64,000 bases of DNA from Gammaproteobacteria bacterium (GTDB taxonomy: Bacteria; Pseudomonadota; Gammaproteobacteria; VBWC01), in assembly GCA_023266115.1 (NCBI GenBank), contig JAHFRU010000005.1, positions 62,001-126,000 on the forward strand, written 5' to 3'. The notes under the pieces are model-generated. The model made no database searches and was not told the DNA's origin. It worked only from the letters and a program-made list of their open reading frames with translations. The first letter of the stretch is position 1, and each line of letters opens with the position of its first letter. Position numbers and translations under genes: made by a program. This document shows, piece by piece, positions 1 through 64,000 of this stretch.

Positions 1-1
1 C

Positions 2-418
2 GGCATCAACGCTGCGCGGTTCGCACGCACCTTCAGTATCATGGTGGCCAGCGGTGTGCCGGTCCTCGAAGGGCTGAGCATCTCGGCACAGGTGGTGACC
101 AACATCCCGATGCGCCGGTCTGTCGAGGAAACCTCGCGCAACGTGCGCGAGGGCTCCAACCTGCATACTGCGCTGGAGCGCAACGGCTATTTCCCGCCGA
201 TGACGATACATCTGATCGCCAGCGGCGAGGCGAGCGGCAACCTCGAGGCGATGCTGGAGCGCGCCGCCGGTAATCAGGAGCGCGAGGTGGAAACACTGAT
301 TGCGGCGGCGCTGGGCATTTTTGAACCGGTGCTGATCCTGGTGATGGGCGGCGTGGTGCTGGTGATCGTGCTGGCCATCCTGCTGCCGATCTTTGATCTT
401 AATCAATTGGTCAAATAG
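2..418 (+). CDS. gspF: Type II secretion inner membrane protein GspF (C-terminal part, truncated by window edge)
   Basis: This is the last 138 codons of the polytopic platform protein of the type II secretion system, which couples the GspE ATPase to pseudopilus assembly. The frame is open from base 2, and the visible part starts with the conserved ARFARTFSI...ASGVPVLEGL segment of the second GspF repeat. It contains the typical HLIASGEASGNLE stretch and ends in a long hydrophobic membrane helix (VLILVMGGVVLVIVLAILLP), the usual C-terminus. It heads the gspG-N gene run on the same strand. gspC, D and E are expected upstream, outside the window. Confidence 0.95.
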   Translation, partial: GINAARFARTFSIMVASGVPVLEGLSISAQVVTNIPMRRSVEETSRNVREGSNLHTALERNGYFPPMTIHLIASGEASGNLEAMLERAAGNQEREVETLIAAALGIFEPVLILVMGGVVLVIVLAILLPIFDLNQLVK

Positions 419-518
419 GGGTCCTGCCGATGGTCGAAGGTTCCATAAACCGGTCGTACTGGTGGCCGCTGACGCTATCGACGGATTGATTGTAAGTACG
501 GCCGGAGGAATAAACAGC

Positions 519-605
519 TTGAAATTCCCGGTATGCGTGGCAACGATGCTATTCCTCCTCTCTGTGGGAGGGCGGTTAATGAGACGGCTGTGGATTCAAA
601 ACTAA
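519..605 (+). CDS. Possible 28-residue membrane peptide between gspF and gspG
   Basis: A TTG codon follows a good Shine-Dalgarno (GGAGG) by about ten bases and opens a 28-codon frame with a hydrophobic core (ATMLFLLSVGG) flanked by basic residues. It lies in the 206-base gap between gspF and gspG, and I know of no gene described at this place. It may be chance. A short imperfect stem (CCTCC/GGAGG) lies inside it. Nothing else is recognisable in the gap. Confidence 0.2.
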   Translation: MKFPVCVATMLFLLSVGGRLMRRLWIQN

Positions 606-624
606 TTCAGGAACGGGACAGATA

Positions 625-1068
625 ATGACCAAGCATATACGCCAAACACAGCAAATGGCCGCCGGCTTTACCTTGATCGAGGTCATGGTGGTCGTCGTAA
701 TCCTCGGCATCCTCGCGGCGTTCATCGTGCCGCGTATCATGGACCGGCCGGATATCGCGCGCATGACCAAGGCAAAGCAGGATATCCGCGTGCTCGAAAG
801 CGCGCTGAATCTCTACAAGCTCGACAACCACGATTATCCGTCGATGGATCACGGCCTGGAGGCGCTGGTGCAAAAACCGGCGAGCGCGCCGCAATGGAAG
901 GACGGCGGTTATATCGAACGGATTCCCAAGGACCCGTGGGGGCGTGAGTACCAGTACGTCTATCCCGGCACGCAGGGATCGCTCGATATCTTTTCGCTGG
1001 GACGTGATGGACAGCCCGGTGGCGACGGTGTCGATGCCGATATCGGTAACTGGAATCTGGGCGAATAA
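625..1068 (+). CDS. gspG: Major pseudopilin GspG
   Basis: This is the main subunit of the periplasmic pseudopilus of type II secretion. The prepilin leader is MTKHIRQTQQMAAG; peptidase cleavage after Gly14 gives a mature protein starting FTLIE with the required Glu at +5, followed by the hydrophobic assembly helix. The C-terminal part has the WGREYQY motif and the acidic loop GRDGQPGGDGVDADIGNW, which in GspG binds the structural calcium. Its 147 residues are normal for the family. It is followed by the minor pseudopilins in the standard order. Confidence 0.97.
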   Translation: MTKHIRQTQQMAAGFTLIEVMVVVVILGILAAFIVPRIMDRPDIARMTKAKQDIRVLESALNLYKLDNHDYPSMDHGLEALVQKPASAPQWKDGGYIERIPKDPWGREYQYVYPGTQGSLDIFSLGRDGQPGGDGVDADIGNWNLGE

Positions 1069-1122
1069 ACCGGGAAAGCCAATACGCTGCGCGATCACGT
1101 CATTCAACCTGCCTGTCATTCG

Positions 1123-1680
1123 GTGCGTCGTCGTCACGTAGCCGCCGGTCAGCGCGGCCTGACGCTGATCGAGATCCTTGTCGTGCTGATCATCATCGGT
1201 GTGATGATCAATTTCGCCGTGCTGTCGGTTGGCCCGAACAAGAACGCGCAGGCCGAGGAGGAAATCCACCGGCTTGCCGCGCTGATCGGTCTCGCCAGCC
1301 AGGAGGCGGTGCTCGGTTCGCGCGAGATCGTGCTGGAACTGGATGAACATGGCTACCGTTTCTTCGAGCTGGACGTCACCGAGAACAAACTCGTGGCGAT
1401 AGACGACGATGACAAGCTGCTGCGCGAACGCAGCCTGCCGGACGGATTCAAGCTCTCGATCGACCTCGAGGGCGACACCATCACGCTCGGTGAATCGAAC
1501 AACGACAAGAACGGCAAAAATAGCAAGACCGCACCGGCGGCGCGTATCTATCTGTTGTCGAGCGGCGAGTTCGCGCAGCCGTTTGAGCTGACGCTGCAGG
1601 CGTCGGAGGATGGTGATACCTACCGGCTGAAGGGCGACCCCTCCGGCAAGCTGGAACTGATCTACCCGAACAACACCTGA
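1123..1680 (+). CDS. gspH: Minor pseudopilin GspH
   Basis: This is a minor pseudopilin thought to link the pseudopilus tip to the shaft. The GTG start gives a short basic leader (MRRRHVAAGQRG). Cleavage after Gly12 leaves LTLIE, with Leu instead of Phe at +1 and Glu at +5, then a hydrophobic helix. The rest is a soluble beta-rich domain, 185 residues in all. The stop codon shares one base with the gspI start (TGATG), implying translational coupling. Identity rests on position and the prepilin motif, since GspH sequences diverge strongly. Confidence 0.88.
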   Translation: MRRRHVAAGQRGLTLIEILVVLIIIGVMINFAVLSVGPNKNAQAEEEIHRLAALIGLASQEAVLGSREIVLELDEHGYRFFELDVTENKLVAIDDDDKLLRERSLPDGFKLSIDLEGDTITLGESNNDKNGKNSKTAPAARIYLLSSGEFAQPFELTLQASEDGDTYRLKGDPSGKLELIYPNNT

Positions 1681-2078
1681 TGTCGGCATCTGCATTGCAT
1701 CGATCGCACCACCGGAAACGCTCGTGTGGCTTTACCCTGATCGAGGTCATGGTTGCGCTGGCCGTGCTGGCCATCGCACTGGCCGCGGTGATCGAGGGCG
1801 TTACCGCACATGTCGCCAACGCCACCTATCTGCGTGACCGCACGCTGGCGCATTGGGTCGCGATGAACCGGGCCGCGGAGTTGCAGCTGGGCTCTGAATG
1901 GCCGTCGCCTGGCACGACCAAGGGCGCAGCGTTGCTGGCGGACCACGAATGGTTCTGGACCGTGATCGTCTACCAGACCGGCGACACCCATGTGCGTCGC
2001 GCCGATATCGAGGTCAGCAACAAGGACGGCGGGGAAACGCTCAGCAAGGTGATCGCCTATGTCGGGCAGCCTTTATGA
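1680..2078 (+). CDS. gspI: Minor pseudopilin GspI
   Basis: GspI forms the pseudopilus tip complex with GspJ and GspK. Cleavage after Gly17 (HRKRSCG) gives FTLIEVMVALAVLAIAL, the standard pseudopilin helix. The 132-residue length, the DRTLAHWVAMNRAAELQL stretch after the helix and the position between gspH and gspJ fit GspI. It starts one base before the gspH stop ends and overlaps gspJ by four bases (ATGA). Confidence 0.92.
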   Translation: MSASALHRSHHRKRSCGFTLIEVMVALAVLAIALAAVIEGVTAHVANATYLRDRTLAHWVAMNRAAELQLGSEWPSPGTTKGAALLADHEWFWTVIVYQTGDTHVRRADIEVSNKDGGETLSKVIAYVGQPL

Positions 2079-2764
2079 TGACGCGCCTATTCATGCCACG
2101 CCAATCGCGAGCCCGCGCCGCCGCGTGGGCCATGCACGGATTTACGTTACTGGAACTGCTGGTAGCGCTGGCGATCTTCGCGGTGCTTTACGTGATGGCG
2201 TTTGGCGGCCTGCAGTCGGTGATGAGCACGCAGCGTCATGTGGAACGCCAGACCGAACGCCTGGCCGAATTACAGACGGCGTTTACGCTGGTTGCGCGCG
2301 ACATTGAGCAGATCATTAATCGCGACATACGTGACGGCTTCGGCGATCGCCAGCCGTCACTGACGACGGCCAGTGGCGCGCTGATCGAATTCACGCGCAG
2401 CGGCTGGCGCAACCCGTTGCCGGACAGCCGGCGTTCGTCGCTGCAGCGCGTCGCCTATATGATCAAGGAAGACCGGCTGACGCGGTTGAGCTGGGCGGTG
2501 CTTGACCGCGCGCAGGACAGCGCTCCGGTTGAGTATCCGTTGCTGGACCAGGTAACCGCCGTCGACATCCGCTTGCTGGATGATGCGAATCAATGGCACG
2601 ACAGCTGGCCGCCACCGGATTATGAAAGCGACAGTAAGAAACCGACGCCGTTGCCGAAGGCGATCGAGATCACCGTCGAGGCGCCCGGCTGGGGTCGCGT
2701 GCCGCGGTTGTTTCGTGTGCCCGGTGCCGGTGTAATTACGCCACCGCCCGCCAAGGCACCGTAG
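2075..2764 (+). CDS. gspJ: Minor pseudopilin GspJ
   Basis: This is a tip-complex pseudopilin of about 229 residues. I chose the ATG at 2075 because it overlaps the gspI stop as ATGA. The frame is open further upstream, but that part lies inside gspI. The leader is about 22 residues and ends in MHG, with cleavage before FTLLELLVALAIFAVLY. The soluble domain has the GspJ hallmarks RDIEQIINRDIRD and a C-terminal beta domain ending in a proline-rich tail. It is followed after 30 bases by gspK. Confidence 0.92.
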   Translation: MMTRLFMPRQSRARAAAWAMHGFTLLELLVALAIFAVLYVMAFGGLQSVMSTQRHVERQTERLAELQTAFTLVARDIEQIINRDIRDGFGDRQPSLTTASGALIEFTRSGWRNPLPDSRRSSLQRVAYMIKEDRLTRLSWAVLDRAQDSAPVEYPLLDQVTAVDIRLLDDANQWHDSWPPPDYESDSKKPTPLPKAIEITVEAPGWGRVPRLFRVPGAGVITPPPAKAP

Positions 2765-2794
2765 CGTGTACACAGTGAATTCAGGCGAGCATTC

Positions 2795-3745
2795 ATGACA
2801 GGGTCGATGGCAGCGCAGAGCGGGGTCGCGCTGATCACAGCGCTGATCGTCGTCGCGCTGGTCACGGTGATCACCGTGTCGGCGACGTCCAGTCAGCAGC
2901 TCGAACTGCGCCGTACCGCCAACGTACTCGACAATGACCGCGCCTATCTGTTTGCGTTGGGCGCCGAGGTGTGGGCGATACAGGTGCTCGCGAAGGACGC
3001 GAAGGACAATAAGATTGATCATCTCAAGGAAGACTGGACGACGGTTATCGCCAATCTGCCGGTCGAGGGAGCGACTGTTTCCGGGCGCGGCGAGGACATG
3101 CAGGGCCGCTTCAATCTCAATAATCTCGTCGACAGCGGGGGCAAGCGCAGCGACATCGACGCGCGCCTGTTCCAGCGCCTGCTGTCGGTACTGGAACTTG
3201 CCCCCGAGCTGGCTGACGCGGTGATCGACTGGCTCGATGCGGACATCGATGTCACGTTGCCGGGTGGCGCCGAGGACAGCGCCTATCTCTCGATGAAACG
3301 GCCGTACCGCGCGGCGAACCGCCGGTTTGAAAGCCCCAGCGAGTTAATGCTGGTCAGCGGTTTCGACCGCGCCATCTACCAGAAACTCGAGCCGTACATC
3401 AGCGCCCTGCCCGCCCACGGCGTATCGATCAACGTCAACACCGCGTCGCCGGAAGTACTGCGCATGCTGGGCGAAGGGATCACCGCAGCGGATGCCAAGG
3501 AACTCAGCGTGGCGCGCGCGGACAATCCGTTTGACGATATCGAGGAATTTCTCAGCCAGCCGGTGTTGCAAGCCAAGAAACCGGAGATCGTGACCGACCG
3601 GGTCTCCGTCAGCAGCCGGTACTTTATGGTCTATGCAGAAACCCGGCTCGGCCACGGCCGGGCGCAGCTGTTCAGCCTGTTGCAGCGCGCTGAAGGGAAC
3701 AGTGGTAAGGTAGCCGTGGTATCGCGTGGTCAGGGGACCTACTAG
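2795..3745 (+). CDS. gspK: Minor pseudopilin GspK
   Basis: GspK is the large tip pseudopilin (316 residues). The leader MTGSMAAQSG precedes VALITALIVVALV. As is typical for GspK, the +5 Glu of other pseudopilins is absent, consistent with a place at the very tip. The soluble part shows the GRFNLNNLVD motif, an alpha domain with ADAVIDWLDAD, and the helix-hairpin-helix-like INVNTASPEVLRML segment seen in this family. The gene ends one base before the gspL start codon. Confidence 0.95.
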   Translation: MTGSMAAQSGVALITALIVVALVTVITVSATSSQQLELRRTANVLDNDRAYLFALGAEVWAIQVLAKDAKDNKIDHLKEDWTTVIANLPVEGATVSGRGEDMQGRFNLNNLVDSGGKRSDIDARLFQRLLSVLELAPELADAVIDWLDADIDVTLPGGAEDSAYLSMKRPYRAANRRFESPSELMLVSGFDRAIYQKLEPYISALPAHGVSINVNTASPEVLRMLGEGITAADAKELSVARADNPFDDIEEFLSQPVLQAKKPEIVTDRVSVSSRYFMVYAETRLGHGRAQLFSLLQRAEGNSGKVAVVSRGQGTY

Positions 3746-3746
3746 C

Positions 3747-4964
3747 GTGGCGGACACCTCTATATTAAGGCTAGCGGGAGATTTGTCCGGCAACGTCAGC
3801 TGGGTAAACGTCATTGCCGCGCCGGAAAAAACCGCTGACGTTGGTCAGGGCACGCTGACCGAGGCCGCCACGCAACTGACCGGCCACCGCGTGATCGCGC
3901 TGGTGCCGTCTACCTGCCTGTTATTGACCTCGGCGCATATTCCTACACGTAACCGCCAGCGCATCCTCGCCGCGGTGCCCAACGTGCTTGAGGAGCAGAT
4001 CGCCGACGATATCGACGATCTGCATTTCGCGCTCGGACAGCATGGCGCGGACGGCCGTATTCAGGTCGCGGTCGTCGCAAAATCGTTGATGGCGGCCTGG
4101 CTGTCCCGCTTGCACGAGGCCGGCATACGGCCGGCGATGCTGGTGCCCGACATGCTGGCGTTGCCGTATGAGCCGGGTGGCTGGACGCTAGGCGAAATCG
4201 ACCGCTACGGGCTGGTGCGCACCGGCCGGCAGAGTGGATTCGCCTGCGATCTTGAGAATCTCGCCACGCTGTTGACGGCGGCGCTGGCCGAGGCCGGCGC
4301 GACGAAACCGGAATTCCTGCAGACCGTGCAGGTCACCGATGCCAGTGTTGTGGCGACGAGCGGCATCGAGGTTCGGGCGTTGCCCGATACCGTCATGCAG
4401 GCGTGCTCGCGCGGTCTCGACGAACCGCAGCTGATTGATCTGTTGCAGGGCGATTACAGCCGTCGCGAACAGATCGGCAAGCTGTGGCGGCCATGGCGTG
4501 CCACGGCCGCACTGGCTGCGGTCTGGCTGGTGTTTCATGTCGGTCTGACGGTGACGGACTACGTCAGGCTGTCGCGCGAGGACGGCCGGTTCGCCGCACA
4601 GGTCATGCAGGTATACCGCGACACATTTCCGGACGCGCGCGCGATCGATATCAGCCTGATGGAGCGCGAAATGATGCGCAGGCTCGGTGAGCTGCGCGGC
4701 GGCGGTGCGGCGGACGCTGGCCTGCTGGCATTGCTCAGCGAGGTCAGCCAGTCGCTGGCCACCACCGGCGGGCTCGAATTGCAGCGCATGTCGTACACCA
4801 ACGGACAGATCGATCTGGCGCTGACCATCAAGGATCTGCAGGATCTGGATAAACTCAAGCAACAGCTCGCGGCGAAACCGGGACTGGACGTGGAGATCCA
4901 GTCGGCCAGTGCGCGCGACAACCAGGTCGAGGCGCGGTTGCAGATCAAGGGCAAGGCGTCATGA
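3747..4964 (+). CDS. gspL: Type II secretion platform protein GspL
   Basis: GspL is a bitopic inner membrane protein. Its cytoplasmic actin-like domain binds the GspE ATPase, and its periplasmic ferredoxin-like domain pairs with GspM. The cytoplasmic part covers roughly residues 1-240. A single membrane helix (ATAALAAVWLVFHVGLTV) and a periplasmic domain with LQRMSYTNGQIDLALTIKD follow. I chose the GTG at 3747, immediately after the gspK stop; another in-frame GTG at 3726 would overlap gspK. The end overlaps the gspM start by four bases. Confidence 0.92.
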   Translation: MADTSILRLAGDLSGNVSWVNVIAAPEKTADVGQGTLTEAATQLTGHRVIALVPSTCLLLTSAHIPTRNRQRILAAVPNVLEEQIADDIDDLHFALGQHGADGRIQVAVVAKSLMAAWLSRLHEAGIRPAMLVPDMLALPYEPGGWTLGEIDRYGLVRTGRQSGFACDLENLATLLTAALAEAGATKPEFLQTVQVTDASVVATSGIEVRALPDTVMQACSRGLDEPQLIDLLQGDYSRREQIGKLWRPWRATAALAAVWLVFHVGLTVTDYVRLSREDGRFAAQVMQVYRDTFPDARAIDISLMEREMMRRLGELRGGGAADAGLLALLSEVSQSLATTGGLELQRMSYTNGQIDLALTIKDLQDLDKLKQQLAAKPGLDVEIQSASARDNQVEARLQIKGKAS

Positions 4965-5449
4965 AGCAATGGCTCGCCGGACTTGAAGCGCGCGAACGGC
5001 AGGCCGTGTACTGGGGCGGCGGCGTGCTGGTGTTGCTGCTGGTTTATTTCATCGGCTGGCGACCGCTGACCGGCCAGGTCGAGCGGCTGGAAAAATCCGT
5101 GGTCGAGCGGCGCGCGCAAGCGCAGACGATGCAGACCGCGGCGGCTGAAGTGAGGCGCCTGCGCGCGGCGAGCAGCCGGCCCGGTGCCGGCACCGACGGT
5201 CAGTCGCTGCTGGCCGTGGTCGATAGCACCGCGCGGCAGGGGCAACTCGCCGGGGCGCTGAAACGTGTCGAGCCGGAAGGCCAGAATTCGGTGCGCGTCT
5301 GGTTTGAGGATGCATCGTTCGATGACATGGTGCGCTGGATAGGTAGCCTGCAGCAGCAGACCGGCGCGCAGGTCAGCCGGTTGACGATAGATCGTCCCGG
5401 CGCACCCGGTCGCATCAACGCCCGCCTGGTCATTGAGGGCGGCCGATGA
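4961..5449 (+). CDS. gspM: Type II secretion platform protein GspM
   Basis: GspM is a small bitopic membrane protein (162 residues) and the partner of GspL. It has a short cytoplasmic N-terminus (KQWLAGLEARERQAVYWGGG), one membrane helix (VLVLLLVYFIGW), a probable coiled coil (roughly residues 45-75) and a periplasmic domain ending in RINARLVIEGGR. It is coupled to both neighbours by ATGA overlaps. The N-terminal ERQAVYWGG pattern is characteristic of the family. Confidence 0.92.
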   Translation: MKQWLAGLEARERQAVYWGGGVLVLLLVYFIGWRPLTGQVERLEKSVVERRAQAQTMQTAAAEVRRLRAASSRPGAGTDGQSLLAVVDSTARQGQLAGALKRVEPEGQNSVRVWFEDASFDDMVRWIGSLQQQTGAQVSRLTIDRPGAPGRINARLVIEGGR

Positions 5450-6231
5450 AAACGGCGATCCGTTACGGCGTCTATGCCGTGGCGCTCTACGGTATTTTTC
5501 TGATCGCGACATTGCCCGCCGATGTCGTGGTGCGACATTTCCGCGATCGACTGCCCGGCGGCGTTCAGTTGCTGGACGTCAGTGGTTCGGTATGGTCGGG
5601 CCAGGCGCGGTCGCTGGTGGTGAACGGCCGTGAGTTCCGGCGACCGGAATGGTATCTGCAGCCGACCGGTCTGTTTGCCGGAAGGGTCCAGTACGCGGTG
5701 AAGTTCGATAACGGCAACAGCCGCGCGGACGGTGTGATCGGGCGCAGCATCACCGGCAAACTGGTGCTGCGCGATGTCACGGCCAGGCTGGTGCCGGCCG
5801 AGTTCGCGCCGTTGTTCAATGCGGGTGCGCTCGGGCTAAGCGGTGTCGTTGAAGTCGCCCTGGAACGGCTCGACGTCGGCGGCGGCTGGATTGCCGCCGC
5901 CGACGGCACGGTCAGCTGGAAGCAGGCCGGCGCGCAGGCCCCGCGTGCGGTACAGCTCGGCGATCTCAACGCCAGTTTCGAGACCACCGCGGAAGGCGTG
6001 AAAGGCACGATCGCGGATGGCGGCGGTCCGCTGCAGGGCAAGGGGTTGCTGATGCTGGCGCCCGCGGGCGAGTACCGCTTTACCGGCACACTGGCCGCGC
6101 GCAATCCGGGTGACGCGACGCTCATCCAGGCGCTGCGGATGATGGGTAACCCGGGACCGGACGGCAAGATCAGCGTGTCGTTTACCGGCAAGCTGCCGCG
6201 GCTGACCGGCGTTTCCGGCAACGACGGTTAA
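5446..6231 (+). CDS. gspN: Type II secretion protein GspN
   Basis: GspN is an accessory, not universally present, type II secretion protein of unknown mechanism. The 261-residue protein has one N-terminal membrane anchor (VYAVALYGIFLIATLP). Its periplasmic part has the family motifs VSGSVWSGQAR near the start and LQGKGLLMLAPAGEYRFTG near the end, which resemble AsmA-like repeats. It overlaps gspM by four bases and is the last gene of the operon here. gspD, which follows gspN in some lineages, is not present. Confidence 0.92.
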   Translation: MKTAIRYGVYAVALYGIFLIATLPADVVVRHFRDRLPGGVQLLDVSGSVWSGQARSLVVNGREFRRPEWYLQPTGLFAGRVQYAVKFDNGNSRADGVIGRSITGKLVLRDVTARLVPAEFAPLFNAGALGLSGVVEVALERLDVGGGWIAAADGTVSWKQAGAQAPRAVQLGDLNASFETTAEGVKGTIADGGGPLQGKGLLMLAPAGEYRFTGTLAARNPGDATLIQALRMMGNPGPDGKISVSFTGKLPRLTGVSGNDG

Positions 6232-6295
6232 CCACGGGCGGTCGCCCGGCCGTTTCATCGTTTCAAATCGCGCTGATCCGGGTACAATCGCCGCC

Positions 6296-6844
6296 GTGAC
6301 ATACGTTACCCGCCTGCTCTTGCACCTGGCGCAATCGATCGAATCGCTCAGCGAATGGACCGGCCGCGCGACGTCATGGCTGCTGCCGGCGCTGGTGCTG
6401 CTGATCGGTTACGACGTCGCGATGCGCTACCTGTTTCAGGCCGGGTCGGTTGCACTGCAGGAACTCGAATGGCATCTGTTCGCGCTGATTTTTCTGCTCG
6501 GCGCGGCCTATACGCTACGCCATGACGAGCATGTGCGCGTCGATGTCATCTACCGCAGCCGGATCATGGACAACCGGCGGCGTGCGCTGAGCGATCTCGC
6601 CGGGGCGCTGTTGTTCCTGTTGCCGTTCTGTCTGTTGGTCATCACCAGCAGCTGGCCGTTTGTGCATAACGCGTGGCAATTCAGTGAAAGCTCGCCTGAT
6701 CCCGGCGGTCTGCCGTACCGGTTTCTGTTGAAGGCCGCTATTCCGGTTGGCTTCACCCTGTTGCTGCTGCAAGGGATTGCGGGTATCTGCCGCAATCTGC
6801 TGACATTGCTATGCGCACCCCCCAGGCAGCGCGACCCCGGGTGA
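6296..6844 (+). CDS. dctQ: TRAP transporter small permease (DctQ)
   Basis: This is the four-helix small membrane subunit of a tripartite ATP-independent periplasmic transporter, which uses an ion gradient to import organic acids. The family motifs are ALQELEWHLFALIFLLGAAY and RHDEHVRVDVIY, followed by two further helices, with a total of 182 residues. It starts at GTG and is followed four bases after its stop by dctM. There is no binding-protein gene next to it, so the substrate cannot be inferred locally. The sodium- or proton-coupled mechanism is family knowledge. Confidence 0.92.
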   Translation: MTYVTRLLLHLAQSIESLSEWTGRATSWLLPALVLLIGYDVAMRYLFQAGSVALQELEWHLFALIFLLGAAYTLRHDEHVRVDVIYRSRIMDNRRRALSDLAGALLFLLPFCLLVITSSWPFVHNAWQFSESSPDPGGLPYRFLLKAAIPVGFTLLLLQGIAGICRNLLTLLCAPPRQRDPG

Positions 6845-6848
6845 TCTG

Positions 6849-8177
6849 ATGGAAGTCTGGGCGCTGATCATGTTTGCCGTGCTGGTGGCGTTGCTGATGC
6901 TGGGGTACCCGGTGGCGTTCACGCTCGGCGCGGTCGCGATGGCGTTCGGTGCGATCTTTCTCGGCGTCGGTTTCTTCGATCTGCTGCCGCTGCGCATCTG
7001 GGGTGTAATGACCAACTTCACGCTGCTGGCGGTGCCGCTGTTTGTGTTCATGGGGATCATTCTGGAGAAGTCCGGCATTGCCGACGAGCTGCTGGAGACC
7101 ATGGGCCGGTTGTTCGGCAGAATTCGTGGTGGTCTTGGCGTGTCCATTGTTGCCGTCGGCGCATTGCTCGCGGCGACCACCGGCGTGGTCGGCGCGACCG
7201 TCGTCACGATGGGCGTGCTGGCATTGCCGGCGATGCTCAAACACCGCTACCAGCCCGAGCTCGCGACCGGCACGATCGCGGCGGCCGGTACGCTCGGACA
7301 GATCATTCCGCCGAGCGTCATCCTGATACTGCTCGGCGATGTCATCGGCGTGCCGGTCGGACAGTTGTTCGCCGGCGCGGTGGTTCCCGGACTGTTGCTC
7401 GTCGTGTTTTTTATTCTTTATATTCTGGTCAAGGCGGCGCTGGACCCGGCCGCCGCACCGGCCGTAGCAGCCGCGGACGCGAACACCGCGGACCACCGCC
7501 GGCTGCGCTCTAAGGCGCTGATCAGCCTGCTGCCGCCGGTGACACTGGTCGTCGCCGTCCTTGGATCGATATTCTTTGGCATTGCGTCACCGACCGAATC
7601 AGCGGCGGTCGGTGCGATCGGCGCGCTGGTGCTGGCGGTATCACACCGCCGGTTGACGCCGGAGGGGTTGCGTGACGCGATGCGCCATACCACGCGGCTG
7701 ACGAGCATGGTGTTCCTGGTGCTGATTGGCGCGGCGGCGTTCGGCCTGGTGTTTCGCGGCATGGGCGGCGATCTGCTGGTCGAGGATATCTTCACCAATC
7801 TGCCGGGCGGCGCAGCGGGCTTTCTGATCGTCAGCATGTTGCTGATCTTTGTGCTGGGGTTCTTTCTCGATTTTCTCGAGATCTGTTTTATCGTCGTGCC
7901 GATACTCGCGCCGATCGCCGAGCTGCTCAATATCGACCTGCTGTGGTTTGGCGTGCTGATCGCGCTGAATCTGCAGACGTCGTTTTTGACTCCGCCGTTC
8001 GGCTTTTCGCTGTTCTATCTGAAGGCGGTGGCGCCGCCGGAAATTCGCATCACGCAGATCTATCGCGGTGTCGTGCCGTTCATCGTCATCCAGTTGCTGG
8101 CGCTTGCGGTGGTCGCGTCCTGGCCCGCCGTCGCGCTGTGGCTGCCGCACTGGATGGATCAACTGCAGGGTTTTTAG
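6849..8177 (+). CDS. dctM: TRAP transporter large permease (DctM)
   Basis: This is the large membrane subunit (442 residues, about 12 helices) that forms the transport path of the TRAP system. Typical features are the opening VALLMLGYPVAFTLGAVA, the re-entrant motif GTLGQIIPPSVILILLGD, the ASPTESAAVGAIGAL segment and the C-terminal LQTSFLTPPFGFSLFYLK. It forms one transcription unit with dctQ. The variant belongs to the group often annotated as mannitol/chloroaromatic or C4-dicarboxylate TRAP, but these labels do not define the substrate. Confidence 0.93.
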   Translation: MEVWALIMFAVLVALLMLGYPVAFTLGAVAMAFGAIFLGVGFFDLLPLRIWGVMTNFTLLAVPLFVFMGIILEKSGIADELLETMGRLFGRIRGGLGVSIVAVGALLAATTGVVGATVVTMGVLALPAMLKHRYQPELATGTIAAAGTLGQIIPPSVILILLGDVIGVPVGQLFAGAVVPGLLLVVFFILYILVKAALDPAAAPAVAAADANTADHRRLRSKALISLLPPVTLVVAVLGSIFFGIASPTESAAVGAIGALVLAVSHRRLTPEGLRDAMRHTTRLTSMVFLVLIGAAAFGLVFRGMGGDLLVEDIFTNLPGGAAGFLIVSMLLIFVLGFFLDFLEICFIVVPILAPIAELLNIDLLWFGVLIALNLQTSFLTPPFGFSLFYLKAVAPPEIRITQIYRGVVPFIVIQLLALAVVASWPAVALWLPHWMDQLQGF

Positions 8178-8357
8178 CACCGTTCGCCGGCCTGGATCGC
8201 GTGGCCGCCCGGGGGCGTCTGTTTGTGCCCATAAACCGGGGTTAAATAGAGCGCATACGACCGCCGACTGGACCAGGCTCCTAATGTTATGATTTTAGTA
8301 GCCGAAACCAGAAATTACCGGACTACTATAAACAGGCAGTTGGCAGTCGGAACGGCA

Positions 8358-8741
8358 ATGGTATTCGAAAGACGGCAGTATCCGCGGACCGAAACAGAGG
8401 TTCCGGCGACGATCACCATGGATGGCGGGGCGCGATTTTCCGCGGTCGTCTGTAACCTGTCGTGTGCCGGTCTGCAGCTGGCGTGTGACCGCGTGACGGC
8501 CGGTGGCATCGTGCCCGGTGCGTTACTGGGAACACCGCTGGAAATGGTACAGCTCGGCGTCGAGTTCCGGCTGGCGTCGCTGGCAGGATCCGCCGTCGAT
8601 ATACGTGTGCGTTGCAAGGTCATGGGCGCCACCCGCCTCGCCGAAAACGTCTACCGGATCAGCCTGCAGTATCTCGATATCGATGCCGCCACGTTTGAAC
8701 GGATAGACCGGTTCGTCAGCGCAGGCCTCGCGTTGGCGTAA
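8358..8741 (+). CDS. PilZ domain c-di-GMP receptor
   Basis: This is a single PilZ domain of 127 residues. It has both c-di-GMP binding signatures: the arginine motif in ERRQYPR (RxxxR) near the N-terminus and NLSCAG (D/NxSxxG) about 30 residues later. A beta barrel and C-terminal helix (DAATFERIDRFV) follow. I chose ATG 8358 because the in-frame extension to 8289 is rich in codons rare here (TTA, GTA, AGA, ATA) and the family normally starts just before ERR. It stands beside an HD-GYP gene, so both may act in the same c-di-GMP response. Confidence 0.85.
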   Translation: MVFERRQYPRTETEVPATITMDGGARFSAVVCNLSCAGLQLACDRVTAGGIVPGALLGTPLEMVQLGVEFRLASLAGSAVDIRVRCKVMGATRLAENVYRISLQYLDIDAATFERIDRFVSAGLALA

Positions 8742-8846
8742 CATAGCCAACATGCGACGGGTGCCAGTTGCATTGCCACGTCGTTGTACGCCCGTCACGT
8801 GCCGCCGTGTTACCGGGTATTGATCAACATGATGCTGGGATGACGC

Positions 8847-10091
8847 ATGGCGGAAAACCTACCGAACGGACTCAGGAAAGTGCCGGTGCAGGATCTGCTC
8901 GTCGGGATGTTCGTCGCGCGTCTTGACCGGCCATGGGCCGGCACGCCGTTCCCGGTCGAAGGATTTTTTATCCGCGAGCGTGACGACATACTGGCGCTCA
9001 GGCTGCATTGCGATTTCGTCTATACCGACCCCAAACGCAGCAGGCTCAAGCTTGATGTTGGCATCGCACCGCCGAAAAACGTCCAGCTCAAGATCGAACA
9101 CGGCGTCTACGATGCCGGCATCGTCCCGTTCAAAAAAGAGGTCGATACTGCGGCCAGGCTGTATCCGGCGATTTCATCCGCGATGGTTGACGCGATGGAA
9201 CAATTGATCGCCGACGGCGAGTTCGCGTATCTGGCCATGTATCGTATTGCCGCCGGGATCATCGACGGGATCTGTCGCAATCCCGATACGTACGCCTGGT
9301 CGGCCCGTGTCTACGATCATGAGACCTATGCCTGGCGCCAGGAAGTTCGCGCTGCGATCCGGGCGGCGATACTCGCGCGCCATATCGGGCTGGACAAGGG
9401 CCAGATGCTGATGCTTTTTCTGGGTCGCCTGCTGGCGCACCTGCCCGAGGTGTTGGCGGGCACAAGTTTCGGCGGCAATGCCGGGGTGTCAGCCGATGAA
9501 GACAGACAGCGGCGCAAGCGGCAGGTCCAGTCCGCGGTGGAAATACTGCGTATCGTGCCCGGCATGGATGACGAGGTGTTGCATATCGTGCAGTCTCATC
9601 GTGAACGTCACGATGGCTCCGGATATCCGGATGGTTTGCAACAGGATCGGATTCCAATGCTGGCGCGCCTTTCCGGTATCGCCGATTACTACGAAATGCT
9701 CACCAATCCGCGGGCCAATGGAGAGGATGCGGTAGCCTCTGCCGAGGCGGCGTCGATACTGAACGAGCTGCGCGGCACCCTGTTTCACGGCCAGATCATC
9801 AGTGAATTTATCCAGGCAATTGGCCTGTACGCCACCGGCAGCCTCGTCCGATTGACGACCGGTGAAATCGCGGTCGTTATGGAGCAGAACCGGGAGCGGC
9901 GGCTGAAACCAACGGTGATGTTACTGCTTAAGGCCAGCATGCTGCCGTTTCGCAAGCGAAAAATCGTTGATCTCTACGCAGAAGAGGAACAGTCGCGCGG
10001 GCCCGCACGCGAAATCGCCAAAAGCCTGCCCCATGGCATGTTCGGCATTGATGTACGGATGGCCGGCAAGGCATCGATGTTCGGTTTCTAA
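8847..10091 (+). CDS. DUF3391 / degenerate HD-GYP domain protein
   Basis: The 414-residue protein has an N-terminal DUF3391-type domain (KVPVQDLLVGMFVARLDRPW, residues 11-30) followed by an HD-GYP domain. The GYP half is well kept: HRERHDGSGYPDGL at 251-264 and IADYYEMLTNPR near 278-289. The upstream half lacks the catalytic HD pair; where the family has LLHDIGK, this protein reads LLAHLPEV (about 195-202). Family members hydrolyse c-di-GMP using metal bound by those residues, so this one is probably inactive or a binding sensor. It follows a PilZ gene by 105 bases. Confidence 0.85.
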   Translation: MAENLPNGLRKVPVQDLLVGMFVARLDRPWAGTPFPVEGFFIRERDDILALRLHCDFVYTDPKRSRLKLDVGIAPPKNVQLKIEHGVYDAGIVPFKKEVDTAARLYPAISSAMVDAMEQLIADGEFAYLAMYRIAAGIIDGICRNPDTYAWSARVYDHETYAWRQEVRAAIRAAILARHIGLDKGQMLMLFLGRLLAHLPEVLAGTSFGGNAGVSADEDRQRRKRQVQSAVEILRIVPGMDDEVLHIVQSHRERHDGSGYPDGLQQDRIPMLARLSGIADYYEMLTNPRANGEDAVASAEAASILNELRGTLFHGQIISEFIQAIGLYATGSLVRLTTGEIAVVMEQNRERRLKPTVMLLLKASMLPFRKRKIVDLYAEEEQSRGPAREIAKSLPHGMFGIDVRMAGKASMFGF

Positions 10092-10176
10092 GAAATATAT
10101 CCGGTCGTGCCTGCGTTTTTGTCGCGTGTCGTGAACCGCGCAGGCCCGTTATCTATCTGTATCGCGCGAGGCCCGG

Positions 10177-10658
10177 TTGAACAAGATCCTTGTCAGTGCC
10201 TGTTTACTCGGTGAGCGCGTGCGTCACGACGGGCGCGACGCGGCAACGGCGCACCGGACCATGCGCGACTGGCAGACGCAAGGCCGGTTGATACCGCTCT
10301 GTGTCCCGAGGTCGCCGGAGGTCTGCCCGTGCCGCGTCCGGCGGCCGAGATCATCACCGGTGACACGGTAGCGGTACTCGCCGGTGTGAATCAGGTGATG
10401 GCCGTTCACGGCGACGATGTTACGGGCCAATTTCTGCGAGGCGCAGAGATCGCGTTGCAGACCGTGCAAACACACGGTATTCGCATGGCGATACTCAAGG
10501 ACGGCAGCCCGTCGTGTGGCAGCACGCGTATTCATGACGGCACGTTTACCGGCCGCAGCATCACCGCGCTGCTGCTCGAACAGCACGGCGTGCGCGTATT
10601 TGCTGAAACCGAGATCGAGCAGGCAGCGCAATGGCTGGCAAAACTGGAAAATCCCTAG
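10177..10658 (+). pseudogene. DUF523 family protein, frameshifted
   Basis: Starting at a TTG, the frame encodes NKILVSACLLGERVRHDG, the conserved opening of DUF523, and runs to IPLC. There the expected CPEVAGGLPVPRPAAEI continues in another frame, through ILKDGSPSCGSTRIHDG, to the stop at 10658. The break is at about 10300-10304, where TGTGT looks like a two-base duplication. Both halves are well conserved, so this is a recent frameshift or a sequence error. Function of the family is not established; it has conserved cysteines suggestive of metal binding. Confidence 0.8.
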
Positions 10659-10677
10659 CGAGTCGCTTGTGCGTAAG

Positions 10678-10710
10678 GTAGCCCGGATGCAGCGCAGCGA
10701 AATCCTGGGA
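10678..10710. repeat. REP-like extragenic palindrome
   Basis: The segment GGTAGCCCGGATGCAGCGCA followed by GCGAAATCCTGGGA is an imperfect palindrome (CCCGGAT ... ATCCTGGG) in the intergenic space. It resembles the short GTAGCCCGGATG-type repeats seen in many gammaproteobacterial genomes. Only one copy was noticed in this window. Confidence 0.5.
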
Positions 10711-10821
10711 ATATTGTGAGCGCCATGCGCGCACGCGCGGATTCTATGTTATTTCTTAAGGCCCACGTTGTTTACTGGTCGCGGCAGCGGGCCTGTCATC
10801 GGCAAAACGCGGCGCGCTTTC

Positions 10822-11637
10822 CTAGGCCAGCATCGCCCGCTTGCGCACCGCTCCCCAGCGATAATCGCCGATCACGCCGGTTTGCCGGATCACACGATGA
10901 CACGGTACCAGGTAGGCCAGAGGATTCTGGCCCACCGCGGTGCCAACGGCGCGGGCCGCTGCAGGCTTGCCAAGCGCGGCGGCCAGACCGCCGTAGCTGA
11001 TCAGCGTGCCCGGTCGCACCTGCAATAACGCCCGCCACACCCGCAGCTGAAACGCCGTGCCGCTCACATACGCGCGCAAGGCTGGCCGCGTGCCGGTGTG
11101 CGCCGGCCGCTCGAATATCCGCCCCGCCAGCTGCGCGGCCCGGTTGTCATTTCTGTACAGCGCGGCGTTCGGCCAATTCCTTTGCAGCGTGGCCCATTCC
11201 GGGGCCTCCTGTTGAGACTCGATGAAGGCGAGATGACAAATGCCCCGCGGACCCTCGCCGATCAGGCATCGACCGAACGGGCTGTCGGTGTAACCGGCCG
11301 CTATCGTCCAGCCCTCGCCGCCCGATTTCAATTCGCCGGGCGATGCCGCCTCCAGGCTCACACACAGATCATGCAGCCGGCCGGGGCCGGACAGTCCCGC
11401 AGCCGTCAGCGCGACGTCCAGCACACTTGCCCCCTGGGCCAACAATGCCTTGGCATGCGACAGCGTCAGGCACTGCAGAAAATCCTTCGGCGTCACCGCC
11501 GCCCATGCCGAAAACAACCGATGAAAATGGTAGCGGCTCACGCCGGCGTACTGCGCCAGCGTCGCCAGGTCGGGTCGCGATGTGTGGCTCGCGTCGAGAT
11601 AGCGAATTATGCGCGCGACGCGTTCGTAATTATTCAT
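10822..11637 (-). CDS. AraC-type regulator fused to O6-alkylguanine-DNA methyltransferase (Ada-like, no zinc domain)
   Basis: The first 100 residues are an AraC helix-turn-helix domain (NYERVARIIRYLDA..., LATLAQYAGVSRYHFHRLF). The C-terminal half is an Ogt domain with the suicide-acceptor motif PCHRVI and the preceding AVGTAVGQNPLAYLV. The protein repairs O6-alkylguanine or O4-alkylthymine by transferring the alkyl group to the cysteine. The N-terminal Ada zinc/phosphotriester domain is absent, so methylation sensing as in E. coli Ada would have to work differently. The ATG at 11637 was preferred to a start 63 bases further out because it opens directly into the HTH domain. Confidence 0.9.
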   Translation of the reverse strand: MNNYERVARIIRYLDASHTSRPDLATLAQYAGVSRYHFHRLFSAWAAVTPKDFLQCLTLSHAKALLAQGASVLDVALTAAGLSGPGRLHDLCVSLEAASPGELKSGGEGWTIAAGYTDSPFGRCLIGEGPRGICHLAFIESQQEAPEWATLQRNWPNAALYRNDNRAAQLAGRIFERPAHTGTRPALRAYVSGTAFQLRVWRALLQVRPGTLISYGGLAAALGKPAAARAVGTAVGQNPLAYLVPCHRVIRQTGVIGDYRWGAVRKRAMLA

Positions 11638-11773
11638 CGACGGATGATGCCATGAAGCCGCTGCCGCGCCCACCCGATTGTTGCGGGCGTGTAGGTTCAC
11701 GCGCGAGGCTTGACCGCGGTGCGATTTAGCGCAAGATTGTTCAGTGTTATGTCCTATTTTATCCGGCCGCGAT

Positions 11774-11779
11774 TATAAT
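11774..11779 (+). promoter_or_regulatory. Consensus -10 element upstream of the ABC-2 transporter genes
   Basis: A perfect TATAAT lies 35 bases before the GTG of the ATPase gene. No good -35 is found at the usual distance, so this is a partial promoter call. Confidence 0.4.
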
Positions 11780-11814
11780 GGCGCCCATTCCAGGTCCGTT
11801 GTCGTGGAGTTTCG

Positions 11815-12737
<923 letters not shown>

Positions 12738-12741
<4 letters not shown>

Positions 12742-13499
12742 ACCTGTATGCGATCCGGGCCATCTATATCTTCGAGATGGCGCGCACCTGGCGGACGCTG
12801 ATGGAGAGCATCGCGTCGCCGATCCTGTCGACATCGCTTTACTTCGTGGTCTTCGGCACCGCGATCGGCTCGCGCATCGGTGCGATCGACGGCATCAGTT
12901 ACGGCGCGTTCATCATCCCCGGCCTGCTGATGTTGTCGCTGCTCAGCGAAAGCATCTCAAACGCGTCGTTCGGCATCTATTTTCCGAAGTTCACCGGCAC
13001 CATCTACGAGGTGCTTTCCGCGCCGATCTCGCCCGTCGAGATCATCCTTGGCTACGTCGGCGCAGCGGCCAGCAAATCGCTGGTGATCGGCGTATTGATA
13101 CTCGCCACCGCGCGGCTGTTTGTCGATTACGAGATCGCGCATCCGCTGTGGATGATCAGCTTTTTGTTGCTGACGGCCGTGACGTTCAGCCTGTTCGGAT
13201 TTGTCATCGGCATCTGGGCCGACGATTTCCAGAAACTGCAGATCATACCAATGCTGGTGATCACGCCGCTGACCTTCCTCGGCGGTGCGTTCTATTCGAT
13301 CGACATGCTGCCCGAGCCGTGGCGCACGATGACGCTGTTCAATCCGGTGGTCTATCTGATCAGCGGTTTCCGCTGGAGTTTCTATGGTATCGCCGATGTC
13401 AGCGTCACGGTCAGCCTCGGCATGACGCTGGTGTTCATGGCGCTGTGCGTTGCGACGATAGCGTGGATCTTCCGGACGGGGTATCGGTTGAAGACCTGA
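12738..13499 (+). CDS. ABC-2 type transporter permease
   Basis: This is a 253-residue six-helix permease of the ABC-2 family, partner of the preceding ATPase. The frame is open far upstream, but the ATG at 12738 overlaps the ATPase stop and gives the family-typical N-terminus ([19 protein letters not shown]). The conserved segments [14 protein letters not shown]-like ([15 protein letters not shown]), [14 protein letters not shown] and [16 protein letters not shown] are present. Substrate not inferable. Confidence 0.93.
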
Positions 13500-13714
13500 T
13501 GGCGACTATTTGCCGGGTCGCCGGTGTCTCGGTCGATATAGCACCGTAACGACGCGACCGGGTGGGTATGATTACTGCCGTGCTATGCTTTTTCGGCCGT
13601 TGGCGTTGGCAGGTTGCTGTGAGTGGAAAAGCGCGCCCGTCCCGCCGTCCGTGGATGCTTATGCGCGCCCGGTACGTTTCTGACATGGCAAACAACTTTT
13701 TCGGGGTGGCAACG

Positions 13715-14272
13715 ATGAGATTGATATACGGGCCAGCGGTCCTTGCCGGCGTGATGCTGGGTTTTAATCCAGCCATCGCCAGCGATGTGAAGCCGACATT
13801 TCTCGTCGGCATATCCGCCGGCGGCGATGATCTGGTGACGACCTCGGATCGCGATCTGCAGGCCGGCGGCCTGCTTTATTTCGGTGCCGGGTTGACCTAC
13901 GAGCCGGAAAATAATCCGCTGATCTACCGCACGACCATCGGCTACAAATTCAACTTTGTCGAGTTCGATACGCCGAGCGGCGAATCGACGCTGACTTCGT
14001 TGCCGATCGATTTCCTGGGTTTATACCGGACCGGCAGGACCATGTTCGGCGTCGGTCTGGTCTACGACGTCAATCCGGAGTGGGAGCTTTGTATCGGTGG
14101 TTGCGCAACCGTCAAATTCGATGACGCGGTCGGCTACGCGTTTGAGTTCGACTACGATTTGTCAGACACCGGCTTTTTCGGGCTGCGCTACACCGACATC
14201 GACTATGAGGCCAACGGCGCAAAACTCGATGCCAGCAACATCAGGCTGCATTTCGGCGCGAAGTTCAATTAA
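13715..14272 (+). CDS. Small outer membrane beta-barrel protein
   Basis: This is a 185-residue protein with a signal peptide (MRLIYGPAVLAGVMLGFNPA, cleavage near AIAS). Alternating beta strands and the terminal strand IRLHFGAKFN, ending in an aromatic-basic pattern, suggest an OmpA-like or OmpW-like eight-strand barrel. I chose ATG 13715 because the signal peptide starts there; the longer frame upstream has no such leader. Two close cysteines (CIGGC) sit in a loop. No specific family was recognised. It stands alone between the exporter and a convergent lipoprotein gene. Confidence 0.65.
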   Translation: MRLIYGPAVLAGVMLGFNPAIASDVKPTFLVGISAGGDDLVTTSDRDLQAGGLLYFGAGLTYEPENNPLIYRTTIGYKFNFVEFDTPSGESTLTSLPIDFLGLYRTGRTMFGVGLVYDVNPEWELCIGGCATVKFDDAVGYAFEFDYDLSDTGFFGLRYTDIDYEANGAKLDASNIRLHFGAKFN

Positions 14273-14429
14273 CCGTCGATGCGCGCATAGCGTATTGGGC
14301 AAACGCCGTCACGTTGCGTACGGAAAGATAAATCACGCTGTGCAATCGCATCGCGATTGCACCATTTCCCTGCGGTGTTCGCCGGCGGCGGACGTTTTCT
14401 GCCGGGTCTGCCGAATATCCGTCAGGCCG

Positions 14430-15584
14430 CTATCTTTGCAGCTTGCTCGTCAGTTCGTTGATCAACCGATCGCAGACGGCCTCGGGGTCGTTGATATTGG
14501 TTTGCTTGTCGACCTTCACCCACAGGCTGTTTTCGGCGTCGTACTTGCAGGTAAGCGCGCTGGGACCGCGGCCGTCGCTCGATATGGTCAGCGTCTCGTT
14601 CTTCGGTGAATACTCTGCGTCCAGCAGGCCGCCGACAAAGAAGTTGTAGGTCTTGTCCTTGCTCTGCCACAGCGCAAGGTTGTGTTCGGTCATGCGCGAC
14701 TTGGCAATTTCAACCACCGTGGGTAACGGCGCGACCGGCGCCAGCTTTTCAGCCATCGGTTTGACCGTCGCCGGGGTGTTCGCGGCGGCACTTGCCTGCG
14801 CCGCCGCGGCTGCTTCCGCCGCTGCGGCGGCCGCGAGCTCTTCCGGGGTGGGCTTAGGCTGATGCGCCGTGCCGAGCGCGGTGACGAGTTGCCGCGTCAG
14901 GCGATCACAGGTTTTATCGGCTTCCTTGGCATTGCCGCCTTTTTGCGTGTCAACGTTTAGCTGATTTGCCATATCCCACGCACAGGACAGGCCGCTGGCG
15001 CCGGCGTCGTCAGGGCGTATCGCCAGTTTCTTGCCGGCTTCCTGGTATTCGGCGATCAGCGTACGGCCGATGAAATAGGTATAGCTGTTGCGGGTGCTGG
15101 ACCATACGGAGAGCCGGCTGCCGACCAGCGAGTCGACGATCTCCGACGTGTACGGCAACGGACCCTCGTATAGCGGTTTCTCGATGGCCACCACCGGTTC
15201 GGGAGCAGGTGCCGGGATCGGTTCTACGATGACTGCCGTGGCGGTCGCTGGCGCATCGCCGACCGTGACCGTGACCACCTGATCAGCGGTACTCGCTATT
15301 TCGTTTGCGGCCGGTTCACCTGTTGCCGGTGCCGTTTGTGCGGCATCTTCCGGCGACGCAATGATCGCCGCCGGATTTTCTTCGCCGGAAACCGGCGACG
15401 ACCCGTCAGAAAGCGCGAGTCCGTCGACAGGTATAGGCGAACTCGCGACGGCGACACCGGCGTCTTTAGTCGCTGACAAGTCGTCCTCAGCCGACCGCGT
15501 GGCGCATCCCGGCGTAACCAGGAGCGCTGCGGCGGTCAGAAAAAGATATGCGAGCCCGGTGTTCAAGCTGCTGGTGGTGGTCAT
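14430..15584 (-). CDS. Lipoprotein with two internal repeats, function unknown
   Basis: The protein has 384 residues with a lipoprotein signal (lipobox LVTPGC, Cys27) and a long Ala/Pro/Glu-rich linker (about 30-140). Two homologous domains of about 90 residues lie at roughly 147-237 and 289-382, separated by an alanine-rich helix (about 248-270). The repeats share the order YxFxxG, LxAEY, LxIxxD, S-x-L-x-C, and CDRL, each with two matching cysteines (C201/C226 and C346/C371), probably a disulfide. No known domain was recognised. It lies downstream of the large FAD dehydrogenase on the same strand. Confidence 0.7.
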   Translation of the reverse strand: MTTTSSLNTGLAYLFLTAAALLVTPGCATRSAEDDLSATKDAGVAVASSPIPVDGLALSDGSSPVSGEENPAAIIASPEDAAQTAPATGEPAANEIASTADQVVTVTVGDAPATATAVIVEPIPAPAPEPVVAIEKPLYEGPLPYTSEIVDSLVGSRLSVWSSTRNSYTYFIGRTLIAEYQEAGKKLAIRPDDAGASGLSCAWDMANQLNVDTQKGGNAKEADKTCDRLTRQLVTALGTAHQPKPTPEELAAAAAAEAAAAAQASAAANTPATVKPMAEKLAPVAPLPTVVEIAKSRMTEHNLALWQSKDKTYNFFVGGLLDAEYSPKNETLTISSDGRGPSALTCKYDAENSLWVKVDKQTNINDPEAVCDRLINELTSKLQR

Positions 15585-15713
15585 CCGTCAACCTCCCTAT
15601 GGTGACATTGCCCAAGCCTCTGATAGCGCCAATGACAGCACATTTAGGGCCGCCGTGGCAATCCGGACGGCCGAAAAAGCCGGGTTTGTGTCGATATATT
15701 TGACGATAAGGGC

Positions 15714-18700
15714 CTACAGCAACACGCTCTCGATCCCGCCGCTGCGGGTCTGCGCAACGAAGCGCTGCTGCCAGTCCGCGCCGAGCATGCGGTTGGCGAG
15801 TTCGACGACGATGTAGTCGGTGTCCATGCCGGTGACATCGCTGTAGCGCGACAGGCCTTGCTGGCAGGCGGGGCAGGACGTCAGCATCTTCACGTTGCCG
15901 CTTTTGGCGGTGTCGGTGCCGGTCAGCGCGTTAATGCCCTGCTTGAGTTCTTCTTCCTTGCGGAAGCGCACCTGGGTGGCGATGTCGGGGCGCGATACGG
16001 CGAACGTGCCGGCCTCGCCGCAGCAGCGGTCGGACAAGGCGACGTCCTGTCCCATCAATGTCGCGGCGACCTTGATCGGGTTGTGTGTCTTCATCGGCGT
16101 GTGACACGGATCGTGGTACATGTACTGCACGCCGCTGACACCGTCGAGTTTGACGCCCTTCTCCATTAGGAATTCATGAATGTCGAGTAAACGGCAGCCG
16201 GGGAATATCTTCTCGAATTCGTATTTCAGCAGCTGGTCCATGCAGGTGCCGCACGAGACGATGACGGTCTTGATGTCGAGATAGTTCAGCGTGTTCGCGA
16301 CGCGATGGAACAGTACGCGGTTGTCGGTCGTGATTTTCTGGCCGCGTAGCTCATCGCCGCTCGACGTTTGCGGATAGCCGCAGCACAGATAGCCCGGTGG
16401 CAGCACGGTCTGCACGCCGGTGTCGTAAAGCGTCGCGAGTGTCGCCATGCCGATCTGGCTGAACAGCCGCTCCGAGCCGCAGCCGGGGAAATAGAACACC
16501 GCCTCGGACTCGACGCTGGCCTTGGCCGGATCGCGCAGGATATGCACGACCTTGTCGTCCTCGACGCCGAGCATCGCGCGCATCGTCTGCAACGGTACCT
16601 TGGGCGGCAGCGGCCGTTTGACGAAGTGCACGATCTGGGCCACGACGGGCGTCTTGCCGGTCGTCGACGTCGGCCGCTTGCCGTCGCGCACCAGGCGCAG
16701 CTTCCTGGCGATGTTATACAGCGCACGCTGCCCGGCGAAGCCGCCCTCGATCAGCGTTTTACGCATGAGCTTGATCGTCGTTGGATCGGTCGCATTCAGG
16801 AATGCCATCGACAAACGCGTGCCGATGTTGGCGCGCTTGTGGCCACGGGCACGCAGGATGTTACGCATGCGTACCGACACGTCGCCGAAGTCGATGTCGA
16901 CCGGACACGGTGCCAGGCATTTGTGGCAGACCGTGCAATGATCGGCGACGTCGTTCATTTCGTCGAAATGGCGGATCGAGATGCCGCGCCGCGTCTGTTC
17001 CTCGTACAAAAACGCCTCGATGATCAACCCGGTCGCGAGGATCTTGTTGCGCGGCGAGTACAACAGGTTCGCGCGCGGGATATGGGTGTTGCAGACCGGT
17101 TTGCACTTGCCGCAGCGCAGGCAGTGGCGAATATCGTCGTTCAGCGCGCCGAGTTCGCTGGCCTCGAGAATGATTGCCTCTTGCTGGACAAGGCGCAGCG
17201 ATGGTGTATAGGCGCTTTCCAGAATACTGGCGTCGAGGAGCTTGCCACGGTTGAAGTGTCCATCGGGGTCGATGCGGTTCTTGTATATGGCGAAGGCCTC
17301 GACCGTGCCCGGGGCCAGGTAACGAATCTTGGTGATGCCGATGCCGTGTTCGCCGGAGATCACGCCGCCCAGCGCAGTGGCCAGCGCCATGACGCGGTCA
17401 ACGATGCGCTCGGCTTCATGCATCATGGTGTAATCGTTGGAGTTGACCGGAATATTGGTATGCACGTTGCCATCGCCGGCGTGCATGTGCGTGGCGACGA
17501 ACAAGCGGCCCGGGCGGATCCGGGCGTGAATTTCATCAAGGCGCTTGTGCACCGGCGCAAAATTGTGACCGCCGAAGGTTTCCTTCAGTGGCCGTTCGAC
17601 CTCGGCGCGATAGGAGACGAGCAGGTCGCGGCGCAGCAGTACATGCAGCAGTGTGTCGCCGGGCTGTACCGACCGCCGTGATTTCTCATCGAGCAGCCGG
17701 TCGATGTCGGCCACCGGTGTGTCGAGCTGCGCCAGTAGCTGCTCCCAGCGATCCTGTACCTGTTCGAGATGTATGCGTGCCGCCGCGCGCTTGGCGGCGA
17801 TAATCGCCGCGTCCTCGTCGCTCGCCTCGTATTCCGGCGTGTGATGCAGCTCGGCCAGATCGCCGGACAGATAGTGCCGCACCGCTTCGATCATCCGTAT
17901 CTTGTTGCGGGTCGAGTGTTCGATGTTGATGCGCTCGATGCCTTCGGCGTAGTCGGCGAGCCGATCAAGCGGGATCACGACGTCCTCGTTGATCTTGAAA
18001 GCGTTGGTATGCGCCGCAATCGCCGCGGTGCGGCCACGGTCCTGCCAGAAGCGGCGCCGCGCTTCGGGGCTGGCGGCGATGAAGCCTTCCGCCTCGCGCA
18101 GATTCGCCTTGCGCACGACCGTCGATGCCGCTGTCGCTACGGCGTTTTCGCTGTCGCCGGCGATGTCGATCAGCAACACCATCTTCGGCAGTCCCGGCCG
18201 CGGTGCCTTGGTGCTGTATTTGATCGCGCGCAGATAACGGTCATCGAGATGTTCCAGCCCGGCGAGCAGCGCGTCGGGCAACGCATCGAGATAGTCCTTG
18301 ATTTCAACGATCGCCGATACCGCCGGGCGCAGGTCGTTACCGAAGAATTCCAGACAGACGGTGCGCGCCGCAGCGGACTGGCGATGCAGCACAAATACGC
18401 CGGAGGTGATCAGCCCGTCGCAGCCTTCCTTCTGTACACCCGGCAGGCCGCCGAGAAATTTATCCGTGACGTCCTTGCCGAGGCCGGCCTTGCGCAGCGA
18501 ACGGCCTGGCATGGTCAGAATTTCGGGTTTGCCTTGCGGCGTTTTGCCATCGGCCTTGAAGCGGGTGATGCTGAACCCGACCGTTTCCTGTTCATGGATC
18601 TTGCCGAGATTGTGGTCGAGCCGTTCGACCTCAAGCCAGTCCGCCTGCGGCGTGACCATGCGCCACGACACCAGATTGTCCAGCGTCGTACCCCACAGCA

Positions 18701-19568
18701 CGGCCTTCTTGCCGCCGGCGTTCATCGCGATATTGCCGCCGATCGTGCAGGCGTCCTGCGACGTCGGATCGACCGCGAATGCATAACCGTTGGCATCGGC
18801 CAGTTCGGAGACGCGCTTGGTGACCACGCCCGCCTCGGCGCGCACGGTCGCGACCTCGCGATCAACACCGTCGAGGCGGCGCATGACGATTGCGCCCAGT
18901 CCTTCGAGTTTTTCGGTATTGATGACTGCGGTGTCATCGTGCAGCGGCACCGCACTGCCCGTATAGCCGGTACCGCCGCCACGCGGAATAATGGTCAGGC
19001 CGAGTTCGATGCACGCCGCCACGACGCCGGCCATTTCCGCCTCGCTGTCGGGCGAGATCACGACATGCGGATAGGCGACGCGCCAGTCGGTCGCGTCGGT
19101 GACGTGCGACACGCGCGCCAGACCGCCGAAATCGATGTTGTCCGCGCGCGTCACTTTCACCAGCCGTTTACGTACCTTTTTGCGCAGCCGGCCCTGTTCC
19201 GGCAGCCACGCGGCAAACTTGTCGACGGCCGCGCGCGCGCTATGCGCCAACTGCAGCGCTGCGTCGTTGTTGTCGGCCCGGGCAAGAATCTGGTCCAGGC
19301 GATGGTGCAGCGCATGCGTCAGCGATCGCCAGCGCTTGGGATTCTCGATCAGATCGTCCTGGATGAACGGGTTGCGCGTGATGACCCACATGTCGCCGAG
19401 CACCTCGAACAACATACGCGCCGATTGTCCGGTACGGCGGGTATCGCGCAGGCTGTCGAGCACGTCCCACATCTCGCGGCCGAGAAAGCGGATGACGATC
19501 TCGCGGTCCGAAAACGACGTGTAGTTATACGGGATCTCACGGATGCGGGTCAGCGTGTCAGCGGTCAT
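15714..19568 (-). CDS. Large FAD/Fe-S dehydrogenase (DUF3683 - FAD-binding - ferredoxin - CCG domains)
   Basis: This 1284-residue fusion starts with a DUF3683-type domain ([20 protein letters not shown]). A vanillyl-alcohol-oxidase-type FAD domain ([17 protein letters not shown]) and its C-terminal cap ([13 protein letters not shown]) follow. Next come two [4Fe-4S] motifs ([11 protein letters not shown] and [14 protein letters not shown]) and two cysteine-rich CCG domains ([12 protein letters not shown]...[15 protein letters not shown]...CCGEAG). The layout is that of D-lactate or glycolate dehydrogenases (GlcD+GlcF, Dld) and suggests oxidation of a 2-hydroxy acid with electrons passed to quinone. 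The substrate is not known. Confidence 0.88.
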
Positions 19569-19683
19569 GACGGCGTGGGTCGGGTAATCTGCGGCTGGTA
19601 TATCAAGACGCGACAGTCTACCACCGGCCCCGCCTGCCGTTAAGTTGCTGCTGATCGATCAGGGTATTGCACGGGGGCGAGAC

Positions 19684-19707
19684 AAAAAAAAGCGGCCGAA
19701 GCCGCTT
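19684..19707 (-). terminator. Intrinsic terminator with UUCG tetraloop
   Basis: On the minus strand the sequence AAGCGGC-TTCG-GCCGCTT forms a perfect seven-pair stem closed by a UUCG tetraloop and followed by a run of Ts. The plus strand has no T run, so the terminator works leftward. It would stop transcription arriving from about 19766 before the FAD dehydrogenase gene. Confidence 0.88.
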
Positions 19708-19766
19708 AGATACAGGATTGTCGTTATAGTTATCCTTGCTGTGCGTGGGCACAATTCGTCGATGGG
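19684..19766 (-). ncRNA. Candidate small RNA or attenuated leader
   Basis: On the minus strand a near-consensus sigma-70 promoter is followed, about 60 bases after the predicted start, by a perfect intrinsic terminator. This bounds a transcript of about 80-85 nt without a convincing reading frame. It lies in the 397-base gap between hemJ and the FAD dehydrogenase and points toward the dehydrogenase. It is either an independent small RNA or a terminated leader of that gene. No known RNA family was recognised. Confidence 0.5.
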
Positions 19767-19772
19767 TTTGAC

Positions 19773-19800
19773 TGTATATGACCGGATGCAAGGCCGTCAA
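19773..19800 (-). promoter_or_regulatory. Sigma-70-like promoter of the candidate small RNA
   Basis: Read on the minus strand: TTGACG, a 16-base spacer, then TATACA. Five of six bases match the consensus in each box. The predicted start is near 19766. Confidence 0.6.
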
Positions 19801-19965
19801 GCTCTATGCCGCGAGTGTTGTTTGCGCTGCGCCGGTTCCGACGGATCATGTGGCGTCCGGTAAATGATCTTCGATCCGGGTAGCGCGCCGCGTACGATGA
19901 TGACCGACATGGTCTAGAATGTCGTGACCGCGCCAGGCGGCGGTAACCAATCAAGGGGGCGGGCG

Positions 19966-20391
19966 ATGCTTTGGGTCAAGGCGTTTCACATCATATTCAT
20001 GGTGACGTGGTTCGCCGGCCTGTTTTATCTGCCGCGCCTGTTCGTCTACCACGCGACGGCCGATGACCGCATCGGAGCCGAGCGCTTCAAGGTCATGGAA
20101 CGCAAATTGTTCCACGGCATCATGACGCCGGGCGCGGTGCTGACGATTGCGTCCGGGCTGTGGATGATGATGGACTACGCGTGGGCGGCGTATGCCCACG
20201 CGGGGTGGTTTCAGTTGAAGCTGGCGCTGGCGCTGGTGTTGATCGCTTACCACGTCTACTGCGGCAGGCTGGTCGCTGCTTTTCGCGATGACAATAACCG
20301 GCGCGGACACATCTATTACCGGTGGTTCAATGAATTTCCGGTGCTGTTGCTGATCGCGGTCGTGGTACTGGTCGTGGTGCGGCCATTCTAG
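19966..20391 (+). CDS. hemJ: Protoporphyrinogen IX oxidase HemJ
   Basis: HemJ is the membrane-bound protoporphyrinogen oxidase (old name UPF0093) that performs the penultimate step of haem synthesis in bacteria lacking HemG and HemY. The 141-residue protein opens with LWVKAFHIIFMVTWFAGLFY and LPRLFVYHA, the family hallmark containing the conserved histidines. It continues with FHGIMTPGAVLTIASGLWM and four predicted helices. I chose ATG 19966 because it begins directly before this motif. The last 47 bases are duplicated immediately downstream. Confidence 0.95.
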   Translation: MLWVKAFHIIFMVTWFAGLFYLPRLFVYHATADDRIGAERFKVMERKLFHGIMTPGAVLTIASGLWMMMDYAWAAYAHAGWFQLKLALALVLIAYHVYCGRLVAAFRDDNNRRGHIYYRWFNEFPVLLLIAVVVLVVVRPF

Positions 20392-20528
20392 CTGCGCTGC
20401 GAGCGGGGGAATGGCGAGCTTTGGGGCCGTCGCCTGTTGTTGCTGATCGCGGTCGTCGTGCTGGTCGTGGTGTAGCCGTTCTAGCTGCGCTGCGAGGCGG
20501 GGGAATGGTGAATTTTGGGGCCGTCGCC
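20345..20528. repeat. Tandem duplication of the hemJ 3' end (about 93-base unit, two copies)
   Basis: The segment from the last hemJ codons (TGTTGCTGATCGCGGTCGT) through GGGGCCGTCGCC recurs directly after itself: copy 1 at about 20345-20437, copy 2 at about 20438-20528. They differ by a few substitutions and one inserted G. The second copy still shows the C-terminal codons of hemJ but is cut by a TAG. It explains the repetitive reading frames on the opposite strand. Confidence 0.9.
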
Positions 20529-20644
20529 GCCGCCGTTTTCGCGCCCGGACCGGCCGGTTTCCGGCCCTTGACAATCCGTACCAGGCATGAGCTTATGCAC
20601 ACACTTCGGCTGATTTCCCGCCAGCGGTTCGGAGCGCATCAAAT

Positions 20645-20664
20645 TTTTACGTTATTTCGTAAAA
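20645..20664. promoter_or_regulatory. Inverted repeat, possible operator or unwinding element
   Basis: TTTTACG-TTATTT-CGTAAAA is a perfect palindrome with seven-base arms and a six-base spacer in an AT-rich stretch (about 20640-20750) upstream of priA. It could be a regulator site or part of an AT-rich unwinding region. Confidence 0.4.
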
Positions 20665-20767
20665 CTTCGTAACCTGTTGAATTATGAAGTTGTTAATCGG
20701 CGTCTACTTTGTAGTCAATTTGTCAAAATTCCAAAGATTATCGAGACTAGGCGCGCTTCGACCCATA

Positions 20768-20802
20768 TCATCCACAGAGTTATCCACAGCTTTTGTGAAT
20801 AA
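20768..20802. promoter_or_regulatory. Cluster of three DnaA boxes
   Basis: Within 35 bases there are TCATCCACA (20768-20776, one mismatch), a perfect TTATCCACA (20780-20788) and an inverted TTATTCACA (20794-20802, plus-strand TGTGAATAA). The context CAGAGTTATCCACAG matches what I recall of the E. coli oriC R4 box. The region lies 100 bases before priA and just after an AT-rich stretch. It could be an origin, a DnaA-controlled promoter or a titration site. The rest of the 510-base hemJ-priA gap holds only the repeat and palindrome listed separately. Confidence 0.75.
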
Positions 20803-20901
20803 GGGCGATTCCATCGGTCCGACAACGAGTTAGCCAGTGTTCATGCTGAGTGCATCAAGAGTTAAAGCCAACTCCGTGTCGGGCAAGCCGGAGTCAAACG
20901 C

Positions 20902-23136
20902 ATGACCGGAATTCCTCGGGTTTTACGCGTGGCGGTTCCGTCGCCGCTGTGCCGGCTGTTTGATTATCTGCCGCCGCCGGGTTGCGATATCGACAAACTT
21001 GTGCCTGGTATTCGTCTGCGCGTGCCGTTCGGACGGCGTCACACGATAGGCATGTTGATCGAGGTCGCGTCGGCAAGCCAGATCGATCCGCAGCGCCTGA
21101 AAGCGGCGCTCGAGATTATCGATGAAGAACCGCTCGTCGGCCGGGATCTGCAACAGCTGTTGCACTGGGCGATCACCTATTACCATCACGCGCCCGGCGA
21201 TGTGATGTTTACCGCACTGCCGGCACTGCTGCGTCAGGGCCGCGCGCCCGATGTTGCGCAGCAGATGCTATGGCGCGCGAGCGGTGCCGGTACGAGCGTG
21301 CGGCCCGAGCAACTGGCGCGCGCGCCGCGCCAGGCAGCACTGCTCGCGTCATTGCAGGGACATCCGGCAGGACTGACCGCCGACGATTTGACCGGGCAGT
21401 TCGATTTTGACTGGCGTGCGGCGCTGCGCACGCTGACGGCCAGGGGCTGGATCGAACAACATGCGGTAGCTGCCACGAGCGACGGCGCGGCGTCCGGTGG
21501 CGCCGCCGGGCTGACTGCGGAGCGCGGACCGGAGCTGAACGCCGCGCAACGCGTGAGCGCGGATCGGATCGTGGCGTCGCTCGGCAGCTATGCGGCGTTC
21601 TTGCTCGATGGCGTGACCGGCAGCGGCAAGACCGAGGTCTACCTGCAGGCGCTCGCGCGCGTTGTCGCTACTGGAGGGCAGGCGCTGGTGCTGGTGCCGG
21701 AGATAGGCCTGACGCCGCAACTGGTCGCGCGCTTCGAGCAGCGCCTCGGCATCACGATGGCGCTGTATCACTCCGGTTTGACCGACCGCGAGCGCCTGCA
21801 CACCTGGCTCGCGGCCCGCGCCGGCCAGGTGCCGGTGGTCATCGGCACGCGTTCGGCACTATTCGTGCCGCTCAAGCGTCCGGCGTTGCTGATTATCGAC
21901 GAAGAGCACGATCTGTCGTTCAAGCAGCAGGAGGGATTTCGCTATCACGCGCGCGATCTCGCGGTGGTACGGGCACGCAATGCCGCGGTGCCGATCGTGC
22001 TCGGGTCGGCGACTCCGTCGCTGGAAAGTCTGTACAACGTCGCCCAGGAGCGCTATCAGCATCTCACGTTGAAGGCGCGCGCCGGTGTCGCCGAACAACC
22101 ACAGGTGCATCTCATCGACGTACGCCGCCAGCCGCTGCACGAAGGGTTATCGGATAGTTTGTTGCAGGCGATTGCGCGGCATGTGGCACTAGGCAACCAG
22201 GTCCTGTTGTTTCTGAACCGCCGCGGCTATGCGCCGACGTTGTTGTGCCACGATTGCGGCTGGATGAGCAAATGCGAGCGTTGCGACGCGCACATGACGT
22301 TTCATCTGCGGCAGCAGCGGCTGCGGTGTCATCACTGCGGCGCCGAACGTGCGGCGGTCGAGCAGTGTCCCGGCTGCGGCGGTCAGAATTTGCTGCCGGT
22401 CGGTGAGGGGACGGAGCGCATCGAGCAGGCGTTGCACGAACGCTTTGGCGATACCCGCATCGTCCGCATCGACCGCGACACCACGCGCCGCAAGGGGGCG
22501 ATGCAGGAATTTCTGGACAGCGCAGCTGGCGGCAGCGGTCGCATTCTGATCGGTACGCAGATGCTGGCGAAGGGCCATCATCTGCCGGGCGTGACACTGG
22601 TTGGCATCGTCAACACCGATCAGGGGCTGTTCGGCGCCGATTTCCGCGCGCTCGAACGCATGGCCCAGTTAATCGTGCAGGTGTCCGGTCGTGCCGGACG
22701 CGCCGACAAGCCCGGCGAGGTATTAATACAGACGCATCATCCCGACCATCCGTTGTTGCGCACCCTGGTACACCACGGCTATGCGCGCTTCGCGCGCGAG
22801 GCGCTGGCCGAGCGCGAGCAGGCCTGTTTGCCGCCGCACATGCATCTGGCACTGCTGCGCGCCGAAGCGGTAGACCGCGATCTACCGCCGAAATTTCTCA
22901 GCGCGGCCAAATCGCTGGCGCAGGGGCTGGATATCGCCGGCGTCGAACTGCTGGGACCGGTGTCGGCGCCGATGGAGCGCCGCGGTGGCCGTTACCGGGC
23001 CCAGCTGCTGGTGCAGGCCGGTCGGCGTATCGATCTGCACCGGTTACTGGCGCCATGGGTGCCGCAGCTGGAAACCGTGCGGCTTGCCAGAAAGGTGCGC
23101 TGGTCGCTCGACGTCGATCCGCAGGAAATGGTCTAG
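20902..23136 (+). CDS. priA: Primosomal protein N' (replication restart helicase PriA)
   Basis: PriA is a 3'-5' superfamily 2 helicase that loads the replisome at repaired forks. The 744-residue protein has the N-terminal DNA-binding domain (RVAVPSPLCRLFDYLPPPG), Walker A GVTGSGKTEVYL, the DEEH box in LLIIDEEHDLSFKQQ and motif GSATPSLES. The zinc-binding cysteine cluster CHDCGWMSKCERC...CHHCG...CPGCGG is complete. The C-terminus RWSLDVDPQEM is typical. The stop codon coincides with the left end of an IS5-like remnant. Confidence 0.97.
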   Translation: MTGIPRVLRVAVPSPLCRLFDYLPPPGCDIDKLVPGIRLRVPFGRRHTIGMLIEVASASQIDPQRLKAALEIIDEEPLVGRDLQQLLHWAITYYHHAPGDVMFTALPALLRQGRAPDVAQQMLWRASGAGTSVRPEQLARAPRQAALLASLQGHPAGLTADDLTGQFDFDWRAALRTLTARGWIEQHAVAATSDGAASGGAAGLTAERGPELNAAQRVSADRIVASLGSYAAFLLDGVTGSGKTEVYLQALARVVATGGQALVLVPEIGLTPQLVARFEQRLGITMALYHSGLTDRERLHTWLAARAGQVPVVIGTRSALFVPLKRPALLIIDEEHDLSFKQQEGFRYHARDLAVVRARNAAVPIVLGSATPSLESLYNVAQERYQHLTLKARAGVAEQPQVHLIDVRRQPLHEGLSDSLLQAIARHVALGNQVLLFLNRRGYAPTLLCHDCGWMSKCERCDAHMTFHLRQQRLRCHHCGAERAAVEQCPGCGGQNLLPVGEGTERIEQALHERFGDTRIVRIDRDTTRRKGAMQEFLDSAAGGSGRILIGTQMLAKGHHLPGVTLVGIVNTDQGLFGADFRALERMAQLIVQVSGRAGRADKPGEVLIQTHHPDHPLLRTLVHHGYARFAREALAEREQACLPPHMHLALLRAEAVDRDLPPKFLSAAKSLAQGLDIAGVELLGPVSAPMERRGGRYRAQLLVQAGRRIDLHRLLAPWVPQLETVRLARKVRWSLDVDPQEMV

Positions 23137-23538
23137 AGCCTGTTGACATATAAAATATAACGGCGTCCTCTCGTTAAGGAGGATAGTGCCATGGCAAGGA
23201 AACTACTGCGCAATGACCAATACGAACGAATTGCGGGCAAGCTATCGGCACAGCCGGGAGACCCGGGACGCAAGTCGGACAACCGGCTATTTCTGGAAGC
23301 CGTCCTGTGGATTGCCAGGAGCGGCGCGCCCTGCCGCCGGAATTCGGCGAATGGAACACCGTGTACCAACGGTTTGGCCGATGGTCGAAGAAGGGCGTCT
23401 GGCATGCGGTATTTGCCGAACTTGCCCAAGATGCCGATTTTGAGGAAGCCTTCATTGACAGCACCATCATCAAAGCCCACCAGCATGCCGCCGGTGCCCC
23501 AAAAAAACGGGCGAACAAGCGCTTGGCCGCTCGCGCGG
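23136..23538 (+). mobile_element. IS5-family (IS427-like) insertion sequence remnant, left half
   Basis: The terminal-repeat-like GAGCCTGTTGACATAT starts at the last base of the priA stop codon. A decayed transposase begins at ATG 23191 (ARKLLRNDQYERIAGKLSA) and reaches IARSGAP. About ten bases (codons for WRDL) are then missing, and the frame continues as PPEFGEWNTVYQRF and the DDE segment [15 protein letters not shown]. It ends near 23538 after a run of seven As, the usual frameshift site in this group, at the junction with the IS630 remnant. The right half is gone. It is not functional. Confidence 0.88.
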
Positions 23539-24148
23539 ATGCTTGGCCAACCACTTCTGGACGTTGGGATGCTTGTGCGCGGCGTAGTTGTCGAAGATCA
23601 AATGCAGCACCTTGTCCTTGGGCATTTCGCGATCGATCTTGTGCAGGAATCGCAGCCACTCATCGTGGCGATGGCGCGGCTGGCACTGGGCGATGACTTG
23701 GCCGTCGAGCACATTGAGCGCGGCGAACAGCGTGGTCGTGCCGTTGCGTTTGTAGTCGTGCGTCATGGTGGCCGCACGCCCCTTCTTGAGCGGCAGTCCC
23801 GGCTGGGTGCGGTCCAGCGTGCACCTGGCTCGTCTCATCGCAGTACGATGGCGTGCTCGGGCGGGGACAGATACAGCCCCACGATGTCTTCGAGCTTCTC
23901 GACGAACTTGGGATCACGCGAGACCTTGAAGCCACGCACGAGGTGCGGCTTCAGGCCGTTGGCGCGCCAATGGCGCGACACTTGCCCGCGCCCCACTGCG
24001 CGGCGATGTCCTGATTCCGCTGACCTTGGACTGCCGCAGCGCGATGCGCGCGCAACGCCAGCCTCACACTGGTGAGCTTAGAGCGAACCAACGCCTTCAA
24101 CGTCGCTTGCTCTTTGTCCGTCAAAACGATTTCCGGGGCAGTTCGCAC
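23533..24148 (-). mobile_element. IS630-family insertion sequence remnant
   Basis: On the minus strand from GTG 24148 the N-terminal transposase fragment RTAPEIVLTDKEQATLKAL is followed by an internal deletion of roughly 60 codons. Out-of-frame pieces ([33 protein letters not shown]) come next. A well-kept catalytic part follows, with [19 protein letters not shown] and [18 protein letters not shown]. It breaks off after AKHPR at about 23533, where it joins the IS5 remnant through the shared bases GCGCGG. Several indels mark it as dead. No reliable outer terminal repeat was found between 24149 and 24255. Confidence 0.85.
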
Positions 24149-24255
24149 TCGTGTTCTCCGCTTTCATTGGCCAATGACCATTGGGAACCGCGAGAGATCA
24201 TTAAGTTCACTTAAGAATGCAACACTACACTCGGGAAGGTCTGATTAATTCTCTT

Positions 24256-24436
24256 GACGTCATTGCGGCGAAAGCCGGAATCCAGCAACTTGCTGAATCA
24301 AAGGCACTGGATTCCGGGTCTCGACCATTTGTTCCAGACATGGTCTCGGTCCTTGCTCCCGGCAGGACTCTACCTCGTCCGTCCGTGGACTCGTACCTCG
24401 CCCATCGATGGGCTCGTGCGTGCGCAGAAATGACAA
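24256..24436. repeat. Palindromic intergenic repeat element
   Basis: An outer pair GTCATT (24259) / AATGAC (24429) encloses an inner perfect inverted repeat CCGGAATCCAG (24275-24285) / CTGGATTCCGG (24307-24317). This is the widespread CGTCATTCCGGCGAAAGCCGG type of extragenic palindrome, here with extra unique sequence between the inner repeat and the outer right arm. It lies between the IS scar and argS. No gene was seen in it. Confidence 0.7.
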
Positions 24437-24553
24437 CCCGGACATTCTGGCGGAGTTTTCTGTCAGGATACCGGCCGTGGTTGATTCTCACCGTAGTAAA
24501 GCGATAATAGTGCGCCTTTTCCCGACGCCATTCCGGCCATCAGCAGTGTACCC

Positions 24554-26323
24554 ATGAAACAACCGTTACAGGAACTTCTGATCGGCGCGTTCGAGCGTCT
24601 GCGCAGCCAGGGCAGCGTGCCGCCGGATCTGGCGCTGGACATACACCTCGAGCGGACACGCGATCGTCAGCATGGCGATTTCGCCACCAATGTCGCGCTG
24701 ACGCTGACCAGGCCGCTGAAGCGCAAACCGCGCGAGATTGCCGACATGATCATCGCCGCGTTGCCCGATTCCGGCTACGTGACGAAGGTCGAAGTGGCGG
24801 GTCCGGGCTTCATCAATTTTTTTCTCAGCCCCGCGGCGTATGTCGAGCAGGTCAAGCAGGTATTAGCCTCCGGCGAGGCGTACGGGCGCAGTGACCTCGG
24901 CGCCGGCCGGCGCGTACAGGTCGAGTTTGTCTCGGCCAATCCGACCGGACCGCTGCACGTCGGCCATGGCCGCGGCGCGGCCTATGGCGCGGCGGTCGCC
25001 GACCTGCTGGCCGCCGCCGGGTTTCAGGTGCACCGCGAATATTACGTCAACGATGCCGGCCGCCAGATGGATATCCTCGCGACCAGTGTCTGGTTGCGGT
25101 ATCTGGAGATGTTTGGCGAAAAGATCCGCTTCCCGTCGGCGGGTTACAAGAGCGAAAACTACATCTTCGACATCGCCGGCGCGCTTTACAAAGAGAGGGG
25201 TGATGCGTTACGCCATACGGCCGCCGCCGTCACCGCGGATCTGCCGCCGGATGGCGCCGCAGACGACAGCGGCGACAAGGAGGCGCATATCGATGCGCTG
25301 ATCATGCGCGCGAAACAGCTGCTCGGCGAGCAACCCTACCGTCTGGTATTCGACCGCGCGCTGGATTCCATACTGGCGGATATCCGCGCCGACCTCGAGG
25401 AGTTTGGCGTTGTCTACGAGGAGTGGTTTTCCGAACGGTCGCTGGTGGAGAGCGGCGCGGTCGAGCGCGCGATCCAGCGCTTGCGCGACAGCGGTCATCT
25501 CTATGAAAAAGACGCCGCGTGGTGGTTTCGATCCACCGACTTCGGCGACGAGAAGGACCGCGTCGTGGTCCGCGAGAATGGCCAGAGTACGTATTTCGCG
25601 TCGGATATTGCTTATCACATGGACAAGCTCGAGCGCGGCTTCGATCGCGTGATCGACGTCTGGGGCGCCGATCACCATGGCTATGTACCACGGGTCAAGG
25701 CGGCGCTCGCGGCGATTGGCGACGATCCCGGCCGGCTCGACGTGCTGCTGGTGCAGTTCGCGATCCTCTATCGCGGCGGCCAGCGCGTGCAGATGTCGAC
25801 CCGCAGCGGGGAGTTCGTCACGCTGCGCGAGCTGCGTAACGAGGTCGGCAACGACGCGGCGCGTTTTTTCTATGTGATGCGCAAGTGCGAGCAGCACATG
25901 GATTTCGATCTCGATCTCGCCAAGTCGCAGTCCAACGACAACCCGGTCTATTACGTGCAATACGCGCACGCCCGTATCTGCAGTGTGTTGCGCCAGATGC
26001 ACGACAAGGTTTACACGCTCGATGAGTCGCTCGGTCTGGAACAGTTGACGCTGCTGCAAGAGGCGCATGAACAGGACCTGATGGTGGCACTGGCACGCTT
26101 TCCGGAGACAATCGAGGCAGCGGCGCTGGTCCACGAGCCGCACCAGATCGCCTATTATCTGCGCGAGCTGGCGACCGCGTTTCATACCTATTACAACGCG
26201 CACCAGTTTCTGGTGGATGATGCCCGGCTTCGCAACGCACGTCTGTGCCTGATTGTCGCGACGCGTCAGGTGATACAAAACGGGCTGGGATTGCTCGGTG
26301 TCAGTGCGCCGGAGGCCATGTAG
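24554..26323 (+). CDS. argS: Arginyl-tRNA synthetase
   Basis: This is a class I synthetase that charges tRNA-Arg, 589 residues. The HIGH-type signature lies in [15 protein letters not shown], and the KMSKS equivalent is [12 protein letters not shown], as usual for ArgRS. The N-terminal additive domain ([17 protein letters not shown]) and the C-terminal anticodon-binding domain with LREL...[11 protein letters not shown] are complete. It is followed two bases later by an FtsN-like gene; the order priA-argS-SPOR is conserved in Pseudomonas-like gammaproteobacteria, here interrupted by the IS scar. Confidence 0.97.
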
Positions 26324-26325
26324 TC

Positions 26326-26934
26326 GTGGCGCAGTCGCGCGGCAAACGCATGGCCGGCAAGCGTGCAACGCGCAAACGGCTGGCGACGCTGGGCACCTTC
26401 TGGGGCGGCCTCGCCCTGGGTCTGGTGATGGCGACCGGCGTGTATGTCTATAGCTATATCAAAAGCTCGTCGCCAGGCGCCAATGTCGAGGTTGCCGGGC
26501 CGGCCCCGGTCGGGCTGGCCCGACCGCCGGTAAGCACGGGCAAGACGCCGCCCAGGCCGGAGCCCGCGCGGCCGCAGTTCGATTTCTACACAATATTGCC
26601 GGAACTCGAGGTTGTGGTACCGGAGCCACGGGCCGCCGAGACACCGGATCGCGCGGTGCCCGGCACGCCGCCGCGTCAGGCCGCCAAGGTTGATGCGCCA
26701 GGTATCTACGTGCTGCAGATCGGCTCGTACAAAAACAGCAAGGACGCCGATCGCATGAAGGCCGAACTGGCCTTGATCGGCGTCGAGGCGAATATCGAAA
26801 CCGTGTCCGTCAATCAAACGAAATGGCACCGTGTACGTGTCGGGCCCTACAGTCAGCTCGCCAGACTCAACAACGCGCGTTCCGAGCTGCTCGCTAATAA
26901 TATTGAGTTCATGTTGCTCAAGGTCAGGGACTGA
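26326..26934 (+). CDS. SPOR domain membrane protein, FtsN-like
   Basis: This is a bitopic protein of 202 residues. A short basic cytoplasmic N-terminus (AQSRGKRMAGKRATRKRL) precedes one membrane helix (FWGGLALGLVMATGVYVYSY). A proline-rich periplasmic linker with FYTILPELEVVVPE follows, then a C-terminal SPOR domain (YVLQIGSYKNSKDADRMKAELAL to the end). The motif YxxLPE in the linker is typical of FtsN-like proteins encoded behind argS. SPOR domains bind denuded peptidoglycan at the division site. The GTG start is two bases after the argS stop. Confidence 0.9.
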   Translation: MAQSRGKRMAGKRATRKRLATLGTFWGGLALGLVMATGVYVYSYIKSSSPGANVEVAGPAPVGLARPPVSTGKTPPRPEPARPQFDFYTILPELEVVVPEPRAAETPDRAVPGTPPRQAAKVDAPGIYVLQIGSYKNSKDADRMKAELALIGVEANIETVSVNQTKWHRVRVGPYSQLARLNNARSELLANNIEFMLLKVRD

Positions 26935-27010
26935 CCGCCCCCGGGTCAGCGGTATAGGTGAGATGCCTCCCCTGATCAGCCGCCAGGCGTGACGCGGTTG
27001 GTGTATTCCA

Positions 27011-27026
27011 TGTGACCTGGCGCACA
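27011..27026. promoter_or_regulatory. Possible CRP/Vfr-like site
   Basis: TGTGA-N6-GCACA, one mismatch from the symmetric CRP consensus, lies about 170 bases before the propeller gene. A single match of this type can occur by chance, and no crp gene is visible here. Confidence 0.3.
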
Positions 27027-27193
27027 GAAATTCGCGGTTTTGCGATATCGATCACACTTTCACCCTGCCCCCCGGCCGATCTTTTGGCTGTCGTTGTAAT
27101 AGAGGTCGCCCGGACGCAGTTTACGTTCGCCACCCGTGGTACGGGATGTCAGGTGATCCGTAGACCGGGCAAGAAGTGGGAAGGAGCAGTGTG

Positions 27194-28636
27194 ATGTACG
27201 CGCCTGTCCGAAGTTCGGTTCTGTGGTTGTTCGCCATGTTGTGCATCTCTTCCATGGCCCATGCCGGGTCGCTTGAACGAGTCAGTACCGGTAGTACCGT
27301 CATCGACGCCGATGGCGCCAGCCGCGGGTCGGTGATGAGCGCCGATGGGCGTTATGTCGTGTTTCACTCGGAGGCGACGACACTCGATGCGCGCGACCCC
27401 GACGTGACAGCGGACGTATACGTGCGCGACCGTCTCACTGGCACGACCATTTTGCTCAGTATCAACAACGACGGCGACAAGGGTAATTTCGACAGCTTTT
27501 GGCCGGCGATCAGCGGCAACGGCCGCTTCGTCGTGTTTTCATCGTTCGCATCGAATCTGGTGCCGGGCGATACCAATAATACGTCCGACGTGTTTCTGGT
27601 TGACCGCGATGCGGATAGCAACGGCGTATTTGACGAGGCCGGCGGCGTGCTGCTCCAGCGTGTCAGCCGTGCCGGCGATGGTTCACAGGCCAACGCTTTC
27701 AGTGCCGAGGCGACCATCAGCGCCGATGGTCGTTACGTGGCGTTTGCATCGGATGCGGACAATCTGGCGCCGGACGATACGAATCTCGTTTCCGACATCT
27801 TCCTCTATGAGGTTGCCACCGGCGCGGTCGAACGCGCATCGGTCGGCGGTAACGGCGCCCAGGCAAACGACATGTCATATGAGCCGTTCCTCAGCTCGGA
27901 CGGTCGATATGCCACCTTTCTTTCGAGCGCGGACAACATCGCATCGGGCGACAACAACGGGGTTTACTGGCGCGGTGCCGATATTTTCGTGCGCGATCGA
28001 ATCGCACGTAGTACCGTGCTAATCAGCATCAGCACAAGCGGCGCGGGCGGCAACGGCCGCAGCGAACAGGCCGCGATGAGTTCCGATGGTCGTTACGTCG
28101 TGTTCGTGTCCGGTTCCGATAATCTGGTCCCGAACGATATCAATGGCGCAGCGGACATTTTTCTGCATGACCGTGACATCGACGGCAATGGTGTGTTCGA
28201 CGAAGCGGGCAGGTCGTCGACGGAGCGCATCAGCATTGGTCTGGATGACAGTGAATGGCCGTCAATCAGCGATGACGGCCGTTACGTCGCGTTTCAATCG
28301 CGCGCGACCGCATCCCGCGACAGTTCGCCGGTGTGGAACGTCTTCGTGCGTGACCGTTCTGCCCGATTGACAACGCCGGTCCGCGTGGTCGGTGACGCAA
28401 GCACGGATATGGAAGACAGTATCTGGCCGTCGATCAACGGCAACGGCCGTTATGTCGCTTTTTCTGCGGATACGGCCAAATCGTCTGGCGGTGAGGCCGA
28501 TGACATGATCGGCATTTTCATTTATGACCTTGCCGGTGGTGATCCGGTGCATCTCACTGGCGGCGGGGTCAGGTCTGCCGATGCCGCCGATCTGGCAGCT
28601 ACAGTTGGCCCCGGCTCGTTCGTCGACGCGATGTAA
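27194..28636 (+). CDS. Secreted TolB-like beta-propeller protein
   Basis: The 480-residue protein has a Sec signal peptide (cleavage near MAHA-GS) and seven copies of the blade motif SxDGRYVxF, spaced about 50-70 residues, so a seven-bladed propeller. Two blades carry calcium-binding-like loops, DRDADSNGVFDEAG and DRDIDGNGVFDEAG. No catalytic residues or C-terminal sorting signal (PEP-CTERM, autotransporter) were seen. It could be a type II secretion substrate, but this is only a guess. The ATG at 27194 follows the ribosome site AAGGAG. Confidence 0.75.
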   Translation: MYAPVRSSVLWLFAMLCISSMAHAGSLERVSTGSTVIDADGASRGSVMSADGRYVVFHSEATTLDARDPDVTADVYVRDRLTGTTILLSINNDGDKGNFDSFWPAISGNGRFVVFSSFASNLVPGDTNNTSDVFLVDRDADSNGVFDEAGGVLLQRVSRAGDGSQANAFSAEATISADGRYVAFASDADNLAPDDTNLVSDIFLYEVATGAVERASVGGNGAQANDMSYEPFLSSDGRYATFLSSADNIASGDNNGVYWRGADIFVRDRIARSTVLISISTSGAGGNGRSEQAAMSSDGRYVVFVSGSDNLVPNDINGAADIFLHDRDIDGNGVFDEAGRSSTERISIGLDDSEWPSISDDGRYVAFQSRATASRDSSPVWNVFVRDRSARLTTPVRVVGDASTDMEDSIWPSINGNGRYVAFSADTAKSSGGEADDMIGIFIYDLAGGDPVHLTGGGVRSADAADLAATVGPGSFVDAM

Positions 28637-28739
28637 CGGCTGACACCGCTGATATGCAACAGGCGACTAATCGAGAACGTTAACGGCCACTAAGTACCAC
28701 GATAGCGTCACTCGCAGGGTCAGTAGCGGTGCTGTACCG

Positions 28740-30629
28740 CTAGTCTTCGAGGTAGGTATACCCGGACAGACCTTCTTCCAGCGCGGCGATATAACTGCGG
28801 CGCTGCGTCTCGGTGATCGCGGCGTTGCGGATTTTCCGCCGTAACTCATCCAGCAGGTGATCGCTGTCATGATGCACGTAGTCGAGTACCGCGCGTACCG
28901 TATCGCCGTGCATCAGCTCGGTCAGCTCATAACCGCCGTCATCGGTCATCGTGACGTGGACCGAGTCGGTGTCGCCGAACAGGTTGTGCATGTCGCCAAG
29001 AATCTCCTGATAGGCGCCAACCAGGAAGATGCCGATCAGATACGGATCGCCGTCCTTCAGGCTGTGCAAGGCGAGCGTCGATCCGATCCCGTCGCGATCG
29101 ACGTACTGGTCGATGCGCCCGTCTGAATCGCAGGTCATGTCGACGACAACGCCGCGCCGGTCCGGCTGCTCGTCAAGGCATTGCAGCGGCACTACCGGAA
29201 ATACCTGATTGATCGCCCAGACATCCGGGATCGACTGAAATACCGACAGGTTGAAGAAGTACTTGTCGGCCAGTTTATTGGTCAGTTCGTCGTGGATATC
29301 GCGGTGAGCCTGCGCGCGCGGATCGAGCATGGCGCGGATCTTGATGCAGGTGGCGAAGTAAACCGCCTCGGCGTAGGCCCGTTGCGCGAGGCCGATGACC
29401 CCTGCCGTATACAGCGATTGTGCCTCGGCGAGCCAGTACACGGCGTCATGATACGCCTCAATGACCGAGCGTTGGGTCAGCCCCCTGTAGTTTTCCCACA
29501 AGTGAGCCAGCGCCGCTGGATCGCTCGCTCCCGGGGGCGATACCGATTTTATCGCCGGCACCTGCTCGACGTCGATGACGTTAGTGATCAGCACGGCATG
29601 ATGCGCCGTCATCGCGCGGCCGGCTTCGGTAATGATCATCGGGTGCGGCAGGCCATGTTTGTCGCAGACATCGAGCCAGTTGCGCACGATATTGATGGCG
29701 TACTCCCGCACCGTGTAGTTTACCGAGCAGTAATTGCGCGAGCCCGAGCCCTCATAGTCGATACCCAGGCCGCCGCCGACATTGACCACGTCGATGCGGG
29801 CGCCGAGTTTGTGCAGTTCGGCGAAGTTGCGCACGGCCTCGTGGAGACCCTGCTGGATGTCGCGGATATTCGGAATCTGCGAGCCCATATGGAAATGCAT
29901 CAGTTTCAGCGTTTCGAGCATGGCGGTCTCGCGCAGCCGCTCGACGGCGCGCAGCACCTGGGCGGCGGTGAGACCGAATTTCGACTTCTCGCCGCCGGTA
30001 TTCTGCCAGTTGCCGGCGCCAAGCGAGCTCAAGCGGACACGCACGCCGAGCAGCGGTGTGATCGACATCGCGCGCGCGTCCTCGATCACCAGTTCGAGTT
30101 CGGCGAGCCGCTCGATCACGATATAGACGCGATGGCCGAGTTGCTGGCCGATCAACGCCAGCCGGATGAATTCGCGATCCTTGTAACCGTTACAGATAAT
30201 GACGCCGCCGTCGGCATCGGAGAGCGACAGCACGGCCATCAGCTCCGGTTTACTGCCGGCCTCGAGCCCGACGCGCCCCTTGCCATGACCGAGTATCTCG
30301 GCGACGACGCTGCGCTGCTGGTTGACCTTGATCGGGTATACCGGCGTATACGGGGCTGCATACCCGGTTTCCTGCATCGCCTGGGCGAAGGCGTTGCATA
30401 ACAGGTCGACCCGGTCGTGCAGAATGTCGGAAAATCTTACCAGTACCGGCAGGCGCAGATCCTTCCTGATCAGCTCCGCCGCCAGGTCCGGCAGGGAGAC
30501 ACCGGGGTGCTCGACATGTTGGCCGGGGGTCGCGCGGAGCTTGCCATCGTTGCCGACGTCAAAATAGCCGCCGCTCCAGCCCCTGATGTTGTACATGTCA
30601 CGCGCCGCGTCTATCGTCCAGTTGCCCAT
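28740..30629 (-). CDS. speA: Biosynthetic arginine decarboxylase SpeA
   Basis: SpeA is a PLP enzyme converting arginine to agmatine, the first step of the arginine route to putrescine and spermidine. The 629-residue protein shows the lysine site in VYPIKVNQQRSVVAEIL, the HFHMGSQIPN strand, the PLP-phosphate glycine loop NVGGGLGIDYEGS and the catalytic cysteine in DMTCDSDGRID. It is divergent from speE, sharing a 147-base control region that contains two TATAAT hexamers (30650 and 30665) without clear -35 boxes. Confidence 0.96.
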   Translation of the reverse strand: MGNWTIDAARDMYNIRGWSGGYFDVGNDGKLRATPGQHVEHPGVSLPDLAAELIRKDLRLPVLVRFSDILHDRVDLLCNAFAQAMQETGYAAPYTPVYPIKVNQQRSVVAEILGHGKGRVGLEAGSKPELMAVLSLSDADGGVIICNGYKDREFIRLALIGQQLGHRVYIVIERLAELELVIEDARAMSITPLLGVRVRLSSLGAGNWQNTGGEKSKFGLTAAQVLRAVERLRETAMLETLKLMHFHMGSQIPNIRDIQQGLHEAVRNFAELHKLGARIDVVNVGGGLGIDYEGSGSRNYCSVNYTVREYAINIVRNWLDVCDKHGLPHPMIITEAGRAMTAHHAVLITNVIDVEQVPAIKSVSPPGASDPAALAHLWENYRGLTQRSVIEAYHDAVYWLAEAQSLYTAGVIGLAQRAYAEAVYFATCIKIRAMLDPRAQAHRDIHDELTNKLADKYFFNLSVFQSIPDVWAINQVFPVVPLQCLDEQPDRRGVVVDMTCDSDGRIDQYVDRDGIGSTLALHSLKDGDPYLIGIFLVGAYQEILGDMHNLFGDTDSVHVTMTDDGGYELTELMHGDTVRAVLDYVHHDSDHLLDELRRKIRNAAITETQRRSYIAALEEGLSGYTYLED

Positions 30630-30776
30630 TACGTTGTGTCCGGGATTGTTATAATGAAGACCCCTATAATAAAGAAAGGTCTGGCCGGATTAACAGCAGA
30701 ATTCGCCGGCTGTGGCAAATGACCCCGTCATTCAGATCGACGGGTGGATTTCGAACAACGATAACGGACGTAGGCG

Positions 30777-31628
30777 ATGGCGCTTGGTGACAACTGGTAT
30801 ACCGAAATTTATCCGCAGGACGGCGCGGCGTTCTCGTTGAAGCTGACTGACAAGATCCACGAGGAGCAGACGCCCTTCCAGACGATCGCGATATTCGAAA
30901 CCGAGGGCTTCGGTACGCTGATGACGATCGACGGGCTGGTGATGCTGACCGATCGGGACAATTTCATCTATCACGAAATGATGGCGCATACCGGGCTGTT
31001 CACGCATGCCAATCCGCAGGATGTTGTCATCATCGGCGGCGGCGACTGCGGCACGCTGCGCGAGGTGCTGAAGCACGCCAGCGTCCGGCACGCCTGTCAG
31101 GTCGATATCGACGAGCGTGTTACCCGGCTGGCAGAGCAGTATTTTCCCGAGTTATGCGATTCGAACGACGATAAGCGCGCCACGCTGATGTTCGATGACG
31201 GCATCCGCTATATGGCCGATGCGAAGCCAGGGAGCGTCGATATCGTGATCGTCGACAGCACGGATCCGGTCGGCCCGGCCGAGGGCTTGTTCACCGAGAA
31301 GTTTTACCGTAACTGTCATCGGGCGTTACGCGACGGCGGCATCATCGTGCAGCAGAGCGAGTCGCCGTTGTTTCATCTTAAACTGATACGGGCGATGCGC
31401 GATGCGATGCAGGCCGCCGGCTTTGTCGATCTGGCGACCGTTAACTTCCCGCAGTGCAGCTATCCGTCGGGGTGGTGGTCGGCGACCATGGCGGGAAAGA
31501 ATATCAAGCTCAACAATTTCAGGAATGATGCGGCCCGGAAGCGGCCGTTCGCGACGCGTTATTACTCGGATGGCGTCCATGGCGCGGCGTTGAATCTGCC
31601 GCCGTTCATGATAACCGCGCTGGGATAA
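30777..31628 (+). CDS. speE: Polyamine aminopropyltransferase (spermidine synthase) SpeE
   Basis: SpeE transfers the aminopropyl group from decarboxylated S-adenosylmethionine to putrescine. The 283-residue protein has the N-terminal strand domain, the nucleotide motif IIGGGDCGTLREVLKH, and the active-site loop VDSTDPVGPAEGLF. Together with the divergent speA it supplies the two ends of the pathway; agmatinase and speD were not found here. Confidence 0.96.
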   Translation: MALGDNWYTEIYPQDGAAFSLKLTDKIHEEQTPFQTIAIFETEGFGTLMTIDGLVMLTDRDNFIYHEMMAHTGLFTHANPQDVVIIGGGDCGTLREVLKHASVRHACQVDIDERVTRLAEQYFPELCDSNDDKRATLMFDDGIRYMADAKPGSVDIVIVDSTDPVGPAEGLFTEKFYRNCHRALRDGGIIVQQSESPLFHLKLIRAMRDAMQAAGFVDLATVNFPQCSYPSGWWSATMAGKNIKLNNFRNDAARKRPFATRYYSDGVHGAALNLPPFMITALG

Positions 31629-31633
31629 TTGGG

Positions 31634-32086
31634 CTAGTTACACCATTTTTTGACGGCTTTGTGCGCTTCTTCGAGTTTTGCGATGCGTTCTTCGTCTGTA
31701 AACCAGTGCCGCTCGCCTTTTTCGTTTTCGGTAAACAGGCGGCGCCCTTGCGAATCCTCGATGGATTTCACGACGCGGTGTGATTGCTCGCAATTTTTCT
31801 TGCGTAACGCGGGATCTTCGTTCGGGTTGGCGATACCAACCGATTTGCTGTCGTCTACGGCTTTGTCGCCGTCGGCATCGCTGTTCTTTTGTTCTGGCTG
31901 CGCGGGCGCCGGTTTGTCCGGTTTCGCTGGCGACACCACAATCGGCGTCGCTTGCGGGCCGGTGGGTGTGTCGCTGAAATGCACAGTGCCTTCCTTGTCC
32001 GTCCACGTGTAGACGCGTTCCTTGGCGATCGCGCTGCCACACGCAAGTCCGCTGAGTAACAATATTAATATCGTATTCTTCATCAT
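31634..32086 (-). CDS. DUF4124 domain periplasmic protein
   Basis: The 150-residue protein has a signal peptide (cleavage near SAIA-KE) followed by the DUF4124 motif VYTWTDKEGTVHFSDTP. A charged linker and a C-terminal helical segment with paired cysteines (KKNCEQ and KKWCN) come next. The family is common in gammaproteobacteria and its function is unknown. It is convergent with speE, with only five bases between them. Confidence 0.85.
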   Translation of the reverse strand: MMKNTILILLLSGLACGSAIAKERVYTWTDKEGTVHFSDTPTGPQATPIVVSPAKPDKPAPAQPEQKNSDADGDKAVDDSKSVGIANPNEDPALRKKNCEQSHRVVKSIEDSQGRRLFTENEKGERHWFTDEERIAKLEEAHKAVKKWCN

Positions 32087-32159
32087 GAATTCCTGATCAG
32101 GATATGCAAAAGACCCAGTTTATTTCGACCTGCCCCGTTTGGTTAGCGGCAAGGCTAGC

Positions 32160-32952
32160 TCAGGATTTAGTGTCCCGCCTGCGGTTCTGGAGCAGGTGAT
32201 CCAGCCGCAATCGCTGGCGTTCATCGGACAGGCGACGTGCGCCGAGCGAGATCGCCGCAAACGTGCCGAAACCGGTGCCGGCGGCGATCATGAACATAAT
32301 CAGTATCTGGTATTTGACCGCTTGGAGCGGTGGCGCGCCGGCGAGAATCTGGCCGGTCATCATGCCCGGCAGACTGACTATCCCGGCGGCCGCCATTGCG
32401 TTGATAATCGGCATCATGCCGCTGCGTGTCGCGTCGCGCCGAATATCGGCAATGGCCTGCGCGGCCGTGTGTCCTAGCGCCAGTCGGGCGTCGATGATCG
32501 CGCGCTGTTGCCAGACCGTCTGGGTCAGGCGATCGAGACCGAGAGAAACGCCGTTCATGGCGTTACCGAACATCATGCCCAGCAACGGAATAGCGTACCG
32601 TGGCGTGTACCAGGGGTCGTTGCCGATAATCACCAGCAAGGTAAATAACGTGACGGCGAACGTTGAAACGAACATCGATACCGTGCCGATGCCGTATCCC
32701 TGCCATCCTAAAGCGCCGCTGCTGCCTCGCCATCACTTCATAACCCGCGACCGTCAGCATTACCAGCGCGATCAGCCCCACCCAGCCGGGATGCTCGGTG
32801 GAAAACACCGCTTCCAGCACCAGGCCGACCAACAGGAGCTGGATTACGGTGCGTACTGACGCGATGACCAGTGGCGCCGCGACGCCGAGTCGCATGCGTA
32901 TCGATACGGCGGCGAGTGTCAAATCCAGCGGTGACAGCTCGATGAGATTCAC
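32160..32952 (-). pseudogene. fetB: FetB-like (YbbM) ABC permease, frameshifted
   Basis: The frame from GTG 32952 encodes the first two helices (LDLTLAAVSIRMRLGVAAPL ... LTVAGYEVMARQQRRF). The reading frame then breaks at about 32705, and the rest continues in another frame as WQGYGIGTVSMFVSTFAV, then NDPWYTPRYAIPLLGMMFGN and the helices to 32160. One extra base (AGGATGG) explains the break. In E. coli FetAB is an iron exporter linked to oxidative stress. The start overlaps the fetA stop (GTGA). Confidence 0.8.
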
Positions 32953-33552
32953 GCGCCAGCGTCCTCGACCAGCCGGCCGTCGGCCAGTCGGTAAGCGTGC
33001 GCGCAGACGCGTGCAACCTGGCGGTTGTCGTGGCTGACCCAGAAGATCGCGGCACGATGCTCGATACGATAGCGATCGATCAGTTGTTCGACGCGGCGGG
33101 CATTGTCCGGGTCGAGGCTGGCGGTTGGTTCGTCCAGCAACATCGCCTGCTGGCGCATGCGACAGCAGGCGTGCCAAAGCGAGCCGTTGCCGCTCGCCGG
33201 CCGACAGTCGCGCGATCTGCCAATGCAGCACGTCGGCGTCAAAGCCCAGTGCGGTCAGCCACGGCGTGTCGTTTGTCGTGAAATGGTCGCCGACGGTATC
33301 GGACCACCACTGGCTTTCCGCCGGCAAGTACGCGCAGCGCCGGCGCCATTCCGGTGCATTCACCGAGCTGCAAGCGTTCTCGTCGAGAAAGACCTCCCCG
33401 GTATGCGGGTCAAGGTCGGCGATCGCGCGCAATATTAATGTCTTGCCGCTGCCTGATGGTCCTGGCAGGCCGATGGCCTTGCCGCCGGGGATGGTCAGAT
33501 TGATGGGTCCAACATGGCGTGTCCGCAGGTCGTCAATGCGTAGCTCGTTCAG
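32949..33552 (-). pseudogene. fetA: FetA-like (YbbL) ABC ATPase, frameshifted
   Basis: The N-terminal part has Walker A GPSGSGKT and the Q-loop region, then the signature LSAGERQRLALARLLS. At about 33150-33165 the frame shifts, and the Walker B part (MLLDEPTASLDPDN) and switch histidine (FWVSHDN) follow in another frame to the stop at 32949. No ATG, GTG or TTG was found at the expected N-terminus; a CTG at 33552 is the best guess, so the start is uncertain. It is paired with fetB, which carries its own frameshift. Confidence 0.78.
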
Positions 33553-33639
33553 TGTGGTCTCCGGTGTGCGTGTTTTTTGGGCTACACTAACGTATCAGGA
33601 CGCACCAGCTAACCGGTTTGTTTCGCAAGGAGAGGAATT

Positions 33640-33876
33640 ATGGCAGATCCCGTGATCGCTCAAAAATCGCCGTATCTGAAAACGCTGGAGCCCGGCACCT
33701 ATCATTGGTGCAGCTGCGGTCGTTCGAAGAACCAGCCGTTTTGCGATGGATCGCACAAGGGCACGGAATTCACGCCCAAGGAGTTCAAGGTCGAAAAGAA
33801 AGGTGTGTTTGCGCTGTGCGGTTGCAAGCATACCAAGGGCCCGCCGTTTTGCGATGGAACGCATGGCCGGCTCTAG
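33640..33876 (+). CDS. CDGSH iron-sulfur domain protein
   Basis: The 78-residue protein has two CDGSH motifs: CSCGRSKNQPFCDGSH and CGCKHTKGPPFCDGTH. Each fits the C-x-C-x2-S/T-x3-P-x-C-D-G-S/T-H pattern that binds a redox-active, labile [2Fe-2S] cluster with three Cys and one His. Tandem versions are common in bacteria; their role is thought to be in iron-sulfur or redox handling. A strong ribosome site (AAGGAGAGG) precedes the ATG. It is convergent with amtB, with a shared terminator between them. Confidence 0.93.
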   Translation: MADPVIAQKSPYLKTLEPGTYHWCSCGRSKNQPFCDGSHKGTEFTPKEFKVEKKGVFALCGCKHTKGPPFCDGTHGRL

Positions 33877-33883
33877 AAAAAAG

Positions 33884-33908
33884 AAAGGGCGCCTATCGGG
33901 CGCCCTTT
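33884..33908. terminator. Bidirectional terminator between CDGSH gene and amtB
   Basis: AAAGGGCGCC-TATCG-GGCGCCCTTT is a perfect ten-pair stem. On the minus strand it is followed by TTTCTTTTTTC-like sequence, a good U tract for amtB. On the plus strand the U tract is short, so termination of the CDGSH gene is weaker. Confidence 0.85.
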
Positions 33909-33934
33909 CATGTCACACAGGGTAGAGACGGAAA

Positions 33935-35296
33935 TCAGAAATTGTAGCCGCGCTCGTCGTGCGACGCGAGGTCCAGCCCTTCCGTTTCCTGTTCATCACT
34001 GACGCGCAATCCCATGATAACGTCGATCACCTTGAGAATAATAAAGGTGGCGATCGCACAGTAAATCACGGTTGCCGCCACGCCGACGAACTGCTTCCAC
34101 ACCTGGCTGCTGATTACCAGGTCGGCCTGCGAGCCGCCCAGGCTGCCGGCGGCGAACACGCCGGTAAGCAAGGCCCCCGCAATGCCGCCGACCGCATGTA
34201 CGCCGAACACATCGAGTGAATCGTCGTAACCAAGGGCACGCTTGAGTTTCGTGGAGGCCAGGAAGCACACCACCCCGGCGACAAAGCCGATTGCCAGCGC
34301 ACCCATCGGGCCGACGAATCCAGAGGCCGGCGTGATGGCGACCAGTCCCGCTACGGCCCCGGAAACGATGCCTAGCACGCTGGGTTTGCCGTGCGACAGC
34401 CATTCGCTGAACATCCATGCGAGCGCTGCCGCAGCCGTCGCGATCTGCGTCACCGCCATCGCCATACCGGCGGTACCGTTGGCTGCAACCGCGCTGCCCG
34501 CATTGAATCCGAACCAGCCGACCCACAGCATCGATGCGCCAATGACGGTCAGTGCCAGGTTATGCGGTGGCATGGCGGTGGTGGGCCAGCCCTTGCGCTT
34601 GCCGAGCACCAGTGCCGCGACCAGGCCGGCGATACCGGCATTGATATGCACGACGGTGCCACCGGCAAAGTCCAGAACGCCTATGTCCCAGAGGAAGCCG
34701 CCGTTACCGCTCCACACCATATGGGCGATCGGTGCGTAGACCACTAGCGACCACACGCCCATGAACAACAGCATCGCCGAGAATTTCATGCGTTCGGCAA
34801 AGGCACCGACGATGAGCGCTGGCGTGATGATAGCGAACGTCATCTGGAACGTCATGAATACCGTTTCAGGCACGGAAGCCATGAGACTGTCGACGCGGAC
34901 CCCGCTGAGAAACGCCTTGCTCAATCCACCGATAAAAGAGTTGAGGTTAGTCACGCCCTTCTCCATGCCGGTGGTATCAAAGGCGAGGCTGTAGCCGAAC
35001 AATGTCCACAATACCGTTACCAGCGACGTGATGGCGAAGCACTGCATCATCACCGACAGCACGTTCTTGGCGCGCACCATACCGGCGTAAAACAACGCGA
35101 GTCCCGGGATGGTCATGAACAGCACCAACGCCGTGGACGTGAGCATCCAGGCCGTGTCACCCGAGTTGATCGACGGCGCAGCCGCCGCTTCCGTAGCGAT
35201 AACGGCCGCTGCCGCAGTTTCTTCCTGGGCCATGGCCCACGGTGATAGCAGGCACAGCGTTAACAATAGGCCGACGATTTTATAGTGCAATTTCAT
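33935..35296 (-). CDS. amtB: Ammonium transporter AmtB
   Basis: AmtB is an eleven-helix ammonium channel of 453 residues with a signal peptide (LLLTLCLLSPWAMAQ). The conserved pore histidines are in VVHINAGIAGLV and FGVHAVGGIAGALL, and the family signature DFAGGTVVHINAG is present. It lies 18 bases downstream of glnK, whose PII product plugs the channel under nitrogen sufficiency. Expression is expected from the sigma-54 promoter upstream of glnK. Confidence 0.96.
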   Translation of the reverse strand: MKLHYKIVGLLLTLCLLSPWAMAQEETAAAAVIATEAAAAPSINSGDTAWMLTSTALVLFMTIPGLALFYAGMVRAKNVLSVMMQCFAITSLVTVLWTLFGYSLAFDTTGMEKGVTNLNSFIGGLSKAFLSGVRVDSLMASVPETVFMTFQMTFAIITPALIVGAFAERMKFSAMLLFMGVWSLVVYAPIAHMVWSGNGGFLWDIGVLDFAGGTVVHINAGIAGLVAALVLGKRKGWPTTAMPPHNLALTVIGASMLWVGWFGFNAGSAVAANGTAGMAMAVTQIATAAAALAWMFSEWLSHGKPSVLGIVSGAVAGLVAITPASGFVGPMGALAIGFVAGVVCFLASTKLKRALGYDDSLDVFGVHAVGGIAGALLTGVFAAGSLGGSQADLVISSQVWKQFVGVAATVIYCAIATFIILKVIDVIMGLRVSDEQETEGLDLASHDERGYNF

Positions 35297-35314
35297 AAGG
35301 CGACTCCTCTCGCG

Positions 35315-35764
<450 letters not shown>

Positions 35765-35863
35765 TTAATAATAAAAAACAATAGACTATGGCGACATCTC
35801 CGGCGATCGGCGCCACCGGAAGGCGGCCGGATGCCCCATGTGGGTTCAATAAATGGTGTTGGA

Positions 35864-35880
35864 CGCACGGTATTGGTGCT
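35864..35880. promoter_or_regulatory. NtrC binding site
   Basis: GCAC-GGTATT-GGTGC matches the NtrC half-site arrangement of the E. coli glnA enhancer (GCAC-N6-GGTGC). It lies about 110 bases upstream of the sigma-54 -24 element, the usual enhancer distance, with an AT-rich stretch between (35758-35790) that might bend. Confidence 0.7.
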
Positions 35881-35949
35881 ATCGAAAATCAGAACCGGAC
35901 GCCAGAATTTCATACACTACGCAGCTGGAAAACAGCGGTGGATAATGCG

Positions 35950-36186
35950 ATGGACCCGAAAATTTTCGATGATCTGGCCCGACGGCTGGTCGATGCGGTA
36001 CCCGGTACGGTCACCGATCTCAAGCATGACCTTGAGCAGCACTTTACATCGTTGTTGCAGGGCACGTTTGCGCGACTCGACCTGGTCACGCGCGAAGAGT
36101 TTGCGGTGCAGTCGGCGGTACTGGGGCGTACCCGCGCCAAGATCGATGCGTTGACCAGGCAGGTTGCGGAACTGGAGAAATCCTGA
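35950..36186 (+). CDS. ubiK: Ubiquinone biosynthesis accessory factor UbiK
   Basis: The protein has 78 residues and was formerly called YqiC/BMFP. It forms a C-terminal coiled coil (RTRAKIDALTRQVAELEKS) after an amphipathic N-terminal helix (DPKIFDDLARRLVDAVPG), and the motif VTREEFAVQSAVLGRTR is the family signature. UbiK binds UbiJ and aids aerobic ubiquinone synthesis. I chose the ATG at 35950 because the extension upstream lies in the glnK control region. It precedes comM, a common neighbour in gammaproteobacteria. Confidence 0.92.
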   Translation: MDPKIFDDLARRLVDAVPGTVTDLKHDLEQHFTSLLQGTFARLDLVTREEFAVQSAVLGRTRAKIDALTRQVAELEKS

Positions 36187-36319
36187 CCGGAGGCATGCCT
36201 CCCGCTGACCGGTCGGTAACGGCGGCGAAGCGGATGCCGCTGGCCGTGCGCAGCAGCAATACTTCCAGCCTTCCTTATATACTGCACGTCTTCGATCGCT
36301 GTCACAGGGATAGTCAGAC

Positions 36320-37840
36320 GTGTCACTTGCTGTTCTGTATTCACGTGCGCAGGCCGGAATAAACGCACCGCTGGTCACGGTCGAGGTGCATTTGTCCAAC
36401 GGATTGCCCGGATTGTCGATCGTTGGTCTGCCGGAAACGGCCGTCAAGGAGAGCAAGGACCGGGTGCGCAGTGCGCTGCTGAACGCCAATTTCGATTTTC
36501 CCGCCCGCCGCATCACGATCAATCTCGCACCGGCGGATCTGCCGAAGGAAGGTGGACGTTTCGATCTGGCGATCGCCATCGGCATACTCGCCGCTTCCGG
36601 ACAGGTGCCGCGCGAACCGCTGGGCGATTACGAATTTATCGCCGAGCTGGCGTTGACCGGTGAGTTGCGCGGTATCCGCGGTATTCTGCCCGCGGCGTTG
36701 CAGGCGCAGCGCACCGGCCGGCAGCTGATGGTTGCTTGCGACAACGCGGCCGAGGCCGGCCTGGTGGCCGACATCGCGGTGTTTCCGGCGGTGCATCTGC
36801 TCGATGTCTGTGCGCACCTGGCCGGCACGCGGCTGATCAGTGCGCATGTCAGTAGCGGCGACGCGCTGTCGGACCGTCCGGATGATGATCTCGCCGACGT
36901 CCGCGCCCAACATAACGCCAAACGCGCACTCGAGATCGCCGCCGCTGGCGGTCATAGTCTGTTGATGATCGGTCCGCCAGGAACTGGCAAAACGATGCTC
37001 GCCAGTCGGCTGCCGGGTATTCTGCCGCCGATGACGGAACAGGAAGCCCTTGAGACCGCGGCGGTGCATTCGATCAGCGATCTCGGTTTTTCCGCCAGCC
37101 AGTGGCGCCGTCGCGTGTTCCGCGCGCCGCACCATACGGCGTCGGGCGTCGCGCTGGTCGGTGGCGGCAGCCAGCCGCGCCCCGGTGAGGTGTCGCTGGC
37201 GCACAACGGCGTGATGTTTCTCGATGAACTGCCCGAGTTCGATCGCCGTGTGCTGGAGGTATTGCGTGAACCGCTGGAATCGGGGCGCATCACGATTTCG
37301 CGTGCCGCGCATCAGGCCGAGTTTCCGGCGCGCTTTCAACTGGTCGCGGCGATGAATCCCTGCCCTTGCGGTTATCTCGGCGATCCGGGCGGGCGCTGCA
37401 GTTGCACATCGGATCAGGTGCAGCGTTACCGGGCGCGGGTGTCGGGGCCGCTGATGGATCGCATCGATATCCATGTCGAGGTGCCGCGCGTCACCAGCGA
37501 GTTGATCAGAAGCGCGGCGGCTGACAGTACTGTGGAGCATAGCGCCGTGGTACGGGCACGGGTGGTGAGGGCCAGATCACGCCAGCTGGCGCGCAGCGGC
37601 AAGGCCAATGTCGGCTTGTCGAGCAAGGAAGTGGACGCGCAGTGCCGATTGAGCGAGCGGGACAATCAGTTGCTGGAGCAGGCCGTTAACCGGCTCGGGC
37701 TTTCAGCGCGCGCGTACCATCGTATCCTGAAGGTCGCGCGCACCATCGCCGATCTGTCGGGCAGTGACGCGATTGAAACGCCGCATTTAAGCGAGGCGAT
37801 TTCCTACCGGCGTCTCGATCGCGCTGTGACGACGCACTAG
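36320..37840 (+). CDS. comM: Mg chelatase-like AAA+ helicase ComM (YifB)
   Basis: This is a 506-residue AAA+ ATPase that drives branch migration during natural transformation. The N-terminal Lon-like domain (VEVHLSNGLPGLSIVGLPE) is followed by Walker A GPPGTGKTMLASRLPG, Walker B VMFLDELPEF and the characteristic MNPCPCGYLGDPGGRCSC cysteine motif. The C-terminal domain has GLSARAYHRILKVARTIADL. GTG start. The presence of comM suggests, but does not prove, natural competence. Confidence 0.95.
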   Translation: MSLAVLYSRAQAGINAPLVTVEVHLSNGLPGLSIVGLPETAVKESKDRVRSALLNANFDFPARRITINLAPADLPKEGGRFDLAIAIGILAASGQVPREPLGDYEFIAELALTGELRGIRGILPAALQAQRTGRQLMVACDNAAEAGLVADIAVFPAVHLLDVCAHLAGTRLISAHVSSGDALSDRPDDDLADVRAQHNAKRALEIAAAGGHSLLMIGPPGTGKTMLASRLPGILPPMTEQEALETAAVHSISDLGFSASQWRRRVFRAPHHTASGVALVGGGSQPRPGEVSLAHNGVMFLDELPEFDRRVLEVLREPLESGRITISRAAHQAEFPARFQLVAAMNPCPCGYLGDPGGRCSCTSDQVQRYRARVSGPLMDRIDIHVEVPRVTSELIRSAAADSTVEHSAVVRARVVRARSRQLARSGKANVGLSSKEVDAQCRLSERDNQLLEQAVNRLGLSARAYHRILKVARTIADLSGSDAIETPHLSEAISYRRLDRAVTTH

Positions 37841-38092
37841 CGGGCTGTTGGAAGGTCCCCAGGTCAGAACCATCGGCGATGCGCCGGCGTCGAGGATGCC
37901 GTTGACCGCGCCGGTACGGATCACTTGAGTACCACTGCCGCCGTCACGAGTCATACCGCCATCAGAGCGGTGAACCGCGGACGGCGGTGTCGAAGCTTTT
38001 CGCGCGTCCTCGAAAACTTTCCGCCCCTGGGCGCTCATCGCCGCCAACGTGAACGCCGCAATATCGGCGTCATGATCTGCTAGAATTCCGCC

Positions 38093-40249
38093 ATGGATGT
38101 TTCCGCTATTCTTGATCCCCTCAACGATGCGCAGCGCGAGGCAGTGGCCGCGCCGGCCGATAGCATGCTGGTGCTCGCCGGCGCCGGCAGCGGCAAGACG
38201 CGCGTGCTGGTGCATCGAATCGCCTGGCTGATCCAGACCGAAGGCCTGTCGCCTTACGGCATACTGGCGGTGACATTCACCAACAAGGCGGCGGCGGAAA
38301 TGCGCGCGCGCATCGAGCAGCTGCTTGGCGCGCCACTCGGCGGCATGTGGGTCGGCACCTTTCACGGCATGGCCCACCGCCTGCTGCGCGCGCACTGGCG
38401 CGAGGCGCGTCTGCCGCAGACCTTCCAGATACTCGATTCCGAGGACCAGTATCGCGTCATCCGGCGCGTGTTGAAGGCGCTGTCGCTTGATGAGGGCCAG
38501 TGGGCACCGAAAAAGATCCAGGGGTACATCAACGGGCGGAAGGACGAGGGGCTGCGCGCGGCGCACATCGATGACCAGAACGATCCCCATCTGCAGCAGA
38601 TGGCGCGCATCTACCGCGCCTATCAGGAATCCTGCGAGCGCTCCGGTCTGGTCGACTTCGCCGAGTTATTGCTGCGCGTGCATGAACTGTGGCGCGAGTG
38701 CCCGGACGTGCTCCAGTCCTACCAGCAGCGTTTCCACCACATCCTCGTCGACGAGTTTCAGGACACCAACACGCTGCAGTACGCCTGGCTGCGTCGCCTC
38801 GCCGGCGATAGCGGCAGGATGTTTGTCGTTGGCGACGACGACCAGTCGATCTACGGCTGGCGTGGCGCGCGTATCGAGAACATACACCGCTTCAACAAGG
38901 ATTATGCCGGCGCGCGCGTCGTGCGTCTCGAACAGAATTATCGCTCGACCGCGACGATACTGCAGGCGGCCAACGCGTTGATCGCCCATAACACCGGCCG
39001 GCTGGGCAAGAAGCTGTGGACCAGTGGCGAAGAGGGCGAGCCGCTGTCGCTCTATCGTGCCTATAACGAGATGGATGAGGCGCGCTATGTGGTGGACCGC
39101 ATTGAGGATTGGGTCGGCCGCGGCAACCGGCGCAGCGACGTGGCGATACTGTATCGATCCAATGCGCAGTCGCGCGTCTTCGAAGAGGCGCTGCTCGCCA
39201 AGCGGATGCCATACCGTGTCTATGGCGGTCTGCGATTCTTCGAGCGCGCCGAGATCAAGAATGCGCTGGCGTATCTGCGCCTGATTGCCAACCGTGACGA
39301 CGACGCCTCGTTCGAACGTATCGTCAACACGCCGACGCGCGGTATCGGTGAGCGCAGCCTGCAATCGGTGCGCGATCACGCGCGCGCGCAGCAGCTGTCG
39401 TTGTGGCGAGCGACACTGGCGCTGTGCGACGGCGGTGCACTGGCGAGCCGCGTGACGAGTGCGCTGCGGATATTCATCGATCTGATCGATACCATGACGC
39501 ATGACACCGGCGGTTTCGAGCTCGCCGAACGGGTCGATCACGTGATCCGCCGCAGCGGCCTGCTCGACGATTACCGGAACGAGTGCAGTGAAAAATCGCA
39601 GGCGCGTGTCGAGAATCTGGAAGAGCTTGTGACCGCCGCGCGGCAATTTACCTTTGACGCCGAAATCGGCATGCAGCCGCTGGACGCGTTCCTCGCCCAC
39701 GCCGCGCTGGAGGCGGGCGACACCGAGGCCGAGTCCTGGGAAGACTGTGTGCAGTTGATGACACTGCACACCGCCAAGGGCCTGGAGTTTCCGGTGGTGT
39801 TTCTGTGCGGGGTGGAGGAAGGCCTGTTTCCGCATCAGATGTCGGTCAACGAACCCGGCCGTCTCGAGGAAGAACGCCGCCTGTGTTATGTCGGTATGAC
39901 GCGCGCGATGCGGCATCTCTACATCAGTCACGCCGAGAGTCGGCGTATCCATGGCCAGGATACCTATCCGTCGCCGTCGCGTTTTCTCGGCGAGATTCCC
40001 GCCGAACTGATGCAGGAGGTGCGCGCGCGGCCGCAGATCACACGGCCGGTATATGTGACACGCAAGAAGCCCGTTGACGACGCACCCACCGGGTTGCGTC
40101 TCGGTCAGCGGGTTCAGCATACGAAGTTCGGCGAGGGTGTCATCCTCAATTATGAAGGGCAAGGCAGTCACGCGCGTGTGCAGGTAAATTTCCAGGTGGC
40201 CGGCGCGAAGTGGCTGGTGGTGGCCTATGCGAATCTGCAGACAATATAG
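38093..40249 (+). CDS. uvrD: DNA helicase II UvrD
   Basis: UvrD is a superfamily 1A 3'-5' helicase for nucleotide excision and mismatch repair, 718 residues. Motifs are LNDAQREAV, Walker A AGAGSGKT, AVTFTNKAAAEM, DEFQDTN, GDDDQSIYGWRGA, LEQNYRST, and LMTLHTAKGLEF. The C-terminal tudor-like segment KFGEGVILNYEG, which binds RNA polymerase in UvrD, is present and distinguishes it from Rep. No LexA box was seen in the 252-base gap upstream, where I find no gene. Confidence 0.94.
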   Translation: MDVSAILDPLNDAQREAVAAPADSMLVLAGAGSGKTRVLVHRIAWLIQTEGLSPYGILAVTFTNKAAAEMRARIEQLLGAPLGGMWVGTFHGMAHRLLRAHWREARLPQTFQILDSEDQYRVIRRVLKALSLDEGQWAPKKIQGYINGRKDEGLRAAHIDDQNDPHLQQMARIYRAYQESCERSGLVDFAELLLRVHELWRECPDVLQSYQQRFHHILVDEFQDTNTLQYAWLRRLAGDSGRMFVVGDDDQSIYGWRGARIENIHRFNKDYAGARVVRLEQNYRSTATILQAANALIAHNTGRLGKKLWTSGEEGEPLSLYRAYNEMDEARYVVDRIEDWVGRGNRRSDVAILYRSNAQSRVFEEALLAKRMPYRVYGGLRFFERAEIKNALAYLRLIANRDDDASFERIVNTPTRGIGERSLQSVRDHARAQQLSLWRATLALCDGGALASRVTSALRIFIDLIDTMTHDTGGFELAERVDHVIRRSGLLDDYRNECSEKSQARVENLEELVTAARQFTFDAEIGMQPLDAFLAHAALEAGDTEAESWEDCVQLMTLHTAKGLEFPVVFLCGVEEGLFPHQMSVNEPGRLEEERRLCYVGMTRAMRHLYISHAESRRIHGQDTYPSPSRFLGEIPAELMQEVRARPQITRPVYVTRKKPVDDAPTGLRLGQRVQHTKFGEGVILNYEGQGSHARVQVNFQVAGAKWLVVAYANLQTI

Positions 40250-40284
40250 TTGACAGGCACATCGACAGGGACGGGGGCCGTATC

Positions 40285-41397
40285 ATGCAGCGGAACAAAA
40301 TGAAACGGCGGCAGTTCGTCAAGACGCTGGGCGCGGGCACGCTGCTGGGTGGCAGCGCATTCTCAGGTGCCGGCGCCGCTGCCGAACAACGATTCAACTG
40401 GAAACTGGTTACCACCTGGCCGCCGAATTTCCCGGTGTTCCAGGACGGTGTCGAGCGTTTCGCCAAAGATGTCCGGCGCATGAGCGACGGCCGGCTGAAC
40501 ATCCAGGTATTCGCCGGCGGTGAACTCGTGCCGCCGCTGCAGTCGTTCGAGGCGGTGTCGCAAGGCACCGTCGAGATGGGGCACGGTGCCGCCTATTACT
40601 GGGCCGGCAAGGTACCCGCCGCACAGTTTTTTACCGCAGTGCCGTTTGGCCTGAATGCGCAGGGCATGAACGCGTGGCTATACAGTGGCGGCGGGCTCAA
40701 GCTGTGGCGCGAGGTTTATGAACCGTTCGGTCTGACGCCGTTCCCGATGGGCAACACCGGCGTACAGATGGGCGGCTGGTTTCGCAAACCGATCAAATCG
40801 CTCGCCGACCTGAAGGGTCTGAAGATGCGCATACCCGGCCTCGGCGGCAAGGTCATGGCCAAGGCCGGCGTGAATCCGGTGTTGCTCGCCGGCGGCGAGA
40901 TTTTTACCGCGCTGGATCGTGGCACGATCGACGCGACCGAGTGGGTCGGGCCCTATCATGATCTGCGCCTCGGGCTGTATCGCGCGGCGAAACATTACTA
41001 CTATCCCGGTTGGCACGAACCGGGCCCGGTGCTTGAATTGATTATTAACAGCAAGGCATGGGAAGGTCTGCCCCGCGAACTGCAACTGACGATCGAGACC
41101 GCGACCGCCGCAAGCAATCTGTGGATGCTCTCGGAATTCGAGGCGCGCAACCTCGAGGCCTTACGAACGTTGCAAGAGAAGTACCATGTTGAGGTTCTGG
41201 AATTTCCGTCGGATGTCCTGGCCGCGTTGCGCGAGTTCGCCGACGTCGTTCTCGACGAACAGGCCGCCAAGGACGAGGTGTTCAGGCGAGTGCGTGACGC
41301 CTATCGTGCGTTTCAGGCCGACAATGCCGCGTGGAATGCGGTTTCCGAAACCGCTTATGCAAGATCACTGCGCAAGATAAAAGTAGGAATGCTGTAG
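40285..41397 (+). CDS. dctP: TRAP transporter substrate-binding protein (DctP family), Tat-exported
   Basis: This is a 370-residue periplasmic binding protein. The N-terminus has a twin-arginine signal (MKRRQFVKTLGAG, then a hydrophobic stretch to GAGAAAE). The mature part shows LVTTWPPNFPVFQDGVERFA, the IQVFAGGELVPPLQ segment and LKMRIPGLGGKVMAKAG with the conserved arginine that binds substrate carboxylates, plus DATEWVGPYHD. This subgroup is the mannonate/alpha-keto-acid-like type. No permease genes are adjacent; the only DctQM pair in the window is 32 kb away. ATG 40285 starts the Tat signal. Confidence 0.93.
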   Translation: MQRNKMKRRQFVKTLGAGTLLGGSAFSGAGAAAEQRFNWKLVTTWPPNFPVFQDGVERFAKDVRRMSDGRLNIQVFAGGELVPPLQSFEAVSQGTVEMGHGAAYYWAGKVPAAQFFTAVPFGLNAQGMNAWLYSGGGLKLWREVYEPFGLTPFPMGNTGVQMGGWFRKPIKSLADLKGLKMRIPGLGGKVMAKAGVNPVLLAGGEIFTALDRGTIDATEWVGPYHDLRLGLYRAAKHYYYPGWHEPGPVLELIINSKAWEGLPRELQLTIETATAASNLWMLSEFEARNLEALRTLQEKYHVEVLEFPSDVLAALREFADVVLDEQAAKDEVFRRVRDAYRAFQADNAAWNAVSETAYARSLRKIKVGML

Positions 41398-41799
41398 TCC
41401 GCCGACCGTTACGGCGGCTGTAGCGTGGGGTACGACCACGATGGATTTTGCGCCGGGTCCCAATAGTGTCAACGTGTTGGAGCTGTTGGCCGGGTCAAAC
41501 GCGGTCTTGTCGGCGAACGCCTTGTCGCGCACGTTGTTCATGAAATCGAGTGACATCTCGTTCGCCACGTTGCAAAGCCGCTCGATTTTGGGTTTGTTGT
41601 CGGCTCGACTACCCGCAGCATTGCCGCAGTTGATGTTACTGGAGCCGTTGATACTGCAGCGTGCTTCCATGTCTCCAGCGACGTTGTTGATGTCGTCGGG
41701 CGCGCAATCGAGCACGAACGATCCGGTGCGGCGGGGAAAGAGAACAGTGTGCCCGCCACTCTCAACGGCTGAACAATTTTCTTCGAAAACGTCAGCCCG
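41365..41799 (-). pseudogene. Decayed paralogue of the secreted protein at 42011-42952
   Basis: The minus-strand frame is open after a TAA at 41800 but has no start codon or signal peptide. It encodes LCNVANEMSLDFMNN, then VRDKAFADKTAFDP and LTLLGPGA, which match YNMPNEMLLVFMND, MRNKSLTDRTAIDP and LELKGPDA in the neighbour. It lacks the first half of the intact protein, diverges after LGPGA and overlaps the dctP end by 33 bases. It looks like the 3' part of a duplicated gene. Nothing else was seen between 41800 and 42010. Confidence 0.6.
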
Positions 41800-42010
41800 T
41801 TAAATCGCCGGTTTGCGGCGCCCGCCGGGCGTTGCCAAATACTTCATGTCCTGTAAGGTATGGTGGCTTGCGTTCCCGGTCTGTTAAACAGGCCGTAAAA
41901 GGAGCGATACAAACAGCGTATGAGCAAGCGGTGATGGAGAAGTGTACTGCGTCCGGAAAGCCGCCGCGAATACCCCGACTATCTGACGAGGGTGCGTGGC
42001 AGTGGCCACA

Positions 42011-42952
42011 TTACGGCTGGTTTTCGGGGTAGGACCAGGCAGGGTTCTGGGTCGGATCGAAAAAGGCTTCCCAGTTGATCTGATGTGTGATCGGGTCAAA
42101 GCCGAATGTCGGGGCGGCCGCGGGGCCGTCGGCATAGTATGTCCATGTGCCGTTGGCTCCGTTATTGAAGGAGCCCGGCGTAAATGTGTAGGCGCCGGCG
42201 GTTACGCGCACTTTCTGGCCGTTGACGTGTATATCGAAATCACCATCGCCGCCGAGCGGACCGGTCGGCGCCTCGTTGCCCGGCGCGTCGGGTCCTTTGA
42301 GTTCCAGCATATTGGTATTACGGCTGGGATCGATCGCGGTCCGGTCGGTCAGCGATTTGTTACGCATGTCGTTCATGAAGACCAGCAGCATCTCGTTCGG
42401 CATGTTGTACCGCTGGTCGATCAGCGGCTTCATCGTGAACGCGTCTTTGATAAATTGCTGACAAACCGCCGCCGCCGCAATACACGAGCCACTGCTATCC
42501 ATGTCGCCGATCACCTGACGCACCAGGGTTAACGTGACGTTCGCGGTACCGCTACCAGAGACACTGGGGTCACTGTTGAGCGGGTCACGGTTCGCAATGA
42601 GTTCGCCCGCACTGGCTGTTCCCAGTCCGCCCTGCCAGTTACGCGGTCCGAGCCCGATAAAGGTTTCCTGGACGAATTCTTCTCCGGGCAGGCCGATGAT
42701 CGAGTGGTAGAACTTTCCTGAGTCGGTGTCGAGTACTTCATTGAAAAACGGCGTGACGGTATCAGCGTGCCCGCCGGATTGATTGCCGCAATTGATTTGC
42801 TGTCCCGGGCGATTGCAGTTGGATTCCAGCACGCCGCCGCGGAATTCGACAGGATTGACAGGCTGAAAGTTGAGTTCAAACGTGGCCGCGCCGACCGATG
42901 ACACCGACGTGATCAACAGCAATGAAACAACATGCCTGCCAAATGGCAACAT
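42011..42952 (-). CDS. Secreted protein of unknown function
   Basis: The protein has 313 residues with a signal peptide (LPFGRHVVSLLLITSVSSVG, cleavage before ATFELNF). Cysteines come in pairs (SNC...INCGN; SGSCIAAAAVCQQ), suggesting disulfides. A later segment (DGDFDIHVNGQKVRVTAGAY) looks like a beta domain and the C-terminus is aromatic and acidic. No domain was recognised and there is no PEP-CTERM or lipobox. ATG 42952 was chosen because it follows GAGGGG at good spacing; an in-frame GTG lies 18 bases further out. A decayed copy lies downstream. Confidence 0.65.
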   Translation of the reverse strand: MLPFGRHVVSLLLITSVSSVGAATFELNFQPVNPVEFRGGVLESNCNRPGQQINCGNQSGGHADTVTPFFNEVLDTDSGKFYHSIIGLPGEEFVQETFIGLGPRNWQGGLGTASAGELIANRDPLNSDPSVSGSGTANVTLTLVRQVIGDMDSSGSCIAAAAVCQQFIKDAFTMKPLIDQRYNMPNEMLLVFMNDMRNKSLTDRTAIDPSRNTNMLELKGPDAPGNEAPTGPLGGDGDFDIHVNGQKVRVTAGAYTFTPGSFNNGANGTWTYYADGPAAAPTFGFDPITHQINWEAFFDPTQNPAWSYPENQP

Positions 42953-43156
42953 TGATGTTTGTCCCCTCACGGTGATGGTGTAACATTACCCCGGCAGGAA
43001 GTCAACAATTCATTGAAAGCAAACAACTATTCGTTCTTTTGTGGAGTTCTGTCGAGTTTGGCCTGCGCTGCAACTGCCTGCCATCGGCCCGTCATCCCCC
43101 ACAGGCGCCGTCTTGTCCCGGCAGGATCAGTTTTCTCAAGATCACATAACATACGG

Positions 43157-43408
43157 TTAACGATGCCGTTCGCGTGCCTCGTTAACTCGCAGGTTGCGGC
43201 CGCCGAACTCCTTGCCATTGAGTGCATCGATTGCGGCAAAGGCCCCGTGATTCTCCATTTCAACGAAACAGTATCCGCGGGGTTTGCCTGTGTCGGGATC
43301 GGTAATCATTTTCACCGTTCGTACCGCGCCGTGTTTTGTAAATAGTTCGCGAATGTCGTCCTCGGTCGCGCTAAAGGGCAGGTTCCCGACATATACGGAT
43401 TTAAACAT
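43157..43408 (-). CDS. RNA-binding protein with one RRM domain
   Basis: This is an 83-residue single RNA recognition motif with RNP2 VYVGNL and RNP1 RGYCFVEM, ending in a short basic tail (RVNEARERHR). Such proteins in bacteria (Rbp family) are often cold- or stress-induced and bind RNA; the aromatic residues of both RNP motifs are present, so RNA binding is likely. I chose ATG 43408 (FKSVYVGNLPF) over an upstream in-frame start. Confidence 0.93.
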   Translation of the reverse strand: MFKSVYVGNLPFSATEDDIRELFTKHGAVRTVKMITDPDTGKPRGYCFVEMENHGAFAAIDALNGKEFGGRNLRVNEARERHR

Positions 43409-43748
43409 GCTTATCTGTCCACCATGGTTAACCAATAACAACTTCCCACTTGCAGCCTAGCGACAAGTCAGGAGGCCTGTGTGGTTCATCCGCTGAGCCA
43501 GGTCGTGGTTCGATCAGGTATGTATCAGGCTAAACCAGCTTTTTATAACCGTGTGATTGGGCTGTCAAGTCGAAAATGGCGTATTCACTGGTTGTCCGGA
43601 AGTGCGGCGATATAAATTAACCCGGTCGGCACGTTCTGGTATATGGTTATCGCTACCGACGGTCGTTGAAAGCCCCGGATCAATTGCGGTCTGGATGCTT
43701 GGAGATCAGCAGATTGCTTGCCATTCCGGATCAAGCGAAAGGCATGAG
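43409..43748. other. Divergent intergenic region, no gene seen
   Basis: The 340 bases between the RRM gene and the GGDEF gene hold no supported reading frame. It is relatively AT-rich in places (for example around 43530-43560 and 43610-43650) and should contain both promoters, but no clear -35/-10 pair or riboswitch was recognised. Confidence 0.5.
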
Positions 43749-44873
43749 ATGACCAGAGATCCGCTTGCCGAAAACCGGGTGTTGCGCCATCGTCTGGAAG
43801 AGCTGATGACCCAGGCGCGACACAACGAGCGCAAGATGCGTCGCTTTCAGGCGCAGGAACTCAAGCTCATCGGTCTCAATTCGCTTTTCGAGTTGATCGA
43901 GACGATTCTCTATCCGGACCGCAGCGCATTCGATTGGGATCTCGTGACACTGTGGTTGCTGGATACGGAATATGAAATCCGGCGCGCGCTTGAGGAAGAA
44001 GGTGTCGACCTGAAAGCACATCCGTCGTTGATGTTTGCGCGCGATCGTGATGACCTCGACTCACTGTATCCGATATCCCTGTTTCCGACGCTCGGGGCAT
44101 ACAAGGGGAAAATCCACGAGACGCTTTTCCCAAAGTCTCTCGGCACGCCGGGGAGCGTTGCGCTGTTGCCACTGGTACGCCACGGCAAGCTGTTCGGCAG
44201 CCTGAACGTCGGCAGTTTTTATTCGGAGCGATTTGTCCGGGGTTTCCGCACAGATTTTCTCGAGCACCTGGCGGCGGTGGTGTCTATCTGCCTGGAAAAT
44301 GCGGTCAACCTGGAGCGCATCAAGCGTCTCGGCCTGACTGACACGCTTACGGCGATCAATAACCGGCGTTACTTCGATCAGCGTCTGACGGAAGAGGTCG
44401 GTCATTCGATGCGCAATGCACAGCCGCTCTCGTGTCTGTTGCTCGATATTGATCACTTCAAGAACGTCAACGATTCCTACGGCCATCAGACCGGCGATGA
44501 AGTGTTGCGCGAGGTAGCCGCGCTGAGTCGCGCGCAGTTGCGCAGCAGTGATGTTTTGTCACGCTACGGCGGTGAGGAATTTGCGGCGCTACTGGTCCAC
44601 ACGAACACCGAAAAAGCGCTGGAGGTGGCGGAACGTGTCCGTGAAACCATCGAGGGCTATCGCTTTTGTGGGCCGGGCGGCGCCGGTTTCCGTGTCACGT
44701 TGTCGATAGGCACCGCGACATTTGATCCCGGGTCCGACCGGGCGGGACTGGGTATACGCGGCGAGCATTTGCTCGGGTATGCCGACAAGGCGCTCTATGA
44801 AGCCAAGGCGGGCGGCAGGAACTGCGTGATATGCGCCGGCAATATATCGGTCGCGGCGGAGGAATGCATGTAG
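43749..44873 (+). CDS. Diguanylate cyclase with DUF484/GAF-like sensor
   Basis: The 374-residue protein has an N-terminal coiled coil (about 1-45), a DUF484/GAF-like domain (about 45-205; [20 protein letters not shown]) and a C-terminal GGDEF domain. The active site is GGEEF, preceded by the inhibitory I-site RSSD exactly five residues before it, so it should make c-di-GMP and be product-inhibited. [16 protein letters not shown] marks the domain start. ATG 43749 was chosen because the upstream extension has no domain support. No membrane segment: a cytoplasmic sensor. Confidence 0.9.
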
Positions 44874-44950
44874 CGGCGAAACCGCTGGCTTCGCAATCTG
44901 TGGAACCTTTCCTGCAAAAGAAATGTTACACTTTCGCCGGGGTTAAAATA

Positions 44951-45496
44951 ATGTCGGCAATGCGAGCGACCAATCTGAAATTCAGTAATAAAAACAGCTT
45001 CACCCGCGAAGAACTGTTGGCGTGTGGCCGTGGCGAACTTTTCGGGCCGGGAAACGCGTTGTTGCCGCAACCACCGATGCTGATGTTTGATCGCATCGTC
45101 GATATATCGGTGGACGGTGGCGCCTATGGCAAGGGGCAGGCGGTGGCCGAACTCAGTATTGATCCTGACCTGTGGTTTTTCAAATGCCATTTCCAGGGTG
45201 ATCCGGTGATGCCGGGTTGTCTTGGTGTGGACGCGCTGTGGCAACTGGTCGGGTTCTATCTCGGCTGGCTCGGCAGTCCCGGCCGCGGCCGGGCACTGGG
45301 CACCGGCGAGGTCAAGTTCAGTGGTCAGGTGACGCCGAAAAACCGTTTGGTTACCTATCGAATCGATCTCAAGCGCGTGATTACCCGAAAGGTGTGCATG
45401 GGCATCGCCGACGGTGCCGTGGAAGTCGACGGGCGTGCGATCTACGCCGCCAAGGATCTGCGTGTGGGGCTTTTTACGTCAACCGAAAATTTCTAG
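44951..45496 (+). CDS. fabA: 3-hydroxydecanoyl-ACP dehydratase/isomerase FabA
   Basis: FabA dehydrates 3-hydroxydecanoyl-ACP and isomerises trans-2- to cis-3-decenoyl-ACP, the branch point for unsaturated fatty acids. The 181-residue protein has the catalytic histidine in [15 protein letters not shown] and the aspartate in [14 protein letters not shown]. It is followed after ten bases by fabB, forming the classical pair. A second in-frame ATG at 44960 could also be the start. Confidence 0.97.
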
Positions 45497-45506
45497 GGTT
45501 ACATCC

Positions 45507-46724
45507 GTGAGACGTGTCGTCATCACCGGCCTCGGAATCGTATCCAGCATAGGCAATAACAAACAGGAAGTGCTGGCGTCTCTGCAACAGGGGCGCTCCG
45601 GCATCGAGTTTTCCCGGGAGTACGCGGAGCTTGGTTTCCGCTCGCACATCTGCGGGCCGATACGCGTCAATACGGATGAACTGATCGACCGCAAGATCCG
45701 ACGTTTCATGGGCGACGGAGCGGCATTCAATTATCTGGCGATGCAACAGGCGATCGCCGATGCTGGTCTTGATGACGGCGATATTTCGAACCGGCGCACG
45801 GGATTGATCATGGGCTCCGGCGGGCCGTCGACGGAAAACATCGTGCAGGCGGCGGATCTGTTGCGCAGCAAGGGGCTACGCAAGGTGGGTCCGTATATGG
45901 TGCCGCGTACGATGTCGAGCACGACCTCGGCGTGTCTGGCGACGCCTTTCAAAATCAAGGGCGTCAATTACTCGATCAGCTCCGCGTGCGCAACCAGCTC
46001 GCACTGCATAGGCAATGGCAGCGAACTGATCCAGTACGGCAAGCAGGACATTGTATTTACCGGCGGCGGCGAAGAAGTTCACTGGTCGTTATCGGTGATG
46101 TTCGATGCGATGGGCGCGCTGTCGTCCAAATACAATGATGCGCCGACGACGGCGTCGCGCCCGTATGACGCGACCCGCGACGGATTCGTCATTTCCGGCG
46201 GAGGCGGTGTCGTAGTGCTCGAAGAACTCGAACATGCCCGACGGCGTGGAGCCCGGATCTATGCGGAACTGGTTGGCTACGGCGCGACGTCGGACGGTTA
46301 TGACATGGTCCAGCCGTCAGGTGAAGGCGCGGTGCGCTGCATGCAGCAGGCGCTGGAGACCGTCGATACGCCGATTGACTATATCAATGCCCACGGCACG
46401 AGCACGCCGGCGGGCGACATCACCGAGTTGCGCGCCGTCAGCGAGGTATTCGGGGCAGAACGGCCGCCGCTCTCGTCGACAAAATCGCTGACCGGCCACG
46501 CGCTCGGCGCAGCAGGTGTGCATGAAGCCATCTACAGTTTGTTGATGATGGAAAACAGTTTTATCGCGGCGTCCGCCAATATCACTGAACTCGATCCGGC
46601 TGCCGACGGCTATCCGATCGTCACCAAACGACGCGATGGCGCCGCACTGACCACCGTGATGAGCAACAGCTTCGGTTTTGGCGGAACAAACGCTACGCTG
46701 GTGTTCCGCAAAGTGACGCGCTAG
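45507..46724 (+). CDS. fabB: 3-oxoacyl-ACP synthase I FabB
   Basis: FabB is a condensing enzyme that extends cis-3-decenoyl-ACP, completing the unsaturated branch. The 405-residue protein has the Cys-His-His triad in [24 protein letters not shown] and [10 protein letters not shown]. The GTG at 45507 gives [15 protein letters not shown], the normal N-terminus. The stop codon overlaps that of the convergent pentapeptide gene in a shared CTAG. Confidence 0.97.
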
Positions 46725-47086
46725 TCGCGGGCTTCGCGCTGGGCGCTGTCCAGATTCACACCGCTTAAATCCGCCGCCGCGCCGATATCGGTACCGAAAA
46801 GCCTCGTTCCCAGCACGATTGCATCACGCAGAACCGCGCCGGTGAGCCGCGCTCCCGACAGGTCGGCGAACGCAAGATTTGCCCGGCTCAGATTCGCGCC
46901 GCTTAAATCAGCAAGGCGCAGATCGGCGTTGGCGAGATCGGCCCCGGACAGATCCGCATTGCGCAGGTCAATCTGGATCAGATTTGCCTCCTTCAGATCG
47001 AGGCCCGCCAGACAAGCGCCGGACAAGGTTTCAGCGTCTACTCTCGCCAGTGCCGTGAAACCCTTTCTATCGTAGATCGTGATCAT
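46721..47086 (-). CDS. Pentapeptide-repeat protein
   Basis: The 121-residue protein consists mainly of A(D/N)LXX repeats ([20 protein letters not shown], then [15 protein letters not shown] and more), about 15 in a row, expected to form a right-handed quadrilateral beta helix. The ATG overlaps the stop of the upstream sugar kinase gene (ATGA), so the two are translationally coupled. The role of small pentapeptide proteins is mostly unknown; gyrase protection (Qnr-like) is one option, but the length here is too short for a typical Qnr. Confidence 0.85.
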
Positions 47087-47958
47087 TGTTTGCGTGACCG
47101 CAGATCGAATCCTGTCTGGCCGCATTTTTTTCCCGCCAGTTGGCAGCCTTGCTCCAGCGCAGTAGCTATATCCAGACCGCGTACGCGTGTATCGATATAT
47201 CCGGCGATGAACGTATCGCCGGCACCGACGGTGTCGACAATCTGAACCGGCGGACAGGCGGGTCTGTGGATCAGTGCGCCGGTCTCGTCGATGCCGTACG
47301 CGCCTTGCACACCCCAGGTACAAACCAGTTCCGTTACCGGCCGCCGCTGGTGCACGGTCGCCAGAAATTCCTCCGGGCCGCCGGCCCCCGCTGCGGTAAC
47401 GTACGGCTTTGAGAAGAACAATGCCGCGGGACCGTCGAACAACGACTCAATGCCGTCGCGGTGTTTCTCGATTTCCACGGATATCGGCGGCGGGTCCGTT
47501 AGTCGTCGCACATGATCGAGCATTTTTCTTGTTTCCGGCACATTGCGTCCCTCAAAATGCAGCCAGTCGAACGCGGACAGGTCGATTTTTGCGAAGTCCA
47601 CGAAACTGAATTCAATCAGGTCACGGTAGTGAACAATCGTGCGCGTACCGTTGCGGCGATTCAGCGTAATATACGAGGTTGGCACCTTGCCGGACGATGC
47701 CAGCCGCACGGCATCCATTTCGATGCCGAAACCCGCCAGGTCATCCCGTATCACCCGGGCCTCAGCTCCATCGGTCAGTACGCCACCCCAGCAACACCGG
47801 TGCCCGAGCTGGCTGAGTACGACCAGCGTGTTGGTGACGTTGCCGCCCCGCGCGATGCGCTGTTCCAGCGCACGCACTTCATCATCTTCCCGCGGATAAT
47901 CCGCGACCGTATTGATGATATCGAGCGCTGCGATACCAATGCCGAGTATACGTGCCAT
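47083..47958 (-). CDS. PfkB-family carbohydrate kinase (ketohexokinase-like)
   Basis: The 291-residue ribokinase-fold enzyme has the N-terminal signature ARILGIGIAALDIINTV, the substrate glycines ARGGNVTNTLVVLSQLG and the C-terminal catalytic motif VDTVGAGDTFIAGY with the conserved aspartate. The arrangement with HFEGRN (about residue 134) and the acidic VEIEKHRDG resembles ketohexokinase-like members, so a ketose or nucleoside-like sugar is possible. Substrate not determined. It is coupled to the pentapeptide gene downstream. Confidence 0.88.
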   Translation of the reverse strand: MARILGIGIAALDIINTVADYPREDDEVRALEQRIARGGNVTNTLVVLSQLGHRCCWGGVLTDGAEARVIRDDLAGFGIEMDAVRLASSGKVPTSYITLNRRNGTRTIVHYRDLIEFSFVDFAKIDLSAFDWLHFEGRNVPETRKMLDHVRRLTDPPPISVEIEKHRDGIESLFDGPAALFFSKPYVTAAGAGGPEEFLATVHQRRPVTELVCTWGVQGAYGIDETGALIHRPACPPVQIVDTVGAGDTFIAGYIDTRVRGLDIATALEQGCQLAGKKCGQTGFDLRSRKQ

Positions 47959-47986
47959 GGCGGGCTGGTTTGAACGCGGCCGGCCG

Positions 47987-48286
47987 TCAGCCCGGTTTCT
48001 TTTTCAGGCAGCACATTGGAACGTAATTCAGGTTGATCAGTTCGATCACCAGCCAGCATGGGAACAGATAAATCAGGTTCCAGTAGTTGCCGGTGAAATG
48101 GGCGATCGTGGGCCACCAGATCACATTCCAGATATGGAAAAAGTACACTACAACCATTAGATAGGGGTTCGCGCACAAGCGCGTGCCGCAACTGGAACAA
48201 TGTGTCGTGAGCCAGAGACCCAGCCGGAATTTGTCACGCAGTAGAACGGTCTCTTTCTGGCAGCGTGGACACGCAAAACCGGGCAT
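47987..48286 (-). CDS. Small zinc-ribbon membrane protein (DUF983-like)
   Basis: The 99-residue protein has an N-terminal zinc ribbon (CPRCQKE ... CSSCGTR) followed by two hydrophobic segments (VVVYFFHIWNVIWWPTIAHF and WNLIYLFPCWLVIELI). A cysteine pair lies near the C-terminus (VPMCCLKKK). The pattern fits DUF983-type or related zinc-ribbon membrane proteins; identification is tentative and function unknown. It lies 28 bases upstream of the sugar kinase on the same strand, so it may belong to that operon. Confidence 0.65.
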   Translation of the reverse strand: MPGFACPRCQKETVLLRDKFRLGLWLTTHCSSCGTRLCANPYLMVVVYFFHIWNVIWWPTIAHFTGNYWNLIYLFPCWLVIELINLNYVPMCCLKKKPG

Positions 48287-48411
48287 GTACCGTTTCTCCG
48301 CGAGTGATTAACCTTTACGGTGGCAGCGTGGCGCAAAGTCCCCCGCTGCTCCCACTGCCGGAATTGGTACAATTATAGCGGCTTTCATTCATAAGGCGAC
48401 AGGCAAAAACG

Positions 48412-48954
48412 ATGATACGAATCGTGCAATGGATGACCGGTATGCTGCTGTTGGGGGCGCTGTATGGTTGCGACGGCAATACGCCGTTAATGAAGGACGT
48501 GGTTGGCGGCGATGCCGAGCAGGTAGCGGCCGCCATGCGCGCCGGCGCCGACGTCAACGCACAGAACAATTATGGCTGGACGGCGTTGATGCACGCGGCG
48601 CGTGCCGGGAACACCCCGCTGGTGCAATTGTTGCTGGCCAATGGCGCCGCCGTCGACGCCCGCGACAATGACGGCTGGACAGCGCTGATGCGCGCCGCCG
48701 AGAAAGGCCGTGTCGCCGCCGTCGCGACGTTGCTTGAGCACGGCGCCGATGTCAACGCGCGTAACAAGGCGAACTGGACACCGTTGCATTGGGCCGCCGT
48801 ACAAGGACATGAACAGGTGGTGCGTGTATTGCTGGATGCCGGTGCCGATGTGAAGATCAAAAACAGCGCTGGCTGGACCGCGTGGATGGGAGCAATACGT
48901 GAAGAGCATGCCGGGATCATCGCTATGCTGGAGCAGGCCGGCGCGCGTGAGTGA
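48412..48954 (+). CDS. Ankyrin-repeat protein, probable lipoprotein
   Basis: The 180-residue protein has an N-terminal hydrophobic segment ending in ALYGC, a plausible lipobox. About four ankyrin repeats follow (GADVNAQNNYGWTALMHAAR, GAAVDARDNDGWTALMRAAE, GADVNARNKANWTPLHWAAV and a last one). It probably acts as a protein-binding scaffold in the periplasm. A TACAAT/TATAG-rich promoter region lies just before (48365-48380). Partner unknown. Confidence 0.85.
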   Translation: MIRIVQWMTGMLLLGALYGCDGNTPLMKDVVGGDAEQVAAAMRAGADVNAQNNYGWTALMHAARAGNTPLVQLLLANGAAVDARDNDGWTALMRAAEKGRVAAVATLLEHGADVNARNKANWTPLHWAAVQGHEQVVRVLLDAGADVKIKNSAGWTAWMGAIREEHAGIIAMLEQAGARE

Positions 48955-48980
48955 CGAGGCGTTGGTTCGATGTCAGCGGC

Positions 48981-49388
48981 TCAGTTGCTGATATGCAGGA
49001 CGATTTCCCGTTGTCCTCCGGTGTGACGATGCTCCCACAGATAGATACCTTGCCAGATGCCAAGGGCGAGCCGTCCGCCCACCATCGGAATCGACAGGCT
49101 CGTGGCGGTTAACGCCGACTTGATATGAGACGGCATGTCGTCGGGTCCCTCGGTGGTGTGCGTATAAAGCGGGTCATTTTCCCTGGCCAATCGGTTGAAC
49201 CATCTTTCCAGATCGTGTCGTGCTGACGGATCGGCGTTCTCCTGTATGGTCAGGCTTGCCGATGTATGTCGGATAAACACCGTGCACAAACCATCGTCGA
49301 TGCCGAACGGGCCTATCGCCACTTCGATACTTGCGGTGATGTCGTGCAGCCCCTGTCGGCTGGTCTGAACCACGAACTGCTTGATCAC
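48981..49388 (-). CDS. yjbQ: YjbQ / UPF0047 family protein
   Basis: The 135-residue protein has the family motifs TVFIRHTSASLTIQENADPS, THTTEGPDDMPSHIKSAL and LGIWQGIYLWEHRHTGG. The conserved His, Glu and Asp residues line a metal-like site; E. coli YjbQ has weak thiamine-phosphate synthase activity in vivo, but its real role is unclear. GTG start. Confidence 0.93.
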   Translation of the reverse strand: MIKQFVVQTSRQGLHDITASIEVAIGPFGIDDGLCTVFIRHTSASLTIQENADPSARHDLERWFNRLARENDPLYTHTTEGPDDMPSHIKSALTATSLSIPMVGGRLALGIWQGIYLWEHRHTGGQREIVLHISN

Positions 49389-49500
49389 GTAGAGTCCTCA
49401 CCCCCGCTCTGGATAGCGGGAATATTTCTTTCAGCAGGTCAATATCCGGGGATTCGTCCGCCTATAATAGCCGGATTTGGAATAGACCGGGATCGCAGGT

Positions 49501-50571
49501 ATGAATAGCAAGACGGGCAAAAAACTGCTCTTGTCCGGTATGGTGATCGTTGCCGGGGTCATTGCGCTAGCCGCCGTTGGGTCAAGCGCCGCGGTTACGC
49601 GGTCTGCGGCCGACAGCGATATTCATCACGAGGCACGGCGAAACTGCGTTTCATGTCACGAAAGCGGGGTTGCCGATGCCGCGCTTCAGGATAGCAGCGG
49701 CAAATGCGCCGCCTGCCATCCGGCATCGTTTATCAAGGCGTCCGCGGCCAGCGCAATAAAGGACCAGGCCGCCACGAAGGTCGCGCCGGCGCACGGTGAC
49801 GATCTGCTGCCGGGCATGTCGGTACCGATGTATTACCCGCAGACACGTATTGGCGCGGATCCCAATCCGATGGTTCGGATTCAGGCCGGAGAATTCACCA
49901 TGGGCAGCGACAATCGTCTGCCGGACGAAGGGCCGACCCATATCGTCAATCTGAAAGCATTCATGATCGATCGATACGAAGTGACCAATCTGCAATACAA
50001 ACAATTCATCGACGCGACCAGCCACCGTTCGCCATCGCATTTTCGTAATCGTACGTTTCCGCCGGGTAAGGCCGATCATCCGGTCACCTTCGTTTCCTGG
50101 TATGACGCGACGGAATACTGCGCCTGGGCCGGCAAGCGGTTGCCGACGGATGCCGAATGGGAAAAAGCGGCGCGTGGTACTGACCAGCGCACGTTCGCCT
50201 GGGGGAATGAATTTGATACCAACAACGCCAATACACCGGTGCGTTGGGAGCGCTTGAAACTCGAGGGCGATACCACGCCGGTCGGCGCATTCGAGGCCGG
50301 CGCCAGTCCCTACGGTGTCTACGATATGTCGGGCAACGTCTGGGAATGGACGTCGTCCTGGTATCTTGCCTACCCGGGGAATACGCGGGCAACGGAAAAT
50401 TACGGTGAGAAATACAAGACCCTGAAAGGTGGCTCGTGGTGGGATTGCTCCTTCTATCAGTGCGGCATATCGGCGCCGGTGTTCAATCGCAGTTTTTTCA
50501 ACGCCAATGTGAAGAACTCTAGTTTCGGCTTCCGCTGCGCCCAGGATGTGACGGACAACGTGGCGTCGTGA
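49501..50571 (+). CDS. Dihaem c-type cytochrome domain fused to FGE-sulfatase-like (SUMF1) domain
   Basis: The 356-residue protein has an N-terminal membrane anchor or signal (LLLSGMVIVAGVIALAAVG). Two c-type haem motifs follow, CVSCH (49-53) and CAACH (69-73), then a formylglycine-generating-enzyme-like domain from about 125 (MVRIQAGEFTMGSDNRLPDE) to GFRC at the end. Cys316 and Cys321 form a CX4C pair (WDCSFYQC) just after GGSW, near where FGE has its copper-binding pair. The RYR residues following it in FGE are absent, so activity is uncertain. It overlaps the next gene by four bases (GTGA). No sulfatase is nearby. Confidence 0.82.
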   Translation: MNSKTGKKLLLSGMVIVAGVIALAAVGSSAAVTRSAADSDIHHEARRNCVSCHESGVADAALQDSSGKCAACHPASFIKASAASAIKDQAATKVAPAHGDDLLPGMSVPMYYPQTRIGADPNPMVRIQAGEFTMGSDNRLPDEGPTHIVNLKAFMIDRYEVTNLQYKQFIDATSHRSPSHFRNRTFPPGKADHPVTFVSWYDATEYCAWAGKRLPTDAEWEKAARGTDQRTFAWGNEFDTNNANTPVRWERLKLEGDTTPVGAFEAGASPYGVYDMSGNVWEWTSSWYLAYPGNTRATENYGEKYKTLKGGSWWDCSFYQCGISAPVFNRSFFNANVKNSSFGFRCAQDVTDNVAS

Positions 50572-51551
50572 CTGTGAGCGGACGCTATATATTACGAACT
50601 GCCGCGCTGGTCTTCTCTGTCTTCACGGTCGAAGGCGATGTCGCGGCTACGGCTGCGCCTGCCGTGCCGAAGGATGTCGGCGAGATGGTGGTAATTCCCG
50701 TCGGCCACTTCATCATGGGCAGCGACAAGACCGATGTGGACAAGAAGGCGCAGGAGGTCGGCTCCGTCAAGCCCTGGCACGTAGATGAACGGCCGCAGCG
50801 TAAGCTCCGTCTCGAGGACTTCCGCATCGACAAGTACGAGGTCGCCAACGCCGGTTACCGAACCTTTGTCATCAAGGCCAACTACTGGGTGCCGCCGGCG
50901 TGGGCGCGTAGCGGTTACCTGCTGACACGTAGCATTCTCGACATCGCCGATGTCGACCAGTTACGTCATCTGGCCACGGAGGTATTCCAGCTCGATATGG
51001 ATACGCGGGTCATGAGCCGCGAGCAGTTGCTCGACGCGATTGTGCAGCATCAGCAGGAAATGGACCAACTGCCGGTCACGGGCGTTACCTGGGAAAACGC
51101 ACGAGAGTACTGCCGCTGGGCCGGCAAGCGCTTGCCTACCGAGGCGGAATGGGAGAAGGCGGCGCGCGGGCCGGATGGCCGCGAGTACCCGTGGGGAGAC
51201 CAATGGGATACGGCGCGGCTCAACGCTGGCGACGACCGGCTGTGGCCGAATCACGTCGCGCCGGTAACGGCATATGAATCCGGCAAGTCATTTTATGGCG
51301 TTTACCAGATGGCCGGTAACGTCATGGAATGGGTGGAGGACTCCTATGGCCCGTATGCCGGATCGGATTATCAGAGCGTCGCATTCGTGCCCGATAACAA
51401 GGTCGTGCGCGGGGGCGGCTGGGGCGGTGTCGGTCACTACGCGATCAGTCATCTGTATCGCGGCGCGTATCGTTTTTACCTGCCGGAGAATTCGATGTTC
51501 AATGATTTGGGGTTTCGCTGCGCTACGGATGGCGCGCAGATCGCGCCGTAA
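50568..51551 (+). CDS. FGE-sulfatase-like (SUMF1) domain protein, no copper cysteines
   Basis: The 327-residue protein has an N-terminal signal-like segment (ILRTAALVFSVFTVEGDVAA) and one SUMF1 domain (MVVIPVGHFIMGSDKTDVDK; WAGKRLPTEAEWEKAARGPD; MFNDLGFRCA). A helical insertion of about 45 residues (ILDIADVDQLRHLATEVFQL) interrupts it. Where the upstream protein has the CX4C pair after GGSW, this one reads GGGWGGVGHY with no cysteine, so copper catalysis as in FGE is not possible. It probably acts as a binding partner of the dihaem protein, with which it is translationally coupled. Confidence 0.82.
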   Translation: MTVSGRYILRTAALVFSVFTVEGDVAATAAPAVPKDVGEMVVIPVGHFIMGSDKTDVDKKAQEVGSVKPWHVDERPQRKLRLEDFRIDKYEVANAGYRTFVIKANYWVPPAWARSGYLLTRSILDIADVDQLRHLATEVFQLDMDTRVMSREQLLDAIVQHQQEMDQLPVTGVTWENAREYCRWAGKRLPTEAEWEKAARGPDGREYPWGDQWDTARLNAGDDRLWPNHVAPVTAYESGKSFYGVYQMAGNVMEWVEDSYGPYAGSDYQSVAFVPDNKVVRGGGWGGVGHYAISHLYRGAYRFYLPENSMFNDLGFRCATDGAQIAP

Positions 51552-51564
51552 TCAGCACCGCCAC

Positions 51565-51921
51565 CTACATGCCGGCGCCAATGATCGGAGTTTGTTGCTG
51601 GGCGCAGGAATAAAATACGTTAACGGCATAGTCGTGTGGCGATCCTTCCCACAGATAGGCATCCAGAATCACCGTCAACAGCGGGGTCGATAACCTGTTT
51701 CCGGCGGCCGCGCCGGCCCCCGCGCTTGGCGCTGCCATATCAAGCGCATGCTCCGCCGGCACGCCGAGACGGGAATTGATCACAGAATCGAAGCCAACCA
51801 TCGCGGAACCAAAACACCAGCCTGCCCCTCCACCGACAACGTGAACATCAAGACCGGCCGGTACCGGTGCCGACAGACCCAGCATTACCGTCACCAACGT
51901 TGTCCTGATAATCCGTTTCAT
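51565..51921 (-). CDS. Small secreted protein, function unknown
   Basis: The 118-residue protein has a signal peptide (KRIIRTTLVTVMLGLSAPVP) and one pair of cysteines in the mature part (GAGWCFGS and VFYSCAQ). No domain recognised. It lies convergent to the FGE-like gene pair in a 600-base interval; the remaining part (51922-52151) holds no supported feature. Confidence 0.5.
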   Translation of the reverse strand: MKRIIRTTLVTVMLGLSAPVPAGLDVHVVGGGAGWCFGSAMVGFDSVINSRLGVPAEHALDMAAPSAGAGAAAGNRLSTPLLTVILDAYLWEGSPHDYAVNVFYSCAQQQTPIIGAGM

Positions 51922-52151
51922 GATTCACCTGCATCGGGTGTCCATACTGGTTAGAGATATCTGTCATCTCCTTGGTTCCTGGTTGACGTGCATTCAATGC
52001 GCCGCATTTCATCCGGTCTGTTATTACTGCTATCGGCACAGAAAACGTGGGTTTAAGGCAGGCGTGGCAGGGAAAATCAGCATCTGACTGAAATCTAGAG
52101 AGAAACAAAACATACGCGTACCGCCTGTACATTCGAGCAACGCGCACGTTG

Positions 52152-52547
52152 CTAGCGCTCTGGTGGTATCGCGCGCTTGTTGAAGTTTTCGTCGATGGCG
52201 ACGTAGGTGAGCGTCGCGTCGGCGACCTTGTTGGAACGGTCGGTTGGCGAGACGTGACTGGCAAAGATGGTTATTTCGACCGTAACGGATGTGGTGCCAA
52301 CATGGGTGACGGAACCATAGATGGTGACAATGTCACCCACCAGAACCGGCTTATAAAACTGAAACGTATTAACGGCAACGGTAACGACGCGCCCGCTGGC
52401 ACGCTGCATTGCGACGACGCTGCCGGCCAGATCGGCCTGCGACATCAGCCAGCCGCCGAAAATATTGCCGGCCGCGTTGGTGTCGCTCGGCATCGGTATC
52501 ACGCGCAGCACTGGCTGCGGAATTTCTCCTGGTAACTCTTCGCTCAT
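52152..52547 (-). CDS. yciA: Acyl-CoA thioesterase YciA
   Basis: This is a 131-residue hot-dog fold enzyme with the catalytic segment SDTNAAGNIFGGWLMSQADL followed by AGSVVA, and FYKPVLVGDIVTIYGSVTHV. YciA hydrolyses a broad range of acyl-CoAs. It follows the acyl-CoA synthetase gene by four bases and is the last gene of the fatty-acid degradation operon, where it may relieve CoA sequestration. Confidence 0.93.
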   Translation of the reverse strand: MSEELPGEIPQPVLRVIPMPSDTNAAGNIFGGWLMSQADLAGSVVAMQRASGRVVTVAVNTFQFYKPVLVGDIVTIYGSVTHVGTTSVTVEITIFASHVSPTDRSNKVADATLTYVAIDENFNKRAIPPER

Positions 52548-52551
52548 CTCT

Positions 52552-54396
52552 TTAGTGACCTTCGTAAAGTTTTCCGATGATTTTCTCGTAACGCGCCAAT
52601 ATTGCAGGTCGGCGCTGTTTCATCGAAGGCGTTATCAGATCGTTCTCTATCGTCCAGGACTCGCGCAACACCACAGCACGCCGGATCTGCGCGTACCCCG
52701 GAAAGTGGCGCGTCGCGTCGCCGATACGTTTCAATACGGCATCGACTACCGGCGGGCTGCTCAGCGATGCCTCGGCCTCGGCATCGATACCCAGCCCGCT
52801 GGCAAACCGTTGCCACTGGTCGTTATCTACTACCACCAGTGCGGCGAGATACGGCCGCGCCTCGCCGATCACCATGACCTGTTCGAACAGCGGATCGTTG
52901 CTGATTGCCATTTCCATGTCGGCTGGCGGCACCTTCTCGCCGTTCGCCAGCACAATGATTTCTTTTAAGCGCCCGGTTATGTAGATGTGATGGTGCTCGA
53001 TCCGCGCCTGGTCGCCGGTATGCAGCCAGCCGTCGGCGTCGACGGCGTCGCGTGTGGCATCGGGCAGGTTCCAGTAGCCGAGCATGATGCCGGGGCTGCG
53101 CGCCAGCAGTTCAGCATTCTCGCCGGTGCGCACTTCAACGTCCGGCAACGGTGCGCCGACACTGGCGGGATCATTACTATCCTGACGATTGACGCTGATC
53201 ACCGGGCCGGCCTCGGTCATGCCATAACCCTGCACGAGCGTAATGCCCAGCCCGAGAAACAGTCGCGCCACGTCGGGTGACAGTGCGGCGCCGCCGCACA
53301 CCGCGAGCCGCACGCGACCACCGAGGCGCTCGTGGATCTTGCCAGCGACCAGACGTTTGAGCACCGGCCAGAGCAGCAGCGACAAGTGCCAGGATCCGCG
53401 GTTTTGCAAATATAGAAAGCGCCGCCAGCCGATATTTTCCGCCGCCGCAAACAAGGCGCGCGCGAACGCAGGCTTCTCGGCAAGTTGCGCCTGAATGCGG
53501 ATTTGTACTCTCTCGAAGATGCGCGGCACCGAGATGATGATTGTCGGACGGACGGTCAGCAGGTCGTCCGCCAGCTGCGGGATCGAGCGCGAGAATGCAA
53601 CCGTGGCGCCGGCCATGATCGGCGCGTAGTAGCCGACCGTGCGCTCAAGGGTGTGCGATAGTGGCAGAAACGATAAAAAAAGATCCTCGCGAAAGATATC
53701 GAAACTGCGCAGGCAACTGGCGGCATTCCACAGCAGGTTGCCGTGGCTGAGCATGACGCCTTTCGGTCGCCCGGTGGTGCCGGACGTGTAGACAATGGTG
53801 GCGAGCGTGGCGGGGTCGATGTCTGCGACGTGAAAATCGCCGCCCAGTTCCGGTAGCCACACAGCGGACACGATCAGCCGCGACTCCGCCGGCAGCCCGT
53901 CAATGACATTCAGCGAAATGACACGTCGACAGCAATCCAGGTCATCGAGCACGGGCACGAGCGCCTGCCATTGATCGGTCCCTTCGATCAGCAGCAGTTG
54001 CACCGCCGCATCCTTGATGATGTAGGCGATATTTTCGGGGCGGTCGTTGGTATATAGCGGGACCACGACGAGGCCCAGGCCCAGCGCCGCCTGATCGAAC
54101 ATTACCCATTCCCGGCAGTTGCGCATCATCACGGCGACGCGGTCGCCGGCTTGCAAATTCTCCTGACGCATCGCTGCCTGCCAGCGCGCCACCTGCTGTG
54201 CCATCGAACGCCAGGTACAATCACGCCACTGCCCGCCAGGGCTGTCAAAGTAGCGGTAAGCGACATGCTCCGGTGTGCGCCGCGCGCGCTCGGAAAACAG
54301 GCCGCACAGTGTTACGGCGGTATCGGCGGGAATAACGTCGAGGGTATTCGCGGGCGTGCTGGTCACGATGTCAGACGAGTTGCGTCCATCCGGCAT
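52552..54396 (-). CDS. Long-chain acyl-CoA synthetase (AMP-forming, FAA1 type)
   Basis: The enzyme has about 614 residues and activates fatty acids with ATP and CoA. Motifs are YTSGTTGRPKGVMLSHGN, QGYGMTEAGPVISVN, GWLHTGDQARIEHHH, and the hinge GRLKEIIVLANGEKVPP. The length and C-terminal part resemble FAA1-type synthetases rather than E. coli FadD. The ATG at 54396 overlaps the upstream fadJ-like gene by 26 bases; a GTG at 54366, five bases after that gene's stop, is an alternative. Part of the beta-oxidation operon. Confidence 0.92.
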   Translation of the reverse strand: MPDGRNSSDIVTSTPANTLDVIPADTAVTLCGLFSERARRTPEHVAYRYFDSPGGQWRDCTWRSMAQQVARWQAAMRQENLQAGDRVAVMMRNCREWVMFDQAALGLGLVVVPLYTNDRPENIAYIIKDAAVQLLLIEGTDQWQALVPVLDDLDCCRRVISLNVIDGLPAESRLIVSAVWLPELGGDFHVADIDPATLATIVYTSGTTGRPKGVMLSHGNLLWNAASCLRSFDIFREDLFLSFLPLSHTLERTVGYYAPIMAGATVAFSRSIPQLADDLLTVRPTIIISVPRIFERVQIRIQAQLAEKPAFARALFAAAENIGWRRFLYLQNRGSWHLSLLLWPVLKRLVAGKIHERLGGRVRLAVCGGAALSPDVARLFLGLGITLVQGYGMTEAGPVISVNRQDSNDPASVGAPLPDVEVRTGENAELLARSPGIMLGYWNLPDATRDAVDADGWLHTGDQARIEHHHIYITGRLKEIIVLANGEKVPPADMEMAISNDPLFEQVMVIGEARPYLAALVVVDNDQWQRFASGLGIDAEAEASLSSPPVVDAVLKRIGDATRHFPGYAQIRRAVVLRESWTIENDLITPSMKQRRPAILARYEKIIGKLYEGH

Positions 54397-56416
54397 CCGG
54401 TGCGAAACGCTTGCCGTGACGCTGTTCCAGTTCACGCAACGTGGCCAGCAACTGATTGGCGCCGGCCTGATCGAGGTAGTGCAGCGGTCCGCCGCGGAAT
54501 GGCGCGAAACCGGTACCGAAAATCACGCCGGCATCGAGAGCGTCGCTATTGTCGACGACGTTCTCGCGCAGGCAGGCGACCGCTTCGTTGAGCAGCCGCA
54601 GCATCAGCCGGTTGGCGACATCGCGGGACGGTTCGCGATCCCTGGGCAGACGCGCCTTTACCGGTTTGCCCTTCTTGTAACGATAAAAGCCCTGCCCCGA
54701 CTTCCGTCCCAGATGTTGGGCGGCGACCAGATTTTTCAACCGCTCCGGGATCGTTGTGGTGAAGTTGTTGCTGCTGAGGCCCTTCGACAGGATGTCCGCG
54801 ACCGACAGGCAGATATCCAGCCCGACGGTATCGGCGAGTTCTATCGGGCCCATCGGCATGCCGAAATCCGTCGCGGCGCGGTCGATCTCGGTCGCCGGCA
54901 CGCCCTCGCTTTCGAGCACTACTGCCTCCATCAGATAGGGCATCAATATCCGGTTGACGAGAAATCCGGGGGTGCTGGTGACCTGCAGCGGCAGACGGTC
55001 AATTTGCCGGGCGAATGCGCTGGCCCGGTTGACAACGCCGGCGTCCGTGTCGGGTCCTGCCACAACCTCGATCAGCGGCATTTTCGAGACGGGGTTGAAG
55101 AAGTGCAGACCGACCAGGCGCGCCGGCGCCGCCAGCGAATTGCCGATGACCTCGAGCGGAATGCTCGAGGTGTTGGTGGCGAGTATCGCGCTGCCCTTTA
55201 CCTTGCGCTCAATGTCGCGAAACAGTGCCTGCTTGGCGTCGGCGTTTTCAAAGATGGCTTCGATGATCACGTCGGCTCGCATCAGACCGTCGCCGTTAAC
55301 GTCCGGCATGAGCCGGTCCATCGCCGCCTGAACGAGATTCTGCAGTTTCAGGCGCTCGGTAAACAGCTTGTGCGCCCGGGACAAAACCGCACCCAGCGCC
55401 TCAATGCGTTGATCCTGGATGGTGACGCGCAATCCCTGCAGCGCACACCAGGCGGCGATGTCGCCGCCCATGACGCCGCCGCCGATGACGTGTACATGTT
55501 TCGCCTTGAAGTCGGTACCGCGTCCGTGTGTTTTCAGCTGGTTCTGCAACTGGAATACGCGTACCAGATTACGTGCGGTATCACCGATGATCAGCCTGGC
55601 GACCGAATTGGCTTCCTCGGTCAACATGCGCTCGGGCCGATCACCGTACTGCGCCCACAGATCGATTAACGCGTATGGCGCCGGATAGTGTTTCCGATCG
55701 GCCTTTTTCGCCACGTTGTATTTCAGAAAGCGGGCCAGCCCCGGCCGCAGCCAGCGGTGATCGAGCCACTGCTGCCAGCGACGCGCGCGGTGCGGCGGCG
55801 GCGGTTTGCGTATCATCGACCGGGCACCGTTTTTCAAGTGACGCAGCGGTACCGCGTGATCGACCATGCCGATCTTCTTCGCGGCGCGCGCGCTGACCGT
55901 GCGTCCGGTCAGCATCAGGTCCATCGCCGCGGGCGCACCCAGCAACCGGATCGATCTGACCGTGCCACCGAAACCGGGATGAATGCCGAGGCGGACTTCC
56001 GGCAGGCCGAGGCGCGTGTTGGCTTCATCGGCGGCGATGCGATACCGGCAGGCAAGGGCCAGTTCAAGGCCGCCGCCGAGACAGTAACCGTGGATCAGTG
56101 CGACGGTCGGAAACGCGAGTCGTTCGATATGATCCATGATGCCCTGGCCGCGCTGAATCAGCTCCAGCGCCCGGGTCGGCGTATCAATCGCCGTGAATTC
56201 GCTGACATCGGCGCCGGCGATAAAACCGGATGTTTTCGCCGATAGAATAACCAGTCCGCGTGGCCGCTCACCGGCCAGTTGTTCCAGGATAGCGTCGAGT
56301 TCCTCAAGAACCTCCCTGGAAAGCACGTTGGCGCCCGCGTCGGCCTTGTCGAAATACAGCCACGCGATATTGTCGTCGTCGGTCTCCAGTCGCCAGTGAC
56401 GCGCGTTGAAGTTCAT
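54371..56416 (-). CDS. fadJ: Fatty acid oxidation complex alpha subunit (hydratase / 3-hydroxyacyl-CoA dehydrogenase), FadJ/FadB-like
   Basis: This is a 681-residue bifunctional enzyme. The crotonase half has the oxyanion motif TSGFIAGADVSEF and the acid helix YCLGGGLELALACRYRIA with LPEVRLGIHPGFGGTVR. The dehydrogenase half has the NAD loop VIGGGVMGGDIAAWCA and the catalytic histidine in GLHFFNPVSKMPLIEVVAG. The ATG overlaps the thiolase stop (ATGA). Hydratase and dehydrogenase activities are both expected; assignment to FadJ rather than FadB is by gene order only. Confidence 0.92.
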   Translation of the reverse strand: MNFNARHWRLETDDDNIAWLYFDKADAGANVLSREVLEELDAILEQLAGERPRGLVILSAKTSGFIAGADVSEFTAIDTPTRALELIQRGQGIMDHIERLAFPTVALIHGYCLGGGLELALACRYRIAADEANTRLGLPEVRLGIHPGFGGTVRSIRLLGAPAAMDLMLTGRTVSARAAKKIGMVDHAVPLRHLKNGARSMIRKPPPPHRARRWQQWLDHRWLRPGLARFLKYNVAKKADRKHYPAPYALIDLWAQYGDRPERMLTEEANSVARLIIGDTARNLVRVFQLQNQLKTHGRGTDFKAKHVHVIGGGVMGGDIAAWCALQGLRVTIQDQRIEALGAVLSRAHKLFTERLKLQNLVQAAMDRLMPDVNGDGLMRADVIIEAIFENADAKQALFRDIERKVKGSAILATNTSSIPLEVIGNSLAAPARLVGLHFFNPVSKMPLIEVVAGPDTDAGVVNRASAFARQIDRLPLQVTSTPGFLVNRILMPYLMEAVVLESEGVPATEIDRAATDFGMPMGPIELADTVGLDICLSVADILSKGLSSNNFTTTIPERLKNLVAAQHLGRKSGQGFYRYKKGKPVKARLPRDREPSRDVANRLMLRLLNEAVACLRENVVDNSDALDAGVIFGTGFAPFRGGPLHYLDQAGANQLLATLRELEQRHGKRFAPDAGWTQLV

Positions 56417-57720
56417 GGGCCCGCTCCGGTGTCGTGTTCGACCAGCATGGCGCCACCCTGGCCGCCGCCGATGCACAGGCTCGCGATGCCACGTTTCGCC
56501 CGCTGTCGCGCCAGCACGTGCAACAAATGCAGGACGATACGCGCACCGCTGGCACCCACCGGATGACCGATGCTGACGCCGCCGCCGTCGACATTTAGCC
56601 GCCCGTGATCGATATGCCCGATAGCACCTGACAGGCCGAGCTCGGCCCGGCAATAGCCGTCATCCGCCAGCGTCGCCAGACAGGCCAGCACCTGCGCGGC
56701 AAACGCCTCGTTGATTTCCCAGTAATCGACTTCGCTGAGTTTGAGCTTGTTGCGCGTCATCAGCGGCGCAATGGAATGTACTGGCCCCAGGCCCATCTGT
56801 GCCGGATCGACGCCGGCCCACTGGCTGTCAACGATGCGGCCGATCACCGGCAATTTATGCTTATACACGGCGTTCTCGCTGGCGAGAACCAGCAGGCTCG
56901 CGCCATCGGTAATCTGCGCGCTGTTACCGGCCGTGACATTGCCGAAGGGTTTGTCGAATACCGGTCGGAGTTTCGCCAGACCGTCAACGGTGGAGTCGCG
57001 GCGCAGGCCGTCGTCGTGTTGATACACATTGCCGCGCGTATCATAAATCGTTTCAATCTCGCCGAGTCCGTTGTTGTCCTGCCCGGCCGCCAGCCGCCGG
57101 TGACTTTCCAAGCTGAACGAGTCCATTTCGTTGCGGCTGATGCCGAAACGGTAGGCGAGATTTTCAGCGGTTTGACCCATCGTCAGCCCGACGACCGGAT
57201 CTGTCAGGCCGCGCAGCAGACCGATCACCGGTTTAAAATGTTTTGGCCGCAGCCGGGCAAATTGTTTCAGGCGCGCGCCTGCCGATCGTGCCGCACTCAG
57301 GCCGCCGAGCCACGCGACCATCGCGTTGTTGTACAGCACTGGCGCGTGGCTCATCGATTCGGTGCCGCCGGCCAGCACCAGCTCTGATCGTCCGCTGGCG
57401 ATATTGTGGAAGGCGCAGTCCAGGGCCTGCATGCCCGAGGCGCAGTTGCGCTGCACCGTCCAGGCGGGAACGCCATGCCCGCAACCGAGGCGCAGCGCCA
57501 CGACACGGCCGATGTTTGCCTCGTCGGGTCCGGGCATGACGCAACCGAGTATCACCTCGTCGAGGTCGGCGGGTTCGAATGGCTGGCGTGCCAGCAACGG
57601 CCGGCCACACGCGATGGCAAGGTCGGACGCGGTGAACGGACCGGGCGTGCCGCGTGTTTTCAAAAACGGTGTACGGCTACCGTCGACAACGTAGACTATC
57701 CGTCCCGAGATGGCGCTCAT
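56413..57720 (-). CDS. fadI: Acyl-CoA thiolase (FadI/FadA-like)
   Basis: This is a 435-residue thiolase cleaving 3-ketoacyl-CoA. The nucleophilic cysteine lies in QRNCASGMQALDCA, the histidine in INEAFAAQVLA-adjacent GHPVGASGARIVLHLL and the final cysteine in IASLCIGGGQGGAML. The length matches FadI better than FadA. ATG 57720 starts the canonical IVYVVDGSRTPF segment; an extension upstream has no support. It is coupled to the fadJ-like gene. Confidence 0.93.
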   Translation of the reverse strand: MSAISGRIVYVVDGSRTPFLKTRGTPGPFTASDLAIACGRPLLARQPFEPADLDEVILGCVMPGPDEANIGRVVALRLGCGHGVPAWTVQRNCASGMQALDCAFHNIASGRSELVLAGGTESMSHAPVLYNNAMVAWLGGLSAARSAGARLKQFARLRPKHFKPVIGLLRGLTDPVVGLTMGQTAENLAYRFGISRNEMDSFSLESHRRLAAGQDNNGLGEIETIYDTRGNVYQHDDGLRRDSTVDGLAKLRPVFDKPFGNVTAGNSAQITDGASLLVLASENAVYKHKLPVIGRIVDSQWAGVDPAQMGLGPVHSIAPLMTRNKLKLSEVDYWEINEAFAAQVLACLATLADDGYCRAELGLSGAIGHIDHGRLNVDGGGVSIGHPVGASGARIVLHLLHVLARQRAKRGIASLCIGGGQGGAMLVEHDTGAGP

Positions 57721-57832
57721 GATGGGGGTGATACGCTCCTTGTCGCCGCTTCCGTTGTGTCCGCTCGTCCGGTGTTCCGGACCCATTGTAAAACTTTTTT
57801 CAGCATCGTGTATTTCACAGGAGGTGCGCAGG

Positions 57833-60256
57833 TTACTTGAAATCTGCGGTGAAATCGTCGACCCGGATCACGTCCTTGCGCGCCAGTTCAGCCGCATGCA
57901 GTGCGCCAGCCTCGCTGGCATCAATGACGCCCTTGTCGAGCCCGTCCGCGGCCAGCGCCTCGATATCGCGACCCGCGAGCCGGCCGCTTGCCGCTGCAGC
58001 GCGCAGTTTCTTCTCGATCGCTTCGGCGGCCACGATTTTTGTCAGCGCATCCTCGATGCGACCGATGGCATCGTTGGGATTCTGCGATACAAAAATACCC
58101 GCAGTCAGTCGGTCGCGCACCGTGGACGGTTGCAGCAAGAGGTCGGCGATGCGATGTCCCAGTTCATCCGACGGAGCACGAAACGGCATGCCGGTCGGAA
58201 ACGCGATCAACCGCAGCAGCCACGCCACAGGACGGCTGGGAAGGTTTCTGAAGACACCGTTGAATGCGGTTTGCATCGCATGCAACGCGTCTTGGCACGC
58301 CCATTCCACGAGCGGCAGATCGTCGGCCGGCCGGCCCTGATTTTCAAAATGCTTCAGTACACTGGACATCAGATACATCTGCGCCAGTACATCGCCCAGC
58401 CGCCCTGACAACTTTTCGCGACGTTTCAGTGCGCCGCCGAGCAACAGCATCGTCACATCCGCGGTGATCGCAAATGCAGCGCTCATCCAGGTCAACCGCT
58501 GGTAATAGCGCCGGGTCGGGCCGGAAAACGGTGTCGGTGAGAGCCACGCGCGGGTCAGGCCCAGGAACAGCGAACGCGCCGCGTTGCTGATCGCGAATCC
58601 GATATGGCCGGCCAGCGCGGTGTCGAAGTCGCGCGCCGAGCGGACCGGGTCCGCATCCATCGCCGCTTCCATTTCCTCAAAGACGTAGGGATGACAGCGG
58701 ATCGCTCCCTGGCCGAAGATGATCAGGCTGCGGGTCAGGATATTCGCGCCCTCGACTGTGATGCTGATCGGGATCGATTGATAGACACGCGCCATGATGT
58801 TGCGTGGCCCCATGCAAATGCCGGCACCGCCCTGGACATCCATCGCGTCGTTGACAACCTTGCGCATATATTCAGTCAGGTGATATTTGACAATGGCCGA
58901 CGGCACCGAGGGTTTCTCGCCGAGATCGACGGCACCGGCAGTCATCGTGCGCGCCGCATCCATGACGTAGGTGTACCCGGCCATACGCGCGAGCGCTTCC
59001 TCGACGCCCTCGAACTTGCCGATCGGCAGGCGGAACTGACGCCGGATGCGCGCATAGCCGCCGACGCCACGGCAAGCCAGCTTGCCGGCACCGGTGCTGA
59101 GTGCCGGTAAAGAGATGCTGCGCCCGGCGGCCAGTGATTCCATCAGCATCCGCCAGCCCTGGCCGACGCGTTTCTGTCCGCCGATGATCCAGTCCATCGG
59201 AATGAACACATCCTTGCCGCTGTTCGGTCCGTTCTGGAACGCCATGTTCAATGGCAGATGGCGGCGGCCGATGGTAATACCCGGAGTCTGGGTCGGTATC
59301 AGCGCCAGCGTAATGCCGATGTCTTCCCGGTCACCCAGCAGATGATCCGGGTCATAGAGCTTGAACGCCAGGCCCAGCATGGTGGCGACCGGACCGAGCG
59401 TGATGTAGCGCTTGTCCCAGTTCAGGCGAATGCCGAGCATCTCCTTGCCGTCGAATCTGTCTCGGCAGACGATGCCGGTATCCGGTATGCCGCTCGCGTC
59501 ACTGCCGGCCTCAGGACTCGTAAGTGCGAAACACGGTACCTCTTCACCACGGGCGAGCCGCGGCAGATAGTGCTTTTTCTGTTCGTCTGTGCCGTAGTGG
59601 AGCAATAGCTCGGCCGGACCGAGCGAGTTAGGCACCATGACAGTCACCGCGGCGGTGACGCTGCGGCTGGCGACCTTCATAACTACGCTCGAATGCGCCA
59701 GCGCGGAAAACTCCAGCCCGCCGTAGTGCTTCGGAATGATCATGCCGAAGAAGCCGTGCTGCTTGATGAAGTTCCATATTTCCTGCGGCAGGTCGTGGTC
59801 GGTATGCGTGATGCGCCAGTCGTCCAGCATGCGGCAAAGTTCGTCGACCGGGCCGTCCAGAAAGGCCTTTTCTTCCGATGTCAGTGTCGGGGAGGTAAAG
59901 CGCACGAACTGCTTCCAGTCCGGTCGGCCGCTGAACAGCTGGCTTTCCCACCATACCGAGCCGGCCTCAAGTGCCTCCCGCTCGGTTTGGGACATCGACG
60001 GCATGATCTTGCGGAAGACACCCAGTATCCGATCGCTGAGCCAGCGGCGGCGTATGCCGGCAACACCCAGGCACGCGACCAGCATGATAAACGTCGACCA
60101 CAGTACGAAGGCGGCGAGATAGCCAGAATCGCTGGTGATCGTGATGAAGCCGAGCACCGCGCTGATCGCAATGATCCAGCCCGCGAACGGGGCCCGGATA
60201 TAGGCCAGCAGCCACGATAGCCCCAGTATGACCGCAAGCCACAGGGTCCAGCACAT
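57833..60256 (-). CDS. fadE: Acyl-CoA dehydrogenase FadE
   Basis: This is an 807-residue FAD-dependent dehydrogenase that starts beta-oxidation. The long E. coli type has N-terminal membrane helices (LWLAVILGLSWLLAYI and following), an acyl-CoA dehydrogenase core (GFFGMIIPKHYGGLEFSALA; CFALTSPEAGSDA; YQSIPISITVEGANILTRSL) and a C-terminal DUF1974 region. ATG 60256 was chosen because AAGGAG lies eight bases before it; a TTG at 60262 is also in frame. First gene of the operon fadE-thiolase-fadJ-synthetase-yciA. No FadR-like site was recognised in the 295-base gap upstream. Confidence 0.95.
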   Translation of the reverse strand: MCWTLWLAVILGLSWLLAYIRAPFAGWIIAISAVLGFITITSDSGYLAAFVLWSTFIMLVACLGVAGIRRRWLSDRILGVFRKIMPSMSQTEREALEAGSVWWESQLFSGRPDWKQFVRFTSPTLTSEEKAFLDGPVDELCRMLDDWRITHTDHDLPQEIWNFIKQHGFFGMIIPKHYGGLEFSALAHSSVVMKVASRSVTAAVTVMVPNSLGPAELLLHYGTDEQKKHYLPRLARGEEVPCFALTSPEAGSDASGIPDTGIVCRDRFDGKEMLGIRLNWDKRYITLGPVATMLGLAFKLYDPDHLLGDREDIGITLALIPTQTPGITIGRRHLPLNMAFQNGPNSGKDVFIPMDWIIGGQKRVGQGWRMLMESLAAGRSISLPALSTGAGKLACRGVGGYARIRRQFRLPIGKFEGVEEALARMAGYTYVMDAARTMTAGAVDLGEKPSVPSAIVKYHLTEYMRKVVNDAMDVQGGAGICMGPRNIMARVYQSIPISITVEGANILTRSLIIFGQGAIRCHPYVFEEMEAAMDADPVRSARDFDTALAGHIGFAISNAARSLFLGLTRAWLSPTPFSGPTRRYYQRLTWMSAAFAITADVTMLLLGGALKRREKLSGRLGDVLAQMYLMSSVLKHFENQGRPADDLPLVEWACQDALHAMQTAFNGVFRNLPSRPVAWLLRLIAFPTGMPFRAPSDELGHRIADLLLQPSTVRDRLTAGIFVSQNPNDAIGRIEDALTKIVAAEAIEKKLRAAAASGRLAGRDIEALAADGLDKGVIDASEAGALHAAELARKDVIRVDDFTADFK

Positions 60257-60551
60257 AGGCAACGCTCCTTCGTTGTTTTCAGTCTACCAGTTCGGCGCGG
60301 TTCCGCCGCATCTGGCCCGCTTGGTTGTCGCCGGCTTCACGTTCGCGGTCGTTGGCGATATCCACTGTCGATTAAAGCCGCCTCGCGACCCACCGTCAAA
60401 CAAGCTATCCCGTTGTAATATCGGCAAGAATACCGGATTCTGTAGGCGCGGAATGTTGCGGCGGCTATCGTTTGGGAGTCCGGAGACCGGTATTCAGACG
60501 GGCGACAAGCCGGGGGCTTCGCGCGGTCGGCCGTGCCGCCTGCGGGCGTGA

Positions 60552-61025
60552 TCAAATATGCAGTATCAGCAGTATTTCGTAGGCGATCAGCAAGACATAC
60601 AGGGAAAACACCCCGTACAGGAGGTGCAGCACGCGGAAGCCGCCCCAAAGGTGGAACGTATAGTGCGTCACGAGAAAGATCAGGCCGAGTGATGTTAAGG
60701 CAAACTTGGTGGTGACGAATAACGCGATGTCTTTCCGGATCAGAAAGTCCATCATCCCGTTCGCCTCAATGGCGCCACGCTGCAACAGTTCCAGCGTCAG
60801 GAACGCGTCCATGGAGCTCATACACAGCGTCGCGATAATCGGCAGCCAAAGCGAGGGTTCATAGCGATCGACATAGTGCCCGGCGACACGTCCACCGGCC
60901 AGCGTCACACGATCGGTTTCGCGGCGCTGCTGGCCGCGCCTGCCCCACAGGCGCTGGAAATTCATCAGCAGCTTCCAGCGTGACCGCGAGCGACGATCGA
61001 CGGTATTTCGGCGTTCTGATTGCAC
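60552..61025 (-). CDS. DUF5658-like membrane protein
   Basis: The 157-residue protein has a basic N-terminus rich in Arg (SERRNTVDRRSRSRWK) and three hydrophobic segments (LWLPIIATLCMSSMDAFLTL; ALFVTTKFALTSLGLIFLV; LLYGVFSLYVLLIAYEILLI). The middle motif MDAFLTLELLQRGAIEANGMM is typical of DUF5658. Function unknown. I chose GTG 61025 because a GGGGGAAG site precedes it and the residues before it look non-coding; the frame is open to a TTG at 61142. Confidence 0.7.
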   Translation of the reverse strand: MQSERRNTVDRRSRSRWKLLMNFQRLWGRRGQQRRETDRVTLAGGRVAGHYVDRYEPSLWLPIIATLCMSSMDAFLTLELLQRGAIEANGMMDFLIRKDIALFVTTKFALTSLGLIFLVTHYTFHLWGGFRVLHLLYGVFSLYVLLIAYEILLILHI

Positions 61026-61142
61026 AGAGTATTCTTCCCCCAATGACGCGCGATGTTCAAGCAGATTTCGTGCCACGGAAATTTGCGTCGCAGGATCATG
61101 TGGATAACCCGCACAGGCTGGTGGATAGCCAAAAAGTGGCAA

Positions 61143-61454
61143 GAAGTCCGACAGCGTGAAGCAGCCGCGTACGGGTCAGCCTGGTACGACACCCGGCAGG
61201 TAGGTCAATGGGCCGGCCGGGCCCAGGGCAATTCCCAGCCGAGATCTATCGCCAGCTGTGATAGCACCATGATCAACATGGCGCCAATGAAGAACAGCGT
61301 GGCTGGCGCAGGCAGACGGTTGCATCCAGTCGAGGATGCGTGTTCGGTTCATGCCGCTGGTCATGTTGCCGTGGCGCGACAGCGAGGTTGCCGCCGATTT
61401 ATTCTATCGCAATGCGGGCAAAGAGTGTCTGCCAATGGTGGTGCAGCGTCACGC
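61143..61454. other. Intergenic region with weak coding traces
   Basis: There is no confident gene in these 312 bases. On the plus strand a 40-codon frame at 61336-61458 (LPWRDSEVAADLFYRNAG) overlaps the mgtC stop. On the minus strand a frame with a hydrophobic segment (LFFIGAMLIMVLSQLAIDLG) lacks a start codon. Either may be a relic of a lost gene; neither matched a family I know. Confidence 0.3.
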
Positions 61455-62147
61455 CTAATCGCCAGTCGGGGTGATTTCAAACTCGAAAACGCGATCCATA
61501 TTGTTAAACGTTTCGGCGAGATTGTGAAAATTGATCGAGTCCTTGGTCTTGATCGTTGTGCTGTACCGAAAATAGCGTCCCTCGTTCTCCAGTTGATAAC
61601 TGGGATGGGTCAGCGTCGCGTTGTGATCCTTGAGTATCTGCCGCAGCTCTTCCTCCGGCATATGCTCGCGGCGCGCAAAGCGCACGGTGAGGCGCGCATA
61701 GCGCAACGTCGGCATGCGGTTTTCGAGCCAGCGAAAGAACGCGAGTACGCCGATCGATAAAACGCAGGTGAATGCCGCCGCGAAATAGAGACCCATGCCG
61801 ATGACAATGCCGATGGACGCTGTTATCCAGATCGATGCCGCCGTCGTCAGGCCGCGTACCGTGAGGCCGTCTTTGATGATAACGCCAGCGCCAAGGAAAC
61901 CGATGCCGGTCATGATGCCCTGGCCCATGCGCGTCGGATCGACCCGTATCGTTTCAATGGGCGCACCCGCGAGCAGCTTCCACTGGAAGACGGTAAACAA
62001 CATCAGCAGGCTTGCGGACATGCAGACCAGTGTATGCGTGCGGAATCCGGCAGGCCGCCCGTGATACGAGCGCTCAAGGCCGATCAGACCGCCGGCCAGC
62101 GCTGACAGTAACATCCGTGTCACCGTGGTGACGTACTCGTGTTCCAT
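61455..62147 (-). CDS. MgtC/SapB family membrane protein
   Basis: The 230-residue protein has about five N-terminal membrane helices carrying the MgtC signatures GGLIGLERSYHGRPAGFRTH and GIGFLGAGVIIKDGLTVRGL, with TAASIWITASIGIVIGMG following. The soluble C-terminal domain is ACT-like (LTVRFARREHMPEEELRQIL). MgtC proteins inhibit the F-type ATP synthase or act in magnesium limitation in pathogens; in environmental bacteria the role is unclear. ATG 62147 starts the family-typical N-terminus; the longer frame is unsupported. Confidence 0.92.
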   Translation of the reverse strand: MEHEYVTTVTRMLLSALAGGLIGLERSYHGRPAGFRTHTLVCMSASLLMLFTVFQWKLLAGAPIETIRVDPTRMGQGIMTGIGFLGAGVIIKDGLTVRGLTTAASIWITASIGIVIGMGLYFAAAFTCVLSIGVLAFFRWLENRMPTLRYARLTVRFARREHMPEEELRQILKDHNATLTHPSYQLENEGRYFRYSTTIKTKDSINFHNLAETFNNMDRVFEFEITPTGD

Positions 62148-62236
62148 GAATATCAATGCTCCGTTATGTAGCAGCCGTTTTGCGCCAGGCTCGTTCCATG
62201 AAAAAACGATATCGACTGAACATAGTGCCCGGTATC

Positions 62237-63415
62237 CTAGGCTGGCGTTTCCCCGCCGCTCACCCCGAGAAAAGTCATTACCTCGTCTTTTCTGTCCATC
62301 GTATCCTTGTAGCCGAGCGCCATCAGCTCCTCGCAATACTCCTTTTCGAACAGCAGATAGCTTACCAGGTTCGATCCGCCGCGATTCGGCGCACCGACGC
62401 CCCGCAGCAGATACCGTACCGGCAGCGGCAACCGATGGGCGTGTCGTTGGGCGATCTTGCCGATGTCTTCGCTTGGCGAAATCATCAGTACCTCGACTGG
62501 CCGCAATGTCAGGTCGCTGTCGTCGATATGGCGCGATGGAATCATCGCTACCGCCTTGTTGATGAGATCACGCCGCTCCATGTCAATCGCGATGTTATCC
62601 AGGAAAATACTGTTCAGCACGTGGCCGGCGATTAGTGCCATGGACGGGTAATTCATTACCCGCTCACGCGGCGAGACATCGTCGGTTTCCTGGCGAACGC
62701 CGATCACGAATACCCGGTCAGCGCCGAGCTGCAGCGCGGTGCCGATCGGTTCGATATGACGCATCGATCCATCGCCGAAAAATTCACGGTTCACCTTGAT
62801 CGCGCGAAATACAAACGGGATTGCCGAAGACGCCAGCAGGTGATCGAGGGTGATTCTCGAGCGTACGCCGCATCTTCGCACACGCTGCCAGGGTCGCAGG
62901 GCCTCGACGCCCTGAAAAAATGTGACCGACTGGCCCGAGTTGTAGCCAGAGGCAGTGATACTCAGTGCGTGCAGCGCCCCCGCGTCGATGGAGTTCTGGA
63001 TCTCGTCGAATGACAGGAGTTCGGTCAGCAGTTTGCGCAGCGGCGCGCGATCGAGTAGCGCATGAGGATTATGTTCGCCGAGTCCGCCGAGCATCATTGC
63101 CGACAGCCAGTGTAGTCCGCTCAGCGCGATACCCCGGGCATCGGAACGGAACACGTGTTGAGACTGGAAATTGCTCCAGACGCGGTGGATCTGGAATACC
63201 CCTTCGCGAAAACGCGTCGCATAAACCGCCAGCGCCGCGGCGTTAATCGCTCCCGCCGACGCACCGCATACAATCGGAAAAGGATTCGGCGAATTTCGCG
63301 GCAGCAGTTTTGCGACGGCGCGCAGCACCCCTACCTGATACGCAGCGCGCGCGCCACCACCGCCGAGTACAAGGCCGGTTTTTGGCGCTGGTGTGTCCTT
63401 TGATCCCCAAAACAC
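62237..63415 (-). CDS. Patatin-like phospholipase
   Basis: The 392-residue protein has a patatin domain: the oxyanion loop GLVLGGGGARAAYQVGVL, the nucleophile serine in GASAG and the catalytic aspartate in FGDGSM. A C-terminal extension of about 150 residues has no recognised domain. No clear signal peptide, so probably cytoplasmic or membrane-associated. It starts at GTG. Related proteins hydrolyse phospholipids or lysophospholipids; the substrate is not known. Confidence 0.9.
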   Translation of the reverse strand: MFWGSKDTPAPKTGLVLGGGGARAAYQVGVLRAVAKLLPRNSPNPFPIVCGASAGAINAAALAVYATRFREGVFQIHRVWSNFQSQHVFRSDARGIALSGLHWLSAMMLGGLGEHNPHALLDRAPLRKLLTELLSFDEIQNSIDAGALHALSITASGYNSGQSVTFFQGVEALRPWQRVRRCGVRSRITLDHLLASSAIPFVFRAIKVNREFFGDGSMRHIEPIGTALQLGADRVFVIGVRQETDDVSPRERVMNYPSMALIAGHVLNSIFLDNIAIDMERRDLINKAVAMIPSRHIDDSDLTLRPVEVLMISPSEDIGKIAQRHAHRLPLPVRYLLRGVGAPNRGGSNLVSYLLFEKEYCEELMALGYKDTMDRKDEVMTFLGVSGGETPA

Positions 63416-64000
63416 TGCCGAATGTCCCGTACGCGGTTCCGTCCGAAGTCCGTTTTGGCGGGCTGGCCCAGGATACGACTAACGCTACTCCGGCTACGTT
63501 ACATCAGTATCGACAAGCCCGAAATTAGTTGTTTTACCCGTAACTTATCGGCAGCGCACCGCCGCTCTGTAGCAGTGACGCTGGTAACGACTGTACAACA
63601 GTTCGGCAGATTTTCAACATCACGACGAATTTTCCCGTGCGTCCAGGGGGCGGATTCGGACACGCCGTCGGAGTCGTTGTGATCGCCGTTCATGCTCCCC
63701 CTGGATTTTCGGCGGGCCCGCCATGTTGAACGCCGCATGGTCCGATCAACCGGGGTTATGCAGTTTTGGACCACACCGGCGGTCATCCATGTGTCGATCG
63801 ACAATTTCGCATTTTGCCTTGAAGCGGGAGCGCACTACACGGTGTCCGAGTGTCTGCCCGAGGACGATCACGGCCAAGTCACTAGCCTTCATCGGCAAGG
63901 CTTCCGCGCTACGGTGGTGGCACTGCCTCACGATATATTTTCCGAAGTGCGGCAGTGAACGCCGAACACGGCAAGGCCGATGGCGCGCTAGCGCGGGTAC
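63416..64000. other. No supported gene
   Basis: The last 585 bases contain only short frames with no family signal; the best is 88 codons on the plus strand (63692-63958; IHVSIDNFAFCLEAG), which might be the relic of a gene or chance. No repeats, RNA gene or clear promoter was recognised. Confidence 0.4.

Follow-up and report, generated by a model that had tools for sequence, protein, structure and literature searches.

A probable DARS2-type locus for DnaA reactivation, with a swapped order of IHF and Fis sites, between hemJ and priA of a gammaproteobacterium

The interval between hemJ and priA

The window, that is, the whole stretch of 64,000 nucleotides that was analysed, comprises bases 62001-126000 of contig C14 in a gammaproteobacterial genome of 3.10 Mb. 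Between a hemJ-like gene and priA lie three DnaA boxes, here called the core, preceded by an AT-rich tract with predicted IHF and Fis sites and by a further DnaA box. The features are given below in window positions, with distances counted from the start of the core.

19924-20391, plus strand: hemJ-like gene (UPF0093), upstream of the element
20593-20601, plus strand: distal DnaA box TTATGCACA, at -175
20639-20760: AT-rich tract (65% AT) with the palindrome and the IHF-like and Fis-like sites
20645-20664: TTTTACG...CGTAAAA palindrome, inside the AT-rich tract
20670-20682, plus strand: IHF-like site TAACCTGTTGAAT, at -98, one mismatch to TAANNNNTTGATW
20637-20649 and 20683-20695, strand opposite to the site at 20670: two further IHF-like matches
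20702-20716: Fis-like site GTCTACTTTGTAGTC, at -66, no mismatches to GNNYANNNNNTRNNC
20768-20776, plus strand: DnaA box A, TCATCCACA, in the position of DARS box III
20780-20788, plus strand: DnaA box B, TTATCCACA, in the position of DARS box II
20794-20802, minus strand: DnaA box C, TTATTCACA, in the position of DARS box I, opposing box B over 5 bp
20829-20874: TTAG block and, about 40 bp on, a partly complementary arm (weak); as an inverted repeat, GAGTTAGC...GCCAACTC, 20827-20874
20902-23136, plus strand: priA, primosomal helicase, with Pfam PriA domains, starting 99 bp past the core

A preliminary description of this DNA had reported three DnaA boxes within 35 bases, the middle one in the context of E. 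coli R4, next to an AT-rich tract with a perfect TTTTACG/CGTAAAA palindrome in a GC-rich genome, and all of this was borne out. The core spans exactly 35 bp, with start distances of 12 bp (A to B) and 14 bp (B to C) and the orientation ++-, and the 15-bp context of box B (CAGAGTTATCCACAG, at 20775) is found unchanged at R4 in the E. coli oriC locus. The palindrome starts at 20645. The tract that contains it is 65% AT, compared with a contig value of 40%; of all 120-bp windows on the contig, 0.05% exceed it in AT content, and when distinct places are ranked it comes fifth, with the gap between dnaA and dnaN in first position. The boxes had also been judged to exceed chance and to lie by priA, remote from dnaA. 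The motif TTWTNCACA occurs five times in the window against 1.68 expected, a count reached in 2 of 100 shuffles, and the A-B-C triple, sought with the same geometry and up to three mismatches to three consensus boxes, is unique in the genome; dnaA is on the same contig, some 67 kb away. The boxes are therefore real DnaA-box sequences beyond chance, distant from dnaA. The distal box TTATGCACA, the IHF-like and Fis-like sites and the DARS-core geometry are additions to that description.

The whole element extends over 210 bp, in the order DnaA box (-175), IHF-like site (-98), Fis-like site (-66) and core (0). Compared with the relative G001, in which box C reads TTATCCACA, positions 20593-20802 are identical at 203 of 210 bases and free of gaps, and positions 20392-20555 align with gaps throughout. 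The priA genes of the two species are identical at 1904 of 1999 positions, so within the genus the element barely exceeds coding DNA in conservation. A near-tandem duplication of about 93 bp (20342-20434 and 20435-20528, 88-91% alike) covers the 3' end of hemJ and the bases after it; it is absent from G001, which leaves a large alignment gap. An RNA element was considered and rejected: Rfam had no hit at gathering score across the window, and the two matches it gave for 20400-20920 were at chance level. A terminator scan between hemJ and priA found nothing. On the other side of priA, an open reading frame at 23191-24075, before argS, matches DUF4096 (IS4/5-type transposase) weakly, with a score under the cut-off.

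Similarity to DARS loci and conservation within the class

The text on DARS in PMC5742627 describes DARS1 and DARS2 as equal in spacing, with box I opposite in direction to boxes II and III, and names head-to-head contact of DnaA on boxes I and II as a prominent feature. We scanned the DARS1 (bioD-uvrB) and DARS2 (near mutH) regions of E. coli MG1655 for DnaA boxes and found, in both, start distances of 14 and 12 with the first box opposed, which is the A-B-C arrangement read from the other strand. The triple in the window thus has box I opposed to boxes II and III at the spacing common to both E. coli loci. The similarity to DARS2 extends to the flank, as in both cases IHF-like and Fis-like sites and an extra DnaA box are situated on the box-III side of the core, the two sites predicted here (-98 and -66) being consensus matches. 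The arrangement differs in several respects: in the E. coli locus the IHF-like sites fall at -87 and -71 and a Fis-like site at -125, so that IHF is nearer to the core than Fis, whereas here it is farther; the distal box of E. coli DARS2, at -185, is reversed in direction relative to the box at -175; the E. coli core boxes are weaker; and the E. coli locus adjoins mutH rather than priA. Since the order and distance of the IHF and Fis sites matter in E. coli DARS2, according to the account in PMC4245941, and the order here is core-Fis-IHF instead of core-IHF-Fis, the element is classified as a DARS2-like variant and not as DARS2 itself. The core of E. coli DARS1 shares 27 of 35 bases with the consensus of the priA-linked set described below, but that locus occupies a different chromosomal place and has no IHF-like site at one mismatch. 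E. coli oriC, going by its description, likewise combines DnaA boxes with IHF and Fis sites, but the boxes of that locus are laid out differently and without the A-B-C triple and, unlike oriC, the element is not at a switch of GC skew.

In the portions of the literature that bear on this point, DARS appears as a trait of E. coli and close species, such as Vibrio and Shewanella, at uvrB and mutH (PMC4245941, PMC5742627, PMC8682772, PMC6090056), with DARS2 conserved in E. coli and seven close species, from Shigella to Vibrio and Shewanella (PMC8682772), and with DARS-like sites of V. cholerae located as they are in E. coli (PMC6090056). A DARS-type site at priA is not reported in the parts of the literature searched, which, besides these four papers, included PMC5859110, PMC4585315, PMC12371093 and PMC13220808.

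Since the genus, family and order of this bacterium are each represented by only one other genome, sampling was extended to the class. With up to two mismatches allowed, the core pattern is present in 175 of 369 class genomes, and the reversed pattern in 0 of 369. Box geometries with spacings of 9-30, in every orientation, were searched in 92 priA upstream regions, consisting of 30 loci, the present genome (G000) and G001, and 60 stretches taken down the ranked list of the 228 genomes with a match. In that list G228 was skipped, having too little sequence upstream, and seven ranks were bypassed so that the core-bearing complete genome G034 could enter the sample. The arrangement ++-/12/14 ranks first, occurring in 41 of the 92 regions, which is a lower bound since some regions are short (minimum 34 bases upstream); the next geometry (23/14) occurs in 18, and 20 rounds of Markov-shuffled priA regions yielded no case of ++-/12/14. 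The core is absent from 51 of the 92 sampled regions, part of which have short upstream sequence.

The flanking sites are conserved in register with the core. When the elements are aligned on box A, a DnaA box appears near -177, an IHF consensus at -98 and a Fis consensus at -66. The priA regions provided 39 elements outside the genus, of which one had insufficient flank and was set aside; controls for the remaining 38 were generated by first-order Markov resampling. The distal box (up to one mismatch, -200 to -160) is present in 35 of these 38 elements (0.28 in the shuffles), the IHF-like site (-98 ± 3, up to two mismatches) in 34 (0.98), and the Fis-like site in 33 at up to one mismatch (3.3) and in 21 without mismatch (0.12). 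All three sites occur in register in 29 elements, compared with 0.00 in the shuffles, and nine lack at least one of them.

The element is not confined to priA. The exact core pattern was found at at least 117 loci and, among the matches listed, 42 are at priA and 75 elsewhere, the latter including 25 beside rpmE, four beside orn and 46 beside neither. At loci found by pattern the core consensus is fixed by construction and the flanks are unselected; some of these loci repeat genomes of the other sample, for example L140, whose priA is 96% identical to that of the window. Sufficient flank was available for 80 of 83 priA-linked elements, 24 of 25 rpmE-linked ones and 41 of the 46 others, and the counts that include pattern-found loci were compared with shuffles of single-base composition only. 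Among the matches listed, the distal box, the IHF-like site and the Fis-like site are present, respectively, in 65, 69 and 73 of 80 elements at priA, in 19, 20 and 23 of 24 at rpmE, and in all four at orn; at other places (20, 27 and 33 of 41) they are kept less well. The same architecture is thus found beside priA, rpmE, orn and elsewhere, yet usually facing the gene. By the titles of 80 of the matches listed, carriers of the core include Luteibacter, Steroidobacter, Granulosicoccus, Ectothiorhodospiraceae, Woeseiaceae, Chromatiales and one Legionellales record. In three copies whose upstream genes were checked (L060, L094, L110), these encode HemN_C or radical SAM proteins.

Origin, promoter and titration site as alternative roles

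That the boxes mark a replication origin, either oriC or a second one, was the possibility raised in the preliminary description, and the AT-rich tract, the four boxes and the IHF-like and Fis-like sites are what such a site could be expected to carry; in addition, consensus boxes are few in the dnaA region of this genome. The distribution of GC skew argues against it. In 10-kb steps along C14, skew has a value of -0.036 for 10-20 kb and lies above zero throughout 20-120 kb, hence on both sides of the boxes, and the cumulative minimum is at 12-24 kb, followed by a steady rise through the element at 82.8 kb. The sign change is near dnaA (TIGR00362, 2e-177; C14 14728-16041), beside which dnaN, recF and gyrB were identified from translations. 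The gap between dnaA and dnaN (C14:14504-14718, outside the window) contains the lowest-GC 120-bp window of the contig (GC 0.25) and three weak boxes, TTGTCCACA, TTCCCCACA and TTATCCCCG, and is the likely oriC of this genus. Two parS-like sites (C14:12252 and 12873, up to three mismatches to TGTTTCACGTGAAACA) both fall within the recF frame, and the window contains none at up to two mismatches. In complete genome G034 the element, again upstream of priA, is at 828 kb and dnaA at 574 kb, 254 kb apart; the skew of this genome changes from -0.065 at 516-536 kb to +0.059 at 688-708 kb, which brackets dnaA, and is +0.090 at 820-840 kb, placing the element within the plus arm. Two other genomes discriminate less well: in G125, where dnaA is at the contig start in broad agreement with skew (of 20 stretches, the one at 2.916 Mb deviates in sign), a distance of only about 137 kb puts the element too near to dnaA, and in complete genome G020 the skew at 1.27-1.54 Mb is too weak to separate the two. 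Several class genomes have two or three copies of the core. On the basis of skew, the position of dnaA and the multiple copies per genome, an origin at the boxes was rejected, and we regard it as very improbable.

The fallback offered in the preliminary description was a priA promoter under DnaA control, with DnaA, IHF and Fis timing priA transcription with the cell cycle and no recycling of DnaA. Several observations favour this reading: the core ends 99 bp before priA, the sampled priA-linked copies face priA, as copies beside rpmE face rpmE in 23 of 25 cases among the matches listed, and a TTAG block about 60 bp past the core start is common to priA-linked copies and absent from other copies. 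The block with its inverted arm is possibly part of the priA promoter. Pairing of the two arms is weakly supported in 78 sequences, with a mean run of 4.51 for own arms compared with 4.12 for swapped arms (maximum of 500 swaps, 4.44), and with 15 own-arm runs of at least six compared with a swapped mean of 9 and a maximum of 17. On the other hand, the four-part element also occurs beside rpmE (24 with flank), orn (four) and neither gene (41) among the matches listed, an architecture not tied to one gene, which speaks against a conserved function peculiar to priA; the element is thus probably not simply a priA operator. Furthermore, no sigma-70 promoter matching at 9 of 12 positions is present between hemJ and priA, and the head-to-head spacing is that of DARS cores. 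A pure promoter role is therefore unlikely in our view; as the element mostly faces the next gene and the TTAG block is shared, the element may take part in priA expression, either alongside a DARS function in DnaA recycling or in place of it. A site that titrates or inactivates DnaA in the manner of E. coli datA, lowering the free or the ATP-bound pool, would likewise be a non-origin cluster of DnaA boxes with an IHF-like site, the resemblance being by description (datA has DnaA boxes and one IHF site; PMC5742627, in its account of that locus). With only four boxes in 210 bp and a core geometry that is that of DARS, this alternative appears quite unlikely.

A model for DnaA reactivation at the element

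We consider the element between hemJ and priA to be probably a DARS2-type DnaA-reactivating locus in which the order of the IHF and Fis sites is swapped, and not an origin. This assignment is based on the core geometry, conservation within the class, the register of the flanking sites, the settings at priA, rpmE and orn, and the presence of the candidate protein partners. The genome encodes IHF-alpha, a Fis-like protein (102-aa frame, 46% identity, 1e-20) and a DnaA identical to that of E. coli at 304 of 444 residues, with conservation of D269, R285 and L290, which have been named for DARS activity. Residue E21 of E. coli DnaA is Q here, which counts against the DARS reading, as do the swapped IHF/Fis order, the reversed distal box, the lack of an IHF-like site at one mismatch in E. 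coli DARS1, the gene-facing orientation, the absence of the core from 51 of the 92 priA regions and a within-genus conservation hardly above that of priA.

By analogy with E. coli, ADP-DnaA would occupy boxes A, B and C, corresponding to DARS boxes III, II and I. Across the 5 bp between boxes B and C, which face each other, two DnaA AAA+ domains would be held head to head, loosening the ADP. IHF at -98 would bend the DNA and, together with Fis at -66 and perhaps DnaA at -175, would shape the complex so that ADP is released. The apo-DnaA would then depart, take up ATP and become able to initiate at oriC, most likely in the dnaA-dnaN gap some 67 kb away. Protein binding, nucleotide exchange and cell-cycle timing at the element are all inferred here from the E. 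coli system.

Beyond the single locus, we tentatively put forward the possibility that a DARS-type recharging station is old and common in gammaproteobacteria rather than an invention of the E. coli branch, that its usual layout is box-IHF-Fis-core, and that it prefers the vicinity of priA (or rpmE), where it may link DnaA recharging to PriA supply and thereby let initiation and the capacity for restart increase in parallel. If so, recycling of DnaA between its ATP and ADP forms would be a class-wide control, given the core in 175 of the 369 sampled class genomes; ready test sites would be available outside the E. coli branch; and non-origin clusters of this kind could mislead origin finders that give weight to DnaA boxes.

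Among the matches listed, Granulosicoccus and one Xanthomonas-titled record (L053, L067, L079, L088, L099, L107, L117, L129) have several cores per genome or locus, up to four in 2 kb. The copies adjoining orn, a gene situated near the datA region in E. coli, are L117, L130, L133 and L150. In an Actinobacteria-titled record (L062, 2837-2883), the core pattern occurs on both strands within a recF-like frame, probably by chance or with another function.
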